This document shows, in pieces, positions 1 through 64,000 of a DNA stretch of 64,000 bases. Made by a program: the position numbers and the translations under genes. The notes under the pieces were generated by a model. The model was not told the origin of the DNA. It ran no database searches and was given only the letters and a program-made list of their open reading frames with translations. Each line of letters begins with the position of its first letter. Within the stretch, counting starts at the first letter, position 1. Origin of the DNA: Pyruvatibacter mobilis (GTDB lineage Bacteria > Pseudomonadota > Alphaproteobacteria > CGMCC-115125); assembly GCF_012848855.1 (NCBI RefSeq), contig NZ_CP051630.1:1839501-1903500 (forward strand). Reading direction: 5' to 3'.

Positions 1-593
1 ACCAGCGTCGTCTCGGAGCCCAGGCCATTGAAGATGCCGGCGAACTCAACGGCGATATAGCCGCCGCCGGCCACCACGACCCGCTTCGGCAGCTCGTCGA
101 GATGGAAGGCCTCGTTGGAGGTGATGGCCAGCTCATGGCCCGGCACTTCGTGGATATTGGGCGTCGCGCCGGTGGCGATCAGGATGGTCTTCGCCGTCAC
201 GTCGCGGTTCTGGTTGACCAGGTGGATCGTGTGCTTGTCCTTGATGACAGCCCGGTCCTCGACGATCTCGACAGCCGAGCCTTCGAGATTGCCGATATAG
301 ATGCCGTTCAGCCGGTCGATTTCCTTGTCCTTGTTGGCGATCAGGGTCTTCCAGTCGAACTTGGCGCCTTCCACCGTCCAGCCGAAGCCTGTGGCATCCT
401 CGATCTCCTCATGGACGTGGCTGGCATAGACGAACAGCTTCTTGGGCACGCAGCCGCGGATCACGCAGGTGCCGCCGACGCGGTATTCCTCAGCAACGGC
501 CACGCGGGCGCCATAGGAGGCTGCCATGCGCGACGCCCGCACACCGCCAGAGCCCGCGCCGATGGTGAAGAGGTCGTAATCATACTCGGACAT
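1..593 (-). CDS. gor: Glutathione-disulfide reductase (3' part missing)
   Basis: FAD/NADPH enzyme that reduces glutathione disulfide in the cytosol. The first 197 codons are visible; the rest lies beyond the window edge. The N-terminus has the Rossmann motif GAGSGG (residues 12-17) and the redox pair C43/C48 in GGTCVIRGCVPKK. A second nucleotide-binding motif, AGGGYIAVEFAG, begins near residue 174. The ATG at 593 follows a purine-rich AAAGGGACGGGG stretch. It lies 87 bp downstream of rpiA on the same strand. The GGTCVIRGC form is typical of glutathione reductase rather than lipoamide dehydrogenase or mercuric reductase, but the C-terminal half that would confirm this is absent. Confidence 0.92.
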   Translation of the reverse strand, partial: MSEYDYDLFTIGAGSGGVRASRMAASYGARVAVAEEYRVGGTCVIRGCVPKKLFVYASHVHEEIEDATGFGWTVEGAKFDWKTLIANKDKEIDRLNGIYIGNLEGSAVEIVEDRAVIKDKHTIHLVNQNRDVTAKTILIATGATPNIHEVPGHELAITSNEAFHLDELPKRVVVAGGGYIAVEFAGIFNGLGSETTL

Positions 594-680
594 GTGCCCC
601 GTCCCTTTATTCGTTGTGACCCGCCCTAGATGGCATGGGGTCCGTCCCCTCCCAAGGGACATTCACAATAGCTTGAAATG

Positions 681-1397
681 CTAGTGATTGAGCGTGTCGA
701 CCGAGTCGTCGGCCTTGCCGATGAGCGCCGCATGCGCAATGCCGAGAAACAGGCCGTGCTCCACGACGCCAGGCAGGCGCGAGAGATATTCGCCAAGCCC
801 GTCCGGGTCGGGGATCTCACCCAGCGCCCAGTCATAGATCAGGTTGTTGCCGTCGGTGACAAAGGGCTCGCCATACTCATCCGTACGCAGAGAGATTGCG
901 CCGTCGCAGCCGAATAGCTTGCCGGATTCAAGGATACGGGTGCCGGTCGCCTGGGCGCCGAAGGGCACCACTTCGATGGGCAGCGGGAAGTTGCCGAGAT
1001 GCGGTACCACCTTGCTCTCATCGGCGATGACGATCATCTGCGAGGATGCAAACGCCACGATCTTCTCGCGCAGCAGCGCACCGCCGCCGCCCTTGATGAG
1101 GGTGAGTCTGGGGCCGATTTCGTCCGCCCCGTCCACCGTCACGTCCAGATGCGGCTGGTCGTCCAGCGTTGTCACGGTAAGGCCGACCTCGCGGGCCAGC
1201 TTGTCCGTGGCTTCCGACGTGGGCACGCAGGTGAGCTTCAGCCCCTCGTCTTTTGCTTTACGCCCAAGGGCGATAACGAAATGTGCCGCTGTCGAGCCGG
1301 TGCCCAGCCCGACCTTCATGCCGTCCTTGATGTAGGCGAGCGCGGCTTCGGCGGCGATGCGCTTCTGGTCGTCGGCTGAAAGATTGGTGTCGCTCAT
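681..1397 (-). CDS. rpiA: Ribose-5-phosphate isomerase A
   Basis: Interconverts ribose 5-phosphate and ribulose 5-phosphate in the non-oxidative pentose phosphate pathway. The 238-residue length is close to the family norm. Signature motifs are all present: GLGTGSTA (about residues 31-38), the active-site DGADEI, and KGGGGALLREK. The ATG at 1397 lies only 6 nt after the stop of the upstream aldehyde dehydrogenase gene, so the two are probably co-transcribed, with gor following. Linking an NADPH-supplying pathway to NADPH-using glutathione reductase is sensible, though the functional link is inferred. Confidence 0.96.
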   Translation of the reverse strand: MSDTNLSADDQKRIAAEAALAYIKDGMKVGLGTGSTAAHFVIALGRKAKDEGLKLTCVPTSEATDKLAREVGLTVTTLDDQPHLDVTVDGADEIGPRLTLIKGGGGALLREKIVAFASSQMIVIADESKVVPHLGNFPLPIEVVPFGAQATGTRILESGKLFGCDGAISLRTDEYGEPFVTDGNNLIYDWALGEIPDPDGLGEYLSRLPGVVEHGLFLGIAHAALIGKADDSVDTLNH

Positions 1398-1403
1398 CAG
1401 GTC

Positions 1404-2891
1404 CTATTCTCCGTCCAGACCGCCGAAGGTCATGTATTTGGGTTCCAGAAATTCCTCGAGGCCCCATTTGCCGCCTTCGCGGCCGATGCCGGATTCCTTG
1501 ACGCCGCCAAAGGGGGCTACCTCGACGGACAGGAGCGCTTCGTTGATGCCAACAATGCCGAAATCCAGCGCCTCACCCACACGCCAGCAACGGCCGACAT
1601 CGCGGGAATAGACATAGGCAGCGAGGCCGTAATTGGTGTCGTTGGCCATCTCCACCGCCTCTTCCTCCGTCCGGAAGCGGAAGACGGGGGCGACAGGGCC
1701 GAAAGTCTCTTCCCGCGCGATGCGCATATCGGGTTCTGCATCAATCAGCACGGTGGGCTCATAGAAAGTGCCGCCCAGGGCATGGCGGTTGCCGCCGGTA
1801 CCGATCTTGGCCCCCTTTGCCAGCGCATCCGCCACATGGCCCGCGACCTTGTCCAGCGCCTGGGCATCGATCAGCGGGCCGATCTGAGCGCCATCTTCGG
1901 TACCATGGCCCACCTTCAGCTTGGCGACTGCTGCCGACAATTTCTGGGTGAATGCGGCGTATACGGAATTCTGCACCAGGATGCGGTTGGTGCAGACGCA
2001 GGTCTGGCCGGTATTGCGGTACTTTGAGGCGATGGCCCCTTCCACAGCCCTGTCGATATCTGCGTCGTCGAACACAATGAAGGGCGCGTTGCCACCCAGC
2101 TCCATCGAGGTCTTCTTCACCGTGCGGGCGGACTGCTCCATCAGCAGTTTGCCCACCTGGGTAGAGCCGGTGAAGGTCACCACGCGGACCGCGTCATGGG
2201 ACGTATAGACCCCGCCGATCTCGACCTCATTGCCGGTAACGACGTTGAAACAGCCGGCAGGCAGGCCCGCGCGTTCCGCCAGCTCACACAGGGCGAGCGC
2301 TGACAGCGGTGTCTGCGGGGCGGGCTTGCACACCACCGTGCAGCCGGCGGCGAGTGCCGGGGCTACCTTGCGGAGGATCATGGCGTTGGGGAAGTTCCAC
2401 GGTGTGATCGCGGCGACGACGCCGATCGGCTGCTTGGCCACCACGATGCGCCGGTCAGTGAAATGGGCGGGCACCACGTCGCCATACACGCGCTTGGCTT
2501 CTTCAGCATAAAACTCGGTGAAGGCCGCGCCATAGCGCACTTCCGCCAGCGCTTCCGGCAGGGGCTTGCCCTGTTCCAGGGTCAGCAGCAGGGCGAGATC
2601 ATCCTCGTGCTCGGTCATCAGGTCGAACCAGCGACGGATGATCTGCGAGCGCTCCTTGGCGGTGCGCTTCGACCAGGCGCGGAATGCCTGTTCTGCCACC
2701 TCCACCGAGCGGGTTGCTTCCTCACGGCCCAGCTTCGGCACCTGGGCAATGAGGTCACCGGTCGCCGGGTTGGTGACGTCGGTCACAGCCCCTGCGGGGT
2801 GGGCCACCCAGGCGCCATCAATATAGGCCTGTTGGCGAAACAGCGCTGGATCCTTGAGGGCATCGGGGAGTGCGGTGGGCGCATCGGCCAT
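1404..2891 (-). CDS. gabD: NAD(P)-dependent succinate-semialdehyde dehydrogenase
   Basis: Aldehyde dehydrogenase superfamily protein of 495 residues, most like GabD, which oxidises succinate semialdehyde to succinate in GABA degradation. The catalytic general base is E264 in MELGGN and the nucleophile is C298 in NTGQTC; the cofactor-binding segments TPWNFP and FTGSTQVG are intact. The open frame extends upstream to 3251, but the ATG at 2891 is preceded by GGAGGA at good spacing and starts at the family's normal N-terminus, so the extension is rejected. It is the first gene of a gabD-rpiA-gor run. Glutarate-semialdehyde dehydrogenase is an alternative substrate assignment. Confidence 0.88.
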   Translation of the reverse strand: MADAPTALPDALKDPALFRQQAYIDGAWVAHPAGAVTDVTNPATGDLIAQVPKLGREEATRSVEVAEQAFRAWSKRTAKERSQIIRRWFDLMTEHEDDLALLLTLEQGKPLPEALAEVRYGAAFTEFYAEEAKRVYGDVVPAHFTDRRIVVAKQPIGVVAAITPWNFPNAMILRKVAPALAAGCTVVCKPAPQTPLSALALCELAERAGLPAGCFNVVTGNEVEIGGVYTSHDAVRVVTFTGSTQVGKLLMEQSARTVKKTSMELGGNAPFIVFDDADIDRAVEGAIASKYRNTGQTCVCTNRILVQNSVYAAFTQKLSAAVAKLKVGHGTEDGAQIGPLIDAQALDKVAGHVADALAKGAKIGTGGNRHALGGTFYEPTVLIDAEPDMRIAREETFGPVAPVFRFRTEEEAVEMANDTNYGLAAYVYSRDVGRCWRVGEALDFGIVGINEALLSVEVAPFGGVKESGIGREGGKWGLEEFLEPKYMTFGGLDGE

Positions 2892-3005
2892 GGAGGGTCC
2901 TCCAACATGCAGGCGGGCAGAGACAATCGAGAGGGGAGCTGCCAGCCCCCGCGTTTCTAGCGGCTGGAGGGGCGCTGTGCAAAGCCGTTCCGCCAGAGAG
3001 GCGGC

Positions 3006-4175
3006 ATGGGTGTATTCTTCCGGTACACCACCGCCGTCAGGAGTCCTCCCATTTCCACAGCCTCCCCCTTTTCCGACACCTATGGAGACGCCCGTAGCCG
3101 GTTCCGCAGTGCGGCGGCCCGGGCGGGCTTTGAGACGTCGAGGCTCATCCAGCCCGGCACAGGCCCGCTGGGGGAAGACCTTGCCATCGACATTGCCATG
3201 CGCGGGCTCGATGGAGCGCGGACGGCCGTCCTGTGCCTCAGTGGCGTTCACGGCGCTGAGGGCTATGCGGGGTCCGGCGCGCAGGTGGCCTGGCTGGACG
3301 CTGTGGGATCAGAAAGCCTGCCGCCGGGGGTCGGCATCCTCATGGTGCACGGGCTCAATTCCTGGGGCTTCGCCCACGGGCTGCGCGGCACCGAGGACAA
3401 TATTGATCTCAACCGGAACTATCTCGACCACACGAAGCCGCACCCGGAAAACCCGCTTTACGGGGAAATCCACCCTGCCCTGTGTCCGCCCGACCTCGCG
3501 CCGCCCCGTATCGACGCCCTTTTGGATGCCGGCCAGCGTTTCGTCGAGCGGCACGGCCAATGGGCGCTGGAAGACGCCATCAGCCGGGGCCAGTACACCC
3601 ACCCAGATGGCTACCACTATGGCGGCAGGTCGCTGGCCCGGCCGCTAGTGCAGCTCGAGATGCTGGTGACGGAAGAGCTCCGCCACATCGAGCATCTGGC
3701 CTATGTGGATTTCCATTCCGGCCCCATCGGAGACGGAGACACCATCTTCCTGTGCTTCTCGCCTGAGGGCAGCGCCATGCGGCGGCGGGCAGAGATGTGG
3801 TGGGGGCGCGACGCGCTGCGGCGCGAGACGGTGGAGCGGCAATGGGGTTCCCGCCGCCCGGGACGCAGCGGCATTCTGTTCCGCGGGCTTGAAAACCTGC
3901 TTGCCGGCCGGGCCGACATCGCCGGTGCGGTGGTCGAATTCTGTTCAGCGCAGCCGCGTCGCAACGAGCGCGACATCATGCGCATCCCCATGCTGGAACG
4001 GTGGCTGCGGTTTGAAGGCGGGCTCACGGCGGCTGAAGCCCCTGCCTACCTGGCCGAGATCCGCACCAATTACGCCCCCCGCCGCGACAATTGGGAGGCC
4101 CGCGTTGCCGCGCGGGCAATCGACGTGCTGGCGCGCGCCGTCAAGGGGGCGGCGGATTGGTCACAGGAGCCATGA
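3006..4175 (+). CDS. DUF2817 (M14-like) metallopeptidase family protein
   Basis: Protein of 389 residues with the DUF2817 pattern, related to zinc carboxypeptidases. The likely zinc ligands are H82 and E85 in SGVHGAEGYAG and H237 in VDFHSG, with a conserved NRNY at 136-139 resembling the substrate-carboxylate-binding region of M14 enzymes. No signal peptide is evident, so it is probably cytosolic. Substrate unknown. The ATG follows AGAGAGG, and the gene diverges from gabD across about 115 bp. The fold assignment is family knowledge; peptidase activity is inferred from the conserved ligands. Confidence 0.8.
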   Translation: MGVFFRYTTAVRSPPISTASPFSDTYGDARSRFRSAAARAGFETSRLIQPGTGPLGEDLAIDIAMRGLDGARTAVLCLSGVHGAEGYAGSGAQVAWLDAVGSESLPPGVGILMVHGLNSWGFAHGLRGTEDNIDLNRNYLDHTKPHPENPLYGEIHPALCPPDLAPPRIDALLDAGQRFVERHGQWALEDAISRGQYTHPDGYHYGGRSLARPLVQLEMLVTEELRHIEHLAYVDFHSGPIGDGDTIFLCFSPEGSAMRRRAEMWWGRDALRRETVERQWGSRRPGRSGILFRGLENLLAGRADIAGAVVEFCSAQPRRNERDIMRIPMLERWLRFEGGLTAAEAPAYLAEIRTNYAPRRDNWEARVAARAIDVLARAVKGAADWSQEP

Positions 4176-4260
4176 GTTGCGGGTCGTCCCCCGCCATGGC
4201 ACATGGCGCTGGCTGGTCGGCGTCAGCTGATCATTGCCGCTTTGCTTGTGAGGACCACCC

Positions 4261-4929
4261 ATGACCGCGCCGACCATCCTGTTTGATCTCGACGGCACCC
4301 TGGCCGACACGGCCCTGGACCTGACCGAGACCATGAATGTCATCCTCACCCGCCATGGCCGTGAGCGGGTGCCGCACGAGAAAGTGCGTGAAATGGTAGG
4401 CGGCGGTGCCCGTAAGATCATGGAACGCGGCTTTGCCCATACGGGCGAGCCGGCCAGTGAGGCGCTGCTCGATCAGCTGTTTCACGAGTTCCTGGATTAT
4501 TACGGCGACCACCTGGCGGACCACACCCAGGTGTTCGACGGGCTTGTGCCGGTTCTTGAAACGCTGGAGCAGCGCGGTGCCCGGCTCGGGGTTGTCACCA
4601 ACAAGGTGGAAGGCCTGTCACATGAAGTGCTGGGATTGCTCGACCTCAAACGGTTCTTTCCGGTGCTCATCGGCGGCGATACCTTGCCGGTGAAGAAGCC
4701 AGACCCTGCCCCCCTGTTCGAAGCCATTGACCGGCTCGGCGGCAATCGTGCGAAGGCCGTCATGGTCGGGGACAGCCCGTTTGACATTGATGCTGCGAAG
4801 AACGCGGGCATTCCGTCGATCGCGGTTTCCTTCGGCTATACCCATGTGCCGCCCGCCGAAATGGGGGCGACCCATCTCATTGATCATTATGACGAGTTCC
4901 TTGCGGCCTTCGACGCACTGGACTTCTGA
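4261..4929 (+). CDS. gph: Phosphoglycolate phosphatase (HAD family)
   Basis: HAD-superfamily hydrolase of 222 residues. Motif I is FDLDGTLADT with nucleophile D9 and acid/base D11; the cap domain follows, then motif II VVTNK, motif III lysine in KKPDPAP, and motif IV GDSPFDIDAA. This arrangement matches Gph, which dephosphorylates 2-phosphoglycolate formed during DNA 3'-end repair or Rubisco oxygenation. GAGGA lies 7 nt before the ATG. The tRNA-Val promoter begins about 20 bp past its stop. Other small phosphate esters remain possible substrates, as is usual in this family. Confidence 0.87.
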   Translation: MTAPTILFDLDGTLADTALDLTETMNVILTRHGRERVPHEKVREMVGGGARKIMERGFAHTGEPASEALLDQLFHEFLDYYGDHLADHTQVFDGLVPVLETLEQRGARLGVVTNKVEGLSHEVLGLLDLKRFFPVLIGGDTLPVKKPDPAPLFEAIDRLGGNRAKAVMVGDSPFDIDAAKNAGIPSIAVSFGYTHVPPAEMGATHLIDHYDEFLAAFDALDF

Positions 4930-4948
4930 GCGTCCGGCCAAGAGCCGC

Positions 4949-4977
4949 TTGACTTTATCCGTCCGCGCTCATAGAAC
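4949..4977 (+). promoter_or_regulatory. Putative sigma-70 promoter of tRNA-Val
   Basis: TTGACT (4949-4954) and TAGAAC (4972-4977) are separated by 17 bp. The -35 matches consensus at five of six positions and the -10 at four. Transcription would start near 4984, about 50 nt before the mature tRNA 5' end. Assigned by eye. Confidence 0.5.
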
Positions 4978-5032
4978 GCCTTTCCCTTTGGACGGGCGGC
5001 GAAGTGATTTGCCGCTGTACATCCGAAAAATG

Positions 5033-5107
5033 GGGCGCGTAGCTCAGTGGGAGAGCACTGTGTTCACACCGCAGGGGTCGCTGGTTCAATCCCAGCCGCG
5101 CCCACCA
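5033..5107 (+). tRNA. tRNA-Val (anticodon CAC)
   Basis: A complete cloverleaf can be drawn by hand. The acceptor stem is GGGCGCG paired with CGCGCCC. The D stem is GCTC/GAGC. The anticodon stem is CTGTG/CGCAG, with loop TTCACAC and anticodon CAC at 5065-5067, reading GUG valine codons. The variable loop is five bases, and the T arm is GCTGG TTCAATC CCAGC. Discriminator A5104 is followed by a genome-encoded CCA at 5105-5107. It stands alone between gph and arsC. Confidence 0.95.
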
Positions 5108-5150
5108 TTTCCTCCCTGCACCTTCCCAAGATCAGCTTAGGTCTGCCGGC

Positions 5151-5573
5151 ATGTCCGTCGTAATCCACCACAATCCGGATTGCGGGACCTCCCGCAATGT
5201 GCTCGCCACCATCAAGGCCGCGGGCTATGAGCCTGTCGTCATTGAGTATCTCAAGACCGGCTGGACCCGGCCGCAGCTGCAGGCCCTATTTGCCGCAGCC
5301 GACCTAACCCCGCGCGCGGCCCTCCGCACGACCAAGTCGCCGGCCGAAGAGCTCGGCCTCCTGGATCCCTCGGTGGATGACGACGCGCTGCTGGAGGCCA
5401 TGCTGGCACATCCGGTGCTGGTCAACCGCCCCATCGTCTGCACGCCGCGGGGCGTGCGCCTGTGCCGGCCCAGCGAAGCGGTTCTGGACCTTCTGGAAAC
5501 ATGGCCCGCAGGCCCGTTTGCCAAGGAAGATGGTGGCCTGATCATCGATGCGGACGGCAACCGCGTCGCCTGA
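5151..5573 (+). CDS. arsC: ArsC-type arsenate reductase (glutaredoxin-dependent)
   Basis: Thioredoxin-fold protein of 140 residues in the ArsC/Spx family. The catalytic cysteine is C11 in HNPDCGTSRNVL, matching the E. coli plasmid-type ArsC active site, and the conserved arginine follows later in VNRPIV. Length is normal. It would reduce arsenate to arsenite with glutathione and glutaredoxin. No ars operon surrounds it (no arsR, arsB or acr3 nearby), so it may be a housekeeping ArsC/YfgD-like protein rather than a resistance determinant. Confidence 0.85.
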   Translation: MSVVIHHNPDCGTSRNVLATIKAAGYEPVVIEYLKTGWTRPQLQALFAAADLTPRAALRTTKSPAEELGLLDPSVDDDALLEAMLAHPVLVNRPIVCTPRGVRLCRPSEAVLDLLETWPAGPFAKEDGGLIIDADGNRVA

Positions 5574-5736
5574 CGCGGCTCAACACGCGATACACTCGTT
5601 TTGCGTGTATTTCCAAGGGTGGCCAACGGAACTGCTCAACCCCTGCGTTTAGCGTTCTGTAACTAGCATCGTGCAATCTCGAACTAATTCTGGTCGACCC
5701 ATAGGCGGCGGCAGAGAAAGCGCGAGATCAGGCAGA

Positions 5737-7233
5737 ATGCTTCAGTCTGCGACCATTGACAGTTCGATCGAGCAGGAGCAGCTCGACACGCTGGCGAAGA
5801 ACCTGCCGACGGATGCAATGTCCTCCATTGCGTGGGCAGGCATCATCGGCTTCCTCCTCTCACTCGAGATCCCCTTGGTAGGGCATGTGGATGGGCGGTT
5901 CATCGCTGTCTGGTCAACAGCCCTCGTGCTCTGGAGCCTCACTGGCTACCTGATCAGCTACAGCTATGGGCGCAAGCCGCTTGCCGAATGGTCACTGGCT
6001 GCCCGGCGCCGCCTGTTCCGGGTGTTCTACCTGGCAAATGCGTTTATCTGGATTGCCTTGATCATCCAGTTGTTTCACCTCGGCGAAGGCGACAGCTGGA
6101 TGCACCCGGACCATGCGCATGACGTCGATGTGGCGCTGACACATACGACGTCGCGGCTGCTGGCCGTTCTTGTCGTTTTCGCAATCTCGCTAAACTATGT
6201 GGTCCAGCAATCCGCGCATTACCGGATCATGTTGTCACCCATGTGCCTCGTGATCGGCAGTCTCTCTTTAGCGTTTTTCAGTCAGGCACGTCTGGTCCCG
6301 GTTGCTGCAGCCGTACTCGTGCTGGTCCTTGGCGCATGGTTTGCGGTGTTGGGCGCGCGCCTCAACAAGGACATAACGCGGCGCATGGTCGCGGAGAAGC
6401 GGATCAATGATGCGGCAACGCGTCTGTCCGACGCGCTTGAGGAAGCCGATACGCTACGCAAGTCCGCCGAAGCAGCCTCCCGCGCCAAGACGAGCTTCCT
6501 CGCCACCATGAGCCATGAGCTGCGCACACCTCTCAATGCCATCATCGGCTTCTCCGAATTGCTCAGCGCGGGCTACTTCCCCGACAACCGGGCCAAGCAA
6601 ATCGAATATGCCACCGACATCCACAAGAGCGGCAAGCATCTGCTGTCACTTGTGGAGGATGTGCTCGACATTCAAAAGATCGAGGGCGGCCGGCGGAAAT
6701 ATGAATTCGAGTCGCTGGACATCCGCGACTGTCTCGACACCGTGCTGCCCATGCTGGACGAGCGCGCCCGGGAAAAAGGCGTCACCCTGCGCATGGATTT
6801 GCCTGCCATCACCTTCCCGTCGGTGGACGCGCAATCAATCCGCCAGATCATCATCAACCTCACCTCCAATGCCATCCGGCACACCCCGCCGGGCGGCTGT
6901 GTCAGCTTGTCTGCGTCTGAGGACTCAGCGGCCTGCTATCTGCGGGTCAGCGACACGGGCGAGGGCATCCCTCTGAAAATTCAGAACTCTGTGTTCGAGG
7001 CCTTCGTTACCTGCGCGGATGAAAGCAACGCGTCTCTCACCGCGACCGAAAGCGGGACGGGTCTCGGGCTTGCCATTACGCGTGAGCTGGTCGTGGCGCA
7101 TGGCGGGCAGATCTGGTTCGACACAGGGGAGGAGCAAGGCACGATCTTCCACATTGCCCTGCCCAAGGTGTCACGACCGGATGACACGCCGATTGAACCA
7201 CGGGTGACTCGCCCGGAAACGTCAGCCGCCTGA
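5737..7233 (+). CDS. Membrane sensor histidine kinase, orphan
   Basis: Protein of 498 residues. About six hydrophobic segments between residues 29 and 206 form an integral-membrane input domain without recognisable PAS or Cache folds. A short coiled linker leads to the HisKA domain with phospho-acceptor H260 in TMSHELRTPLNAIIGFSE. The HATPase_c domain carries the N box (INLTSNAIRH), G1 (DTGEGI) and G2 (GTGLGLAI). There is no receiver domain and no adjacent response regulator gene. The SHELRTPLNAIIGFSE box is typical of alphaproteobacterial PleC/DivJ-like kinases. A GTG at 5671 would add 22 residues; the ATG at 5737 is preferred. Its 3' end overlaps the convergent glycosyltransferase gene by 12 bp. 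Confidence 0.88.
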   Translation: MLQSATIDSSIEQEQLDTLAKNLPTDAMSSIAWAGIIGFLLSLEIPLVGHVDGRFIAVWSTALVLWSLTGYLISYSYGRKPLAEWSLAARRRLFRVFYLANAFIWIALIIQLFHLGEGDSWMHPDHAHDVDVALTHTTSRLLAVLVVFAISLNYVVQQSAHYRIMLSPMCLVIGSLSLAFFSQARLVPVAAAVLVLVLGAWFAVLGARLNKDITRRMVAEKRINDAATRLSDALEEADTLRKSAEAASRAKTSFLATMSHELRTPLNAIIGFSELLSAGYFPDNRAKQIEYATDIHKSGKHLLSLVEDVLDIQKIEGGRRKYEFESLDIRDCLDTVLPMLDERAREKGVTLRMDLPAITFPSVDAQSIRQIIINLTSNAIRHTPPGGCVSLSASEDSAACYLRVSDTGEGIPLKIQNSVFEAFVTCADESNASLTATESGTGLGLAITRELVVAHGGQIWFDTGEEQGTIFHIALPKVSRPDDTPIEPRVTRPETSAA

Positions 7234-8904
7234 GCGGCGATAGATCACCAGCCGCACGCGGTCACCGCGCGAATAGTTGAGACCGTCAACGCTGCCGACA
7301 GGTTCAAGCGTGAGCCCCGCCGCCATCGCGGCCGTCTCGAAGAGGTCCGCTTCACGCTCCTCGACAAGCGCGACATCCGCGTCGCCGGATGCCAGGGCAA
7401 GGGCTGCGTCCGTGCCGTTGCCGAGCCTGGTATTGGTGCCGAGGGCGAAGACGAGGCTGGGTTCGGAGAAACCCGCAGACGCCACATCCGCTCCCAGAAG
7501 CCCTTCCCGCTCCAGTGTCGCGGCGACGCGCTCAGCCACCCAGAGCGGCTCCACGCGCGGGCGGGCGAATTCCAGCAGCGCCCATGAGAAGGCCACGCCC
7601 GTGGCAGCCAGTGCCAGCACCATGCCGGACGGGTTACCGCGCCAGGCATAGGACGCCGCGCGTACGGCGAGGGCTACGAAAATGCCTGCCCCCACCACCG
7701 GCCAGGGACCGGGTTCCATCCCCGTTCCCTCCGGCAGCAACACCGGCAGCGCCACCACGGCTGCGGCCAGCACCAGGCTCAGCACGCACCACACCACCAC
7801 ATTGACGCGCGCCAGCCGGCTGCGCAGCATGTCCGGTGCATCGAACGCTGCGGCCATTACTGCCGCTACAAGAATCGCGAAAGCCGGATAGACCGGCAGG
7901 ATGTAGTGCGGCAGCTTGGTCGGCACCGCCTCGAAGATGATCCAGTTGGGGATGATCCAGGACGCGCAGAACATCACGGCGTCTGACTGCCGCGCGGTCC
8001 AGGCACGGGCCAGTGCCGGCAGCAGCAGCATATTGGCCGGGAAGAAGGTCAGCAGCAGCAACAGCGTGTAATAGCCTGCAGGCGCTCCATGACGCTCCTG
8101 TCCGCCCGCGAGCTTCGGCAGCAGATCGCCGCCCACCGCTTCACCAAAGAAGGCACCGCCCGTCTGTGTCCAGGCAATGACGGCCCAGGGCAAGGTCAAT
8201 ACCAGCAGCAGGATGACACCGCGCACCGGCCGCAGCAGGGCCAGCCATGAGATGCTGCGGCTTGCAGCCATGAGGCCAAGGACGGTCAGGCCGGAGACCA
8301 TGGGCGCAATCGGCCCCTTGAGCAGCACGCCCACGGCAAGCGCGACCCAGAACAGCAGCGCGTTGCCGATGCCCGGGTCAAGCCGTCTCGGGTCGCGCGC
8401 AAGCCAGATGCGGGCCAGGGCAAGTTGGGCCAGCGCGATGCTGGCTGCCAGTGCGGCATCCGTCTTGGCGATGTTGGCTTCTGCCACCAGCACGACGCTC
8501 GTCGCCATCAGGGCCCCGGCGATCAGCCCTGCCCTGTTGCCGTAAAACGCACTGCCGATGCGCCAGGTGGCGAGGCTAAGCAGGATTGCAGCGAGAAAGG
8601 ACGGGACACGGAACGCCCAGATGCCCGGGTGGCCTGAAGCCGTATCAAGGCCCAGCGCGCTGGCAACGCCGCTTGTGGCCGCCTGCATCCAGTAGATCGC
8701 AACCGGCTTCTTGGCCCGGAGGTCGTCCTGGAAATGCGGCACCATATAGTCGCCGCTCTCATGCATCTGCACGGTTGCCTGGGCAAAGCGCGCTTCATCG
8801 CGGTCAAGCGCCGGCAGGGTGAAGAGGCCGGGGAGATAGAGCGCAAGGCAGAGCAGGACGAGGGCCAGGACCGGCCGCTTCTCGATGCGGGGAACGAAAT
8901 ACAT
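7222..8904 (-). CDS. ArnT/PMT-like polyprenyl-phosphate-sugar glycosyltransferase
   Basis: Inner-membrane glycosyltransferase of about 560 residues with a dozen or so hydrophobic segments, of the GT-C fold. The first periplasmic loop has the acidic motif LDRDEARFAQA, where ArnT/PMT enzymes bind the lipid-phosphate sugar donor. Further on are RAKKPVAIYWMQ and EANIAKTDAAL, both characteristic of the ArnT (GT83) and phospholipid carrier-dependent group. It probably transfers a sugar from undecaprenyl phosphate to lipid A or another surface acceptor; the substrate cannot be told. The frame opens at a TTG at 8922, but ATG 8904 is preferred. It is last in a minus-strand run with the lipase-like gene. 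Confidence 0.83.
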   Translation of the reverse strand: MYFVPRIEKRPVLALVLLCLALYLPGLFTLPALDRDEARFAQATVQMHESGDYMVPHFQDDLRAKKPVAIYWMQAATSGVASALGLDTASGHPGIWAFRVPSFLAAILLSLATWRIGSAFYGNRAGLIAGALMATSVVLVAEANIAKTDAALAASIALAQLALARIWLARDPRRLDPGIGNALLFWVALAVGVLLKGPIAPMVSGLTVLGLMAASRSISWLALLRPVRGVILLLVLTLPWAVIAWTQTGGAFFGEAVGGDLLPKLAGGQERHGAPAGYYTLLLLLTFFPANMLLLPALARAWTARQSDAVMFCASWIIPNWIIFEAVPTKLPHYILPVYPAFAILVAAVMAAAFDAPDMLRSRLARVNVVVWCVLSLVLAAAVVALPVLLPEGTGMEPGPWPVVGAGIFVALAVRAASYAWRGNPSGMVLALAATGVAFSWALLEFARPRVEPLWVAERVAATLEREGLLGADVASAGFSEPSLVFALGTNTRLGNGTDAALALASGDADVALVEEREADLFETAAMAAGLTLEPVGSVDGLNYSRGDRVRLVIYRRSGG

Positions 8905-8949
8905 GCAGGGACGCGCCTTCAACCCGGTCGGCGAGGGAAAATCCGCCCC

Positions 8950-9993
8950 TTAATGCCCTGAATTGGCGCTGGACGCCACATCTTCGCTGGCCGACGTTGC
9001 GGCGACGCTTTGTCCGCGCAGCGGCAGCGGGATTTCTTCGCCGGAAGGAAGTGGTGCCATGTGGTCCTGCATCCAGGTGCGGATATCCATATAGACACGC
9101 TCGCGCTGAAGGTCGCGCAGCAGCATGTGCCAGCCCTCGCCATAGCGCACGAAGCGCTTCTCGCCCGGCAGTCGCGCCACCACGGCTTCCACCGGCGCCA
9201 GCGGCACGATCTCGTCCTTCTCGCCGAACAGCACGAGAACCGGTTCGTCGATGTCGGACGCTGCGGCCAGCGCGTCATCCATCAGCGTCACGAGCCCGTA
9301 GATGGCGTCCACCCGCGTCTGGCGGATCATGTGCTTGTCGCGGGACAACGCGCGCAGCATCTCGATATTGTCCGACGGCAAGAGCCGCAGCCCTTCCCCG
9401 GTGAGGTAGTACCAAGGGGCCACATGGGCGACTGTCCACAGGGTGGCGCGATAAACCGGATTGAGCTTCGACCAGCCCCAGAAGGCCGGGCCGGAGAGAA
9501 TGACACCCTCCACAGGCAGGTCATGACGCGCCGCGGCGACGCTGGCGACCGCGCCGCCCATGCTGACGCCCAGCAGATAAACAGGCAGATCCGGCTGCTC
9601 CGCCTTCACCAGGCGGACAAGGCGGGCGAGGTCATCAGCCATGGCATCAGTCCCCGGCCATCGACCCCGCGTCGGCGTCTCCCCGAAGCCGCGCTGATCG
9701 AGTGCCACGAGGCTGACCCCGCGATCCGCAAACCATGGCCCGGCCAGATAAAAGGCATTGCCGTAATCATTCATGCCATGGGCCGCCACGATGACAGCCT
9801 GTGGCGCTTCAGCCATGTGGCGGCGAATGGCGATCCGACGACCGTCCGGGGCCGTCATATGATCAGCTGCAAGGCCGGGGCGGACAACCTCCGGACCCGG
9901 AAGGTCAAAGCGCGGTGCGCAGGCAGAGACGAGAAGCCCCGCGGCTGCCGCGACCAGCGCGCCGTGTCTCACGCGGTGCCACAGCCTCCGCAT
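8950..9993 (-). CDS. Lipoprotein alpha/beta hydrolase (lysophospholipase-like)
   Basis: Serine hydrolase of 347 residues. It starts with a lipoprotein signal peptide: positively charged RRLWHRVRH, a hydrophobic stretch, then lipobox LVSAC with lipidated C25. The hydrolase fold carries an AHGMNDYG oxyanion-hole segment and the nucleophile elbow GVSMGG with S144; the late GWHML contains the probable catalytic histidine. The pattern matches the monoacylglycerol lipase/PldB-like group. It would act at the periplasmic face of a membrane on lysophospholipids or similar esters. The gene begins 3 bp after the glycosylase gene, suggesting co-transcription. Confidence 0.82.
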   Translation of the reverse strand: MRRLWHRVRHGALVAAAAGLLVSACAPRFDLPGPEVVRPGLAADHMTAPDGRRIAIRRHMAEAPQAVIVAAHGMNDYGNAFYLAGPWFADRGVSLVALDQRGFGETPTRGRWPGTDAMADDLARLVRLVKAEQPDLPVYLLGVSMGGAVASVAAARHDLPVEGVILSGPAFWGWSKLNPVYRATLWTVAHVAPWYYLTGEGLRLLPSDNIEMLRALSRDKHMIRQTRVDAIYGLVTLMDDALAAASDIDEPVLVLFGEKDEIVPLAPVEAVVARLPGEKRFVRYGEGWHMLLRDLQRERVYMDIRTWMQDHMAPLPSGEEIPLPLRGQSVAATSASEDVASSANSGH

Positions 9994-9996
9994 GGG

Positions 9997-10599
9997 TCAG
10001 ATCCTCTTGGCCACTTCGGCCCGCAGCACTGGCAGTACTTCGGCCTCAAACCAGGGATGCTTTTTCAGCCACGTGTTGTTGCGCCAGGAGGGGTGCGGCA
10101 GCGTGATGGCGCGAGGCATGTATTCCTGCCAGGCAGCCACCGTTTCGGTCACCGTCTTCTTGCGGTCCTTGCCAAGGTGCCACGCCTGAGCATAGGTGCC
10201 GATGATGATCGTGAAATCGATCTGCCCGAGGGTTTCGAACAATTGCTCTCGCCACAGCTTGGCGCACCGCTTGAGCGGCGGCTTGTCACCACCCTTCGCG
10301 TCCAGTCCGGGAAAGCAGAAGCCCATGGGGATGATCGCGAACTTGCTCTCGTCATAGAAAGTGTCGCGGTCAACGCCCAGCCAATCGCGCAGGCGGTCGC
10401 CGGACGGGTCGTCAAAGGGGATGCCGCTGGCATGGACGCGGGTGCCTGGTGCCTGGCCGACAATACACAGGCGCGCCGTGGTGGATGCCCGGAGCACGGG
10501 CCGGGGATCGTGCGGCAGATCGTCGGCACAGGCACGGCAGGCACGGATGTCCTTGAGCAATGCCTGTACGGCGGCCTCGTCCGCCTTACCCCGACCCAT
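9997..10599 (-). CDS. Uracil-DNA glycosylase family protein with Fe-S cysteines
   Basis: Protein of 200 residues with the UDG superfamily motifs GQAPG (48-52, water-activating segment) and LPHPSWRN (H169, the DNA-intercalation motif). Four cysteines, C21-x2-C24 and C95-x16-C112, match the C-x2-C ... C-x14-17-C pattern of the 4Fe-4S cluster in family 4/5 UDGs. It probably removes uracil or a related deaminated base, starting base-excision repair. It lies 12 bp downstream of an acyl-CoA dehydrogenase gene and 3 bp upstream of a lipase-like gene, a grouping with no obvious common theme. Confidence 0.82.
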   Translation of the reverse strand: MGRGKADEAAVQALLKDIRACRACADDLPHDPRPVLRASTTARLCIVGQAPGTRVHASGIPFDDPSGDRLRDWLGVDRDTFYDESKFAIIPMGFCFPGLDAKGGDKPPLKRCAKLWREQLFETLGQIDFTIIIGTYAQAWHLGKDRKKTVTETVAAWQEYMPRAITLPHPSWRNNTWLKKHPWFEAEVLPVLRAEVAKRI

Positions 10600-10611
10600 C
10601 CCAAGCGTCCC

Positions 10612-11760
10612 CTAGCCTGCGTCCCGCAGCATGTTGCGCGCGATCACCACCTGCTGGATCTGGCTGGTACCCTCATAGAGGCGGAAGATGCGCACATCGC
10701 GATAAAGGCGTTCGATGCCGTAATCGGCAATATAACCGGCGCCGCCATAGATCTGCACCGCGCGGTCCGCCACGCGGCCGACCATCTCCGAACAGAAATA
10801 TTTGGAGCAGGATGCCTCGGTGCCTATCTCCTCGCCTGCATCGCGGCGACGGGCGGCATCCATCACCATGCAGCGGCCCGCATAGGCCTCGGTCTTGCTG
10901 TCGGCCAGCATGCCCTGCACAAGCTGGAATTCACCGATCGGCTGGCCGAACTGCTTGCGCTCGGCGGCATAGGCCACGCAATCAGCGATGAGGCGTTCAG
11001 CCACGCCGACGCACACAGCCGAGATGTGCAAACGGCCGCGCTCAAGAATCTGCATGGCGTTGATGAAGCCCATGCCCTCATCACCGAGGCGAAGCCGCGC
11101 GGGCACACGCACATTGTCGAAATTGACGTCACAAATATGCGCGCCCTGCTGGCCCATCTTCTTTTCCGGTGCACCGAGGGAAATACCTGGCAGGTCGGAC
11201 GGCACGATGAAGGAGCTCACGCCCTTGGCGCCCTTCACATCCGGGTTGGTGCGGGCCATCAGTGTAAAGACATTCGCCTTGTTGGCGTTGGTGATGTAGC
11301 GCTTGGTGCCGTTGATCACATAGTCATCACCATCACGCACGGCAGTCGTCCGCACGGAGCCCGCGTCAGAGCCTGCTTCCGGCTCGGTGAGGGCGAAGCT
11401 GGCGATGATTTCGCCGGACGCCAGTCCCGGCAGCCATTCGCTTTTCTGTTCGTCGGTGCCGAACATCACGATGCCCTGGCTGCCGATACCCACATTCGTT
11501 CCGAACACGGAGCGGAAAGCGGGAGACGTTTTGCCCATCTCGAACATGGTCAGGCATTCGTCTTCCATCGACAGGCCGAGGCCGCCGAACTCTTCCGGGA
11601 TGGCGAGGCCGAACAGGCCCAGTTCGCGCATCTCCTGGATGATCTCGGCGGGCACGGCGTCGTCTTCGGCGACCTTGTCCTCCAGCGGGCGCAGACGCTC
11701 GCGGACGAAACGGGAGATGGAATCGAGAAGCTGTTGACGGGTTTCTGCGTCGAGGGACAT
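10612..11760 (-). CDS. Acyl-CoA dehydrogenase (canonical catalytic Glu)
   Basis: FAD enzyme of 382 residues that forms the 2,3-double bond in acyl-CoA beta-oxidation. Features are the flavin-binding TEPEAGSDAGS, RKQFGQPIGEFQ, QIYGGAGYI and the C-terminal YEGTSQIQ, with E363 at the catalytic-base position used in medium- and short-chain dehydrogenases. It differs from the other five dehydrogenases in this window in having this canonical Glu. The frame extends to 11841, but ATG 11760 has an AAGG site and a normal N-terminus. First gene of a four-gene minus-strand run. Chain-length preference is not predictable here. Confidence 0.9.
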   Translation of the reverse strand: MSLDAETRQQLLDSISRFVRERLRPLEDKVAEDDAVPAEIIQEMRELGLFGLAIPEEFGGLGLSMEDECLTMFEMGKTSPAFRSVFGTNVGIGSQGIVMFGTDEQKSEWLPGLASGEIIASFALTEPEAGSDAGSVRTTAVRDGDDYVINGTKRYITNANKANVFTLMARTNPDVKGAKGVSSFIVPSDLPGISLGAPEKKMGQQGAHICDVNFDNVRVPARLRLGDEGMGFINAMQILERGRLHISAVCVGVAERLIADCVAYAAERKQFGQPIGEFQLVQGMLADSKTEAYAGRCMVMDAARRRDAGEEIGTEASCSKYFCSEMVGRVADRAVQIYGGAGYIADYGIERLYRDVRIFRLYEGTSQIQQVVIARNMLRDAG

Positions 11761-11886
11761 AGGCGGCTTACCTTGTGGCGGATCCTGATTTTGTGGCGCG
11801 AGACTATCCATCCGTCCGGGCGAGGTCAAAACACCTAGCATGGCGGTTCAAAGGAGCGTCATCACAATCAGGAAACTAGGCTGCGC

Positions 11887-12414
11887 CTAGAAATAGGCCA
11901 CCACCGCCATGATGCGGTCGACCCGCCCCCCATAGCGGGTAAAGGGCATGTAGAGCCCTTCGAACTCGCGGAAGTCCTTACCGATGATGTCGAGCGTGCC
12001 GCCGCTGGCAACCGGCTTCTTCTTCACGCAGATGAACTTGTAGAAGTCCATCATCACCTCGGAATAGCGCGGGCCGAAACGGGACTGCTCCGAGACGCGC
12101 TTGCCGGTGAGATTGATGTCATGCACCTCGGCGCTTTCCTGGCCGATCAGCCGGTACTGGAAATCGGCAGGCGCGGTCTCGCCCGCCTCGTCGCCTTCCG
12201 GCCAGATGACATCGATGAGCACGATGTGGCTCAGCAGGGTGCGCAGGCGCACGGGATCGATGAGCCGGATGGACGGCAAGCCCTCCGACACGTTCTCTTC
12301 CCAATAGGCAAGCCCCGCCAGAACGATCGGCTGATGAAGCTCGCTGATCGATTTGACGTGAATGGGCTGGCGTGCCGGCGCCGCCTCGGGTTGTCTGATC
12401 TCAACCACATTCAT
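11887..12414 (-). CDS. PAS_5-family single PAS domain protein
   Basis: Soluble protein of 175 residues that resembles the alphaproteobacterial PAS_5 family. The features seen are a YWEENV-like start, the LPSIRLIDPVRLRTLLSHI segment, FQYRLIG, and a D-x-NLTGKRVSE stretch. No kinase, GGDEF or DNA-binding domain is attached, so it may bind a small ligand or a partner. A GTG at 12441 gives nine more residues; ATG 12414 is preferred but has no strong ribosome-binding site. It diverges from a thioesterase gene. Function unknown. Confidence 0.72.
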   Translation of the reverse strand: MNVVEIRQPEAAPARQPIHVKSISELHQPIVLAGLAYWEENVSEGLPSIRLIDPVRLRTLLSHIVLIDVIWPEGDEAGETAPADFQYRLIGQESAEVHDINLTGKRVSEQSRFGPRYSEVMMDFYKFICVKKKPVASGGTLDIIGKDFREFEGLYMPFTRYGGRVDRIMAVVAYF

Positions 12415-12515
12415 CCCAGTTTTCGAAGTAACTCCGTACACAACTTCGCACTGTGACTAATGTGATAAGACATTCCGCATTTCGAAACAGCTAGTGTGTT
12501 GCAGAGGCTTGACAA

Positions 12516-12950
12516 ATGACAATCAGCCCTCCCGAGGAACTGTCCGGTTGGCAAACATGGGGCGCGGAAGAGCCCTTCGAGGACATGGCCGGGCCGTTTT
12601 TCTTCAGGAAAACTGCGGATGGTTACGTGTCCGCGTTCAAAGTGGAGCGGAAGCACCTCAATGGCGGCGGGGCCATCCATGGCGGCATGCTGATGACTTT
12701 CGCCGATTACTCCTTATTTACCATCGCATATGACGAGTTGCAGAACGGCGGCGGCGTCACGATCGCGCTGAACGGCGAATTCACGGCGGCGGGTCCGGCC
12801 TCGGGCATCATTTACGCGTCCGGTGAAGTTGTTCGCGAGACAGGAAGCATGGTCTTCGTGCGCGGGGTGATTACACCGGACGATCCGAATGCTGATACGG
12901 TGCTGCTTAATTTCAGCGGCATCGTGCGCAAACTGAAAAAGCGCGACTGA
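12516..12950 (+). CDS. PaaI-like hotdog thioesterase
   Basis: Hotdog-fold protein of 144 residues. The active-site helix region reads HLNGGGAIHGGMLMTFADY, with the HGGM motif shared by PaaI/YbgC-type acyl-CoA thioesterases. It likely hydrolyses acyl-CoA esters in the cytosol, relieving CoA trapping during degradation of fatty or aromatic acids. GAGG precedes the ATG by 8 nt. A second, divergent PaaI-like protein lies at 29.9 kb. Substrate is unknown. Confidence 0.85.
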   Translation: MTISPPEELSGWQTWGAEEPFEDMAGPFFFRKTADGYVSAFKVERKHLNGGGAIHGGMLMTFADYSLFTIAYDELQNGGGVTIALNGEFTAAGPASGIIYASGEVVRETGSMVFVRGVITPDDPNADTVLLNFSGIVRKLKKRD

Positions 12951-12969
12951 GCTGCGCGCACACCGATAA

Positions 12970-12988
12970 TGCGCGGCTGAGCCGCGCA
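12970..12988. repeat. Perfect 8-bp hairpin after thioesterase gene
   Basis: TGCGCGGC and GCCGCGCA flank the triplet TGA. An imperfect second copy of the same word (GCGCGACTGAGCTGCGCGC) overlaps the thioesterase stop codon just upstream. There is no T-run, so this is at best a weak or Rho-assisted 3'-end structure. Confidence 0.4.
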
Positions 12989-13042
12989 CAGGGCCCCGGC
13001 CAACGGGTGCTCGCGAGGAACTGCCGAAGAGAGGGACGCTCC

Positions 13043-14089
13043 ATGTCACTGCCCCGCCTATCCGTTCTCGACCAGTCGCCCATCCGTGCGGGCGGCACGT
13101 CGGCGGACGCGCTCAACGACACCATCGACCTGGCGCGCCGGTGCGATGTGCTCGGCTACAAGCGCTATTGGGTGGCGGAGCATCACAACACCAAGTCCTT
13201 CGCGGGCTCGGCGCCGGAGGTGCTGATCTCGCGGCTGGCGGCGGAGACAAGGTCGATCCGTGTCGGCTCCGGCGGCGTGATGATGCCGCATTATTCGCCG
13301 CTCAAGGTGGCGGAAGTCTTCCGCGTGCTCGAGACGCTGTATCCGGGTCGCATTGATCTCGGCCTCGGTCGTGCGGCGGGCACCGACCCGCGCACGACGG
13401 CAGCCCTCATGCCCGGCCCCAAGGCCTATCCGCTGGAGGTCTTCCCCCAGCAGGTGGAGATGCTGACGCAATTCCTTGAGGATGCGACGGGGCTTGTGGG
13501 CGAGGCCGGTGGCTTCCCCGAAGACCATCCCTATCTCGGCATTCACGCCTCGCCACTGGGGACGGGCGTACCTGAAATGTGGATGCTGGGGTCCGGTGGT
13601 GACGGGGCGATGCATGCAGCGCAGTTCGGCCTCCCCTATTGCTATGCCCATTTCATCAACCCGGATTCGCTCGACCAGGCGATGGGCACCTACCGCAAGT
13701 TCTTCCAGCCCTCCCGCGGTCTTACCGAGCCTTACGCTGCCATGGGTGTTTCCGTCACAGTCGCGGAAACGGAAGAGGAAGCGCGGCGCATTTCCGCCAG
13801 CCGCAATCTCTGGGTGCTCAAGCTGATGCAGAACAAGGCCGGGGCTTTCCCCTCCGTCGAAGATGCGCTGGCCTATCCCTATACGGATGAAGAACGCGCG
13901 CTCCTGCGCGGCATAGAGGCGCGTGGCATGGTGGGCACGCCGGATCAGGTGCGCGACCAGTTGTTGCACCTTGCCGAGAAGTATGACGTGCGTGAGTTTG
14001 CGGTGGTCACCATCACCTATGATCACGCGGACAGGGTGCGATCGTATGAATTGCTGGCTGATGCCTTTGCCCTGAAAGCGGCTGCCTAG
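13043..14089 (+). CDS. LLM-class flavin-dependent oxidoreductase
   Basis: Bacterial-luciferase-like TIM-barrel protein of 348 residues in the MsnO8/YhbW-type group. It opens with LSVLDQSPIRAGG, then has RYWVAEHHNTKSFAGSAPE, which contains the conserved His pair of this subgroup, and GRIDLGLGRAAGTDP. Such proteins use FMN or F420, usually with a partner reductase, to oxidise small organics; the real substrate is unknown. GAGAGGG precedes the ATG at 13043; the longer frame from 13007 is less likely. Its TAG stop overlaps by 4 bp the stop of the convergent nucleoside transporter gene. Confidence 0.87.
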   Translation: MSLPRLSVLDQSPIRAGGTSADALNDTIDLARRCDVLGYKRYWVAEHHNTKSFAGSAPEVLISRLAAETRSIRVGSGGVMMPHYSPLKVAEVFRVLETLYPGRIDLGLGRAAGTDPRTTAALMPGPKAYPLEVFPQQVEMLTQFLEDATGLVGEAGGFPEDHPYLGIHASPLGTGVPEMWMLGSGGDGAMHAAQFGLPYCYAHFINPDSLDQAMGTYRKFFQPSRGLTEPYAAMGVSVTVAETEEEARRISASRNLWVLKLMQNKAGAFPSVEDALAYPYTDEERALLRGIEARGMVGTPDQVRDQLLHLAEKYDVREFAVVTITYDHADRVRSYELLADAFALKAAA

Positions 14090-15348
14090 GCAACAAGCCC
14101 GACGACAGCCCCTGTCATGCAGGTCGCCAGCGTTCCGGCGACGAAGGCGCGCCCAGCCATGCCGATGATTTCATCGCGGCGCTCCGGCACCAGCGTCGTC
14201 AGACCGCCGATCATGATGCCAACGGAACCGGGATTGGCGAAACCGCACAGGGCATAGACCATGATGAGCTGCGCCCGGTCCGACAGGGCTCCTGGCTCAA
14301 GGCCCGCAAGCGCCAGATAGGCAAGAAACTCGTTGAGGACGGTCTTGGTCCCCATCAGGGCACCGGCGGTCGGGGCCTCTTCCCAGGCGATCCCCATGCA
14401 CCACGCGATGGGCGCAAAGGCCCAGCCGAGGACGCGCTCCAGTGTCAGCGGTGCGCCCGCGACCTCCGGCAGCAGAGACAGCGCGATGTCGGCAATGGCA
14501 ACCAGCGCCACGGCAACGATCAGCATCGCTGCGATCGACAGCAGAAGCTGCAGGCCGCTGGTCGTGCCCTGCACCACCGCGTCCATGCTCCCGTTGAAAG
14601 TCAGCGCTGGCACGTCATCGCCCACTTCGGTGCCGGTCGCCGTTTCAGGCACCATGATGCGCGCGATGATGATGGCTGCCGGCAGGGAAATAATCGATGC
14701 CGTGATGATGTGGCCGAGCGCTCCGTCGATGCGTGTTCCGATGACACTCGCATAAAGGACAAGGACCGTGCCCGCGACAGTGGCGAGGCCTACCGACATC
14801 AGCGCGAACAGTTCTGACCGCGTCAGCCGGTCGAGATAGGGCCGGATGAGGATCGGGGCCTCCACCATGCCCATGAAGACATTCGCACCGGACGCCAGCC
14901 CCAGCGCGCCGCCCGTGTTGAGCGTGCGGCGCAGGGCCGCGGACAATAGACCGATTGCCACCGGCAATACGCGCCAGTGCCACAGGAGTGCTGCCAGGGC
15001 GGACACCACGAGCACGATCGGCAGGGACTGAAAAGCGAGATTGAAATTGGCGCCGGGATTGGTGACCTCGAACGGCGTGTCCCCGCCGCCCAGATAGCCG
15101 AACACAAAGGAAGTGCCCGCGCGGGTGGCCGCCATCAGAGCATCCACCAGCCCGTTGAGCGACAGCATGGCCTCATGGGCGAGCGGCACCCGGAGAAACA
15201 GAATCGCGATCACAATCTGAACCGCGATCCCCGCCAGCACCATGCGCCAGGCGAAAAGCCGCCGGTTCTCGCTCATCAGCCAGGCAAGTGCCACGAGCAC
15301 GCCCAGCCCGGCCAGGCTGTGAAGTATATCGAAGGCCACTGGCTGCAT
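14086..15348 (-). CDS. nupC: NupC-family concentrative nucleoside transporter
   Basis: Integral membrane protein of 420 residues, normal for bacterial CNT proteins. It has many hydrophobic helices and the family motifs GASNVFMGMVEAP-like (seen as ASGANVFMGMVEAPILIRP), GTVLVLYAS in the re-entrant region, and the C-terminal GFANPGSVGIMIGGL. It imports nucleosides with H+ or Na+. The frame runs back to 15564, but ATG 15348 gives the family's normal N-terminus. It converges on the LLM gene with a 4-bp overlap and is divergent from the SDR gene. Confidence 0.9.
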   Translation of the reverse strand: MQPVAFDILHSLAGLGVLVALAWLMSENRRLFAWRMVLAGIAVQIVIAILFLRVPLAHEAMLSLNGLVDALMAATRAGTSFVFGYLGGGDTPFEVTNPGANFNLAFQSLPIVLVVSALAALLWHWRVLPVAIGLLSAALRRTLNTGGALGLASGANVFMGMVEAPILIRPYLDRLTRSELFALMSVGLATVAGTVLVLYASVIGTRIDGALGHIITASIISLPAAIIIARIMVPETATGTEVGDDVPALTFNGSMDAVVQGTTSGLQLLLSIAAMLIVAVALVAIADIALSLLPEVAGAPLTLERVLGWAFAPIAWCMGIAWEEAPTAGALMGTKTVLNEFLAYLALAGLEPGALSDRAQLIMVYALCGFANPGSVGIMIGGLTTLVPERRDEIIGMAGRAFVAGTLATCMTGAVVGLVA

Positions 15349-15533
15349 CCCCCGGATTCCGGCGCTTCCCCTGCCGTCCGCCGGAATCACTTTCCGGCAG
15401 CGCGGCGGCCAGCTTGACCCGGTCCGGCGGGCGATGCAAAACCTCCCTCCAGACATTTCCGCTGCGTCCGTCGCGGACCCAGCTCCCTTCTGCCAACTCT
15501 GGCGGTTTCGCCAAACAGAGGAACACTCACAAC

Positions 15534-16436
15534 ATGACGATTTCGTTCGACGGTAAGGTTGCAATCGTAACCGGCGCGGGCGGCGGCCTGGGCCGTTGTC
15601 ACGCCCTTGAGCTGGCGCGCCGCGGCGCCAAGGTGGTGGTCAACGATCTCGGCGGCTCCGTGGACGGCTCCGGCGGGTCGTCCGAAGCGGCCGGCAAGGT
15701 TGTGGAAGAAATCAAGGCCATGGGCGGGGAAGCCATCGCCAATGGCTCGAGCGTCACGGACGACGCCGGCGTTGCCAATCTCGTCAAGGAAACGATGGAC
15801 GCCTTCGGCCGCATCGACATCCTGATCAACAATGCCGGCATCCTGCGCGACAAATCCTTCGGCAAGATGGAGCAGAAGGACTGGGACATCGTTGTTGACG
15901 TTCACCTGAACGGCACTGCCAAGGTGACGCGCGCTGTCTGGCCGATCATGAAAGAGCAGCAGTATGGCCGCATTGTCGTGACGGCCTCGTCTTCCGGTCT
16001 TTACGGCAATTTCGGCCAGGCCAACTACGGCGCCGCCAAGCTGGGCGTCGCAGGCTTCATGAACACGCTGAAGATCGAAGGCCAGAAGGACAACATTAAG
16101 GTCAACACGCTGGCGCCGGTTGCCTTTACGCGCATGACCGAGAACCTGATGCCGCCGGAAGCCGAAGCCATGCTGAAGCCGGAATTCGTGTCCCCGGGCG
16201 TCATGATCCTCGTGTCGGAAGACGCGCCGACCGGCAACATCCTGTGTGCGGGTGCCGGTGTGTTCGCCGCCGCGCAGATTGTTGAGAGCGATGGCGTCTA
16301 TCTCGGCCGTGACGACCTGTCCGCCGAGAAGGTGCTGGAAGCCTGGGACCAGATCACGGACTTCTCCAACGCCAAGCCCTTCTTCATGGGCGGCGAGCAG
16401 ACCGGCAAGTTCTTTGAAAAGGCGTCGGGCAAGTAA
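15534..16436 (+). CDS. SDR oxidoreductase, MFE-2-type hydroxyacyl-CoA dehydrogenase
   Basis: Short-chain dehydrogenase of 300 residues with the NAD-binding TGAGGGLGR (13-21), NNAG (99-102) and the catalytic Ser (152-154 region), Y165 and K169 in YGAAK. Its length and the VNDLGGSVDGSG loop match the dehydrogenase domain of peroxisomal multifunctional enzyme 2, so oxidation of (3R)-hydroxyacyl-CoA or a similar substrate is likely. That fits the surrounding beta-oxidation genes. No hydratase or SCP2 domain is fused. A hairpin terminator follows. Confidence 0.87.
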   Translation: MTISFDGKVAIVTGAGGGLGRCHALELARRGAKVVVNDLGGSVDGSGGSSEAAGKVVEEIKAMGGEAIANGSSVTDDAGVANLVKETMDAFGRIDILINNAGILRDKSFGKMEQKDWDIVVDVHLNGTAKVTRAVWPIMKEQQYGRIVVTASSSGLYGNFGQANYGAAKLGVAGFMNTLKIEGQKDNIKVNTLAPVAFTRMTENLMPPEAEAMLKPEFVSPGVMILVSEDAPTGNILCAGAGVFAAAQIVESDGVYLGRDDLSAEKVLEAWDQITDFSNAKPFFMGGEQTGKFFEKASGK

Positions 16437-16460
16437 GCCTGTCTGTCAGACTGACTGCGG

Positions 16461-16502
16461 ACAGCCGCAAGTGCTTCAGGCGCTCGCGGCTGTTTGCTTT
16501 TC
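16461..16502 (+). terminator. Rho-independent terminator after SDR gene
   Basis: ACAGCCGC (16461-16468) pairs with GCGGCTGT (16486-16493), and an inner AGTGC/GCGCT helix continues the stem after one mismatch. TTTGCTTTT follows. It overlaps the 3' end of the convergent kinase gene. Confidence 0.65.
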
Positions 16503-18389
16503 GGCGTCCGCCTGCCGATCAGCAGCCTCCGCACAGGCACGCAGGATTTCGCTGCGCAGCAATTCGGCGTCAATGGGCTTGGACACATAGCCGTCAAAGC
16601 CCTTGTCGAGATAGGCCTCGCGGTGGCCCTGCATGGCATTTGCCGTGATGGCGAGAACGGGCACCTGCCCCTTGCCGCCCGGCAGCTTGCGGATCTCACC
16701 GGTCGCCGTGATGCCATCCATCACCGGCATCTGGACATCCATCAGCACGATGTCGAAATGCTCACGCTTCAGCGTCTCGAGCGCTGCTTCCCCGTCATCG
16801 ACAATGACGCAGGAAAAGCCATACCGCTCGAGGAAAGCGCCCATGAGCTTCTGGTTCGTCGGGTGATCGTCGGCCACCAGCACATGAAGCGGTCCGTCCG
16901 GCCGCGCCGCTGCGCCGGGTTCGGGGCCGGTTTCTTCGGCGGCGGTGGCACTCTCAGTCGCTGGTGCGACGGGACGCTCTTCTGCGCGCGGGGCGGCAGA
17001 CAGGAAACGAGCCGGGATTTCAGCGACGAAGCGCGCGCCCTGCCCTTCTTCGCTTTCCACATAGATGCGGCCGCCCATCAGTTCGACGAATTCCTTGCAG
17101 AGCGTCAGCCCCAGTCCTGAGCCGCCATAGCGGCGCGAGGTGGACGTGTCAGCCTGGGTGAACTTCTCGAAAATGCGGCGCTGTGCAGACCTGGAAATAC
17201 CGGGTCCCGTATCGATGACCTCAAATCGGAGAAGGCCGTCACGCGGTGCGGAAGCCTTGAGCGTCACCGAGCCGTCGCCTGTGAACTTAATGGCATTGCC
17301 CAGCAGGTTCGACAGAAGCTGTTGCACCTTGCGGCTGTCCAGCTCCGCTGTGCCCGGCAGGCGCGGATCAACATCGAAATTGAGCGCAAGCCCCTCCACG
17401 CGCGCACGTGGGGCCCAGAGGGATTCGAGCTGGGTGAGGATACGGCGCGGGTTCTCTTCGTCGAGGTCCAGCTCCATATGGCCGGCTTCGATGCGCGACA
17501 GGTCCAGCGTATCATTGAGCAGGGCCAGAAGCGTGTCGCCAGAATCAACGATGGTCTGCGCATAGGTGCGCTGTTCATCGGATAGGTCGCCGCGCAGCAG
17601 CATCTGCGCCATACCCAGAAGGCCATTCATCGGTGTACGGATTTCATGGCTCATCATGGCCAGGAATTCGCTCTTGGCCGTATTGGCCGTGTCGGCGCGC
17701 TGGCGGTCAGCCTCGGCGGCGCGGCGGGCGAACTCAAGCTCGGTAATCAGCTCGTCCTTGTCGGCCTGTACTGCGAACAGCTTCTTGTTGAGTTCAAGAT
17801 TGGACGTCGTGGTGCGCGCGACCAGCAACACCAGAACTGCGCCCAGACCCGCAAGAGCATATTCGGCGGGGCGCTCGGCATAGATGGCCGGCACGAAGAG
17901 GATGAGCAGACCCGGCACCATGCCGCTGGTGATGGCGATACGCGGAATGGCGCCGTTCTGATTGGTGACGACCATCAGCGAGCCGGACCAGGATAGCAAC
18001 ACGAGCGTCGTGCACATGGGGTCGGATGTCCCCATGCCGAACAGCAGGCCCGGCGCCCACACCATCAGCGTGGCGAAAGAGCCCCACTGGAGGATCGTGA
18101 GGCGCTTCATCACGTTGCGGGCGGTCGTGCGGGCCTTGCGCAGATGCCAGTGGACGGTCGACAGCACCGCCTCGATCGACCAGACGCAGGCCGCCCAGAT
18201 CACCGCCTCGCGGCCCAGACCGACGGACATGAAGGCAAGCACCAGCAGGGACGAGAAGGCCACGGTGTTGAAAAAATCCCACCGGTGGACGTCGAGATGG
18301 TTCTCGACGCCTGAAATGGCCTCGTCCAGTTCCGCCTTGGTGCGCGGTTTGCCCCAGACAGCCTGCCGTAGCTGGTTCCAGTCACTCAT
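16476..18389 (-). CDS. Hybrid sensor histidine kinase with C-terminal receiver
   Basis: Protein of 637 residues. Hydrophobic segments between about residues 40 and 190 form a membrane input domain, followed by a coiled linker. The HisKA domain has H248 in [16 protein letters not shown], followed by HATPase_c with [15 protein letters not shown] and GSGLGLTL. A Pro/Ala/Glu-rich linker leads to a receiver domain whose phospho-acceptor is D551 in [11 protein letters not shown]. No Hpt protein or response regulator gene is adjacent, so phosphotransfer partners lie elsewhere. A TTG at 18407 could add six residues; ATG 18389 is preferred. Confidence 0.9.
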
Positions 18390-18449
18390 GGCTGAAGACT
18401 GCAGCAAAAGCAGTTAAAAAATGATGCGACTTACAATCAGCCAAGACGC

Positions 18450-18486
18450 AAAAGAAAGGCCGGAGCAGCCAAAATGCTGCCCCGGC
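18450..18486 (-). terminator. Rho-independent terminator after acyl-CoA dehydrogenase
   Basis: On the minus strand, GCCGGGGCAGC pairs with GCTGCTCCGGC (11 bp, one G-T pair) around a six-base loop. CTTTCTTTT follows. It separates the dehydrogenase at 18514-19722 from the hybrid kinase. Confidence 0.75.
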
Positions 18487-18513
18487 CCGTCATGCTTAAC
18501 GATGTGTTGCGGC

Positions 18514-19722
18514 TCAGAGGCCCAGCACCGCCTTGGACATGATGTTGCGCTGGATCTCATTCGACCCGGCGTAGATCGAGGCCTTGCGGAGGCTGAAATA
18601 ATAAGGCGCCACCGGCGGGGCGTAATCCGGACCCACCACTTCCTCGTTGGAGAGCGCGAACGTGTCGCGCACGAAGGGCATGGAGTAATAGCCGATGCCC
18701 TCCAGGGCGAGTTCGGAGATCGCCTGCTGAAGCTCGGTGCCACGGCATTTCAGCATGGAGGATTCCGGGCCCACATTCTGGCCGTTGGAGAGCGCCGAGA
18801 AGATGCGCAGCTCGGTGTATTCCATGGCGCGGACCTGGGTTTCCACGTCGTTGATCTTGGCCTGGAATTCCGGCTGGGCGGCCAGTGGCTCGCCATCAAC
18901 GATGGTGTCTGCGGCGATCTTGCGGACCTTGCCCAGCGAGCGCATCAGGCCCGGGGAATAGGAGTTGCCGCGTTCGAATTCGAGCAGGTATTTGGCGTAG
19001 GTCCAGCCCTTGTTCTCTTCGCCGATCAGGTTCTCCTTGGGGACCTTCACGTCTTCGAAGAAGACTTGGTTGATCTCCTGCTTGCCTTCCGCAGGGCCAT
19101 CCAGTGTCACCAGCGGTTCCACCTTGATGCCCGGCGTCTTCATGTCGATGAGCAGGAAGGAGATGCCGTCCTGACGCTTCTCCATCTTTGCAGTGCGCAC
19201 CAGGCAGAAGATCATGTCGGCGTGCTGGGCCTGGGTGGTCCAGATCTTCGAGCCGTTGCACAGGTAATGATCGCCCTTGTCCTCAGCCTTCATCTGGAGA
19301 GAGGCAAGGTCGGACCCCGCACCGGGCTCGGAATAGCCCTGGCACCACCACACATTGCTGGCCAGGATGTCCGGGAGATACTTCTTCTTCTGCTCTTCAG
19401 AGCCGAATTTCATGATGACCGGTGCCACCATGGTGATGCCGAAGGGCACCGTCAGCGGCACACCGGCAGCCGACATTTCGCGGTCATAGATGAAGTGCTG
19501 GGAATGGGTGAAGCCCGGCCCGCCATACTCGGTCGGCCAGTGCGGTGCCGCCCAGCCCTTGGCGTGCAAACGCTTCTGCCACGTGATGTGGTCTTCCTTG
19601 TCCAGATAGCCGTTCTTGGTGCGCGCCATCTTGCGGCGCAGATCGTCGGTGAAATTCTCTTCGATAAAGGCCCGCACTTCGTCACGGAAGGCGAGGTCTT
19701 CCTTGGAAAAGCTCAGATCCAT
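18514..19722 (-). CDS. Acyl-CoA dehydrogenase, large-subunit type, unpaired
   Basis: ACAD-family flavoprotein of 402 residues, close in motif to the large (PimC-like) subunit at 24249-25436. It has WWCQGYSEPGAGSDLAS, ENKGWTYAKYLL and the C-terminal YAGSNEIQRNIMSKAVLGL. At the position of the MCAD catalytic Glu (YEGTSQIQ) it has Ala, so the base must come from elsewhere or from another subunit. Unlike the other two dehydrogenases of this type here, no small-subunit gene lies next to it. AGGAG-like sequence precedes the ATG, and a terminator follows the stop. Confidence 0.87.
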   Translation of the reverse strand: MDLSFSKEDLAFRDEVRAFIEENFTDDLRRKMARTKNGYLDKEDHITWQKRLHAKGWAAPHWPTEYGGPGFTHSQHFIYDREMSAAGVPLTVPFGITMVAPVIMKFGSEEQKKKYLPDILASNVWWCQGYSEPGAGSDLASLQMKAEDKGDHYLCNGSKIWTTQAQHADMIFCLVRTAKMEKRQDGISFLLIDMKTPGIKVEPLVTLDGPAEGKQEINQVFFEDVKVPKENLIGEENKGWTYAKYLLEFERGNSYSPGLMRSLGKVRKIAADTIVDGEPLAAQPEFQAKINDVETQVRAMEYTELRIFSALSNGQNVGPESSMLKCRGTELQQAISELALEGIGYYSMPFVRDTFALSNEEVVGPDYAPPVAPYYFSLRKASIYAGSNEIQRNIMSKAVLGL

Positions 19723-19987
19723 CTGGATGCTCCTGCTTGGTATTCCGAATTACGCAACGCGGTCGAAGAACCGGCCTTACGGCGCAGACTGGCGCGCCCA
19801 TTGTTCCATGACCACAAACAATGTGGTGCTGCCGGCATCCACGGGTCGGCAGCGTCTACTTAGTACATGTGGCATCCCGGTCCGCGGGCAAGGCAGAGGT
19901 CTGTGACCCCGTTGCCCTGCCCGCCTGGACGGAAATTCACACGATGCCGCTTCAAGGCGTGACCATCACTTCCTGAAGCGTGCAGCC

Positions 19988-20290
19988 TCAGCCGATGGAG
20001 ACGCCGTCGAGCACTTCAAGCTTCGGGGCGCCGGCCAGCAGCGCACCGAACTTGGCACCGGCGGCCTTGAAATAGTCCGTTTCGCCATGCGCCTTCAGCG
20101 CAGCGTCGTCGGCGTAGCGTTCCATGATGACATAGGTCGAGGCATCAGCCTTTGACTTGTAGACGTCATACATCTCGCAGCCGGCCTCATTTGCCAGCAC
20201 CTGGCTCCGCAGGTCGTTGAAGACGGTCTCGAACTCGGCTTCCTTGCCGGCCTGAATGCTGAGCGTTGCGACGATGCCTACCTTGGCCAT
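19988..20290 (-). CDS. ABM-domain (antibiotic biosynthesis monooxygenase) small protein
   Basis: Ferredoxin-like alpha+beta barrel protein of 100 residues. The pattern is an IVATLSIQAGKEAEFE start, NEAGCEMYDVYKS in the middle, YVIMERYADDAALKAH and TDYFK, typical of the ABM superfamily (YgiN/LsrG-like). Such proteins are dimers that oxidise quinols or isomerise small metabolites; the substrate here is unknown. It sits between an enoyl-CoA hydratase gene (127 bp upstream) and an acyl-CoA dehydrogenase gene on the same strand. Confidence 0.85.
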   Translation of the reverse strand: MAKVGIVATLSIQAGKEAEFETVFNDLRSQVLANEAGCEMYDVYKSKADASTYVIMERYADDAALKAHGETDYFKAAGAKFGALLAGAPKLEVLDGVSIG

Positions 20291-20417
20291 GTTGTTTCTC
20301 CCGTTGGGTTGGTTGTGTTTCAGTTTGGTGAATGTCTGACGCGGGGGACTTTATGTGCAGTCCGCCGCAAGGGCAATTACCTGCCCGTTTGCGGGTTACC
20401 GCATTTTCGCAAATCGC

Positions 20418-21221
20418 TTAGCGGCCGTGATAGGTCGGATCGCGCTTCTCGATGAAGGCGCTCACAGCTTCGGCGTGATCCTCGGTGTGGTGGGCCAGTG
20501 CCTGCATGTTGGCGGACATGTCCATGATCTGATCAAAGGTCGTGGTCATGCCCTGCCGCATCAGCCGCTTTGTCATGCGCAGCACATGCGGCGGCTGCTT
20601 TGCCATTTTCTCGGCGAGCGCGCGGGCTTCCGCCATCAGGTCGTCATGTGGCACCACGCGGCTGACGAGGCCCCATTCGCGGGCGGTTTCCGCGTCGATC
20701 ACATCGCCTGTGAAGAACAGTTCAGCCGCGCGGGCCGAGCCGATGACCCGCGGCAGCAGCCACGAACCGCCATCACCGGGCACCAGACCGATCTTCAGGA
20801 AGGTGGCGCCAAAGATGGCCTTGTCAGACGCGATGCGGGTGTCGGCAAGGCAGGCCACGTCATTGCCGAGCCCGATGGCCGGTCCGTTGACGGCAGCGAT
20901 CATCGGTACTTCGAGGGCCCAGAGGGATTTCACGATGCGGTGGATGCCGGTGTAGTAGCCGCGCGCGATATCAACGCCGGGCCCCGCGAAATTGCCGGCC
21001 TTCTCCTTCATGGCCTTGATGTTGCCGCCGGCGGAGAATGCCTTGCCGGCGCCGGTCAGGATGACGGCGCGGATATTGACGTCGGCATTGATCTGATCTG
21101 CGGCAGCGGCGAAGGCGGGCCCGTCTTCCGGCTCACCGATGGCATTGCGCGCATCGGGACGGTTGATGGTGAGCGTGGCGATGTGGCCGTCCACTTCCAG
21201 CAGCACAGGCGCGTCGGACAT
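20418..21221 (-). CDS. Enoyl-CoA hydratase/isomerase family protein
   Basis: Crotonase-fold protein of 267 residues. The first oxyanion-hole segment is GKAFSAGGNIKAM and the second is NGPAIGLGNDVACLADTRIAS. At the usual catalytic Glu positions the sequence reads FLKIGLVPGDGGSWLL, so one Glu (E144 type) is replaced by Gly/Asp-region residues. Hydratase activity is therefore less certain than fold and CoA binding. The frame extends to 21302, but ATG 21221 has an AGGGAG site at six bases. It probably works in beta-oxidation alongside the neighbouring dehydrogenases. Confidence 0.85.
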   Translation of the reverse strand: MSDAPVLLEVDGHIATLTINRPDARNAIGEPEDGPAFAAAADQINADVNIRAVILTGAGKAFSAGGNIKAMKEKAGNFAGPGVDIARGYYTGIHRIVKSLWALEVPMIAAVNGPAIGLGNDVACLADTRIASDKAIFGATFLKIGLVPGDGGSWLLPRVIGSARAAELFFTGDVIDAETAREWGLVSRVVPHDDLMAEARALAEKMAKQPPHVLRMTKRLMRQGMTTTFDQIMDMSANMQALAHHTEDHAEAVSAFIEKRDPTYHGR

Positions 21222-21449
21222 GAAGAACTCCCTGTCAGGTCTCGTTATGGCGTTTGTTGGCCGGACACTAGCAGCCCGCCACGGAATGCCAAACCTTTGC
21301 ATTCATGTCATTTTTGGCTGTTTTCCGCATTTTTTTGATCGGCATCTGCAATCTGCGAAGCGCTTGTTAACACATTCGGCCCATGATCCGCCCCGCCGCC
21401 GCCGGCCGATCCCTGCGGTGCCTGCTAGTTACCCCGGGGAGCACCAGCC

Positions 21450-22853
21450 GTGGCTGCGTCAGATTTGTCAGACCGCCTCCAGTCCGAACGGTCTCAGCTG
21501 GACTATTTCGTCCAGAACATGGCCCCCACCGCCCTCGTGGTCCCGACCATGATCGCCGGTGTCGCGGCCGTCCTGTCGTTCTGGGGCGGCATCCTTCCCG
21601 CCATTGTCTGGGCTGTGGTCGTCATCGGCACCTATGTCGCTTTCTACACGGTTACCAAGCGCGGCCGCGCTCATGACATGACCGATGAGGCTTTCCAGCG
21701 CTGGCGTAAGCGCGTCGTCATCGGCAACTTGCTGGGGGAGATTACCTGGGTCTCCGCCACATTCATTTTCTGGCAGACCGGTGATGTGCTCAACAACGCC
21801 TTCCTGCTCTGCATCCTTGCCGCCCACCTGGCCATGGCCATCGGCCATTCCTCGATCTACCTGCCGCTCATGTATGGCTCGATTCTGGTCCCGGCATTCG
21901 GGCTTGTGCTGATGCCGATTTCCACGGGCGATCCGCTGTTCATGGCAATCGGCGGCGTGGCCGGCGTCTATGTCTATTTCCTTGTCGTCATCGGCAAGGG
22001 AATCAACCGGACATCAACGGCGATGCTGGCGCTGCGCGACGAAAAAGACGCGCTCATCCAGCGCCTCAAGACAGAAAAGCGCGTGGCCGAACATGAGCGC
22101 TCGCGCGCCGAAGAGGCGAACCAGACCAAGTCGACCTTCCTCGCCAGCATCAGTCATGAACTGCGCACGCCGCTCAATGCCATCATCGGTTTTTCCGACG
22201 TCATGCGTGCGGAGACATTCGGCCCGGTCGGTCACGACAATTACCGCCAGTATGTCGATGACATTCACGGCAGCGGTCAGCACCTGCTGTCCCTCATCAA
22301 CGATGTGCTCGACTTGGCCCGCATCGAAGCGGGCCGGCTTGAACTCAATGAAGAGCCGGTAGACCTCGGCGGCATTGCGGAAGACTGCAAGCGGATGATC
22401 GGGCTTCAGGCCTCCGAGCGGAATGTCACCATTGAGCTCGATATGCCCGCGCAGCCGCCGCGCATTCTCGCTGATGTCCGCGCCATGCGGCAGCTCTGGC
22501 TCAACCTCGTCTCGAACGCCTTCAAGTTCACCGGCAATGGTGGCCGCGTGACCCTGTTTGCGGGCACCACGGCTGACGGGTCCATCCGCTTCGGCGTTGA
22601 AGACACCGGCTGCGGTATGGACGAGGATGAGCTGGCCCGGGTAATGAACGCCTTTACACAGGGTAATGCCCAGTCCCATACGGGCGAGCGGGGCACCGGC
22701 CTTGGCCTTGCAATCGTGACCGGGCTGGTGGACGCCCATGGCGGGACGTTCGGGCTTGAAAGCACGCCCGGCGTCGGCACACGCGCCACGGTCACTCTGC
22801 CGCGCGCCCGGCTGATCCACGCCGAACTGTCACCGGCCCGCGTCCGGGCCTAG
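21450..22853 (+). CDS. Membrane sensor histidine kinase, orphan
   Basis: Protein of 467 residues with six hydrophobic segments (about 26-181) and no recognised extracytoplasmic sensor domain. HisKA has H236 in SISHELRTPLNAIIGFSD; the ATPase domain has NLVSNAFKF, DTGCGM and GTGLGLAI. The start is GTG, chosen because GGGGAG lies about nine bases upstream. There is no receiver domain and no neighbouring response regulator gene. Architecture is very close to the kinase at 5.7 kb, suggesting paralogues. It diverges from the enoyl-CoA hydratase gene. Confidence 0.88.
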   Translation: MAASDLSDRLQSERSQLDYFVQNMAPTALVVPTMIAGVAAVLSFWGGILPAIVWAVVVIGTYVAFYTVTKRGRAHDMTDEAFQRWRKRVVIGNLLGEITWVSATFIFWQTGDVLNNAFLLCILAAHLAMAIGHSSIYLPLMYGSILVPAFGLVLMPISTGDPLFMAIGGVAGVYVYFLVVIGKGINRTSTAMLALRDEKDALIQRLKTEKRVAEHERSRAEEANQTKSTFLASISHELRTPLNAIIGFSDVMRAETFGPVGHDNYRQYVDDIHGSGQHLLSLINDVLDLARIEAGRLELNEEPVDLGGIAEDCKRMIGLQASERNVTIELDMPAQPPRILADVRAMRQLWLNLVSNAFKFTGNGGRVTLFAGTTADGSIRFGVEDTGCGMDEDELARVMNAFTQGNAQSHTGERGTGLGLAIVTGLVDAHGGTFGLESTPGVGTRATVTLPRARLIHAELSPARVRA

Positions 22854-22882
22854 CTGCACACCGCTTTCCTTTCATGTCGGTC

Positions 22883-22921
22883 ACAAACAAAACGGCCGCC
22901 TCCCGCACGGGAGACGGCCGT
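22883..22921 (-). terminator. Rho-independent terminator after dehydrogenase small-subunit gene
   Basis: A 14-pair stem with one mismatch (ACGGCCG.CTCCCG arm, tight loop) spans 22892-22921. On the minus strand it is followed by TTTTGTTTGTG. It also lies 38 bp past the convergent kinase stop, but the T-run suits only the minus strand. Confidence 0.75.
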
Positions 22922-22950
22922 CCTGCAATTCGTCAGGTCGACTGCCTTGT

Positions 22951-24078
22951 TCAGGCAGCGTCGGCGTAGCGCTTCAGGTGGAAGTCCACATTGCCGAGCT
23001 GGGTGTCGATCATGGTCAAGCGCTTGAAGTAGTGACCGACGCGGAGTTCGTCGGTCATGCCCATGCCGCCATGCAGCTGCACGGCCTGCTGGCCCACGAA
23101 GCGGCCGGCCTTGCCGATCTGCACCTTGGCAGCGGACGCGGCCTTCTTGCGCTCAGCTTCGTCCTCGCCCAGCTTCAGGTTGACCATGTAGGTGATGGAC
23201 ACGGACTGCTCATGGTTCATGAACATGTCCACCATGCGGTGCTGCAGCACCTGGAACTTGCCGATGGGCACACCGAACTGCTTGCGGGTCTTGCAGTACT
23301 CGACCGTGTCATCGACCAGCATCTTCATGCAGCCGCAGGCTTCAGCAGACAGGGCAGCGATGCTCTCGTCGGAGATGAGCTCGACGAGCGGCAGGCCGTT
23401 GTCGACGTCGCCGATGACGGCGTCGGCACCGACCTTGACGTTCTCGAAGGTGATTTCCGAGGCGCGGGAGCCGTCCACAGTCGGGTAATCGCGGGTGGAG
23501 ACGCCGGTTGCACCCTTGTCCACGATGAAGACAGTGATGCCGTTGGCGTCACGCTGGCCACCGGCGGTGCGGGCGGTCACGATCAGCTTGTCAGCCCACG
23601 GACCGGCCAGCACGACGGCCTTGCTGCCGTTGATGACGAAGCCGTCGCCGTCCTTCTTAGCCGTCGTGGTGACGTCGGCCAGGTTATAGCGGCTCTGCGG
23701 CTCGGCATAGGCGAAGGCCCACACATTCTCACCGCCGATGATGCCGGGGATGTGCTCTTCGATCTGGGCAGCGGTGCCGCGGCGGAGGAAACCGCCGGCC
23801 TGCACGACCGTCGGCAGATAGGGGTCGACCACCAGGCCCTTACCGAATTCTTCCATCACCAGCATGGTGTCGATCGGGCCGCCGCCGAGGCCGCCCTGCT
23901 CTTCGGAGAAGGGAGCGGCCAGCAGGCCGAGTTCGGCGATCTGGGTCCACGTGTCGCGGTTCCAGCCATTGTCGGCGGCCACGATCTTGCGGCGCTTTTC
24001 GAACTCGTAGTTTTCCTGCACGAAGCGCTCGACGGTGTTGCGCAGCAGGTTTTGTTCTTCGGAGAAGGAGAAATCCAT
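22951..24078 (-). CDS. Acyl-CoA dehydrogenase, small-subunit (PimD-like)
   Basis: ACAD-family protein of 375 residues that resembles the pimeloyl-CoA dehydrogenase small subunit. It starts MDFSFSEEQNLLRNTVERF, has AYAEPQSRYNLADV where canonical enzymes have TEPEAGSD, and ends MGMTDELRVGHYFKRLT without the YEGTSQIQ-type loop. Flavin-contacting residues therefore differ from canonical enzymes, as in the non-identical subunits of alpha2-beta2 dehydrogenases. The partner large-subunit gene lies upstream on the same strand with a 170-bp gap. A strong terminator follows. Confidence 0.85.
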   Translation of the reverse strand: MDFSFSEEQNLLRNTVERFVQENYEFEKRRKIVAADNGWNRDTWTQIAELGLLAAPFSEEQGGLGGGPIDTMLVMEEFGKGLVVDPYLPTVVQAGGFLRRGTAAQIEEHIPGIIGGENVWAFAYAEPQSRYNLADVTTTAKKDGDGFVINGSKAVVLAGPWADKLIVTARTAGGQRDANGITVFIVDKGATGVSTRDYPTVDGSRASEITFENVKVGADAVIGDVDNGLPLVELISDESIAALSAEACGCMKMLVDDTVEYCKTRKQFGVPIGKFQVLQHRMVDMFMNHEQSVSITYMVNLKLGEDEAERKKAASAAKVQIGKAGRFVGQQAVQLHGGMGMTDELRVGHYFKRLTMIDTQLGNVDFHLKRYADAA

Positions 24079-24188
24079 CGCTCAGGCGTCCTTCCTGTTG
24101 TTCAGGTTACTTTTTTCAGGATGCAGGGAGCGGCGCCGAAGCGGCCCCTCCCGCGTCAAAGGTGAGAATTGAATAGCTGTCAGCCATT

Positions 24189-24222
24189 GGGAGGCACAGG
24201 GCCGAATGACCCGATGCCTCCC
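24189..24222. repeat. Inverted repeat between dehydrogenase subunit genes
   Basis: GGGAGGCA (24189-24196) and TGCCTCCC (24215-24222) enclose an inner GGG/CCC pair and an eight-base loop. No T-run follows on either strand. It may be a processing or partial-termination structure that sets subunit ratio, or a small repeat; this is inference. Confidence 0.45.
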
Positions 24223-24248
24223 AGCGGCAAAACGTTTCGCCCTAGTGA

Positions 24249-25436
24249 TTAGAGCCCCAGCACCGCTTTCGCAATGATGTTGCGCTGAATCTCGTTCGAA
24301 CCACCATAAATCGCCGTCTTGCGGACGTTGAAGTAGTTCTGCGAGACACCGCGGGCATAGTCGGGGCCCGGCACTTCGTTGGAGCCGTCACCGTTCGGCG
24401 CATTGTACGGGAAGGCGTAGTGGCCCACTGCTTCCACGGTCAGCTCGGTGATGCGCTGCTGGATCTCGGTGCCCTTGATCTTGAGGATGGAGCTTTCCGG
24501 CCCCGGGCCCTTGCCCTTGCTTTCGGACGCCAGCGTCCGCAGCTCGGTGAATTCCAGTGCGGAGAGGTCGATCTCGAGATCGGCGATCTTGCGCTTGAAC
24601 TCATCGGTCTTGATCAGCGGCTCGCCGTCCACGGTCTCGGACCCGGCAATCGTCTTGAGACGCTCGATGGCCTTCTTGGAGCGGGCAACGCCGGCAATGC
24701 CGGAGCGCTCGTTGCCGAGCAGGAACTTGGCGTAGGTCCAGCCCTTGTTCTCCTCGCCGATCAGGTTCTCGGCCGGCACGCGGACGTCTTCGAGGAAGAC
24801 CTCGTTCACTTCATGGCCGCCATCGATGGTGATGATCGGGCGCACGGTGATGCCCGGCGTCTTCATGTCGATGAGGATGAAGGAAATGCCTTCCTGCTGC
24901 TTGGCGTCCGGATCGGTCCGGCACAGGCAGAACATCCAGTCGGCGTACTGGGCCAGCGTCGTCCAGGTCTTGGAGCCGTTGATGACGTATTCATCACCGT
25001 CGCGCACTGCCTTGGTGCGCAGGCTCGCAAGGTCGGACCCGGAGCCGGGCTCGGAATAGCCCTGGCACCACCAGTCCTCGCCGGACAGGATCCGCGGCAG
25101 GAAGCGGGCCTTCTGTTCTTCATTGCCGTAAGTGTAGATCACCGGGCCGACCATGGAGAGGCCGAACGGCAGCAGCGGCTGGGTTTCCGCGCGGGCGTTC
25201 TCTTCGCCCCAGATGTAGCGCTGGGTAACGTTCCACTCACAGCCGCCATATTCCTTCGGCCAGTGCGGGGCGACCCACCCCTTCTTGTGAAGGACCTTGT
25301 GCCAGGCAAGGATGTCTTCCTTGCCCATTTCACCGCGCGACTTCATCTCGCGCAGATAGGCCGGATAATTCTCTTCGATGAACTGGCGTACCTCATCGCG
25401 GAACGCCAGGTCTTCCGGGCTGAATTCGATTTCCAT
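24249..25436 (-). CDS. Acyl-CoA dehydrogenase, large-subunit (PimC-like)
   Basis: ACAD-family flavoprotein of 395 residues with WWCQGYSEPGSGSDLAS, GSKTWTTLAQYAD, ENKGWTYAKFLL and C-terminal YGGSNEIQRNIIAKAVLGL. It resembles the large subunit of pimeloyl-CoA dehydrogenase and the FadE-type subunits of alpha2-beta2 enzymes, which act on dicarboxyl-, branched- or sterol-side-chain CoAs. The MCAD catalytic Glu position holds Gly. ATG 25436 has a GGAGGGAG site five bases upstream. It heads a two-gene operon with the small subunit. The substrate cannot be assigned. Confidence 0.87.
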   Translation of the reverse strand: MEIEFSPEDLAFRDEVRQFIEENYPAYLREMKSRGEMGKEDILAWHKVLHKKGWVAPHWPKEYGGCEWNVTQRYIWGEENARAETQPLLPFGLSMVGPVIYTYGNEEQKARFLPRILSGEDWWCQGYSEPGSGSDLASLRTKAVRDGDEYVINGSKTWTTLAQYADWMFCLCRTDPDAKQQEGISFILIDMKTPGITVRPIITIDGGHEVNEVFLEDVRVPAENLIGEENKGWTYAKFLLGNERSGIAGVARSKKAIERLKTIAGSETVDGEPLIKTDEFKRKIADLEIDLSALEFTELRTLASESKGKGPGPESSILKIKGTEIQQRITELTVEAVGHYAFPYNAPNGDGSNEVPGPDYARGVSQNYFNVRKTAIYGGSNEIQRNIIAKAVLGL

Positions 25437-25706
25437 GTTACTCCCTCCGGGGCGCCGCATCGGCGGTGGCAACACCTGCTGCCACCCGGCCCCACCCGTT
25501 CTTCAAAAAATGAACACGCGTCAGCGTTGCGCGGATATTAGCTCCGATCGTTCGTGTTTCAAGAAAACTGACTCACCTGCGCGGGTGTGGCACATCCACC
25601 ACCGCATCGCTAGGGTGCCGCTGACGCGACGTTTTTCATGATGTGAAAACGCCACATAACCTACAAAACTGTCAGCAAGCTGCAAAACCGCAAAATCATC
25701 CCGCAT

Positions 25707-26510
25707 ATGACGCCCCCCTTCACCACCGCCGACGACGCCTGGACTGTCCGTGCCTGGCGGGATGACCTGCATGTGGCTCTCAGCCTCCTGACCCGGCTGC
25801 CGGTCGGTGCACCGCCGGCGGCGGCCTGCCTGTCGGAACGCCCGAAGCGCACATTTCCGCTGGTTGCAGCCTTCATGGGCCTGGCAGCGGGTGGGGCTTT
25901 CTTCGTGGCCCATGACGCAGGCCTGCCGCTGGTGGTCAACACGGTGCTGTGCGTCGCTGCGCTTCTTCTGCTCGGCGGGCATGTGGACGACCATGGTCAC
26001 ACAGCATCCGCCCCGCTGATGGTCGCCACCATGATGAAGCTGGCGGCGGTCTATGTGCTGGGCAGCCCGCTGACGCCGGGCGGCGGCCCGGCCATGGTGG
26101 TGGTGGCACTGGCGGGCGCGGGCGCGCTGTCGCAAGCCGCAGCGATTCTTCTTGAGCCGGATGGGGAAGATGAGGCGGACGTGCCGGCGGAGGCAGGGGC
26201 TGTGGACCCCAAGGTCGTGATCCTGCCGCCGGACGGGACGCGGATCACCGAAGACGAGATGGACGAGGGCAATGGGCGCGCGCTTGGCGCACCGACAACG
26301 GCGATCCTGATCGCGCTGATCATCAGCATTCTGGGGCTGGGCCTGATGCCGACTGCAGTGGCGGCCGGCGGGGCGATGTTCGGTGCGTTCATCGCACCGC
26401 GGCTGCTGGCCCGCGATATCGAGGCCGAGGTCCTCGCCGCCCCTCTGGCGATGCAGCAGTCAGGCGAGGTTTGGGCGCTGCTGGCGCTCGCCGTCCTGCT
26501 CAGCGCCTGA
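25707..26510 (+). CDS. Degenerate CobS-like membrane protein
   Basis: Membrane protein of 267 residues whose first half resembles cobalamin-5-phosphate synthase CobS: ALSLLTRLPVG, a RTFPLVAAFMGLAAGG stretch, then LLLLGGHVDDHGHTAS. In CobS this last region is the metal-binding H-x-DG-x2-DT-x2-DG motif followed by about 30 residues ending in IM-x-DS-x2-G. Here the motif is cut short and the following block appears deleted. A hydrophilic acidic insert (about residues 150-190) separates the last helices. Catalysis is doubtful; it may be a relic or a repurposed protein. The last 51 bp overlap the convergent cobA gene. Confidence 0.6.
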   Translation: MTPPFTTADDAWTVRAWRDDLHVALSLLTRLPVGAPPAAACLSERPKRTFPLVAAFMGLAAGGAFFVAHDAGLPLVVNTVLCVAALLLLGGHVDDHGHTASAPLMVATMMKLAAVYVLGSPLTPGGGPAMVVVALAGAGALSQAAAILLEPDGEDEADVPAEAGAVDPKVVILPPDGTRITEDEMDEGNGRALGAPTTAILIALIISILGLGLMPTAVAAGGAMFGAFIAPRLLARDIEAEVLAAPLAMQQSGEVWALLALAVLLSA

Positions 26511-27332
26511 TCCCTTTTCCCCCAGCGGGTCCGGATCGAGCATGCGGCCTGAGGTCAGCGCCCCGAGCCAATCAAGTCCGCTACGCAGACGCACCACGTC
26601 GCCGATGCAGATGACAGCAGGCGCGGCCATCTCGGCAGCGGCCACATCCTGCGCGGCTTTCGCCAGCGTGGTCTCAAGCACCTTCTGATCCGGTGTCGAG
26701 GCATTGCTCACCACCGCAACCGGTTCGTCGGGATTACGCCCGGTGGCAATGAATTTCGAGGCGATGATGCCGAGATGCTTCATCGCCATATAAAGCACAA
26801 TCACGGGCGACCCCTGACCGATGGCCTCCCAGTCAAGACCCTCGGGCACCTCGCCGGCCGCGCTGTGGCCGGTCACGAAGGTGACGGCCTGGTTAGTATC
26901 CCGGTGGGTGACGGGAATGCCCGCATAGGCAAGGCCGCCGGTCCCCGCGGTGACACCGGGAATCACGCGGAAATGGATCCCCGCCTCCACCAGCGCCAGG
27001 GCTTCCTCGCCCCCGCGCCCGAAGACGAACGGGTCGCCGCCCTTGAGCCGCAGCACGCGCTTGCCGGACCGGGCCAGCTCGATGAGCCTGTCTGAGATAT
27101 CCCGCTGCTTGGGGCTTGGTTTGCCGCCGCGCTTGCCTGCGAACACGAGTTCAGCGGTCGGTTTCGCCAAGGCGAGGATGCGGTCATCCACCAGCGCGTC
27201 GTACACAACCGCATCGGCTTCAGCGAGGCCATGCACTGTGTGGAGCGTCAGCAGGCCAGGATCCCCCGGCCCCGCTCCGGCAAGCCACACCCACCCCGCC
27301 TCGAACACAGGCAAGCCGAATCGCTGGCGCAT
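26460..27332 (-). CDS. cobA: Uroporphyrinogen-III C-methyltransferase
   Basis: SAM-dependent methyltransferase of 290 residues that makes precorrin-2, the branch point to cobalamin and siroheme. Motifs: VWLAGAGPGDPGLLT at the start, the LRLKGGDPFVFGRGGEE segment, IPGVTAGTGGLAYAGIPVTHR and ALYMAMK-like VLYMAMKHLG. The frame continues to a TTG at 27401, but ATG 27332 with GGGAG five bases upstream fits better. No cysG-type dehydrogenase or ferrochelatase domain is fused. The only cobalamin-related neighbour is the degenerate CobS-like gene, which it overlaps by 51 bp tail to tail. Confidence 0.9.
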   Translation of the reverse strand: MRQRFGLPVFEAGWVWLAGAGPGDPGLLTLHTVHGLAEADAVVYDALVDDRILALAKPTAELVFAGKRGGKPSPKQRDISDRLIELARSGKRVLRLKGGDPFVFGRGGEEALALVEAGIHFRVIPGVTAGTGGLAYAGIPVTHRDTNQAVTFVTGHSAAGEVPEGLDWEAIGQGSPVIVLYMAMKHLGIIASKFIATGRNPDEPVAVVSNASTPDQKVLETTLAKAAQDVAAAEMAAPAVICIGDVVRLRSGLDWLGALTSGRMLDPDPLGEKGSGAEQDGERQQRPNLA

Positions 27333-27566
27333 CTCTCCCGGCAGGACGCCGGCAGCAGGCCGCAATTGGGTGGGTTCGGTCGTCACAGACTTATTTTCCA
27401 AATATCATGTGTTGTATGAATATTTTCACATTGCCTACTAGATAATTAGCAGGTTCGGCGATGCCAAGAAAAATCGTAACCGGCCGCACCCAGCTTTAGC
27501 CTAACCTGATGCAGGTCCGCACCCGGCGCACCACACCCCTGCCTCGCAACAGCCCGGATTTTTGAA

Positions 27567-28265
27567 ATGTACCGCAACACCTGGACGTGGATCGGGCTTG
27601 CCGGCCTTGCGATTAGTGCCCTGGTCCTCTTCCTCGCGTCCGCCTATCCCGACACGCTGGCCAATGAAGATGCACAGATGCGCCTGACCTATCTGGTCCT
27701 GCTCCTGGTGCTGGTGGGATCCTCGGTCATTGTCGGCTGGCGTCAGCGGGCCGGGCTGGCGTTGAAACAGGCCCTTGTGTGGATCGCCATCGGCATCGTG
27801 CTGGTCGCGGCCTATTCCTTCCGCGATGAGTTCCGGATGCTGGGGCACCGGCTGCTCGGCGAGGTGGTGCCCTCGGCCCCGCTCTCTTATACTCCCGGCC
27901 AGGTGGCCCTGCGGGCCAGCGCAGACGGCCATTTCCACGTGCAGGCCCTCATCAACGGCACCAATGTACGATTGCTGGTGGATACGGGCGCAAGTGGTGT
28001 GGCGCTGACCGCAAGCGATGCGCGCCGCCTGGGCATCGACCCCGCGACCTTGCGGTTCGACCGCATTTACAACACCGCCAATGGGCAGGTGGCCGGGGCG
28101 CGCGTGGTCCTCGACGAAGTGACCGTCGGCTCACTGACGGTCCGCGACGTGGCCGCGTCGGTGACGCAGGGAGATGGCTTGTCGCAATCCCTGCTGGGCA
28201 TGTCCTTCCTGCGAGAACTATCGGCCGTGCAGTTTGACGGAGACCGGCTCATTCTGCGTCAGTAG
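27567..28265 (+). CDS. Membrane-anchored retropepsin-like aspartic protease
   Basis: Protein of 232 residues of the TIGR02281-type clan AA family. Three hydrophobic segments (about 8-26, 41-57, 68-84) precede a single-lobe aspartic protease domain. The catalytic motif is LLVDTGASGVALT with D139; the flap region and the ILGMSFL-like LLGMSFLREL follow. As in retroviral proteases, the active enzyme would be a homodimer, probably facing the periplasm. Physiological substrates are not predictable from sequence. It diverges from cobA. Confidence 0.87.
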   Translation: MYRNTWTWIGLAGLAISALVLFLASAYPDTLANEDAQMRLTYLVLLLVLVGSSVIVGWRQRAGLALKQALVWIAIGIVLVAAYSFRDEFRMLGHRLLGEVVPSAPLSYTPGQVALRASADGHFHVQALINGTNVRLLVDTGASGVALTASDARRLGIDPATLRFDRIYNTANGQVAGARVVLDEVTVGSLTVRDVAASVTQGDGLSQSLLGMSFLRELSAVQFDGDRLILRQ

Positions 28266-28403
28266 GCTGGTGCACCCTGACTGCCGCATCGGGCCTGATT
28301 GCGTCATATCAATGAGACATTGCTGCGGGATGCAGGATGCATTGGGGCATGCTACGCACTCCCCGACCGACATCGACACACACCGCATCCGAAGGTGACC
28401 CTC

Positions 28404-29903
28404 ATGCTGCCCACGCCGCGCGCCGACCTCAAACCCAACACGCTGGAGTACGAGAACATCCCGCTCGTCGCGCCGCAGGGGTTCCGCGAATATGACGCGC
28501 GCTGGCTGTTCGAGAAGGAGATCAACCTGCTCGGCGTCCAGGCGCTCGGCCTCGGGCTCGGCACGCTCATCCATGAGCTGGGCGTCAAGCCGGAGATCGC
28601 CGTGGGGCATGATTTCCGGTCCTATTCAGCGAGCATAAAGCAGGCGCTGATGACCGGGCTGATGGCTGCCGGCGTTCAGGTCCACGACATCGGCTTGGCA
28701 CTTTCGCCGGTCGCCTACTTCTCGCAATTCGCGCTGGATGTGCCCTGCGTCGCAATGGTGACGGCCAGCCACAATGAAAACGGCTGGACCGGGGTGAAGA
28801 TGGGGGCGAACCGTCCGTTGACCTTCGGGCCTGACGAGATGACCCGCCTCAAGGCCATCGTGCTGGGGGGTGAGGGCAAGACACGGTCCGGCGGCGGATA
28901 CACCTATGTCGACGACATGCGCGCCCGCTACATCGCCGACCTTACGGACCGTCCCGCCATCAGCCGCAAGCTCAAGGTCGTCGCAGCCTGCGGCAACGGC
29001 ACTGCCGGTGCCTTCATGCCGGAGGTCCTTGCAAAGGTTGGCGCTGAAGTCGTCCCTCTCGACTGCGAGCTCGACTTTACCTTCCCGCGCTATAATCCGA
29101 ACCCGGAAGACATGGAGATGCTGCACGCCTTGCGTGATGCGGTGCTGGAGCACAAGGCGGATGTGGGCCTTGCCTTCGACGGCGACGGCGACCGCTGCGG
29201 CGTTGTCGACAATACGGGCGAAGAGATATTCGCCGACAAGGTTGGTGTGATGCTGGCGCGCGACCTGGCCCGGCAGCACCCCAATGCCAAATTCGTGGTC
29301 GATGTGAAATCGACGGGCCTGTTCCTCACCGACCCTGTGCTGCAGGAGCTAGGCGCCACGACGGATTACTGGAAGACGGGCCACTCCTACATCAAGCGAC
29401 GCAGCCATGAGCTTGGTGCGCTGGTGGGCTTTGAAAAGTCGGGCCACTATTTTTTCAACAATCCCATCGGCCGCGGCTATGACGATGGCTGCGTGGCCGC
29501 GCTGGCCGTGCTCGACATGCTGGACCGCGCGCCGGACAAGACCATGGCCGACCTCAAGGACGACCTGCCCAAGACCTGGGGGTCGCCCACCATGTCGCCG
29601 CACTGCCCGGACGACAAGAAATACGGCGTCGTCGATAACGTCGTGGCGCACTACACCGCCATGCGCGACAAGGGCGAGACCATCATGGGTCAGGCGATCC
29701 GCGATCTCGTTACGGTCAATGGTGTGCGGCTGACGCTTGATGATGGCACCTGGGGGCTGATCCGCGCTTCGTCCAACAAGCCTGGCCTGGTGGTGGTGGT
29801 GGAAAGCCCCGTGTCGGAAGACAATATGCGCGCCATGTTCGCGGAGCTGGACGCCACCCTGTCCACCTATCCGGATGTCGGCGACTACGACCAGAAACTA
29901 TAA
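28404..29903 (+). CDS. Phosphomannomutase/phosphoglucomutase
   Basis: Alpha-D-phosphohexomutase of 499 residues. The phosphoserine loop is VTASHNENGWTG with S122, the Mg-binding loop is DGDGDR (259-264), and the sugar-binding loop is FEKSGHYFF. It interconverts hexose 1- and 6-phosphates for surface polysaccharide and LPS precursors (ManB/AlgC type). AAGGTGA lies before ATG 28404; the frame to 28299 is rejected. The next gene, a thioesterase, starts 11 bp after the stop and may be co-transcribed. Confidence 0.92.
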   Translation: MLPTPRADLKPNTLEYENIPLVAPQGFREYDARWLFEKEINLLGVQALGLGLGTLIHELGVKPEIAVGHDFRSYSASIKQALMTGLMAAGVQVHDIGLALSPVAYFSQFALDVPCVAMVTASHNENGWTGVKMGANRPLTFGPDEMTRLKAIVLGGEGKTRSGGGYTYVDDMRARYIADLTDRPAISRKLKVVAACGNGTAGAFMPEVLAKVGAEVVPLDCELDFTFPRYNPNPEDMEMLHALRDAVLEHKADVGLAFDGDGDRCGVVDNTGEEIFADKVGVMLARDLARQHPNAKFVVDVKSTGLFLTDPVLQELGATTDYWKTGHSYIKRRSHELGALVGFEKSGHYFFNNPIGRGYDDGCVAALAVLDMLDRAPDKTMADLKDDLPKTWGSPTMSPHCPDDKKYGVVDNVVAHYTAMRDKGETIMGQAIRDLVTVNGVRLTLDDGTWGLIRASSNKPGLVVVVESPVSEDNMRAMFAELDATLSTYPDVGDYDQKL

Positions 29904-29914
29904 GAACAACAGAC

Positions 29915-30331
29915 ATGACGCAGATCCCTGACGGATGGACGCCCATCCATACCTTCGACTACGACACCTTCGAAAAACTCGCAGGCCCGATCTACAAGCC
30001 GCCGCACCAGACGGAGGGCGAACAGCGTTACGGGTTCCTGGTGGAGAAACGCCACTGCAATCCTTATGGCATGCTGCATGGCGGCATGCTGTCTACCGTG
30101 GCTGATACTCTGCTCGGGTCGGTCGTCTATCACGCCACCAGCGGCGTTCCGATCGCGACCATCTATCTGAACACGGAATTCATCGGCGCAGCCCGCGAGG
30201 GGGACTGGGTCGAAGGCGTTGCCACGCTGCGCAAGAAGGGCCGCCGGGTGGTGTTCACCCAGGGTGAATTTCATGTGGGCGACAAGCTGATTGCATCGTC
30301 CGCAGGCGCCTGGGCCATCATCGGCGCCTGA
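29915..30331 (+). CDS. PaaI-like hotdog thioesterase
   Basis: Hotdog-fold protein of 138 residues. The active-site signature is HCNPYGMLHGGMLSTVADT, with the HGGM motif and preceding Asn of PaaI-type acyl-CoA thioesterases. It sits 11 bp behind the phosphohexomutase gene and its stop is 3 bp from the stop of the convergent transporter gene. It is only distantly similar to the thioesterase at 12.5 kb. Substrate unknown. Confidence 0.86.
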   Translation: MTQIPDGWTPIHTFDYDTFEKLAGPIYKPPHQTEGEQRYGFLVEKRHCNPYGMLHGGMLSTVADTLLGSVVYHATSGVPIATIYLNTEFIGAAREGDWVEGVATLRKKGRRVVFTQGEFHVGDKLIASSAGAWAIIGA

Positions 30332-30334
30332 CGA

Positions 30335-31168
30335 TCAGGCCAGCACGCCGTAGAGCATGCGGATGGCAACGATGGCCAGGAACAGCGCGAAGCCACGCTT
30401 GAGTGTCTTCTGCGGCAGCCGGTGCGCCATCCGGGCACCTACCGGTGCCATGAGGATGGTTGCGGGCACGATGCAGGCGAACGCAATGAAATTCACATAG
30501 CCGACAGAGCCGGGCGGCGTGCCGGTTTCATCCCAGCCACTGACAATGAAGCCGAGTGCCCCGGGCACAGCGATGATAAGGCCGAGGCCCGCACTGGTCG
30601 CCACCGCCTGATGGATCGTCCGGCCGCAGAGGGTCATAACCGTATTGCCGAAGGTGCCGCCACCGATGCCCATGAGCGTCGACAGGAACCCGATTGTCGC
30701 GCCGATGGCATCCCGCCCCGGACGGCCCGGCAGATCAGCCGCAAGCTGCCAGCTAGATTTGGCAAACGCCATGTTGGCGGCAACTAGCAGCGCGATGGAG
30801 CCAAAAACCAGCGTCAGGGCCGTGCCGTCAATGATGTCGGCAACGGCTGTTCCCGCCACGACACCTGCCGTGATCGGCAATATCCAGCTCTTGAGCAGTG
30901 GTACGTCCACTGCCCCTGATTGCAAATGGCTTCTGACGGAGCGGATGGAGGTCACGACGATGGTCGCCAGCGATGTACCCACCGCCACATGCATGCGCAC
31001 TTCTTCGGGCACGTCGAAAGCCGTGAACACGTAATAGAGCACCGGCACGATGACGATGCCGCCGCCAACGCCGAAGAGCCCGGCAACAAGGCCCGCGAGG
31101 ATGCCCGCCGCGGCAAGCGCACCGACGAAGACGAACAGGATTGAGAAATCGATTGATGCAATATCCAT
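30335..31168 (-). CDS. TauE/SafE (TSUP) family transporter
   Basis: Inner-membrane protein of 277 residues with about eight helices in two repeated halves. Each half starts with a glycine-rich motif: GLFGVGGGIVIVPVL near the N-terminus and TLMGIGGGTFGNTVM in the middle. TSUP proteins export or import sulfite, sulfoacetate, taurine-derived sulfonates or other organic anions. The substrate is not evident. The gene starts 12 bp after dusA, so it is probably in that operon, a link without obvious function. Confidence 0.88.
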   Translation of the reverse strand: MDIASIDFSILFVFVGALAAAGILAGLVAGLFGVGGGIVIVPVLYYVFTAFDVPEEVRMHVAVGTSLATIVVTSIRSVRSHLQSGAVDVPLLKSWILPITAGVVAGTAVADIIDGTALTLVFGSIALLVAANMAFAKSSWQLAADLPGRPGRDAIGATIGFLSTLMGIGGGTFGNTVMTLCGRTIHQAVATSAGLGLIIAVPGALGFIVSGWDETGTPPGSVGYVNFIAFACIVPATILMAPVGARMAHRLPQKTLKRGFALFLAIVAIRMLYGVLA

Positions 31169-31180
31169 GACGGGCGGTGT

Positions 31181-32209
31181 TTACACCGCACCCGCCACGG
31201 ACGCACGGCTTTTTGTGGCCGCCGGTTCGGCAGCCTGATCGCGGGCCACGAGGGCTGCAGCGTCAGTCAGGACATTGAGGCCGGCGCCGTCCTTATGCAT
31301 GTGTTCGGACAAATGGCGGCGGAAGGCGCGGGCGCCGGGGGCCCCATGGAAAAGTCCGAGCACGTGCTTTGCCATGGCATTGAGGCGGACACCCTTGCCC
31401 AATTGCTCGTCCACATAGGGCAGAAAGCGTTCCAGTGCCTCATGGCGGGTGGGCACGGGTGTCGTTCCACCGAACAGACGCTGATCGACCCGGGCGAGCA
31501 CGTAAGGCTCGTGGTAGGCGGTCCGCCCCATCATCACCCCGTCCATATGGGCGAGATGCCCCTCGGCTTCCTCAAGCGACTGGATGCCCCCATTGATGCT
31601 GATCGGCCAGTCCGGATGGGCCTGTTTCAGGGCATAGACAAGCGGGTAGTCGAGGGGCGGCACCTCGCGGTTTTCCTTCGGCGACAATCCCTTGAGCCAG
31701 GCCATGCGGGCATGGACGATGAGGGCGTCCGCGCCTGCCTGCTTCATGGTCTCTGCGAAGGCGGGCAGCACGTTGGCCGGGATCTGATCGTCGACGCCTA
31801 TGCGGCATTTCACCGTCACGGGCACATCTACCGTGCTCTTCATCGCGTCGACGCCGCGGGCCACAAGGTCCGGCTCGCGCATGAGGCAGGCCCCGAAACT
31901 GCCGGACTGAACGCGGTCGGACGGGCAGCCAACATTGAGATTGATCTCGTCGTAGCCCGCTTCAGCACCGATGCGCGCCGCCTCGGCCAGTTCCGCGGGC
32001 TCTGATCCGCCAATCTGCAAGGCTACCGGATGCTCGCCTTCGGAAAACCCCAGCAGCCGCTCTCGGTCTCCGTGGATCACGGCCGGGGCGGTTACCATTT
32101 CGGTGTACAGACGCGCATACGCCGTCAGACAGCGATGGAAGACGCGGCAGTGCCGGTCCGTCCATTCCATCATCGGGGCGACGGAAAATCTGTGTTCTGC
32201 GGCGTTCAC
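31181..32209 (-). CDS. dusA: tRNA-dihydrouridine synthase A
   Basis: FMN enzyme of about 342 residues that reduces U20/U20a of tRNA. It begins RFSVAPMMEWTDRHCR, the DusA N-terminal signature, and has NLNVGCPSDRVQSGSFGACLM with the catalytic cysteine (C95 by this start). SINGGIQS and GVMMGRTAY form the phosphate-binding segments. The frame opens at a GTG at 32236, but a GTG at 32209 has AGAGG six bases upstream and is preferred. exoD lies upstream on the same strand with about 100 bp between. Confidence 0.93.
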   Translation of the reverse strand: MNAAEHRFSVAPMMEWTDRHCRVFHRCLTAYARLYTEMVTAPAVIHGDRERLLGFSEGEHPVALQIGGSEPAELAEAARIGAEAGYDEINLNVGCPSDRVQSGSFGACLMREPDLVARGVDAMKSTVDVPVTVKCRIGVDDQIPANVLPAFAETMKQAGADALIVHARMAWLKGLSPKENREVPPLDYPLVYALKQAHPDWPISINGGIQSLEEAEGHLAHMDGVMMGRTAYHEPYVLARVDQRLFGGTTPVPTRHEALERFLPYVDEQLGKGVRLNAMAKHVLGLFHGAPGARAFRRHLSEHMHKDGAGLNVLTDAAALVARDQAAEPAATKSRASVAGAV

Positions 32210-32312
32210 CACGCACCTCTGCCGGGACCGCGTCACGCTGGTCAGGATGAGGCTTACCTAAGCCCGCGATGGGGCAAGGTCAAACCATGGCAACCTCAGT
32301 TCCGGTAACGGG

Positions 32313-32927
32313 TCAGACCGAAATGCTCTCGCTGGAGGCGGCGAAGCTATAGACCGCGTAGACAGCGCCTGCCGCCAGCAGCCAGCCGATGACCACCACG
32401 AGCCCGTCGCGCGCGGTGATACCGAGAGCCAGGATCAGCGCAGCCATGCCGGGGACCAGCACAGCCCATGGCAGCAGCGCTGTCGGCAGCATGGCGACGC
32501 CGAGGATGACCATCACCAGCGCTGTGACCCAGAGGCCTGCCCCGCGGGTGGCCCAGGCAAGGCGGTAGGTCATGAACTTGTCGATGAACTTGGCGGTGCC
32601 TTCGAAACCGCCTGCCCCCTTTTTTAAGGCCGACCGGTCGAGAGGTATCTGCCGCACCTTCTTTGGCACCCAGACGTGCGAGCGGCCCAGCAGGATCTGG
32701 CAGGCGATGGCGACAATTGCGAGCCCGGTGATGATGGTCATGCCGGGAATAGCACCAATGAAGGGAATGACCGCCATCAGCGCCGGTACGACCATCAGCG
32801 GGCCGAACGACCGGCTACCGATCATCTCGAGGATGTCGTCCACATGCAGGCTGTCGGCATCTTCCGCCAGGTCATGGATATGATCCACGATGCTGGAGAG
32901 GGAGGTGAAACTATTGCTGTCGCTCAT
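32313..32927 (-). CDS. exoD: ExoD-family exopolysaccharide synthesis protein
   Basis: Membrane protein of 204 residues. A soluble N-terminus of about 45 residues precedes the paired hydrophobic segment LMVVPALMAVIPFIGAIPG, which is diagnostic of ExoD. Two or three more helices follow in the C-terminal half. ExoD was first linked to exopolysaccharide production and nodule invasion in Sinorhizobium meliloti; its molecular role is not known. The ATG at 32927 is preferred to the longer frame to 32981. It diverges from the DUF4112 gene. Confidence 0.85.
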   Translation of the reverse strand: MSDSNSFTSLSSIVDHIHDLAEDADSLHVDDILEMIGSRSFGPLMVVPALMAVIPFIGAIPGMTIITGLAIVAIACQILLGRSHVWVPKKVRQIPLDRSALKKGAGGFEGTAKFIDKFMTYRLAWATRGAGLWVTALVMVILGVAMLPTALLPWAVLVPGMAALILALGITARDGLVVVIGWLLAAGAVYAVYSFAASSESISV

Positions 32928-33052
32928 GGTTATGCATCCATCCCGGGGGGCGCATCTCGCCAATGGGCAGCCCGTGCGCACCCTTGCCGCCCTTCATTGC
33001 CTGCCCACATAGTGGTTCAGCTTGTTAAGCGCCCGCATTCGAAAGAGTTCCC

Positions 33053-33481
33053 ATGAACGACCGAAAAACGGACGAGACCTTCACCGATGTGACCGACCGG
33101 ATGGAAATCATTCCGCCTGCAGGCCTTGGGGAAAAGGACCGGGATGCGGCGGTGCGCATTGCGCGGGTAGCGCGCATGCTGGATGCCCAGTTCACTGTGC
33201 CCGGGACCGGAATCCGGCTCGGCATAGACGGGTTGATCGGCATCATTCCAGGGATCGGCGACGCGCTGGGGCTGATCCTGTCGGGCTATATCTATTCTGA
33301 GGCGCTTCGCGCGGGCGTGCGGAAACGGACGCTGGCGGCGATGGGTATCAATACACTGCTTGATACGGCCATCGGCGCCATCCCCGTGCTGGGTGATATT
33401 TTCGACATTGCCTACAAATCCAACATGCGCAATGCGCGGCTCATCCTGCGGGACATGGAAAAACGTCTGCCGAAGGACTGA
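33053..33481 (+). CDS. DUF4112 membrane protein
   Basis: Small protein of 142 residues. The core reads RVARMLDAQFTVPGTGIRLG, then GLIGIIPGIGDALGLILSGYI, then DTAIGAIPVLGDIFDIAYKSN: two hydrophobic segments each marked by a PG-x-GD or PVLGD turn, as in the DUF4112 family. Function is unknown. It faces exoD across about 125 bp and converges on the tetR gene with a long hairpin between the stops. Confidence 0.83.
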   Translation: MNDRKTDETFTDVTDRMEIIPPAGLGEKDRDAAVRIARVARMLDAQFTVPGTGIRLGIDGLIGIIPGIGDALGLILSGYIYSEALRAGVRKRTLAAMGINTLLDTAIGAIPVLGDIFDIAYKSNMRNARLILRDMEKRLPKD

Positions 33482-33512
33482 CGCGCCGCCGACACCGTGT
33501 CGGGCCGGCGCG
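33482..33512. terminator. Long hairpin between convergent DUF4112 and tetR genes
   Basis: CGCGCCG-CCGACAC pairs with GTGTCGG-CGGCGCG, with only a two-base GC bulge and a minimal loop, starting at the DUF4112 stop codon. It is symmetrical, so it could serve both strands. There is no clear T-run, so intrinsic termination is uncertain. Confidence 0.5.
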
Positions 33513-33530
33513 CGTATCAGCCTGCCCTTG

Positions 33531-34229
33531 CTAAATATTGCGCCGGCGGTCCACCAGTTGTTCAACGCGCGGGGCAAGGGCTGCGATTTCTGCCTCGAGC
33601 CGTGTGCGCGTATCCCCCTCGGCCAGGCCCAGAAGCAGGCATGCCCAGGCGTTGAGCGCCTGGGCCTCAAAGCCTTCATGATCAAGGGCACCGCGCGCCC
33701 ACCGATGGCCGGCATTCGCATAGGCATCAAGAATGAAATGGCCGAGGACACGCGGCGGCATGATGGCTCGCAACTGCCCGTCTTCCATCGCCTTGGCCAC
33801 CGCCCGCTCCTGTAGCTGGCGTGCCTTGTTTCCGAGATAGGCTGTCTGCTCGTCCGTCGTGCCGTAAGTCAGCGACATCAGGGGCCGCATCACGTCTTCG
33901 GATTTGCGGAAGCGGTCGATGGAAACGGTGATCACGGCGCGGGAAATCTCGATCCCATCATCGAGATGCAGTTGCTCCAGCGCCTGGGCCAGGTCATCGA
34001 GCTCCTGGGACATCAGGGCCATCAAAACGTCCAGCTTGCCGCCGCTGAACTGGTTGTAGAGCGTCCGGACCGCAAGCCCGGCCTCATCAGCGATCGAACG
34101 GATCTGCAGCCCTTCCACCCCCTCGCGCCGGAGGATTGACCGCGCGGCATCCAGCGCCCGCTGTATGCGCGCCTGCTTGGCGCGCTCCCGGCCGGTCGTG
34201 GGGGCAGACGAAGTGTCGACGATGCTCAT
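33531..34229 (-). CDS. TetR-family transcriptional regulator
   Basis: Regulator of 232 residues. The N-terminal helix-turn-helix spans about residues 25-65 and reads RSILRREGVEGLQIRSIA then AGLAVRTLYNQFSGGKLD. The C-terminal part is a helical ligand and dimer domain, GHFILDAYAN being notable. It diverges from a Rieske oxygenase gene, and a 16-bp palindrome lies in the 90-bp gap, so repression of that gene and itself is likely. The effector is unknown, perhaps the oxygenase substrate. Confidence 0.9.
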   Translation of the reverse strand: MSIVDTSSAPTTGRERAKQARIQRALDAARSILRREGVEGLQIRSIADEAGLAVRTLYNQFSGGKLDVLMALMSQELDDLAQALEQLHLDDGIEISRAVITVSIDRFRKSEDVMRPLMSLTYGTTDEQTAYLGNKARQLQERAVAKAMEDGQLRAIMPPRVLGHFILDAYANAGHRWARGALDHEGFEAQALNAWACLLLGLAEGDTRTRLEAEIAALAPRVEQLVDRRRNI

Positions 34230-34254
34230 GGGTTCTCTATAGCGGATATTTTAT

Positions 34255-34270
34255 TTGCAACACGTTGCAA
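34255..34270. promoter_or_regulatory. Palindromic operator candidate between tetR and Rieske genes
   Basis: TTGCAAC-AC-GTTGCAA has perfect 7-bp arms with a two-base spacer. It is 25 bp from the tetR start and 50 bp from the oxygenase start, placed to control both. Size and symmetry suit a TetR dimer. Confidence 0.65.
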
Positions 34271-34319
34271 TTTGAGTCACGCTTCTTTCAGCGACACTGG
34301 CTGATGGGAGGTGACGGCC

Positions 34320-35486
34320 ATGGAAAAAGCCGAACAGATCAAGGTTCTGAAGCAGCTGATGGCCCATATCGATGCGGGCACCAACGTGGATGCCGGCGGC
34401 ATCCGGCATACGCCTGCGGAGACCTATACGAGCCCGGCGCGAGCCCTGCAGGAGTGGGACAGATTCTTTCGCGGCCATCCCCAGATCATCGGCATGAGCG
34501 GCGACCTGCCGGAGCCCGGCAGCTTCACAACGCATGACGATTTCGACCTGCCGATCCTTGCCACCCGCGACCAGAGCGGCCGGTTCCGCGCCTTCGCAAA
34601 TGTGTGCCGCCACCGGGGTGCCATCGTGGAGACCGAAACAAGGGGCAAGAAGAAACTGTTCTCCTGCCCCTTCCATGCCTGGACATATGCGCCCGACGGC
34701 CGACTGGTCGCAGTGCCGAAGGAGGATCACTTCGGGCAGATCGACAAGGACTGTCACGGACTGACCGAGTTGCCTGCCACGGAACACTGCGGACTCCTGT
34801 GGGTTCATCCGCAGGCGGATGGTGTGCTCGATATGGACACCCTCATGGCCGGCCTGACGCCGGAGTTCGACTCCTGGGACTTCTCCCGCATGGTCTATCT
34901 GGGTGAGGACACCTATGAGACGCCGATGAACTGGAAACTCGCCATCGATACTTTCGGCGAGACCTACCATTTCTCGGCGCTGCACAAGAACTCGCTGTTC
35001 CCGTTCTTCCACGGCAATGTGCAAGCCTATGACACCTATGGGCGCAACCACCGCATGTCATTGTGTACGCGCGGTATCGACGAACTGCGCGGAACAGACG
35101 AGGCCGATTGGCACATCACCGACGGTGCGTTTCCGGTCTATTACATGTTCCCGAATGTGCAGGTGAATGTGGGGGCGACCACGGTCATCTTGGTGCGCGT
35201 CTATCCGCATGGGGATGATCCACACCGTTCCTATTCACGCATCACCTTTTATGGCCGGCCTGAAGCGCTGGACCAGGATGATGAACGTCTGGTGGAACTC
35301 CCCCGTCAGTTTGCCGAAATCATTCGTGACGAAGACTACGTGGCAGCGGCTTCATCGCACAGGGGACTCAGGTCAGGGCTTCTTGACCACATGGTGTTCG
35401 GCCGCAATGAGCCTGCCCTGCACCACTATCACAACACCTATCGCGAAGCGCTTGGCCTCGCGCCACTTCCCCTGATGGAAGCGTGA
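34320..35486 (+). CDS. Rieske 2Fe-2S aromatic ring-hydroxylating oxygenase, alpha subunit
   Basis: Oxygenase component of 388 residues. The Rieske centre is C96-x-H98 (CRHRG) and C116-x2-H119 (CPFH). The mononuclear iron site is visible as D210-TFGETYH217-FSALH222, giving the two His ligands. This is the layout of RHO alpha subunits, which hydroxylate or demethylate aromatic, terpenoid or quaternary-amine substrates. No beta subunit, ferredoxin or reductase gene is adjacent, so electron donors are elsewhere. GGAGGTGA lies six bases before ATG 34320. Probably controlled by the divergent TetR protein. Confidence 0.91.
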   Translation: MEKAEQIKVLKQLMAHIDAGTNVDAGGIRHTPAETYTSPARALQEWDRFFRGHPQIIGMSGDLPEPGSFTTHDDFDLPILATRDQSGRFRAFANVCRHRGAIVETETRGKKKLFSCPFHAWTYAPDGRLVAVPKEDHFGQIDKDCHGLTELPATEHCGLLWVHPQADGVLDMDTLMAGLTPEFDSWDFSRMVYLGEDTYETPMNWKLAIDTFGETYHFSALHKNSLFPFFHGNVQAYDTYGRNHRMSLCTRGIDELRGTDEADWHITDGAFPVYYMFPNVQVNVGATTVILVRVYPHGDDPHRSYSRITFYGRPEALDQDDERLVELPRQFAEIIRDEDYVAAASSHRGLRSGLLDHMVFGRNEPALHHYHNTYREALGLAPLPLMEA

Positions 35487-35570
35487 CGCACGGTCTTGTG
35501 CGCAAAGGTCCCCTCGCGCTTGCCGGCCGCATCCCCTATGTTTGCGGCATATGTAACCGGTTAGCAGCGA

Positions 35571-36107
35571 GTGGACCAAAGCGCCGTGAGTGACAATCCT
35601 GCCCCCAAAACCGTCGGCTTCGCCGTTCTCACCATTTCCGATACACGCGACGAGAGTACGGATACGTCCGGTGCCTATCTCATTGATGCCATCCGCGAAG
35701 CCGATCACGCGGTGATCGATCGCGCCATCGTCCGCGACGAGAAGGAAGCAATCGCCCTCAAGCTCGAACAGTGGATTGCTGACCCGGCCATCCACGCGGT
35801 GATCTCCACCGGCGGCACCGGCCTCACGGGCCGCGACATCACGCCGGAAGTGTTCAAGACCTTCTACGACAAGGAGATCGAGGGCTTCTCCGTTGTCTTC
35901 CACATGGTCAGCTTTGAAAGCGTCGGTGTTTCCACCCTGCAGTCACGCGCGACGGCGGGCATTGCAGGGGAGACATTCCTGTTCGCCCTGCCCGGCTCCA
36001 GCGGTGCTGTCCGCGACGGATGGGAGAAGGTGCTGCGGGCGGAGTTCGACCCCGAGCACAAACCCTGCAATCTCATTGAGATGATCCCGCGCCTTGGGGA
36101 GAAGTGA
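35571..36107 (+). CDS. moaB: Molybdenum cofactor biosynthesis protein B
   Basis: MoaB/Mog-fold protein of 178 residues. Motifs are VLTISDTRD near the N-terminus and STGGTGLTGRDITPE, the molybdopterin-binding signature; FALPGSSGAVRDGW follows. It adenylylates molybdopterin or assists that step. The start is a GTG (35571); a second GTG five codons on is possible. The perfect palindrome TAACCGGTTA lies 7 bp before the start. moeA follows 16 bp after the stop, forming a Moco operon. Confidence 0.9.
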   Translation: MDQSAVSDNPAPKTVGFAVLTISDTRDESTDTSGAYLIDAIREADHAVIDRAIVRDEKEAIALKLEQWIADPAIHAVISTGGTGLTGRDITPEVFKTFYDKEIEGFSVVFHMVSFESVGVSTLQSRATAGIAGETFLFALPGSSGAVRDGWEKVLRAEFDPEHKPCNLIEMIPRLGEK

Positions 36108-36123
36108 GATTTCAGTCCCGCGC

Positions 36124-37305
36124 ATGATCACCGTGGAAGAAGCACGCGACCTCATCGCTGCCTCCCTTTCGCCGCTGGACGCTGAGACGGTCGCAGCCGC
36201 GCGCGCTTTTGGCCGCACCCTGTCCGCTGCCATCACCGCCACGCGTGACCAGCCACCGAGCGACGTTTCCGCCATGGACGGGTACGCGGTGCGGTCACAG
36301 GATCTTGACGGCACGCCTTTGGAGGTCCGCGGCGAGTCCCGTGCCGGCACCGGCCATGATGCCCCTCTCGCACCGCGGCAGGCCGTGCGCGTGTCCACGG
36401 GCGCACGCATGCCCGCTGGCGCCGATCAGGTGGTGATCCAGGAAAATGTCACCATCGACGGCACGTCGCTCCATACGGCGGACGCTGCCAACCCCTGGCG
36501 GCATGTGCGCAAGGCCGGGTCCGACTACAGAGCCGGCGAGCAGCTGCTGGAGCCGGGCACCATCCTCAACCCGGCCAAGGTGTCGCTGGCCGCAGCAGCC
36601 GGCATCGGCGATATCCCGGTAATGCGGCGCCCGCGCGTTGCCATCCTCTCTACCGGCGACGAGCTTGTGATGCCGGGCGAAACGCCGGGGCCGGACCAGA
36701 TTTTCAATTCAGGCACGCCCGGCTTGTCGGCGCTCGTCTTCTCCGTAGGCGGACAGCCCCTGTCGCTGGGCATTGCCGAAGATGACCCGGAGGATGTGCG
36801 CGAGGCCCTGGCCAGCGCCGACGGCGCGGATCTGCTCGTCACCATCGGCGGTGCGTCTGTCGGCGATCACGATCATCTGCGCCGCGTGTTTACCGAGGAA
36901 GGCGGTACGCTGATTTTCGAGAAGGTGCGGGTGAAACCGGGGAAGCCTGCCTGGTTCGGCAAGCTGGGTGAGTTGCCGGTGCTGGGCCTGCCCGGCAATC
37001 CGGTATCCGCGATGGTAACCGCGCGGCTGTTCCTCGTGCCGGCCATGCGGACCTTGCTTGGCCAGCCTTCGGCGCTCGCGCTCGGCTTCGAGCAGGCCGT
37101 GCTTGGTGCGCCGCTTGAGGCAAATGGTGACCGCGAAACCTATGTGCGTGGCGTGCGCGACCATCAGACCGGGCCGGTGCGCGCCCTCTCCAAACAGGAC
37201 TCCGCGCATCTCGCCGCGCTGGCCAATGCCACTGTCCTCATCCGACGCCTGCCGGACGCGCCGGCGCTGGACGCGGGGCAGACTGTCGAAGTGCTGCCAT
37301 TGTAG
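36124..37305 (+). CDS. moeA: Molybdopterin molybdenumtransferase
   Basis: Protein of 393 residues that inserts molybdate into adenylylated molybdopterin. Motifs: MITVEEARDLI start, PPSDVSAMDGYAVR (domain III/I region), STGARMPAGAD, ILSTGDELV, TIGGASVGDHD, and the C-terminal LPGNPVSAMVT. The frame reaches back to a TTG inside moaB at 36094, but the ATG at 36124 matches the family N-terminus. A bidirectional hairpin lies 42 bp after the stop. Moco-dependent enzymes are not encoded in this window. Confidence 0.93.
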   Translation: MITVEEARDLIAASLSPLDAETVAAARAFGRTLSAAITATRDQPPSDVSAMDGYAVRSQDLDGTPLEVRGESRAGTGHDAPLAPRQAVRVSTGARMPAGADQVVIQENVTIDGTSLHTADAANPWRHVRKAGSDYRAGEQLLEPGTILNPAKVSLAAAAGIGDIPVMRRPRVAILSTGDELVMPGETPGPDQIFNSGTPGLSALVFSVGGQPLSLGIAEDDPEDVREALASADGADLLVTIGGASVGDHDHLRRVFTEEGGTLIFEKVRVKPGKPAWFGKLGELPVLGLPGNPVSAMVTARLFLVPAMRTLLGQPSALALGFEQAVLGAPLEANGDRETYVRGVRDHQTGPVRALSKQDSAHLAALANATVLIRRLPDAPALDAGQTVEVLPL

Positions 37306-37340
37306 GTCTCCGCCGCAAAACCTATCGAGGATCTCGCGCA

Positions 37341-37378
37341 CAAAAACGGCCCGCGGATAGTTCCGCGGGCCGCTTTCG
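37341..37378. terminator. Bidirectional terminator between moeA and acyl-CoA dehydrogenase
   Basis: A perfect 11-bp stem, CGGCCCGCGGA/TCCGCGGGCCG, encloses the loop TAGT. On the minus strand GTTTTTGTG follows, a good intrinsic terminator for the dehydrogenase pair. On the plus strand the tail is only CTTTCG, weaker for moeA. Confidence 0.8.
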
Positions 37379-37399
37379 TATTGCTTGGGCCTGCGGGCC

Positions 37400-38635
37400 T
37401 TACTTGCCCTTGGGCAGATCGTTGAAGGCCACGTCCTTGTCCACACGCACGTCCTGCGGCATGCCGAGCACGCGTTCGGCAACGATGTTGCGAAGGATTT
37501 CGTCCGTACCGCCGGCGATGCGGTAGCCCGCAGCACCCAGCCATTGGGCCTGGAAACCGCCATTCAGCGGAGCGATTTCACGGTCGGTGATGATGCCGCC
37601 CATGTCTTCAAGGTCCATGGCGAAAGCAGCGAGATCCTGCATCTTCGGTGCGGACACGATCTTGCCGATGGAGGCTTCCGGCCCCGGTGCCGTGCCCTTG
37701 GAGAGCGCGGTAATGGTGCGGAAGCGGTTCATCTTGAGGCCCTGGCTTTCCACATACCAATCGGCAATGCGCTCGCGCACGACCGGGTTGGCAATGGCGG
37801 GGCCTTCTTCCATCTCGGTGCTGCGGGCAAGATCGAGGAGCTCGCCGTAATCACCGGCACCGGCGCCGCCACCGACTGCCAGGCGTTCATTCATCAGCGT
37901 GGTGATGGCGGACTTCCAGCCTTCACCCACCTCGCCGAGGCGCTGGCTGTCCTTCACGCGCACATCGGTAAAGAACACTTCATTGAAGTTGGCGTCACCG
38001 GAGATCTGCTTGATGGGGCGGACGTCTACGCCCGGCGCCTTCATGTCGATCCAGAACATGGTCAGACCCTTGTGCTTGGGCACGTTCGGGTCGGTCCGGG
38101 TGATGATGATGCCGAAATCGGAGAAGTGGGCGCCGGAGGTCCACACCTTCTGGCCGTTGATGACCCATTCGTCACCATCCTTCTCGGCCTTGGTTCGGAT
38201 GCCCGCCACGTCGGAACCAGCCGCCGGCTCGGAGAAGAGCTGGCACCAGATTTCCTCGCCGCGCAGGGCCGGGCCCACGAAACGCTTGCAGGTGTCGGCG
38301 TCGGCATAGGTCATCACGGTCGGAACACACATGCCGAGACCGATCTCGAAGACGCCGCCGGGCACGGCGAACTTGGCTTCTTCCTGCGAATAGATGACCG
38401 ACTGAATCGGCGTGCCGCCACGGCCGCCCCATTCCTTCGGCCAGGTGATCTGGGCAAAACCGGCTTCGGCCTTCTTCGCCTGCCATTCCTTGGCGCGGGC
38501 AACGTGCTCGTCCACGGAGAGATTGCCGCCGGAGCGCTTTTCGCTCACATCAGCCTTCAGCTTGGCGTTGGCGGAGAGCCAGTCATAGCACTCCTTACGG
38601 AAGGCGGCTTCTTCTGGGGTATCGTTGAAATCCAT
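37400..38635 (-). CDS. Acyl-CoA dehydrogenase, large-subunit type
   Basis: ACAD-family flavoprotein of 411 residues: TWPKEWGGRGG, CQLFSEPAAGSDVAG, GQKVWTSGAHFSDFG and C-terminal AGGTDEILRNIVAERVLGMP. The place of the MCAD catalytic Glu is Gly, as in large subunits of heteromeric dehydrogenases. It follows another dehydrogenase gene of small-subunit type by 43 bp on the same strand, so the two probably form one enzyme. It is a different branch from the PimC-like protein at 24 kb. A strong terminator follows. Substrate unknown. Confidence 0.87.
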   Translation of the reverse strand: MDFNDTPEEAAFRKECYDWLSANAKLKADVSEKRSGGNLSVDEHVARAKEWQAKKAEAGFAQITWPKEWGGRGGTPIQSVIYSQEEAKFAVPGGVFEIGLGMCVPTVMTYADADTCKRFVGPALRGEEIWCQLFSEPAAGSDVAGIRTKAEKDGDEWVINGQKVWTSGAHFSDFGIIITRTDPNVPKHKGLTMFWIDMKAPGVDVRPIKQISGDANFNEVFFTDVRVKDSQRLGEVGEGWKSAITTLMNERLAVGGGAGAGDYGELLDLARSTEMEEGPAIANPVVRERIADWYVESQGLKMNRFRTITALSKGTAPGPEASIGKIVSAPKMQDLAAFAMDLEDMGGIITDREIAPLNGGFQAQWLGAAGYRIAGGTDEILRNIVAERVLGMPQDVRVDKDVAFNDLPKGK

Positions 38636-38678
38636 CTTGGGGACTCCTGTTTCCTCGAATTTGCGTTGGTTCCGTCAG

Positions 38679-39806
38679 CTACGCGGCGTTGCGCTGCTCA
38701 AGCTGCCGCACGATGCGTTCCTTCCACTGGCCGATGGCGCCGAGCGTCAGGCCGAGCAGTTTGGAGCGGCGGTAGTAGAACTGGGTGTTGGCTTCCCAGG
38801 TGTAGCCGATGCCGCCATGGGTCTGGATGTTCTCCTGAGCCGCAAAGCGGAAGGCCTCGGTGGCCGCCACACGTGCACCGGCGGCTGCCAGCGGCAGTTC
38901 CGGTGAATTGGTGGAGAGCGCCCAGGCGCCGTAGTAGCAATGACCACGGGCCAGCTCGAGCTTCACATACATATCGGCCAGCTTGTGCTTGATGGCCTGG
39001 TAGGAGCCAATCTGGCGGCCGAAGGCGTAGCGCTCCAGCGAATAGTCGCGGGCCATTTCCATGGCTGCCTGGGTGCCGCCCAGCTGCTCGAAGGCGACGA
39101 GCACGGCAGCGCGGTTGAGGATGTCCTGGGTCACCGCCCAGCCTTCACCTTCTGCCCCCAGCAGTTCAGCATCGGCACCATCAAACGTGATGGAGGCGTG
39201 GCTGCGCGTCGGATCCAGCGTTGTCACCGTCTCGCGCGACACGCCGCCTGCAGTGAGGTCGACCAGCGCCAGGGACACATCACCTTCTGCAGTGCCAGAG
39301 CCTGTCTTGACGACGACCACGGCGAAGTCCGCCACATCGCCATCGGCGACGGGCAGCTTGGTGCCGGAAAGCTTGCTGCCGGACAGGGTGGTCTTGATGG
39401 TGCGCGGCGTCGGGGCCTGCACGCCCTCTGCAAAGGCAAAGCAGCCGATGGCTTCGCCGGTCACAACCTTGGGCAGCCACTTCTGCTTCTGCTCCTCGGT
39501 GCCGGCGCGCTGCAGGGCTTCGGCAGCGAGATAGACCGAGGAAGACATGGGCACCGGCGCGCAGGCGCGGCCCAGCTCTTCGGCGATCACGCACAGTTCG
39601 AGATAGCCAAGGCCCAGCCCGCCATACTCTTCGGCGATGGTGGTGCCCAAGAAGCCCATCTCGGCGAGGCCCTGCCACAGCGCCTTGTCATAGGGCGCAT
39701 CGCTTTCGAGGATCTTGCGCACATCCTCGGGCTTGCACTTGTCGGCCAGAAATTTCGCTGCCTGATCCTTCAGGAGCTTCTGGTCATCGGAGAAGTCAAA
39801 ATTCAT
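38679..39806 (-). CDS. Acyl-CoA dehydrogenase, small-subunit type
   Basis: ACAD-family protein of 375 residues beginning MNFDFSDDQKLLKDQAAKFL. It has AFAEGVQAPTPRTI in place of the usual TEPEAGSD segment, RYAFGRQIGSYQAIKHKLAD, and ends at IQTHGGIGYTWE plus a short helix, lacking the YEGTSQIQ-type loop. These are marks of the small subunit of alpha2-beta2 dehydrogenases. ATG 39806 follows GAGGAA; an upstream start at 39821 is less likely. It leads the two-gene operon with the dehydrogenase at 37400-38635. Confidence 0.85.
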   Translation of the reverse strand: MNFDFSDDQKLLKDQAAKFLADKCKPEDVRKILESDAPYDKALWQGLAEMGFLGTTIAEEYGGLGLGYLELCVIAEELGRACAPVPMSSSVYLAAEALQRAGTEEQKQKWLPKVVTGEAIGCFAFAEGVQAPTPRTIKTTLSGSKLSGTKLPVADGDVADFAVVVVKTGSGTAEGDVSLALVDLTAGGVSRETVTTLDPTRSHASITFDGADAELLGAEGEGWAVTQDILNRAAVLVAFEQLGGTQAAMEMARDYSLERYAFGRQIGSYQAIKHKLADMYVKLELARGHCYYGAWALSTNSPELPLAAAGARVAATEAFRFAAQENIQTHGGIGYTWEANTQFYYRRSKLLGLTLGAIGQWKERIVRQLEQRNAA

Positions 39807-40082
39807 CTTCCGTTTCCTCAACCCTGCCTGGTCCGCCCGGCGGTGCGGGCTGGATTACAGCCACGCGCGTGTCGCCTTGATGCGGGAATGAACCTTTTCC
39901 GACCTTCGGCGCGGTCGCGGGACCGTGCCTTTGCAGGCCATTAGCCCCTGTTTTCTGAGGCAAAAACTAGCGCTCGGCAAGGCCGCGGAAAGGCCATGCC
40001 GGTGGCTTGTCGGCTAATTTTCTCTTTGACGTAGGGTCTGCCTGTTGAAAGAGGTTGCGTGTTTTTGCAGCCCCGTGGCGGA

Positions 40083-40589
40083 TTATTTCTCCGGTTCACC
40101 GGCTTCGTGCGACATCAGGTTGGTCTTGATGCGCAGCAGCAGGTCCGTCGTCTGCTCGAGTTCATCCTCGGAGAGGCCCGCCAGGGCGAGGTCGAAAATC
40201 TGCTCGCCCACCGCCTGCATGTGAGGCGCCACCTGGCTGATCTTGTCGGTCAGGAACACGCGCTTCACCCGCCGGTCGCCCTCGTCGATGCAGCGGGTGA
40301 CGAAACCGGCTTCTTCCAGCCGATCAACCAGCTTGCCGAGGGGCGCCCGCTCCATGTCCAGCCTGTCGGCGATTGCCGTCTGGGTCTGGCCGTCATCCCG
40401 CCGCAGCACGGCGAGAACGCGGCCCTGGGCGCGGGTCAGGCCGATTTCGCGCATGCGCCGGTCGAAGATGCGGCCGATCAGGCGCTGCACATCATAGACC
40501 GCCCAGCCGAACTCCCCCTGCAGGGTCAGCTCTTCATCCGTCGTGACCTGCCGGGCATGGCTGGCCGGGACATGGGTGGGTGGGCTCAT
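40083..40589 (-). CDS. MarR-family transcriptional regulator
   Basis: Winged-helix regulator of 168 residues. The DNA-binding region reads LTRAQGRVLAVLRRDDGQTQTAIADRLD, then the wing VTRCIDEGDRRVKRVFLT, the D-x-R-DRR-x-K signature of MarR. It diverges from an efflux adaptor gene; a 22-bp palindrome between them overlaps both predicted promoters. It probably represses the pump and itself until a phenolic or other toxic ligand binds. ATG 40589 is chosen over the extension to 40661, which would run through the operator. Confidence 0.92.
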   Translation of the reverse strand: MSPPTHVPASHARQVTTDEELTLQGEFGWAVYDVQRLIGRIFDRRMREIGLTRAQGRVLAVLRRDDGQTQTAIADRLDMERAPLGKLVDRLEEAGFVTRCIDEGDRRVKRVFLTDKISQVAPHMQAVGEQIFDLALAGLSEDELEQTTDLLLRIKTNLMSHEAGEPEK

Positions 40590-40600
40590 CAAAAGGCCTT

Positions 40601-40645
40601 TCACTTGGCGTATTGTATCCACGGATATAATATGCGTGAATACAA
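40601..40645. promoter_or_regulatory. MarR operator overlapping divergent promoters
   Basis: TATTGTATCC-AC-GGATATAATA (40611-40632) has 10-bp arms with one mismatch. The plus-strand TATAAT (40626-40631) would be the -10 of the adaptor gene. On the minus strand TTCACG, a 17-bp spacer and TACAAT make a marR promoter. The palindrome lies over both, as expected for mutual repression. Confidence 0.7.
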
Positions 40646-40691
40646 AAAACGGGCACCTCAAAGAAGTGCCACCAAGGGAGTGAAATTGGCA

Positions 40692-41873
40692 ATGGCTGTT
40701 GCTGGCCGGTCTGCGTTCTCAGGCCGTCGAATGAGGGGGATTGGTGCGTCCGCCATGATGCTGGGGGCACTTCTGGGCGGCTGTGGTGACGCCGATGACG
40801 CAGCGTCTGCGCAGGCTGCGGCGCCCGAGCCCGTGGTCATGGCGAGCGCGGTTGTCAGCGAAGTAAAAATTGAACAACCGATTGTCGGCACCGGCACGAT
40901 TGCGCCGCTTCAGAGCACTGATCTTGGTCCGCGGGTTGATGGAATCGTTGAAAAGATTTTTGTCCGCGTTGGCCAGCGCGTGTCCGCAGGTGATGAGCTG
41001 TTCCGGACTCGCGACACGGAGCTGAAGCTGCGCGTCCAGGAACTCGAAAACGAAGTGCGCCTCGCCAAGGCAACGGCTACTGAAGCCTCCCGTGAATTCA
41101 ACCGCATCTCGAAGCTGCACAAGCGTGGCAACGCGTCTGCCGGTGCACTCGACAAATCCCGCGCAGGCCACGAGACCGCCCAGGCCCGCCTTGGCATTGC
41201 CCAGGCCAAGCTCGGCCAGGCCGCGCAGGCGCTCGAAGACGCTGTTGTGACCGCGCCCTATGACGGCGTGATCACCGCACGCAATGTGCATGAAGGCAAG
41301 TTCATGGCCACCCGTGGTGGTGGCTTTGGCGGCGATGGCGGCGGCGGCGTTGTGCAGATCATGGAGATCCACATTGTCGCTGCCATCGTCGATGTCCCGG
41401 AGGTCCACCTGTCCAAGTTCCAGGTGGGCACGCGGGCCAAGGTCATTGTCGATGGCCTCAATGATGAGTTCGAAAGCGAGATCCATCGCATCAACGACTA
41501 CATCGATCCCGTGAAACGCACCATTGAGGTGCGCATTGGCCTGGCCAATGACGACTACCGCATCAAGCCGGGCTCCTTCGCCCGGGCGCTGATCTACCCC
41601 CCTGCAGCCACCGTCCTCTCCCTGCCCCGCGGCACAGTGCTTGGTTATGAAGACCAGCAATATGTGTTCGTGGAACTGGACGGTGTTGCCACCCGCAGGT
41701 CCGTGCGCACGGCCCAGCTTGATGCGGAACACCTGGTCATCCTCGACGGCCTCACCAAGGGTGAGAGGGTACTCTCCGGCCCTGGCCTTCGCCTGCTTGT
41801 CGAGGGTGACCCGGTGGTCATCAGGGAGATGCCGGACACAGACACCACCGACAAGGACGGCCCGCACGCCTGA
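40692..41873 (+). CDS. RND efflux periplasmic adaptor lipoprotein
   Basis: Membrane fusion protein of 393 residues. A lipoprotein signal ends at LLGGC with lipid-bearing C31. A biotinyl-lipoyl half (VDGIVEKIFVRVGQRVSAGD), a coiled-coil hairpin (about 120-190), the second lipoyl half (TAPYDGVITARNVHEG), then beta-barrel and membrane-proximal domains follow. It bridges the inner-membrane pump to an outer-membrane channel. An unusual Gly-rich GGGFGGDGGGG loop interrupts the barrel region. AAGGGAG is 11 bases before ATG 40692. The RND pump gene follows 47 bp later. Confidence 0.91.
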   Translation: MAVAGRSAFSGRRMRGIGASAMMLGALLGGCGDADDAASAQAAAPEPVVMASAVVSEVKIEQPIVGTGTIAPLQSTDLGPRVDGIVEKIFVRVGQRVSAGDELFRTRDTELKLRVQELENEVRLAKATATEASREFNRISKLHKRGNASAGALDKSRAGHETAQARLGIAQAKLGQAAQALEDAVVTAPYDGVITARNVHEGKFMATRGGGFGGDGGGGVVQIMEIHIVAAIVDVPEVHLSKFQVGTRAKVIVDGLNDEFESEIHRINDYIDPVKRTIEVRIGLANDDYRIKPGSFARALIYPPAATVLSLPRGTVLGYEDQQYVFVELDGVATRRSVRTAQLDAEHLVILDGLTKGERVLSGPGLRLLVEGDPVVIREMPDTDTTDKDGPHA

Positions 41874-41920
41874 CGGCGCGATGCGGCCAGCTCGCAGGCC
41901 AGCCATCAAGGAACTGAAGC

Positions 41921-44900
41921 ATGTGGATTTCGGATGTCTCCATCAGGCGGCCCGTCTTTGCGGTGATGCTCGTCGGCGCCTTTGTGGTGCTGGGCTGGAT
42001 CTCGCTGGGCCGCATCGGCGTCGATCTGTTTCCGCGGGTCGAGTTTCCCTATGTGTCGATCACGACGCTCCTCGAAGGGGCCGCGCCGGAGACGATCGAA
42101 ACTGAAGTCACCGATGCCATCGAGGAACAGGTCAACACCATCTCGGGCATTGAAAGCCTCAACTCGATCAGCTCCGAAGGTCACAGCGCGGTGAACATCG
42201 AATTCGGGCTCGACGAGAATGTGGATGTGAAAGCGCAGGATGTGCGCGACAAGGTCGCGCTCGCCATCAGCGACATTCCGCGAGATGCAGAGCAGCCCAT
42301 CGTCCAGAAGGTCGACCCGGACGCCCAGCCCATCATGTCGGTGATGATCTCCGGCGACATGCCCGTCCGGGAGATCACCCGCTATGCGGACCGTGTTGTG
42401 AAAGAACGCCTGCAACGCGTGCCGGGGGTCGGGTCCATTCGGCTTGTCGGCGGGCGCGACCGGGAGGTGCGCATCTGGCTCGATGCCGTGCGCTTACGCG
42501 CCTATGGCGTGACGGCCCAGGATGTGATCGACGCGGTGCGGCGTGAGCACGCGGAAATTCCCGGCGGCCGGCTCGACACTGCCGGGCTGCGCTCCGAGTT
42601 TTCCGTGAAGACCAAGGGCGAAGTGAAGGACGTTGCCGAGTTCGGGCAGATCGTCGTGGCCTATCGCGAAACGGGCCCCACGCGCGTGCAGGATGTGGCG
42701 CGGGTTGAAGACGGTATGGAAGACCTGCGCTCCTATGCGGAGCTTGACGGCCAGCCCGGCGTCAGCCTGGAAATCCGCCGGCAGTCAGGCCGCAACACGG
42801 TCGAGGTTGCCCAGCAGATCCGCGCCGAGCTTGCGGAGATCCGTCAGACTGCGCCGGAAGGCATGAAGCTCATCGCTGCCCGCGATACGTCGATGTTCAT
42901 CGAGGAATCGGTCAACGACGTGTTTGGCGACATTACCCTCGGCGTCATTCTGGTGGTGCTGATCACCCTTGCCTTTCTGCTGTCGGTGCGCGCCACGGCC
43001 ATCGTCGCCATCGCCATGCCCACCGCACTCGTTGCGACTTTCTTCGCCTTCTACGTCATGGGGTTCACCCTCAACCTGATGACGCTTATGGCGCTGTCGG
43101 TGGCCGTTGGCCTGCTGGTGGATGATGCCATCGTGATCCTCGAGAGCATCCACCGCCAGCTTGAAGAGGGGCACCCGCCGATGAAAGCGGCCTCCCTCGG
43201 CGTCGGCAAGGTCGGCCTTGCGGTGCTGTCCGGCACCCTGTCGATCGCCGCCGTCTTTGTGCCTATCGCCTTCATGGACGGCATCGTCGGACGCTTCTTC
43301 TTCCAGTACGGCCTTGCCATCGTTTTCTCGGTCATCGTCTCACTCACCTGTTCGCTGACCCTCACGCCGATGCTGTGCGCCCGCTTCCTGGAACGGTCAG
43401 ACGGGTCCAAGCTTGGCCGCGTGGGCCGCTTCTTCGATGATGCCTATACGCAGCTCGAGATTGCCTATGGCCGCCTGCTCGACGTGGCGCTGGAGCGCCG
43501 CTGGATCGTGGTGCTGCTGGCCGCCGGTGCCATGGTGCTGGGTGTCTTCGTCGCGGGTTTCATCCCCTCAGCATTCGACACACGGGCGGACCGGTCCGAG
43601 TTTCTTGGTCAGATCGAACTTGCTTATGGGGCGGGCGTGGAACAGACGCGCGAGGTGGCAAGCCGGGCTGCCGCCGCCATGGCCAAGGTCGACCACGTAA
43701 AGTCCGTGTTCTTCACCGTCGGCGGCGACAGCCGCGAGCGGGTCAACCAGGCGTCCTTCTATATCGCGCTGACACCCAAGGCAGACCGCGACGTGGGCTT
43801 CATCCCCGTCATGGATGCCACGCGCATGGCCATGCAGCGGGCGGCCCCCGAAGCCACCCACATCTCCCTGTCGGACGTGCCGTGGATTTCAGGCGGCGGC
43901 TTCACCAATTTCGAGCTTGAGTATGCGATCTCCGGCCCGGATCTTCGGGTGCTCCGTGAGCGGACGGACATGATCGCGGTCCGGATGCGGGAAGCAGGGA
44001 TTTTCCGTGACGTGAAAACCTCGTTCGAGGAAGGCAAGCCGGAGGTACAGGTCATCATTGACCGGATGCGCGCGGCCGACCTCTCCGTTCCCGTTCGCTC
44101 GCTGGCCGACACGGTGCGTGCGCTGGTCGGCGGTGTGGATGTCGCCACCTTTGAAGAATACGGCCAGCGCTATGACGTCCGCGTTCGGCTGGAGGAAAAC
44201 CAGCGTCACGAGCTGCACCAGCTTGAGCTCATCCAGGTGCGCGCATCTGACCAGGAGCTGATCGACCTTGCCAATCTCGCGGCGTTCAATGTGGCAGCCG
44301 GCCCGGCACAGATCGACAGAGCCAACCGGTCGCGCAAGATTTCCATCTTTGCCAATACCGGCCCGGGCGTTGCCATGGGCGATGCCACGGCCGAGTTCGA
44401 GCGGATTATTGCCGAGGCAGGCATTCCGCAAGGCTATGCGGTCTCCGCCGAGGGCCGCGCGAAACGCATGAAGGAAACCGGCCAGGCTATCGGCTTTGCG
44501 TTCATGCTGGCTCTTGTCGCGCTCTACATGATCCTGGCGAGCCAGTTCAACAGCTTCACCCAACCGATGATCATCATGCTGACGGCGCCGCTCTCCTTCG
44601 TCGGAGCCTTCATTGCCATGTTCTTCGCCGGTGAGACCATGACCATGTTCACCCAGATCGGCCTGCTGGCCCTTATGGGGCTTGTCATGAAGAACGGTAT
44701 CCTGCTGGTGGACTATGCGAACCAGGCCCACGAGAGCGGCCGGACGGCACGCGAGGCCATCCGCGAGGCGGGGCCGGTGAGGTTGCGCCCGGTGCTGATG
44801 ACGGCGCTGTCGACGATCTGCGGCATGATCCCGGTAGCGATGTCCGTCAGTCAGGGTGCGGAGTTTCGCAACGGCATGGGCTTTCTTGTGATCGGCGGCC

Positions 44901-45034
44901 TTGCTTCCTCAACCGCTCTCACACTTGTGGTTGTGCCGGTTGCCTACACGCTGATGGCGGATGCCCGCAGCGGGGTTTCCAGGGCGGTTTCCTTTGTCAG
45001 AAACAACGTGCCTGTCCTGAAACCGAAGCAGTAA
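41921..45034 (+). CDS. RND multidrug efflux pump inner-membrane subunit
   Basis: Proton-driven transporter of 1037 residues, the normal length of the HAE-1/AcrB family. The N-terminus SIRRPVFAVMLVGAFVVLG is the first helix; helix 4 carries the proton-relay pair D401/D402 in VGLLVDDAIV; the repeat half has LLALMGLVMKNGILLVDYAN. Two large periplasmic loops follow helices 1 and 7. It would export hydrophobic toxicants together with the upstream adaptor. No TolC-like channel gene is nearby, so a channel encoded elsewhere must be used. MarR-controlled operon. Confidence 0.94.
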   Translation: MWISDVSIRRPVFAVMLVGAFVVLGWISLGRIGVDLFPRVEFPYVSITTLLEGAAPETIETEVTDAIEEQVNTISGIESLNSISSEGHSAVNIEFGLDENVDVKAQDVRDKVALAISDIPRDAEQPIVQKVDPDAQPIMSVMISGDMPVREITRYADRVVKERLQRVPGVGSIRLVGGRDREVRIWLDAVRLRAYGVTAQDVIDAVRREHAEIPGGRLDTAGLRSEFSVKTKGEVKDVAEFGQIVVAYRETGPTRVQDVARVEDGMEDLRSYAELDGQPGVSLEIRRQSGRNTVEVAQQIRAELAEIRQTAPEGMKLIAARDTSMFIEESVNDVFGDITLGVILVVLITLAFLLSVRATAIVAIAMPTALVATFFAFYVMGFTLNLMTLMALSVAVGLLVDDAIVILESIHRQLEEGHPPMKAASLGVGKVGLAVLSGTLSIAAVFVPIAFMDGIVGRFFFQYGLAIVFSVIVSLTCSLTLTPMLCARFLERSDGSKLGRVGRFFDDAYTQLEIAYGRLLDVALERRWIVVLLAAGAMVLGVFVAGFIPSAFDTRADRSEFLGQIELAYGAGVEQTREVASRAAAAMAKVDHVKSVFFTVGGDSRERVNQASFYIALTPKADRDVGFIPVMDATRMAMQRAAPEATHISLSDVPWISGGGFTNFELEYAISGPDLRVLRERTDMIAVRMREAGIFRDVKTSFEEGKPEVQVIIDRMRAADLSVPVRSLADTVRALVGGVDVATFEEYGQRYDVRVRLEENQRHELHQLELIQVRASDQELIDLANLAAFNVAAGPAQIDRANRSRKISIFANTGPGVAMGDATAEFERIIAEAGIPQGYAVSAEGRAKRMKETGQAIGFAFMLALVALYMILASQFNSFTQPMIIMLTAPLSFVGAFIAMFFAGETMTMFTQIGLLALMGLVMKNGILLVDYANQAHESGRTAREAIREAGPVRLRPVLMTALSTICGMIPVAMSVSQGAEFRNGMGFLVIGGLASSTALTLVVVPVAYTLMADARSGVSRAVSFVRNNVPVLKPKQ

Positions 45035-45042
45035 TGCCGTTT

Positions 45043-45069
45043 CCTGGCCACTGATGGTACAGGGCCAGG
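45043..45069 (+). terminator. Weak hairpin after RND pump gene
   Basis: CCTGGCC and GGCCAGG (7 bp) enclose a 13-base loop starting eight bases after the stop. No T-run follows, so it is only a possible Rho-assisted or 3'-stabilising structure. Confidence 0.35.
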
Positions 45070-45075
45070 CCCCGC

Positions 45076-45091
45076 TTAAACCGGCCTTAAC
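45076..45091. promoter_or_regulatory. CtrA-type box upstream of hypothetical gene
   Basis: TTAA-ACCGGCC-TTAAC is an exact match to the TTAA-N7-TTAAC consensus bound by the alphaproteobacterial cell-cycle regulator CtrA. It ends 59 bp before the start of the 182-residue hypothetical gene. Binding is inferred from the match alone. Confidence 0.6.
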
Positions 45092-45149
45092 CGCAACAGG
45101 TGCAAACTCTTCGCAGGTATATCCATGCGAGTAACCGCGGAGCAGTTTC

Positions 45150-45698
45150 ATGGCCAAGGCACAGTTCCATAAGAACCAGCGGGTTTTCGTCAAACCCGTG
45201 GGCACGTGGGCGCAGGTGGAGCGCGTGCTGCCGCAATGGGCGAAGGATGTCGAGGAGCCGATCCGCATCTCCTACGATGTGGGCCTCGGCCGTGAATTCG
45301 GCGCCGACGAACTGGCCAGTGAAGCAAGCTCCACGCGCGTGGCAGGCTATGACGGCGAGAACTGGCGCATCATGCGCGGGCGCAACAAGTGGCAGCAGCC
45401 GGAAGAATGCGGGCATCACCCCCATCCCGGCACCTACCCCATCGTCGTCACCGGCGAGAATGACTGGGGCGGCTGGCGCGTGCCGGGCGCGGAATATGAT
45501 CTGTATCCGGAGCGTATCGAGTTCCAGGCGCGCCTCATTTCGGGTGCCGTACGTCTCTACCGGCTGACGCGCGAGCTGGTTCATTATGCCGAGGATCAGC
45601 CGGAGAATTTTTCCAACGAGCTGATGAGCCTCGTGCAGGACGCCAAGCAGACGGTCCGCGCCATCGAGCAGACGCCCGAGGAAGACAGCGGCGCATAG
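45150..45698 (+). CDS. Conserved hypothetical protein, possible CtrA target
   Basis: Soluble protein of 182 residues with no signal peptide or membrane segment. The N-terminal half is rich in aromatic and charged residues (FHKNQRVFVKPVGTWAQVERV) and looks like a small beta-barrel, SH3- or Tudor-like; this is a guess from pattern. The middle contains NDWGGWRVPGAEYDLYPERIEF, and the C-terminus is helical and acidic. I recognise no named family. A CtrA-type box lies 59 bp upstream and a terminator starts at its stop codon, so it is a single-gene unit. Confidence 0.75.
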   Translation: MAKAQFHKNQRVFVKPVGTWAQVERVLPQWAKDVEEPIRISYDVGLGREFGADELASEASSTRVAGYDGENWRIMRGRNKWQQPEECGHHPHPGTYPIVVTGENDWGGWRVPGAEYDLYPERIEFQARLISGAVRLYRLTRELVHYAEDQPENFSNELMSLVQDAKQTVRAIEQTPEEDSGA

Positions 45699-45724
45699 CC
45701 CCTCCCTCTGCACGGGGCTTTTTT
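45697..45724 (+). terminator. Rho-independent terminator after hypothetical gene
   Basis: AGCCCC (45697-45702) pairs with GGGGCT (45714-45719) around an 11-base loop, followed by an unbroken run of six T (45719-45724). The stem begins within the stop codon of the hypothetical gene. Confidence 0.75.
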
Positions 45725-45789
45725 CCTGCTCCTGTGCCCTTATATTACGCGTCCCAGTTGTCCTGAACCTGTAGTCCGCAGGAGCCGTT

Positions 45790-48471
45790 TTGAGCGCCAT
45801 GTCCGAGGGCACTTCGCCCGCAACGCCGCCCGCCCCGCAGCCGATCCGGCTTGAGGATTACACCCCGCCGGCCTGGCTGGTGGAAAGTGTGCATCTGGAC
45901 GTGGCCCTCGCCCCCTCCCGCACCCGCGTGCGGGCCACGATGCGGGTCTTGCCCAATCCCGATGCCGCCGCGGGCACACCGCTTACGCTGGATGGCGAGC
46001 GGATGACCCTCCTGTTGGTCAGCGTGGACGGCGCCAAACTTGATGCTGGCGCCTATGATTTGACAGACAGCAGCCTAGTGCTGCCGCACCTCACAGAGGG
46101 CACGCATGAAATCGTCATCGAGACGGAATGCGACCCGCAGGCCAACACCTCGCTCACCGGCCTCTACCAGTCCAATGGTGTCTACTGCACCCAATGCGAG
46201 GCGGAAGGGTTTCGCCGCATAACCTATTTCCCCGATCGCCCGGACGTTCTGGCGGTCTATACCGTTCGCCTGGAAGGCGACGCGGCAGCCTGCCCGGTGC
46301 TGCTGGCCAATGGCAATTGCGTGGAGAGCGGCACGCTTGAGGGCGGCCGTCATTTTGCCGTCTGGCATGACCCGCATCCCAAGCCGTCCTATCTCTTTGC
46401 CATGGTGGCGGGCGACCTTGCTCATGTGTCCGACAGCTTCACCACCCGGTCCGGCCGCGAGGTGGCGCTGGGTATCTATGTGGAGCACGGCAAGGAAGAC
46501 CGCACCGCCTACGCCATGGACGCGCTCAAGCGATCCATGAAGTGGGATGAGGACGCGTTCGGCCGCGAGTATGACCTCGATGTCTTCAATATCGTTGCCG
46601 TGTCGGATTTCAACATGGGGGCGATGGAGAACAAGGGTCTCAACGTCTTCAACGACAAGTACATTCTGGTTCGCCCCGACACCGCGACCGATGTGGATTT
46701 CGCCAATGTGGAAGCCATCATCGCGCATGAGTATTTCCACAATTGGAGCGGCAATCGCGTAACCTGCCGCGACTGGTTCCAGCTGTGCCTGAAGGAGGGC
46801 CTGACGGTCTTCCGTGACCAGGAATTCACGTCCGACATGCGCTCGCGCCCGGTGAAGCGCATTGCCGATGTGAAAACGCTGCGCGCGCACCAGTTCCCGG
46901 AAGATGCGGGCCCGCTGGCCCATCCGGTGCGCCCGACAAGCTATATCGAGATCAACAACTTCTATACGGCCACTGTTTACGAGAAGGGTGCGGAAGTCGT
47001 CCGCATGCTGAAGGCCATTGTCGGTGAGGATGCCTTCTGTGCCGGGATGGACATCTATTTCAGCCGCAATGACGGCCGGGCCGCGACGGTGGAAGACTTC
47101 CTCGATGCCATGGCGGAAGCCTCGGGCCGGGACCTGTCACAGTTCAAGCGCTGGTATGATCAGGCCGGCACGCCGGATCTCGTGGTGTCCGGCCGCTATT
47201 CGCCGCTGGACGAGACCTATGAGCTGACGGTTGCGCAATCCACCGCGCCTACGCCGGGGCAGTCGCAGAAAGCACCGCTGCACATCCCGCTGACCATGGG
47301 GCTCATCGGCACGGATGGTGAAGACCTTGGCCTCTATCTGGCCGGCGAAACCTCCGAGGATGGCGCCACCGAGCGCACCCTGGAGCTTACACAGCACGAG
47401 CAGGTATTCACCTTCGAGAAAGTGCCCTCTCCGCCCGTGCTGTCACTGCTGCGCGGTTTTTCCGCGCCGGTGAAACTCACCACCAATGGCGGGGAAAAGG
47501 ACTGGCTGTTCCGCATGGCGCATGACAGCGACCCTTGCGCCCGTTGGGAAGCCGGCCAGACCTATGCGCGCGAACTACTTGTCGCCGTCACCCGCGCCAT
47601 CGCCGCCGGCGAGAAACCGCGGCGCGGCACGCGCTACGCGGACGCGCTGCGCAACGTGCTGACGGATGACAGTCTTGAGCCTGCCTTTGCTGCCATGATG
47701 CTGGATCTGCCCGGCGAAGCGGAGCTTGCGCAGCATATCGGCCAGGATGTGGACGCGGACGCGGTTCATGCGGCGCGCAGTCACCTGCACAAGGCCGTGG
47801 CGGATCAGCTCGGTGACCTGCTGCTCGACCGCTATGCGCAGCTTCAGTCCAACGCGGCCTATAGCCCGGATGCCGACCAGGCCGGCCGGCGGGCACTCAA
47901 GAATGCCTGTCTGCGGGTCTATGCGGGCCTTGGCAATGAAAACGCCGCCCGCCTTGCCGCTACTCAATTTGCGTCGGCCAACAACATGACCGATACCGAG
48001 GCTGCGCTTGCCACGCTGACCCATATGGCACGGGACGAGCGTCAGGCGGCCTTTGACAGTTTCTATGAGCGCGCCAGCGGCGACCCGCTGCTGCTCGACA
48101 AATGGTTCTCCCTCCAAGCCATGTCGTCGCGCGAAGACACGCTTGCGCGGGCGATGGAGCTGGCAAAGCACAAGGACTTCTCACTCACGCGCCCCAACAC
48201 GGTGCGGGCGCTGGTGGGCGTCTTCGCAGGGGCCAACCCGGTGCGCTTCCATGCGGCTGATGGATCGGGATACCGCTTCCTCACGGCCTTCGTTCGTGAG
48301 CTCGACCCGATCAACCCGCAGGTGGCCGCCCGTCTTCTTGGGACGCTCAAGACGTGGCGGGTCTATGACGCACCGCGCCGCGACGCTGCCCGCCAGGCCG
48401 TTAGTGATTTGCTTTCGGCGGGAAAACTGTCTGAAGACACCTATGAGATCGCCACGCGCATGATTGCGTGA
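45790..48471 (+). CDS. pepN: Aminopeptidase N
   Basis: M1-family zinc aminopeptidase of 893 residues, the size of E. coli PepN. The exopeptidase motif GAMEN spans 277-281; zinc ligands are H313, H317 and E336 in HEYFHNWSGNR and the following KEGLTVF. It trims N-terminal residues from peptides in the cytosol. The start is probably TTG 45790, five bases after AGGAG; an ATG three codons later is the alternative. C-terminal ERAP-like helical domain is complete. Confidence 0.94.
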   Translation: MSAMSEGTSPATPPAPQPIRLEDYTPPAWLVESVHLDVALAPSRTRVRATMRVLPNPDAAAGTPLTLDGERMTLLLVSVDGAKLDAGAYDLTDSSLVLPHLTEGTHEIVIETECDPQANTSLTGLYQSNGVYCTQCEAEGFRRITYFPDRPDVLAVYTVRLEGDAAACPVLLANGNCVESGTLEGGRHFAVWHDPHPKPSYLFAMVAGDLAHVSDSFTTRSGREVALGIYVEHGKEDRTAYAMDALKRSMKWDEDAFGREYDLDVFNIVAVSDFNMGAMENKGLNVFNDKYILVRPDTATDVDFANVEAIIAHEYFHNWSGNRVTCRDWFQLCLKEGLTVFRDQEFTSDMRSRPVKRIADVKTLRAHQFPEDAGPLAHPVRPTSYIEINNFYTATVYEKGAEVVRMLKAIVGEDAFCAGMDIYFSRNDGRAATVEDFLDAMAEASGRDLSQFKRWYDQAGTPDLVVSGRYSPLDETYELTVAQSTAPTPGQSQKAPLHIPLTMGLIGTDGEDLGLYLAGETSEDGATERTLELTQHEQVFTFEKVPSPPVLSLLRGFSAPVKLTTNGGEKDWLFRMAHDSDPCARWEAGQTYARELLVAVTRAIAAGEKPRRGTRYADALRNVLTDDSLEPAFAAMMLDLPGEAELAQHIGQDVDADAVHAARSHLHKAVADQLGDLLLDRYAQLQSNAAYSPDADQAGRRALKNACLRVYAGLGNENAARLAATQFASANNMTDTEAALATLTHMARDERQAAFDSFYERASGDPLLLDKWFSLQAMSSREDTLARAMELAKHKDFSLTRPNTVRALVGVFAGANPVRFHAADGSGYRFLTAFVRELDPINPQVAARLLGTLKTWRVYDAPRRDAARQAVSDLLSAGKLSEDTYEIATRMIA

Positions 48472-48482
48472 TGGCTGATCGC

Positions 48483-48538
48483 GAGTCGCGACGCGCAAAA
48501 TCCGGGACCGGATTTTCGCGGTTCGCGAATCGTGAGTC
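48483..48538. repeat. Long imperfect inverted repeat downstream of pepN
   Basis: A perfect core, AAAATCCGG-GA-CCGGATTTT (48497-48516), is flanked by imperfectly paired CGCGA/TCGCG sequences that extend each arm to about 25 bp. It resembles the dispersed palindromes common in alphaproteobacterial genomes. It could also end pepN transcription, although there is no T-run outside the stem. Confidence 0.55.
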
Positions 48539-48562
48539 CCTAGGGCAACAGTTTTCAGCTCC

Positions 48563-48578
48563 TTAATGAAAAGTTAAC
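48563..48578. promoter_or_regulatory. CtrA-type box upstream of PAS histidine kinase
   Basis: TTAA-TGAAAAG-TTAAC matches the full CtrA consensus TTAA-N7-TTAAC. It ends 141 bp before the kinase start, inside a region crowded with GANTC sites. Binding is inferred from the match. Confidence 0.65.
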
Positions 48579-48615
48579 GCGACCCCCTGCCCCCTTGTGG
48601 ACAGCCGGACTCCAT

Positions 48616-48642
48616 ATGCGAATCATCATGAGCGATTCGCAT
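48616..48642. repeat. 9-bp inverted repeat containing two GANTC sites
   Basis: ATGCGAATC and GATTCGCAT are separated by nine bases (ATCATGAGC). Each arm holds a GANTC methylation site. The repeat lies 78 bp before the PAS kinase start and may be a regulator site. Confidence 0.5.
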
Positions 48643-48719
48643 GAGGGACCAGGCCAATTCCGGCCTGAACAGGGGCTGGCATGGCATGCAGCTCCCTGGG
48701 GCGAAGGGAGCTGACTGCG

Positions 48720-50969
48720 ATGAGCGACGCGCGCTACACCGGACCATTCTCAGCCACCGGCCCCCTGGTCGGCGGGCCGGCCGCCACTCCGGACAGAGAC
48801 CACACATCACTGGCCCAACGCCTGCGCGCAACGCTGTCCACCCTCTTTGCCTCTCCCCACAAGACCGGGCGGATAGCGCGCCCCGCAGCAAGCGACGAGA
48901 CGCGCGCACGCATCTGGGCGCTGGTCTTCTGTGCCCTCGTTCTCATTGCGTTTAACGGCATTGCCGCCTGGCAGCTGCGGACAGACTACCGCGCCGGCCT
49001 GACCCAGGCTCAGAGCCACGTGGCCGCTATGGCACGTGCCCTCGCCGGAGACACAGCTCTTGCCACCATCGGGCGTGAGGCGTTCGCCGCCCGTGTGGCC
49101 GCGCTTGATCTCAGGCCCGGCATGCGCGTGACGCTGGAGCGGGCGGGCACGGTGCCGCCGGTGACAGATAACGGTGCCATTGAGGCACGCTCTGTCATCG
49201 CCGGCAGCACGCGGCAGGTTGCTGTCTCCCTGCCTGTGCGGTCGGCACTTGCAGACTGGTACACAACACTGCCCTTCCATCTCGTGCTGATGGCAGGGGC
49301 GTCCTTTTTCATCTGCGTGCTGGGCGGCGGGCTTGTCCGCCAGATCGAACGCAAGACGGCTGCCGACATCGCGCTAAAGGACAGCGAGCAGCGTTTCGAA
49401 CTGGCCTTTGCCGGGGCCCGTTGCGGCATCTGGGATTGGGATCTGGGTGCCGGGCGGCTCTACTGGTCCGCGCCCATGTTTGCGCTGCTGGGAGAGCGGC
49501 CGAGGGCGGCGCGCCTTAGCTCCGAGCAGGTAATGGCCTATGTGCACCCGGATGACCGGCACATCCTCCAGGAAGTGGAAGACAGCGTCCGCCGGGGCAC
49601 GCTGGGCTATGACACGACCTTCCGGCTGCGCCATTCCAGCGGTGACTGGATCTGGGTCCGGGCCAAGGGGCAGATCTGGCGCGGCCTGACGGCCAGCACG
49701 CAGCGCCTTGTGGGCATCGCCATCGACATTACCGAGCAGAAGCAGGCCGAAGCGCGCGAGCGCATGGCCAATCTGCGCCTGCGGGACGCGGTCGAAAGCA
49801 GTTCCGAGGCCTTTGCCCTCTGGGACAATCAGGGCCACCTGATCATGGCCAATGACAAGTTCCGGGCCTTCCACCGCATCAAGCCTGAAACCCTGCCTGC
49901 CAATCCGACAGCGCGTGACCTCGACCTGCGTACGGCGGAAGGTGAGCTGCTGCTGCCCGGAAGGATCGGCGCGGATGGCTCCGACAAGCGCGAAGTGAAG
50001 CTGCCGGGCGGCCGTTGGCTCCACCTCAGCGAACGGCGCATGCGCGATGGCAGTATCGTTTCGATCGGCACGGACATTACGGCACTCAAGCACCAGGAGT
50101 CCGAGTTGATGCGGCGGGGCGAAGTCCTCGCGGACACGGTGACTGACCTTGAAAGCTCCCGCCAGAAACTTCAGACGCAAGCCACGCAACTCGTGCAGCT
50201 GGCTGAAAAGTATGCAGCCGCCAAGACCCGCGCCGAGGGGGCCAGCCGCGCCAAATCAGAGTTCCTGGCCAATATGAGCCATGAGCTGCGGACGCCGCTC
50301 AACGCCATTATCGGGTTCTCGGAAATCATGCAGAACCAGCTCTTCGGTCCGCTGGGGGCTGCGAAGTACAAGGATTATGCCTCGGACATCAATGCCAGCG
50401 GCCAGCATCTCCTGGCGGTGATCAACGACATTCTGGACATGTCGAAGATCGAAGCCGGCAAGATGTCACTGGACCTGTCGGAGTTCGATATCAATGACGC
50501 GGTGACCGAGACCCTGCGCATGGTTTCCGGCCGGGCCGAGAACAGCCAGGTGGCGCTTGTCGCGAAGCCCGCGGATGTGCCCGCGATTGTGGCCGACAAG
50601 CGGGGCGTGAAGCAGGTCCTGCTCAACCTCCTGTCAAACGGCGTCAAGTTCACGCCGAGTGGCGGCGAGGTTGTGGTTGATGTTGCGCATGACGCGGATG
50701 ACGAGCGGATCAGCATTCGTGTGACTGACACCGGCATCGGCATCGATGCTGCGGACCTTGCCAAGCTTGGCCGCCCCTTCGAACAGGTGGATACGAACTA
50801 CCTCAAGGCCCATGAGGGCACAGGGCTCGGCCTTGCGCTGTCGCGCTCCATCGTCGAACTGCATGGCGGCACGCTGGAGATTTCCAGCACCCCGGGCGAA
50901 GGCACCAGCGTGACGGTGTTGCTGCCCCTGACAGCACGCCAGCCGGCTGCCAAGTCCGCGACAGCATAG
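48720..50969 (+). CDS. PAS-domain sensor histidine kinase (PleC/DivJ-like)
   Basis: Protein of 749 residues. A first membrane helix (about 66-86) and a second (187-205) bracket a small periplasmic region. A PAS domain follows (about 222-340, with a PAC-like DITEQKQAEARE end), then a second PAS (about 352-455). A coiled coil leads to HisKA with H521 in NMSHELRTPLNAIIGFSEIM and HATPase_c with NLLSNGVKF, DTGIGI and GTGLGLAL. No receiver domain and no adjacent regulator gene. AAGGGAG precedes ATG 48720. The upstream region carries a CtrA box and six GANTC sites, suggesting cell-cycle control. Confidence 0.9.
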   Translation: MSDARYTGPFSATGPLVGGPAATPDRDHTSLAQRLRATLSTLFASPHKTGRIARPAASDETRARIWALVFCALVLIAFNGIAAWQLRTDYRAGLTQAQSHVAAMARALAGDTALATIGREAFAARVAALDLRPGMRVTLERAGTVPPVTDNGAIEARSVIAGSTRQVAVSLPVRSALADWYTTLPFHLVLMAGASFFICVLGGGLVRQIERKTAADIALKDSEQRFELAFAGARCGIWDWDLGAGRLYWSAPMFALLGERPRAARLSSEQVMAYVHPDDRHILQEVEDSVRRGTLGYDTTFRLRHSSGDWIWVRAKGQIWRGLTASTQRLVGIAIDITEQKQAEARERMANLRLRDAVESSSEAFALWDNQGHLIMANDKFRAFHRIKPETLPANPTARDLDLRTAEGELLLPGRIGADGSDKREVKLPGGRWLHLSERRMRDGSIVSIGTDITALKHQESELMRRGEVLADTVTDLESSRQKLQTQATQLVQLAEKYAAAKTRAEGASRAKSEFLANMSHELRTPLNAIIGFSEIMQNQLFGPLGAAKYKDYASDINASGQHLLAVINDILDMSKIEAGKMSLDLSEFDINDAVTETLRMVSGRAENSQVALVAKPADVPAIVADKRGVKQVLLNLLSNGVKFTPSGGEVVVDVAHDADDERISIRVTDTGIGIDAADLAKLGRPFEQVDTNYLKAHEGTGLGLALSRSIVELHGGTLEISSTPGEGTSVTVLLPLTARQPAAKSATA

Positions 50970-51004
50970 GCTGCTTTGATCGCCGCCGGTGCTGACCGGT
51001 CTTC

Positions 51005-51556
51005 CTATCGCGGCCCGGCGTTGGGCCCTTCACTCCGTGGCCCGCCTGGATGCCCCTCCCCGTCCGGCCTGTTCCGCGGACTTCCGGGGCCGCGCAGATT
51101 GCGGAATGCTTCGCTGAAACGCTGCCGCTGGTCGGGCGTCAGCTCTGCCAGGATCCGAGTCAGGGGAACCTGCAGGGATGTGGTGAGGTCCGTATGGGCC
51201 GCGCGCACATTGTTGAAGGCCTGCTCAAGCGCCTGCGGGTCGTAGGGATCCGCCTCCATCGCTACCACGACATCACGGTGACGCTGGCGCATGGTGCGGA
51301 ATTTCTCACGCAGGTCGGGCACTTCCGCGCGCAGCTCCCGCAGCACGCGGCGGCCCTCCTCCTTGCCGAGGATACGGATGAACATGTGCGGATTGGGCAG
51401 CATGTCCACCGCCACACCCCGGTCGCGAACCGGATGATCGCGCAGCATCGGGCCGCCGATCAGCAGACCGGCAAAAAAGAGATTGGCGGCCAGCGACACG
51501 AACAGGGCGATGTTCACCCAGCGGCGGGGCTTGCTGACCGGTGCCTGATCCGTCAT
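51005..51556 (-). CDS. CnrX/ZraP-like periplasmic metal-sensor family protein
   Basis: Protein of 183 residues with one N-terminal membrane anchor (about 14-35) and a helical periplasmic part in the heavy-metal-resistance (Metal_resist) pattern: RRVLRELRAEVPDLREKF, MRQRHRDVV and TRILAELTPDQRQRFSEAF, with a Pro/Gly/Arg-rich tail. CnrX-type proteins tune an anti-sigma factor in response to metals; here the His/Met ligand set is sparse. Its ATG overlaps the stop of the upstream putative anti-sigma gene as ATGA, so they are translationally coupled. Confidence 0.78.
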   Translation of the reverse strand: MTDQAPVSKPRRWVNIALFVSLAANLFFAGLLIGGPMLRDHPVRDRGVAVDMLPNPHMFIRILGKEEGRRVLRELRAEVPDLREKFRTMRQRHRDVVVAMEADPYDPQALEQAFNNVRAAHTDLTTSLQVPLTRILAELTPDQRQRFSEAFRNLRGPGSPRNRPDGEGHPGGPRSEGPNAGPR

Positions 51557-52074
51557 TGCGCCCACTCCTCATAGGTCGAGCCGGTGTCATAGAAGATGGA
51601 CAGCGATGCATCGTCGGTGGCGAGGCTCGCGGTCTCGTACTCCGTGCCGGTGATGCCGGTGACCGGAACGGCGCCCGTCGTGCCGACCCAGATGCCGACG
51701 GCCAGCGACGCGGCCAGGCCGAGCGCCGGCTGCCATGCCGAACCCTGCGGCCAAAGCTGCTGCCAGAGTTGCTGACTGGCCTGCCTTAGCCAGTCGAGAT
51801 AGCCCCGCCTGTCCCCATGCTGTGGCGCAGGTGCCGATATCGCTTCGCCATGACATGCCGCGCTTTCCAGAATGCGGCGGGCTAGGTCGGCGGACGGCTG
51901 CGGCGTTTCCGCCTGCATCAGCAGCCCGTCCAGCGCGGCGGCCTCATCGCGCCGGGCGGCGAGTGCCGGGTCGGCGTTGATCATCGCCATCGCCGCGTCG
52001 CGCTCAGCGTCAGGCCAACGCGCGGGGTCCGCACCATAGGCGTCCAGCAGTGCCATCACTCTGTCGGGTGTCAT
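51553..52074 (-). CDS. Putative anti-sigma factor
   Basis: Protein of 173 residues: a soluble N-terminal part of about 110 residues rich in Ala and Asp, one membrane helix (about 116-136, PALGLAASLAVGIWVG), and a short periplasmic tail ending DTGSTYEEWAQ. Size, topology and position suggest an anti-sigma factor, but no zinc-binding H-x3-C-x2-C motif is seen and I recognise no named family. Start and stop both overlap neighbours as ATGA (with the sigma gene upstream and the CnrX-like gene downstream), indicating tight coupling. Confidence 0.65.
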   Translation of the reverse strand: MTPDRVMALLDAYGADPARWPDAERDAAMAMINADPALAARRDEAAALDGLLMQAETPQPSADLARRILESAACHGEAISAPAPQHGDRRGYLDWLRQASQQLWQQLWPQGSAWQPALGLAASLAVGIWVGTTGAVPVTGITGTEYETASLATDDASLSIFYDTGSTYEEWAQ

Positions 52075-52853
52075 GCCTCTTCTCCCAACAACTCGTCCTT
52101 GTGGCCCATCAGGGCCGCTTTAAGGCCGCGGCGCCCGCGCGCCAGCAGCGATTCAAGAGCGTCCACGCTCACTTCCATCGTCTCGGCTGCCTCGCCATTG
52201 CTCATCTCATCGAAATGGACAAGCTGCAAGGCGAGACGCTGGCGCTCCGGCAACCCGTTCATCGCCTGCTCCACCAGGCTGCTCTGGTCCCGGGCGGCCA
52301 GCCTGGCCACCGCATCAGGCGCGTCGTCCGCCATCTCCGGGGCTGCCTCCAGCGGGTCGGACTTGCCGTAGCTCTTGCGGCGCATCCGGTCGTAACAGAG
52401 ATTGATCGCAATACGCACGACCCACGTTCGCAAGCGCGCGCCTTTGGGTGTCCAGGTGCCGACGCTGTTCCAGATACGCAGGAACGTTTCTTGCGCCACT
52501 TCTTCCGCATCCGCCTCATTACGCAACATGCGCTTTGCCGTGGCGAAAACCTGGGGCAGGAACTCTTCCACCGCTTCGCGCATGGCCGCCTGCTCGCCGG
52601 ATGCGATCCGGGCGGCGAAAGCAGCGTCAGCCGCGGCAGTGTCGCCAGGCGACGATGTCTTACTGCGTGCCGGTATCACTCTGGCACGGTCCCCCGATTT
52701 GTGACCGGTCCCGTCCGGGCTTCCGGTCCTGGGCGGATGAACGATCCGCAAGGCTAAGCCGGACCGCGCGCCGGTCCAACCCGCTTCTCCCGCCATATTG
52801 CGTAGCCCGGCGGGGCCAATAGCGGGCGAACCGGCGCGGGCAGGCGCACTCAT
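52071..52853 (-). CDS. RNA polymerase ECF-type sigma factor
   Basis: Sigma-70 family protein with region 2 (AKRMLRNEADAEEVAQETFLRIW, cited here by its key DAEEVAQETF) and region 4 (LPERQRLALQLVHFDEMSNG then the HTH VSVDALESLLARGRRGL). There is no region 1.1 or 3, so it is extracytoplasmic-function type. The start is unclear: ATG 52853 gives 260 residues with a disordered N-terminus, ATG 52796 gives 241; the conserved part begins near residue 80. It is coupled to the anti-sigma gene and lies 25 bp after the EF-hand gene. Confidence 0.86.
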   Translation of the reverse strand: MSAPARAGSPAIGPAGLRNMAGEAGWTGARSGLALRIVHPPRTGSPDGTGHKSGDRARVIPARSKTSSPGDTAAADAAFAARIASGEQAAMREAVEEFLPQVFATAKRMLRNEADAEEVAQETFLRIWNSVGTWTPKGARLRTWVVRIAINLCYDRMRRKSYGKSDPLEAAPEMADDAPDAVARLAARDQSSLVEQAMNGLPERQRLALQLVHFDEMSNGEAAETMEVSVDALESLLARGRRGLKAALMGHKDELLGEEA

Positions 52854-52878
52854 GTCACCTGCCCGCGCCACCGTCGTG

Positions 52879-53472
52879 TTACTCGGACTTGCCGTGACGG
52901 TCCGCACGCATGGCCTCACGGGCCGCCTGCATCTCGTCGCGGGTCACTTCACCGTTGCCGTCGGCATCGGCTTTGCCGAACATCATGGCGACACGGCCTT
53001 CCACGAATTCCGCCTCGCTGATGGTGCCGTCCTTGTCGGTGTCCATCATGGCAAAGCGTTCAGCCTTCCGGGCTTCGCGCTTTTCGCTGCGCTCCGCGGC
53101 GGCCTGCTTCATCTCCTCGAGGGTCACAGCACCGCTCTTGTCGAGGTCGAGCCGCTCGAAGCGGGCTTCGATGCGGGCCTCACGGTCGGCCTCACTCGGG
53201 GCGTCCTTGCCGTGATACTTGCCGCCCTTCTTGCCGCCCATCTTGCCATGGCCACGGCCGATCTCGTCGGCGGTGAGACCACCCGACTTGTCCTTGTCGA
53301 GCTTGGCAAAGTGCTTGGCGCCGGCCGCCTTGGCCTCTTCCATCGTCACCACGCCATTGCTGTCAACGTCCAGCCGGTCGAAGCCCTTGCCGCCGGGGCC
53401 GGCCAGGGCAATGCCCGCGGCGCCTGCGCCGAGAGCCAGAACCACGGTCGAAATCGTCAGTGTCTTCTTCAT
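52879..53472 (-). CDS. Secreted five-EF-hand calcium-binding protein
   Basis: Protein of 197 residues with a cleavable signal peptide (KKTLTISTVVLALGAGAAG, likely cut after ALA). Five EF-hand loops follow: DVDSNGVVTMEE, DKDKSGGLTADE, DLDKSGAVTLEE, DTDKDGTISEAE and DADGNGEVTRDE, each with Asp at positions 1, 3 and usually 5 and an acidic residue at 12. A Lys/Gly/His-rich spacer (GRGHGKMGGKKGGKYHG) lies between loops 2 and 3 and might bind metal. Probably periplasmic. It lies directly upstream of the sigma/anti-sigma/sensor set on the same strand. AAGGAA precedes the ATG. Confidence 0.88.
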   Translation of the reverse strand: MKKTLTISTVVLALGAGAAGIALAGPGGKGFDRLDVDSNGVVTMEEAKAAGAKHFAKLDKDKSGGLTADEIGRGHGKMGGKKGGKYHGKDAPSEADREARIEARFERLDLDKSGAVTLEEMKQAAAERSEKREARKAERFAMMDTDKDGTISEAEFVEGRVAMMFGKADADGNGEVTRDEMQAAREAMRADRHGKSE

Positions 53473-53807
53473 CACTCGTTTCCTTTTGACTGAGCGTGTG
53501 TTGCCCCACATGCCCTGAACACTTTCCGGCGCGGCGCTGTGCCATGCGGCCCACCCCGCTTATGGGGAGGCGGGAGGCGGACGCCGGGGCGCCGCGCCGG
53601 GCGGCAGGGCCGCAGACAAAGCATTTGAGGGATGCCGACCGACCGGGGCTCCCAGGGGGTGGAGCGGAATTCCGGTGGCTGCCTGCGACACCAGCCTGTG
53701 GTGTTCATCAGGTCAAACGCAGCTGTGTGGTGACTTCCGTCGCTGTCGCGTCAGGAAAAATGGCCGGATGGAAGCTGCGCGATTTTTCGCGGTATTCTGA
53801 TGAAAAC
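53473..53807. other. Intergenic region upstream of EF-hand gene
   Basis: This 335-bp stretch holds no convincing gene: the only open frames are antisense extensions with unlikely composition. It must contain the promoter for the EF-hand/sigma genes and the 3' end of the flavoprotein operon. I see no clear terminator hairpin, riboswitch or repeat in it. Confidence 0.6.
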
Positions 53808-54968
53808 CTACTGCGCCTCGGGCGGGGTGCGCCGTGCATTGGCGCAGACATAGAAGGGGCGGGGCACAATTGTGGCGGCGATGCGGCGGCCATCCGCGCC
53901 CCGCATATTGAGGGCACGGGCAGACCCCAATACCTCCGATGACACATCGGCCAGCGCGATCACCCGCTTGCAGGCAGGAGACCAGGCCATGCTGGTGACC
54001 CGGCCTGCCGGTGCATCGCCGTCAAACACCGCAGCACCATCAGGAATGTCCGTGCCCGTGACTTCGAGGCCGACAAGGGCATGTCCGGCGCCATGCCGTT
54101 TCTGACGTTCGAGCGCTTTTCTGCCGGTGAAAGCATCCGCGTCCAGACGAACGAGCCGCCCGAAGCCAAGCTCCAGCGGTGTCCGCCGGTCTGCCCGGTC
54201 TGCTGTCAGGGCCGGTACGTAGTCGATGCCGGCGCGCGGGAAACCCGCCTCGAGCTGGGCCAGGGCCTGCACGCTGGTCCCGATGGGGACGGGTGCGAAG
54301 TACGCCGCTTCGCGCCGGAAGCGATCAAGGAGCGGCAGTGCGTTCTCCACGGGGAGACGCAGCTCATAGCCCAGCCCGCCAAGCGGTGAGCGACGGGTAA
54401 CGACGCAATGCGTGCTGCCAAGCTTCATGTCGCGCACGCCGCCCGGACGCAGGGCTTGCAGCCCGCCGAAACCTGCTGACAGCAGGGCGGCACAGGCGCT
54501 GGGGCCTTCAACCGCCAGGGTCGCAATGCGCTCGGACATATCGTCGATGGTGCAGTCGAAGCCGTGGCGCGATATCTCCAGCCAGTCAGATACGCGGGCG
54601 GGCAGGACCAGCCATGACCTGTGATCATCCACCTGCATGACGGTGCCGTCAGCGATCAGATGCCCGTCATCGTCGCAAAGCACGACCCGGCGGCTTGAGC
54701 CGACTTTCACATGTCCGCCGATGCCGCCGGCGAGGCGATCAAGATAGGCGCGGGCTTGAGGACCGGTTACTTCGTATGTCGCCAATGCGGTTCGGTCAGC
54801 AAAGATGCACCGGTTGCGCAGGGCGGCATGCTCGGTCTCCGGCGTGTCGAAACCAGTAGCCAGTGTCCAACCAAGCTGCTGCGTCCATTCATTGGTACGG
54901 GACAGCTCCGCCATGCGGTGATGGAAAGGTGTCGGCCGGACGGCAATGTCGGCATCAACTACGCTCAT
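53808..54968 (-). CDS. GcvT-like folate-binding aminomethyltransferase family protein
   Basis: Protein of 386 residues with the GcvT fold. Visible features are the HHRMAELSRTNEW start, LCDDDGHLIADGTVMQV, where the Asp after IA matches the catalytic Asp of GcvT, RSPLGGLGYELRLP, ARAGID-like PRAGIDYVPA, and FTGRKALERQ in place of the GcvT FIGKEAL. The YgfZ KGCY-x-GQE motif is absent. It should bind tetrahydrofolate and could capture a C1 unit. Its start overlaps the upstream flavoprotein gene by 14 bp, with GGGGGGAG before the ATG, so it belongs to that operon. Not the glycine-cleavage T protein itself, as no gcvH or gcvP is present. Confidence 0.8.
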   Translation of the reverse strand: MSVVDADIAVRPTPFHHRMAELSRTNEWTQQLGWTLATGFDTPETEHAALRNRCIFADRTALATYEVTGPQARAYLDRLAGGIGGHVKVGSSRRVVLCDDDGHLIADGTVMQVDDHRSWLVLPARVSDWLEISRHGFDCTIDDMSERIATLAVEGPSACAALLSAGFGGLQALRPGGVRDMKLGSTHCVVTRRSPLGGLGYELRLPVENALPLLDRFRREAAYFAPVPIGTSVQALAQLEAGFPRAGIDYVPALTADRADRRTPLELGFGRLVRLDADAFTGRKALERQKRHGAGHALVGLEVTGTDIPDGAAVFDGDAPAGRVTSMAWSPACKRVIALADVSSEVLGSARALNMRGADGRRIAATIVPRPFYVCANARRTPPEAQ

Positions 54969-56541
54969 GACCGCTCCCCCCTGCCCCTGCCAGCACGTCA
55001 CGAACGGCGCGCATGGCAGCGCGCCCATTGAGCCCACCACCGGGATGGCTGCCGGCACCCGCCAGGATGAGCCCCTTGATGGGACGATCATGCCCGCCCA
55101 GTTCTGCGACAGGGCGGAAGCCCATGAGCTGGTCCGCTGCAAGATCGAGGTGATGCCATGATGACAGCCCGACGCCTGCCGGGTCCATGTCTTCAGGCGT
55201 CAGGATCGAAATCTCCTCAATCAGATCCGGCAGGTCGGGCGCATAGGCGCTCAGCTGTTTCACAACGCGGGCTGCCAGCAGGTCGCGGGCCTTGCTCCAG
55301 CCCTGCCTCGGGTGCTGGGGCAGGAAGGGAACGAGCGCTGTCAGAAGCTCCCGGCCATCGGCCAGCCCATTGCGGTCAAGGACGGAGGGCACGGTGATTT
55401 CCGCGACCGGATGGTCCGGCAGGTCATCATATTTGGCGGCGTTCGATGCGCGCTCCACCTCGGGCACTGAGGGTGCCAGCATCAGGCGACGCGCCCACAT
55501 TTCATCCGTCAGCCGCGCGATGGTCGGACGCCGTCCAAGCGTAAGCGTGATCCGGCCCAGGGCACCGCCGGGGCGCTGGTGCCGCAGGTTGTTGACCAGA
55601 CCTGCATCGAGGTGGCGCGCGCCGACAAGGTCAAGATAGGTTGATCGCGGATCAATCGCTGAGACGACGCAGCGGGCGCGTATCTCTTCGCCGTGCTCCA
55701 GCACGACACCCAAGACCGTCTGATCTTCGATAAGAAGCTGCGTCACCGGCGCGGAGCACCGGATGTCCGCACCGGCTGCCATGGCGGCATCACGCAGGGC
55801 GGCGATGAGACCTTTTGCACCCCCCGCCACCTGGACAGTGCCGGCACTGCCTGCCTGCTCCAGAGCGCGTTCCCACTGCCAGTGCAGCATGCTGCCCGGG
55901 GCGCGCGGCCCGTGCCGTGAGCTACGCGTTGCCTCAAGTGCCAGTGCTCCCTTGAGGATGTCCGTCTCAAGGCGATCATCCAGAAAATCCGCTACATTGG
56001 ATGGTAGCAGCTGCAGCACCTCCTGAAGTGCTGCGCGCCCTTGCCGGCGCAGACGGAACAGCTGCAGGGCCCAGGCGACGCGCTGGCGGCGATCGAGGTC
56101 ATGAAGATGGGGCGCGTCGCCAACGACCCATGGCATGAGCGCGCCACGCAGCCTGTCGAGGCTTGCCGTTATACTGTCCCACGCCTCTGCGTCACGGCTC
56201 GACCAGTGGAAGATGGCCTCACGCGTTGCCCGGCGGGCGGCCCTTCCCTTGCCGCCGAGCGGGATGTGGCGGCCATCGGGGTCAAGCGCCACGCGGCCGA
56301 CATGGCTGCCCAGCAGGGACAGGCCATGCTTCTTAAGCTTCAGGCGCCTGATGAGGCTCGTGGGCAGGCCGCAGGCGAGCTGGGCTGCGGTTGGTGCCAT
56401 GCCGCCTGTCTGTGTTGCCGCCTCCAGCAGCACGACACTCCGTCCGGTGCGGGCAAGCAGTGCTGCTGCCACGAGCCCATTGATGCCACCGCCGATGACG
56501 GCAACGTCCACCGGATTTGTGTCATTGATGACGCCGGTCAT
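54955..56541 (-). CDS. PYROXD2/CrtI-like FAD oxidoreductase (first copy)
   Basis: FAD-dependent oxidoreductase of 528 residues in the phytoene-desaturase/PYROXD2 class. The dinucleotide fold is VAVIGGGINGLVAAALL (near residue 13) and the C-terminal FAD motif is LILAGAGSHPGGGLNGRAAMR. It shares architecture with the next gene upstream (533 residues), but is clearly diverged, so they look like an old tandem duplication that may form a heteromer. Starts with ATG overlapping that gene's stop as ATGA. No carotenoid genes are nearby. Substrate unknown. Confidence 0.84.
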   Translation of the reverse strand: MTGVINDTNPVDVAVIGGGINGLVAAALLARTGRSVVLLEAATQTGGMAPTAAQLACGLPTSLIRRLKLKKHGLSLLGSHVGRVALDPDGRHIPLGGKGRAARRATREAIFHWSSRDAEAWDSITASLDRLRGALMPWVVGDAPHLHDLDRRQRVAWALQLFRLRRQGRAALQEVLQLLPSNVADFLDDRLETDILKGALALEATRSSRHGPRAPGSMLHWQWERALEQAGSAGTVQVAGGAKGLIAALRDAAMAAGADIRCSAPVTQLLIEDQTVLGVVLEHGEEIRARCVVSAIDPRSTYLDLVGARHLDAGLVNNLRHQRPGGALGRITLTLGRRPTIARLTDEMWARRLMLAPSVPEVERASNAAKYDDLPDHPVAEITVPSVLDRNGLADGRELLTALVPFLPQHPRQGWSKARDLLAARVVKQLSAYAPDLPDLIEEISILTPEDMDPAGVGLSSWHHLDLAADQLMGFRPVAELGGHDRPIKGLILAGAGSHPGGGLNGRAAMRAVRDVLAGAGGSGHERS

Positions 56542-58139
56542 GCGCGCCTCCGCGGCCGTACACCCGCGTCACGCAGCACTTGGGCGGCTGCAACGGCGCC
56601 CGGCGCACCCATCACGCCGCCGCCGGGATGCATGCTCGACCCACACAGATAGTAGCCCCGGACAGGCGTCCGGTAGCGCGACAGCTCCGGGAGCGGACGG
56701 TTGAAGAGAAGCTGGTCCAGCGTCAGCTCACCGTGGAAAATATTGCCTTGGGTCATGCCGATCTCGGCTTCAAGATCAGCCGGCGTACGCGTTTCCACAT
56801 GGCGCACCAGCTTCCGGAATCCGGGTGCATGGCGCTCGATCTTGTCGAGGACGACTTCCTGAAGCTGCGCGCGTTTGGCGTCAGTCCAACTGCCGTCGAT
56901 CAGGCCGTCGGGCACGTACTGGACGAAGACGGAAGCCACATGCTTGCCTGGAGGGGCCAGCGTGGGATCGAGCCGCGACGGCAACACCATCTCGATATAG
57001 GGATCGCGCGGCATGACCCGCTCTTTCCAGTCGTCATAGGCGCGTTCCATGTCGGCGATGGTGCCGCACAGCCGGATGTCGCCTTCAAGGGCTGTGCAAT
57101 CGCTTTCGATCCCGGCAAATTCCGGCAGGCCATTGAGCGCGATATTGAGCTTGGCGGAAGAGCCGCGTGTCTTGAACCGTGCAACGCGTTCGGTGAAGCC
57201 CTGGGGCAGCACCTTCCAGTCGAGCAGCGACAGGATGGACTGCTTCAACTCCAGGCCGGACAGGACGATGCCTGCACTGATCTCGCTGCCATCAGCCAGC
57301 ACAACGCCGGTTGTCTTGCCGCTGGAGGCCTTGACCTCGTCGACCGGGCTTTCGAGACGGATGTCGCCCCCTTCCTCAATGACACAGGCGGCCAGGGCGC
57401 GGGACACGCTTCCCATGCCGCCCCGCACATAGCCCCAGGCACCACGGGCGCCGTCGATACCGCCGGCCCGGTGGTGCAGCATGATGTAGGCGCTGCCGGG
57501 GGACATTGGCCCAAGTCCGGTCCCGATCACCGCCGATGCCGCGAGATGTGCTTTCACAACGTCGGATTCGAAATAGCGATCCAGCAGGTCCTTCGCCGAC
57601 AGGGTCCAGAACCGCACGGTATCCGCCAAGGCAGCAGATGACGTGCCGGCGAACCGACGGAGGTGGGACGTCCCTTCACCCAGCCGCGTGAGGCTGAGAC
57701 TTGCGGGGTCCGGCGGCGGCTGCATCATCAGGGGGCGGATCAAATCCGCCTGTTCCTTCATATCGCGCGCAAAGCGCGGATAGGCGTCGGCGTCACGCGG
57801 CGAATAGCGGGCAATCTCCCGGTGCATGATGTGCGCGTGCGACGAGGATGCGAGATGGCGGCCATCCGGCAGGAAGGTCAGTGACCCGCCGAAAGGAATG
57901 GTCACGAGGCCGTGGCGCGCGAGGTCGAGGTCGCGGATGATCTCCGGGCGAAGCAGGCTCAGGGCATAGGAGCAGCTCGAATAGATGAAGCCCGGCTCGA
58001 TCTCGCGGCTGCTGGCGGCGCCGCCGAGATAGGGGTTCTTTTCAAGAACAACAACGCGCAGACCGGCGCGCGCGAGGTAGGCCGCCGCTGTCAGACCGTT
58101 GTGCCCGGCCCCTATGATGATGGCGTCGAAACGCTCCAT
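56538..58139 (-). CDS. PYROXD2/CrtI-like FAD oxidoreductase (second copy)
   Basis: FAD oxidoreductase of 533 residues. It begins FDAIIIGAGHNGLTAAAYLA, has the VLEKNPYLGGAASS second segment typical of CrtI-like enzymes, ARGAWGYVRGGMGSVSRALA in the middle and YYLCGSSMHPGGGVMGAPG at the C-terminus. The closest known type is PYROXD2, whose chemistry is poorly known. First gene of an operon with the second flavoprotein and a GcvT-like protein; all three starts overlap the preceding stop. Together they suggest oxidation coupled to folate, which is inference. Confidence 0.87.
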   Translation of the reverse strand: MERFDAIIIGAGHNGLTAAAYLARAGLRVVVLEKNPYLGGAASSREIEPGFIYSSCSYALSLLRPEIIRDLDLARHGLVTIPFGGSLTFLPDGRHLASSSHAHIMHREIARYSPRDADAYPRFARDMKEQADLIRPLMMQPPPDPASLSLTRLGEGTSHLRRFAGTSSAALADTVRFWTLSAKDLLDRYFESDVVKAHLAASAVIGTGLGPMSPGSAYIMLHHRAGGIDGARGAWGYVRGGMGSVSRALAACVIEEGGDIRLESPVDEVKASSGKTTGVVLADGSEISAGIVLSGLELKQSILSLLDWKVLPQGFTERVARFKTRGSSAKLNIALNGLPEFAGIESDCTALEGDIRLCGTIADMERAYDDWKERVMPRDPYIEMVLPSRLDPTLAPPGKHVASVFVQYVPDGLIDGSWTDAKRAQLQEVVLDKIERHAPGFRKLVRHVETRTPADLEAEIGMTQGNIFHGELTLDQLLFNRPLPELSRYRTPVRGYYLCGSSMHPGGGVMGAPGAVAAAQVLRDAGVRPRRRA

Positions 58140-58298
58140 GCGACATTAACCAGATCCGGCCAGGCCGTGCGGCATGGCGGCATTACCCGAGTTTTCCAGT
58201 GTCAGGGATAGACCTGCGGCCGTACCACCGCAAGAAAGCGCGCGGTTTATGCCTAACAGCGTGCGGGGGTGGCAATCCGCCGACCCCCCGCCCCGGCC

Positions 58299-61244
58299 TC
58301 AGCCGGCGGCGCGTTCTATCAGATCCGCAAAGGCTGCGTTAACCATTGTCTTCGTTTCCATCAGGTCCCTTTCGACCACGGAGAAACTGGGGGCATCCAC
58401 AGCGCGGGCCAGACGGTTCTTGAGGGCTTCGCCCGCCATGGCAGGCACGAAGGTGCCGGATACCGCAATCCGGAGAACCTGGGTGAGATTGTGATAGCGA
58501 TCGGCGGCATCGATCAGTTGCTGGCCGAGCCCCTTGCCGGTGATACCGGCCATGGTGAGTTTCTCGAGCGCTGTGCGGGTGTTGCTGTCCAGGAGGCCTG
58601 CATTGCGGCGGGCATGGATCAGCTGCAGCGTCTGCGCAATGAATTCCAGATCCACGAGCCCGCCGCGGCCATGCTTGATGTCCCACAGCTCATCGCTGCC
58701 GAGTTCGCGGTAGACGCGCTCACGCATGTCGACCACGTCCCCTGCCAGTGTTTTTTCATCCCGACCGTTGCACAGGGCATCGCGAATGGCGCCATCGACC
58801 ATGCTCTGCATCAGGGGGGAGGTCGCGGAAATGACGCGGGCGCGGGTCAGCGCCAGCTTTTCCCACGTCCAGGCACTTTCCTGATGATACTTGATGAAGC
58901 TGCGCAGGCGCGTGGCCAGCGGACCTGCATGGCCGGAGGGGCGAAGGCGCAGATCCACCTCATACAGCGGTCCTTCCGCCGTCGGAACCGTCAGGGCACT
59001 GATCAGCCGCTGGCACACGCGGGTGTAATAGCGCGTGCCGTCGATGGACCGCTTGCCGTTCGACTGACTGGCCTCACCTTCAAACTCATAGATGACGATG
59101 AGGTCCAGATCGGAGGTAGCCGCCATTTCGCGGCCGCCCAGCTTACCCATGGCAATCACCGCCATCTCACCGCCGGGGAGGTCGCCATGGTCACGGCGGA
59201 TTTCGTTCATGGCAGCTGGAACCATGCCGCTGACAAGGGCGGTTGCGAGGTCGGCATAGGCAGGCCCTGCCTCACGGGCGGGGGCCGTGCCGGTGAGGAC
59301 CTGGACGCCGATCTGGAACAATTGCTCCCGCGCATAGATGCGGGCGAGGTCGAGCACCTGCTCGAAGCCATCAGCGCGCTCCAGCAACTCCGCCACTTCT
59401 TCCTGCCGCTGCTCGGCATCCGGCAGTGGTCCATAGAAATCCGCCGCGATCACCGCTTCCAGCACATTGGGGTGCTCGGCGAGGTAGCGCGCCATCATGG
59501 GCGCGGACCCCATGATACCAGCCAGCAGGTCCAGCAGGGCCGGGTTCTGATAGAGCAGCGAGAAGAACTGCACGCCAGCCGGCTGACCGGACAGGAAACG
59601 GTCAAAACGCGACAGAGCCTGGTCCGGACTGTCGACGCCGGAAATGGCGCGCAGCAGCGCCGGGGTCAGCTTGGTAAGCAATTCGCGCGACCGGGCCGCG
59701 CGGGTGGCCTGGATGCGGCCGAAATGCCATTTGCGCACCGTGGCAATGACTGAGGAGGGAGACTGAAAGCCCATGCCCGCCAGGGTCTCGAGCGTTTCAG
59801 GGTCATCATCAGTACCGGTGAAGACCAGTGAGCCTGCTTCTTCAGAGAGAGTCGGTTCACGTTCGAACAGACCGGCATAATGGCCCTGCACTGTTTCCAG
59901 GTGCTGTGTCAGGTCCTTGCGGAAAGCGGTGTCATCGCCATACCCCATGAAGGCCGCGATGGCGGCGATGCCTTCGGCCGTCTTTGGCAGTCGGTGTGTC
60001 TGCTCGTCATTCACCATCTGCAAACGGTGCTCGAGCGTGCGCAGGAAATCATAGGCGCGGGCAAGGTCGTCCCGGGTGGCCGGGTCGATCCACCCCTCCT
60101 CCACCAGCGATGTCAGCATGGGGATTGTGGCGCGGCCGCGGAGCGCCGGTGTCTTGCCACCGCCGATCAATTGCTGGATCTGCACGAAGAACTCGATCTC
60201 GCGGATGCCGCCACGGCCGAGCTTCACGTCATGCCCCTCGATGGCGATGGCAGCGTGGCCACGATGGGCATGGATCTGCCGCTTGAGGGAATGAATGTCC
60301 TCGATGGCGGCAAAGTCGAGATAGCGGCGCCAGACGAACGGCGTCAGCATTTGCATGAGCTGTTTGCCCGCTTCGAGATCACCGGCGCAGGGGCGCGCCT
60401 TGATCATCGCCGCGCGCTCCCAGTTCTGGCCCATGGTTTCGTAATAACTCTCCGCCGCTGCCGCGGAGATCGCCACGTTGGTGGCCCCGGCATCCGGGCG
60501 CAGGCGCAGATCGGTGCGGAAGACATAGCCATCGCCGGTGGGCTCCTGCAGGAGCTTGACCAGGTCCTTGGTGAGGCGGACGAAGAAGGACTGCGGCTCG
60601 CACTTCTCTGAGAACGTCAGACCGTCCGGCTCGAAGAAGACAATAATGTCGATGTCGCTGGAATAGTTGAGCTCAAAGGCGCCGTATTTGCCCATAGCCA
60701 GCACGATGAGGCCGGAGCCGCGCGTGGGCGTCGCCTCGTCCGCGAGGGTAATCTCCCCGCGCGCCGCAGCCTGGCGCAGCAGCCAGCACGCCCCCTGCTC
60801 AATGACCGTATCGGCAAGCAGCGACAGGGTGCGCGTGACCTCGTCAAGCGGCCATGCGCCAGCGACATCCGCGACTGCCGCGAGCAGCGCCAAGCGGCGC
60901 TTGGCAACACGGGCTGCGCGCATCAGTGCTGCCATGTCATCCGCATCGCGCATGGCTTCGCAGCAGCCCGCAAGCAGCCGGTCGCGCATGGCGGCGGGGT
61001 CCTGGCTCAGCAGGTCGGGCAGCAGCAGAGCCTCCCGCTGGATCAGGCGGGCGAGATAGGGCGCATTGCCGGCGCAGGCGGCCAGCAGCTTTTCAGCATC
61101 AGTGTTAGCCAACAGCCCGGCCGCCGGACCGCCAGCATCAGCAGCAAGCTCCTTGAGCGTGCGCTGGGCATGACTGTCATCCGCGACGAAGAGCTGGCGC
61201 GCGGCCGCATGGGCAAGCGGGGACGCGGGATCGGCATGAACCAT
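58299..61244 (-). CDS. glnE: Bifunctional glutamine synthetase adenylyltransferase/deadenylase
   Basis: Protein of 981 residues, normal for GlnE. The two nucleotidyltransferase domains are visible: the N-terminal deadenylylase has GKYGAFELNYSSDIDI (185-200) and the C-terminal adenylylase has GKLGGREMAATSDLDLI (700-716), each with the D-x-D metal site. It adenylylates or deadenylylates glutamine synthetase in response to PII and glutamine. ATG at 61244. A terminator separates it from hup, and an independent transcript is likely. Confidence 0.95.
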   Translation of the reverse strand: MVHADPASPLAHAAARQLFVADDSHAQRTLKELAADAGGPAAGLLANTDAEKLLAACAGNAPYLARLIQREALLLPDLLSQDPAAMRDRLLAGCCEAMRDADDMAALMRAARVAKRRLALLAAVADVAGAWPLDEVTRTLSLLADTVIEQGACWLLRQAAARGEITLADEATPTRGSGLIVLAMGKYGAFELNYSSDIDIIVFFEPDGLTFSEKCEPQSFFVRLTKDLVKLLQEPTGDGYVFRTDLRLRPDAGATNVAISAAAAESYYETMGQNWERAAMIKARPCAGDLEAGKQLMQMLTPFVWRRYLDFAAIEDIHSLKRQIHAHRGHAAIAIEGHDVKLGRGGIREIEFFVQIQQLIGGGKTPALRGRATIPMLTSLVEEGWIDPATRDDLARAYDFLRTLEHRLQMVNDEQTHRLPKTAEGIAAIAAFMGYGDDTAFRKDLTQHLETVQGHYAGLFEREPTLSEEAGSLVFTGTDDDPETLETLAGMGFQSPSSVIATVRKWHFGRIQATRAARSRELLTKLTPALLRAISGVDSPDQALSRFDRFLSGQPAGVQFFSLLYQNPALLDLLAGIMGSAPMMARYLAEHPNVLEAVIAADFYGPLPDAEQRQEEVAELLERADGFEQVLDLARIYAREQLFQIGVQVLTGTAPAREAGPAYADLATALVSGMVPAAMNEIRRDHGDLPGGEMAVIAMGKLGGREMAATSDLDLIVIYEFEGEASQSNGKRSIDGTRYYTRVCQRLISALTVPTAEGPLYEVDLRLRPSGHAGPLATRLRSFIKYHQESAWTWEKLALTRARVISATSPLMQSMVDGAIRDALCNGRDEKTLAGDVVDMRERVYRELGSDELWDIKHGRGGLVDLEFIAQTLQLIHARRNAGLLDSNTRTALEKLTMAGITGKGLGQQLIDAADRYHNLTQVLRIAVSGTFVPAMAGEALKNRLARAVDAPSFSVVERDLMETKTMVNAAFADLIERAAG

Positions 61245-61322
61245 CTTCTACTCTGCCTGTTTCGCGCCTTGGCGCCGGGGCTCACCGGCCGTCCGTCACG
61301 GGCGACCTGCGGGCAAGACTCA

Positions 61323-61360
61323 GAAAAAATGCCCGCCTGCGCAAGGGCACAGACGGGCAT
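61323..61360 (-). terminator. Strong Rho-independent terminator after HU gene
   Basis: On the minus strand ATGCCCGTCTGTGC pairs with GCGCAGGCGGGCAT (14 bp, two G-T pairs) around the loop CCTT, followed by TTTTTTCTG. It lies 50 bp after the HU stop and ends HU transcription before glnE. Confidence 0.9.
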
Positions 61361-61409
61361 TTCATCATTCAGGTCACGTCCCTGCGGACGTGCGCTGCCG
61401 GGACTGCAT

Positions 61410-61694
61410 TCAGCAGCCGGCGGCTTCCTTCAGCTGCGCGGCCGGCTTGAAGCGCAGGACCTTGGATGCCTTGATCTTGATGGCTTCGCCGGTCTGCGGG
61501 TTGCGGCCCATGCGGGCAGCGCGCTTGGAGATAGTGAAGGTGCCGAATGTACCGATGGTGTACTTGCCTTCCTTCTTGGACGCCTTCAGGCCCTTTTCGA
61601 TTTCGCCGAACACCAGTTCGACGGCGCGCTTGGCTTCCGCCTTGGACATGTCGCCGGCTTCCGCAACCTTCTCGATAAATTCTGCCTTGCTCAT
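61410..61694 (-). CDS. hup: HU-type DNA-binding protein
   Basis: Nucleoid protein of 94 residues: two N-terminal helices, GTFGTFTISKRAARMGRNPQ and TGEAIKIKASKVLRFKPAA. The RMGRNPQTG tip contains the Pro that intercalates DNA. It ends in AAGC, with an unusual C-terminal cysteine. It bends and compacts DNA as a dimer. AGAGG precedes the ATG; two direct repeats lie just upstream. Single-gene unit with its own terminator. Confidence 0.95.
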   Translation of the reverse strand: MSKAEFIEKVAEAGDMSKAEAKRAVELVFGEIEKGLKASKKEGKYTIGTFGTFTISKRAARMGRNPQTGEAIKIKASKVLRFKPAAQLKEAAGC

Positions 61695-61720
61695 CGTATT
61701 TGCCTCTCAGATGACTTTGG

Positions 61721-61748
61721 TACTGACACAGTCGATTACTGACACAGT
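61721..61748. repeat. Direct repeats upstream of HU gene
   Basis: TACTGACACAGT occurs at 61721-61732 and 61737-61748, a 16-bp period. They lie 27-54 bp before the HU start, where a promoter is expected. The period is not a whole helix turn. A regulator site is possible. Confidence 0.5.
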
Positions 61749-62072
61749 GGTAGTGAATTCAGTGCTGGCGGGCGGTTGTCCCCCGGACGGCGCTGGCTGC
61801 GTCGGCTTGCTTTGCCCAGGCCATTGGCTGCCCGAGCCCGATCCAGCCCCAGCCGGTCATTCCTCCATGACCGACTCAGTTGAGGATCGAAGTTCCTTGT
61901 CGATATGGCCGATTTTGCCCGTGCGCAAGCGGTTTTGAGAAACCCGATGCGCTGAAGCCCTTGTGCAGCAAGGGTTTCGGGCCACCGTTGCCCTAAAACC
62001 CAATTGACGCGCGGGATCGGGGGCAACGCAGTGACGTGAAAATTGATTCGCTGCGCCACGAAGCAGACAGGA
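61749..62072. other. Intergenic region between HU and DUF3137 genes
   Basis: This 324-bp stretch holds no convincing gene; the 181-codon minus frame running through it has unlikely composition and overlaps DUF3137. It should contain the hup promoter and the 3' end of the DUF3137 transcript. I see no clear terminator in it. Confidence 0.6.
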
Positions 62073-63059
62073 TCAGGCCCGTGTGGCCGTGGCGAGGTTG
62101 AGGGCAGTGATGATGCCGAAGACGATGCCGATCTCCTCAAACAGCCGTGCGATGGCTGCCGGGTCATCGAGGCGGGCGCTGAGGCCGCCGCCTTCAAAGC
62201 GGTCCTTGCCGCCATTGACCGAGAGGAGCAGATGGTCGGCGTCAAAGGCCAGCTGCAGCTTGCCGTCCAGCAGGGCTTCAAGCTCCATCACCCGTTCCAT
62301 GAAGCGCGGCGTGAGGAGGTAACGCGCTTCGACCTGGTCCGATGAGAAGACCTCGAAGCTTTTTTCGAAGCGCGGGTCCTCCAGGCGGACGCGCTCGCCG
62401 GACTTGCCGAAGCGACTGAATAGATTGCCGAGCATGCCGCCGTCGCGCACGAGGATGGTGCGGCCCGCAAACGGCTTGGCGAAAGTGAAGCGCGCCAGCA
62501 GGCCGCGGAACACCGTTACATAATATGTTTCGGTGCGGCCATTGCTGTCGCGGCGGGTGCGGCGGTCTTCCAGATGGGCTTCGGACAGCGCGAAGCTGAT
62601 GCCGTCACACTCCCCCAGCAGTTCATCTTCCAGAGACGACCGGTCATAGCTGGGTACGATCCGCGTGTCGCGGAACCAGTCGAGGCGCGCCTGGGTGGGC
62701 TCTGCGTTGTAGGTGAAGTCCAGAAAGGAACTGATGCGAGCCAGCATTTCCTGCTTCACGCGGGAGGTCACCGCGGTGACCTTGCTGGTAAGCCAACCAA
62801 GTGTGCCCAGGGTGGCAACGACGGTCAGGCCGGCCATCACCCAGCCGACCCAGCCTGCGTCGAACCCGCCAGCGAACCAGATCGCTGCGATGGTGGCAGC
62901 CGCAAGCGGCAGCAGGATCAGCGAATAGCGTACCAATTGTTTGTAGGCGGCGCTGCGCAGGGCCTCCTGCTCCACGAGGAATGGCTCGAGTTCCTTGTGG
63001 TAGAAGGCCGCAGCGCCCACAAAGCGCGGGTGCAGCCGTTCGACGTCTTCAAGGGTCAT
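62073..63059 (-). CDS. DUF3137 membrane protein
   Basis: Protein of 328 residues. A cytosolic N-terminus of about 40 residues precedes two membrane helices (about 43-66 and 74-95); the long remainder is a soluble domain with the DUF3137 pattern, including VTVFRGLLARFTFAKPFAGRT and QVEARYLLTPRFMERV. Function unknown. The gene starts 24 bp after lemA on the same strand, a pairing that may be conserved in related bacteria. Confidence 0.85.
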   Translation of the reverse strand: MTLEDVERLHPRFVGAAAFYHKELEPFLVEQEALRSAAYKQLVRYSLILLPLAAATIAAIWFAGGFDAGWVGWVMAGLTVVATLGTLGWLTSKVTAVTSRVKQEMLARISSFLDFTYNAEPTQARLDWFRDTRIVPSYDRSSLEDELLGECDGISFALSEAHLEDRRTRRDSNGRTETYYVTVFRGLLARFTFAKPFAGRTILVRDGGMLGNLFSRFGKSGERVRLEDPRFEKSFEVFSSDQVEARYLLTPRFMERVMELEALLDGKLQLAFDADHLLLSVNGGKDRFEGGGLSARLDDPAAIARLFEEIGIVFGIITALNLATATRA

Positions 63060-63083
63060 GGCCGCCCCTCCTCCGCCGCCGGA

Positions 63084-63653
63084 TTATTTGAGGTAATCAC
63101 CTGCATTCACCGGGGCGCGGGCTGCTTCCTCGACCTCGTAGAATGGCATCGGCTTCACGCTGGCCATGCCGGCGATGACGCTACCGGGGAAAACCTCAAC
63201 CGCATTGTTCAGATCTGTAACGGCTGCGTTGTAGAAGCGCCTGGCTGCCGAGATATGGCCTTCCACCTCGGTATAGGTGTCCTGGGCCTTGGTCATGGCC
63301 TCCGCCGAGCGCAATTCCGGATAGGCCTCGGCTGTGGCGAAGAAGCGCATCATGCCTGCCTGCAGGCTGCGCTCAGCCTCGATGTGGCTCTTCACCGCTG
63401 CCGGATCGTCGGGATTGTAATCAGCCATGGCGCGGGCACGCAGCTCCGTCACCTCCGTCAGCAGCTCCTTTTCGTGCTCCATGAACCTCTGGGCGATGGT
63501 GAGCACGTTGGGGATCAGATCGTGGCGCTTGCGCAGCTGCACATCGATGGATGAGAGCGCTTCGCGGGCGCGGTTGCGCCGGGCGATGAGCGTGACATAC
63601 CAGATGTACCCGCCGATGAGCACGAGCGCGACAATACCGAGAATGATTTCCAT
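63084..63653 (-). CDS. lemA: LemA family protein
   Basis: Protein of 189 residues with one N-terminal membrane helix (about 2-21) followed by a long helical bundle. Family motifs include IDVQLRKRHDLIPNVL, AERSLQAGMMRFFATAEAYP and RRFYNAAVTDLNNAVEVFPG. LemA proteins are inner-membrane anchored and of poorly known role. The frame extends to 63710, but ATG 63653 is the family start. It leads the pair with DUF3137. Confidence 0.9.
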   Translation of the reverse strand: MEIILGIVALVLIGGYIWYVTLIARRNRAREALSSIDVQLRKRHDLIPNVLTIAQRFMEHEKELLTEVTELRARAMADYNPDDPAAVKSHIEAERSLQAGMMRFFATAEAYPELRSAEAMTKAQDTYTEVEGHISAARRFYNAAVTDLNNAVEVFPGSVIAGMASVKPMPFYEVEEAARAPVNAGDYLK

Positions 63654-63742
63654 GGGAGCCCTGTTCCGGAAACATGCGGGGTGCAGACAAATACGGGCCG
63701 TAGTATGCACAGAGTGGATGACGATTTGAAAGGAAGCAGCTC

Positions 63743-64000
63743 ATGCGCCTGGCCGCCTTTACCCACAACGACACCACCCATATCGGTCTTGTGGAGACCA
63801 CCGGGTCGGGCACCGTCCTGCGGCCTGCAAGGGGGCTGTCGTCCGAGGGATTGACCCTGCGTGACGTGCTGGCCGGAGGCGAGGCACTGCTGACACGTCT
63901 GCGCGACGAGGCGCAGGCGAGTGACGCGCTGCCGCTTGAGGCCGTGACGCTGACTGCGCCCATACCCCGTCCCGGCAAGGTGCTGGCCATCGGTCTCAAT
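63743..64000 (+). CDS. Fumarylacetoacetate hydrolase family protein (5' part)
   Basis: The first 86 codons of a gene that runs off the window. The visible protein begins MRLAAFTHNDTTHIGLVE and ends PIPRPGKVLAIGLN, the start of the conserved PGKV-x-AIGLNY segment of FAH-family enzymes (acylpyruvate hydrolases, 2-hydroxyhepta-2,4-diene-1,7-dioate isomerases and others). AAGGA lies about ten bases before the ATG. The catalytic domain is not visible, so activity cannot be assigned. Confidence 0.83.
   Translation, partial: MRLAAFTHNDTTHIGLVETTGSGTVLRPARGLSSEGLTLRDVLAGGEALLTRLRDEAQASDALPLEAVTLTAPIPRPGKVLAIGLN

Follow-up and report, generated by a model that had tools for sequence, protein, structure and literature searches.

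The question raised by this locus is whether three overlapping genes of Pyruvatibacter mobilis, designated A, B and G, encode two flavoproteins and a folate protein that act together in the oxidative demethylation of an amine. The genes are located on the minus strand of the 64,000-nucleotide stretch of DNA that was analysed (the window), where they follow each other head to tail with overlaps. Gene A (58139-56538) encodes an FAD-dependent, CrtI/amine-oxidase-like flavoprotein of 533 amino acids, with a GxGxxG motif at G10, G12 and G15 and a lysine at position 330 (K330). Gene B (56541-54955) encodes a second flavoprotein of 528 amino acids, which belongs to the same superfamily, falls in a separate clade and has an intact FAD motif. 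Gene G (54968-53808) encodes, from its ATG, an aminomethyltransferase-like protein of 386 amino acids with the GcvT fold and a catalytic acid, D107. The ATG of B lies on the stop codon of A (ATGA overlap), and the start of G, which has GGGGGAG upstream, overlaps the end of B by 14 nt; an alternative, longer G reading frame with a TTG start is present in the ORF list. Three genes with overlapping starts and stops had been reported in the preliminary description, and the reading frames and coordinates agree with it to the base. The host genome (3.33 Mb, one contig) contains a single A and a single B.

Triad loci were obtained from a search of named genomes with A and a search of 289 alphaproteobacterial genomes with G, and each locus was examined for A, B and G. 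Conservation of the genes together had been set beforehand as the neighbourhood check, and the triad was found to be a fixed unit in three proteobacterial classes (Alpha-, Beta- and Gammaproteobacteria), with 92 complete A-B-G triads, in all of which gene order and strand are alike. Among these, the intergenic gap was at most 50 nt (overlaps included) between A and B in 90 triads and between B and G in 84. The named-genome loci were picked by A alone, so that the adjacency of G in them is not circular. The 18 best G matches in the 289 alphaproteobacterial genomes had flavoprotein neighbours except at contig ends, and G of the triad type is patchy, occurring in about 18 of the 289. The hosts include Rhizobiaceae, Mesorhizobium, Kiloniella, Rhodobacterales, Comamonadaceae, Porticoccaceae, Steroidobacteraceae and others. 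Omega values of 0.04-0.14 for A, B and G in two pairs of relatives indicate purifying selection and, together with the 92 conserved triads, place the linkage of the three genes beyond chance.

Incomplete triads were confined to contig ends, with the exception of a Shinella sumterensis plasmid (L155). This plasmid carries a single flavoprotein gene and a GcvT-like gene above the TIGR00528 cut-off (L155:8995-11746), and the neighbouring genes are an ADP-forming CoA ligase, a 3-hydroxyacyl-CoA dehydrogenase and a 3-keto-5-aminohexanoate-cleavage-like gene. A second GcvT-like gene is found shortly 3' of the triad G in L060 (13307-14440), L066 (13327-14460), L070 (13746-14879) and L038 (9206-10468). 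No fusion of A or B with G was seen among the loci; long ORFs running over neighbouring genes in L054, L059 and L073 were considered as fusions and look like frame-extension artefacts.

Both A and B matched the Amino_oxidase, NAD_binding_8 and DAO families, all above the Pfam cut-offs, and in a quick tree each formed one clade (SH-aLRT 100), in keeping with the earlier claim of two diverged CrtI-like FAD enzymes. The GxGxxG FAD motif is kept in 93 of 93 A proteins and 92 of 93 B proteins, and we infer that both bind FAD. As regards membership of the CrtI/amine oxidase superfamily, this motif was found in A and B and the fold in A, which alone of the two flavoproteins was modelled (AlphaFold2, pLDDT 84.8). 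The predicted fold of A scored Z 33.5 against gamma-carotenoid desaturase (4rep) and Z 23.9 against putrescine oxidase (2yg7); in this model A is nearest in fold to a carotenoid desaturase, not to an amine oxidase. The CrtI/CrtO desaturase-ketolase family and the bacterial amine oxidases share their fold and FAD motifs with A and B, but both proteins fall below the curated CrtI and CrtO cut-offs, with 123.1 bits for A and 84.0 bits for B in the CrtI phytoene desaturase model TIGR02734 (crtI_fam, cut-off 238.1), and 277 and 159 bits, respectively, in the CrtO model (cut-off 1000). They also differ from CrtI in having a basic residue at position 330, where CrtI has Ser, A has Lys in 87 of 93 proteins, and B has Lys or Arg in 91 of 93 (Arg, not Lys, in the window). 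K330 of A may correspond to the flavin-N5 lysine of amine oxidases; the profile alignment between A and an amine oxidase of Mesorhizobium covers the FAD region alone. Carotenoid genes were not seen in the catabolic clusters examined (described below). Compared with its relatives, the B protein of the window is shorter by about 11 residues behind the FAD site, owing to an in-frame gap.

The third protein, G, matched the Pfam domains GCV_T (112 bits, cut-off 25.6) and GCV_T_C (50 bits, cut-off 25.9). Both these domains and the fold of GcvT are present in G, the predicted fold (VIA; AlphaFold2, pLDDT 92.3) scoring Z 45.2 against GcvT (1woo), 43.8 against dimethylglycine oxidase with folic acid (1pj6) and 42.6 against sarcosine oxidase alpha (2gag). 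The catalytic residue of T. maritima GcvT is D96, and alignment to 1woo places D107 of the window G at the same position, which upholds the GcvT catalytic Asp previously ascribed to this protein. Among 93 G proteins, the acid site is occupied by Asp in 81 and Glu in 7 (D/E in 88 of 93) and the acid is lost in 5. The modelled fold and the acid of G fit folate chemistry, and G is predicted to bind folate.

The earlier statement that glycine-cleavage partners are lacking also holds, with neither gcvH nor gcvP beside G, which has glnE and EF-hand/sigma genes as neighbours. G was considered as the glycine-cleavage T-protein of the genome and rejected, since a bona fide gcvT (GCV_T 261 bits) is present away from the triad, as is a YgfZ-like GCV_T match, and since the curated GcvT cut-offs are missed by G (TIGR00528, 95.3 bits with a cut-off of 235.85; PRK00389, 129.8 with a cut-off of 300). 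The soxA model gave 94.3 bits (cut-off 1164), and the trimethylamine N-oxide (TMAO) demethylase model NF053776 gave 127.4 bits (cut-off 1100) with the stand-alone, unfused G. All family matches of A, B and G lie under the curated NCBIfam cut-offs, those of the Pfam domains alone being exceeded, and the curated GcvT, SoxA, TMAO demethylase, DmdA, CrtI and CrtO cut-offs are so far from being reached that A, B and G fit no named enzyme.

What the triad might act on is suggested by its surroundings. Outside the lineage in which it is linked to glnE, 59 loci of at least 15 kb were scored for neighbours by homology at E 1e-10 (raw counts). These loci contained genes for a TetR regulator (56), PotA (52), PotD (52), PotB/C (51), a class III aminotransferase (42) and a Rieske protein (29, the Rieske gene in Rhizobiaceae often lying beyond the fetched stretch), and annotated plasmids show the same catabolic neighbourhood. 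The best curated models were BetI for the TetR regulator, GbcA for the Rieske protein, and PotD and PotA for the transporter, a polyamine-type PotABCD importer; the neighbour matches were nearly all under the equivalog cut-offs, and that of the aminotransferase model PRK07036 was reached. Some clusters also contain a PuuC-like aldehyde dehydrogenase or a gamma-glutamylputrescine-synthetase-like (GlnA-like) gene, an acyl-CoA dehydrogenase and an ADP-forming CoA ligase, or a reductase with GbcB among its matches. FolD, using the query from the host genome, was found near none of the triad loci, and FTHFS is absent from the host genome. An ORF of 83 amino acids with no NCBIfam match lies directly 3' of G in 33 of the 59 larger loci (L151:13394-13645 and relatives), the hosts, where seen, being Rhizobiales or related Alphaproteobacteria.

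Most of the triads lie in such clusters, of which the simplest reading is that a cationic N-methylated amine is taken up and broken down, and the Pot importer, BetI-like TetR regulator, aminotransferase and GbcA-like Rieske neighbours favour a folate-coupled oxidative N-demethylation. On balance, A, B and G are probably the three subunits, or tightly coupled parts, of an oxidative N-demethylase with folate capture, and the overlapping genes in fixed order would fit a single complex. The reaction would run in the oxidative direction, with one or both FAD subunits (A being the likeliest, with B as a partner flavoprotein) converting an N-methylated amine to an iminium by oxidation of its methyl-nitrogen bond. 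Tetrahydrofolate (THF) would be held in the GcvT-type pocket of G, where the one-carbon unit may be captured as 5,10-methylene-THF with the aid of the Asp or Glu, so that free formaldehyde would be avoided. The logic would be that of dimethylglycine and sarcosine dehydrogenases, carried out on flavoproteins of the CrtI/amine-oxidase type, not the DAO type, and on separate chains. Most of the bacteria probably take the substrate up from outside as a cationic, polyamine-like amine, which may often be trimmed first by the Rieske oxygenase and have its amino group attacked by the aminotransferase as well.

The triad of the window belongs to the glnE-linked lineage, which comprises Ca. Phaeomarinobacter, its relatives and several other alphaproteobacterial families. 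The gene for glutamine synthetase adenylyltransferase, glnE (58299-61244, minus), was recognised by homology to GlnE of L163 and by tblastn synteny, and is a conserved upstream neighbour, not a part of the pathway. On the other side, also on the minus strand, are an EF-hand protein gene (52879-53511), which is the conserved downstream neighbour in this lineage, and the syntenic genes for an ECF sigma factor (52071-52919), a putative anti-sigma factor (51553-52074) and a Metal_resist protein (51005-51565); these four genes follow the triad in most glnE-linked members. Elsewhere in the window, about 18 kb from the triad, is a gene for a GbcA-like Rieske oxygenase alpha subunit (34311-35486, plus; 88 bits, cut-off 670), and divergent from it is a gene for a KstR-like TetR regulator (33531-34229, minus).

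This lineage gives grounds for a different explanation, in which the glnE-linked triad would have been repurposed, with altered chemistry and an endogenous substrate, while G drifts to a structural or regulatory role. The glnE-A-B-G synteny is consistent with such a change, as is the finding that Pot transporter, TetR, aminotransferase and Rieske neighbours were present in none of the 11 glnE-linked loci and are lacking beside the window copy. The acid of G is replaced in L040, L041, L163, L166 and L168 by K, A, L, I and L, respectively; these five of the 93 proteins are all diverged alphaproteobacterial copies, and at least four (L040, L163, L166 and L168) are glnE- or sigma-linked like the window copy. 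B and G also evolve faster than A. However, the window copy and three congeners keep D or E at the acid site, and omega was 0.05-0.14 across all three genes in the L034/L036 pair, and we consider repurposing unlikely, although it is the alternative to be taken most seriously. With the catabolic neighbours missing and the acid lost in some relatives, extrapolation to the window copy is weaker, and the catabolic clusters can be assigned a function with more confidence than this copy. Under the N-demethylase reading, the substrate in the glnE-linked lineage would come from inside the cell, such as a methylated lysine or polyamine. The preliminary description had proposed a split version of the demethylase logic with an unrelated flavin enzyme; the N-methyl-amine side of this proposal gained support from the Rieske, polyamine importer and aminotransferase neighbours and from PYROXD2 mQTLs (see below), but the window copy, for which it was made, is without those neighbours.

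Alternatively, G could be a demethylase by itself, transferring a methyl group to THF in the manner of DmdA or LigM, with A and B catalysing a separate C-C or C-N desaturation in the same pathway. The DmdA, LigM and DesA models gave weak matches to G (60, 26 and 30 bits, with cut-offs of 410, 580 and 800), the predicted fold is common to G, DmdA (Z 39.6) and LigM/DesA (Z 29.6), and the nearness of A to a carotenoid desaturase in predicted fold would suit a separate redox step. This appears improbable, since the GcvT, dimethylglycine oxidase and SoxA folds score higher than those of DmdA and LigM, the gene arrangement fits one complex, and the Rieske, BetI and Pot neighbours suggest N-methyl chemistry. 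A coincidental cluster of broad-specificity flavoproteins and a degenerate gcvT paralogue, to which the large size of all three families and the generic RefSeq names might point, is highly improbable: chance clustering is ruled out by the 92 conserved triads, and both the separation of A and B into two clades and the purifying selection argue against it.

A prior description of the A-B-G system was not found in the open-access literature, and one may exist elsewhere; nothing relevant to the idea of a homarine operon was found in the same literature. Human PYROXD2 is a putative relative of A and B, as named in the preliminary description, and is not known to have a GcvT partner. It is the main mQTL for N6-methyllysines, and a missense variant is reported to explain about half of the variance in blood N6-methyllysine and to be associated also with dimethyllysines (N6,N6-dimethyllysine) and N-methylpipecolate (PMC8109053, PMC9730628). 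The link to N-methylated lysine fits the proposed chemistry and, if A and B are kin of PYROXD2, the mQTL data support N-methyl-amine oxidation. A wider proposal, which we regard as plausible while stopping short of calling it probable, is that the triad represents a hitherto undescribed class of folate-coupled N-demethylase, in which a pair of CrtI/PYROXD2-type flavoproteins is combined with a stand-alone GcvT. Such an enzyme would form the core of a widespread proteobacterial degradation of N-methylated polyamine-like compounds, and the biochemistry of human PYROXD2 could be modelled on it in bacteria. If true, a function would be given to gene families that, in many bacteria of soil and sea, carry no more than the label 'NAD(P)/FAD-dependent oxidoreductase' or 'aminomethyltransferase family protein', a route for methylated-amine turnover would be opened, and the orphan disease gene PYROXD2 would become approachable via its bacterial relatives.

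In dimethylglycine dehydrogenase/oxidase and sarcosine dehydrogenase, which are among the closest known systems, a GcvT folate domain and an FAD domain of the DAO type are fused. A-B-G is similar in pairing an FAD enzyme with a GcvT-type domain that has the acid, and N-demethylation to 5,10-methylene-THF would be expected, but it consists of three separate genes with two CrtI/amine-oxidase-type flavoproteins in place of one DAO-type FAD domain. The GcvT-type folate domain with catalytic acid, as in the DMGDH/SoxA type, is present in G, whereas the flavin chain of that family is absent and CrtI/Amino_oxidase-like A and B are found instead. Heterotetrameric sarcosine oxidase (SoxBDAG) and N-methylglutamate dehydrogenase are multi-gene systems with two flavin-binding chains and a GcvT-type folate unit, and A-B-G resembles them in having several genes, two flavin-type chains and a GcvT-type unit; SoxA, however, is a fusion of the GcvT unit with a flavin chain, and A-B-G is without visible small subunits of the SoxD/SoxG type. 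The C-terminal GcvT-like domain of trimethylamine N-oxide demethylase (Tdm) is related to the stand-alone G (243 bits for a Rhizobium G, 127 for the window G), but Tdm is one fused protein, its cut-off of 1100 is missed by G, and the partner domain of its GcvT-like part is not a flavoprotein. Judged by sequence, A-B-G resembles the logic of DMGDH and sarcosine oxidase and is not a member of the group, from which it differs in flavoprotein type, architecture and cut-offs. If the proposed chemistry is true, amine oxidation and the folate capture of formaldehyde have been combined twice in evolution, on this second occasion with a flavoprotein of an unrelated type.
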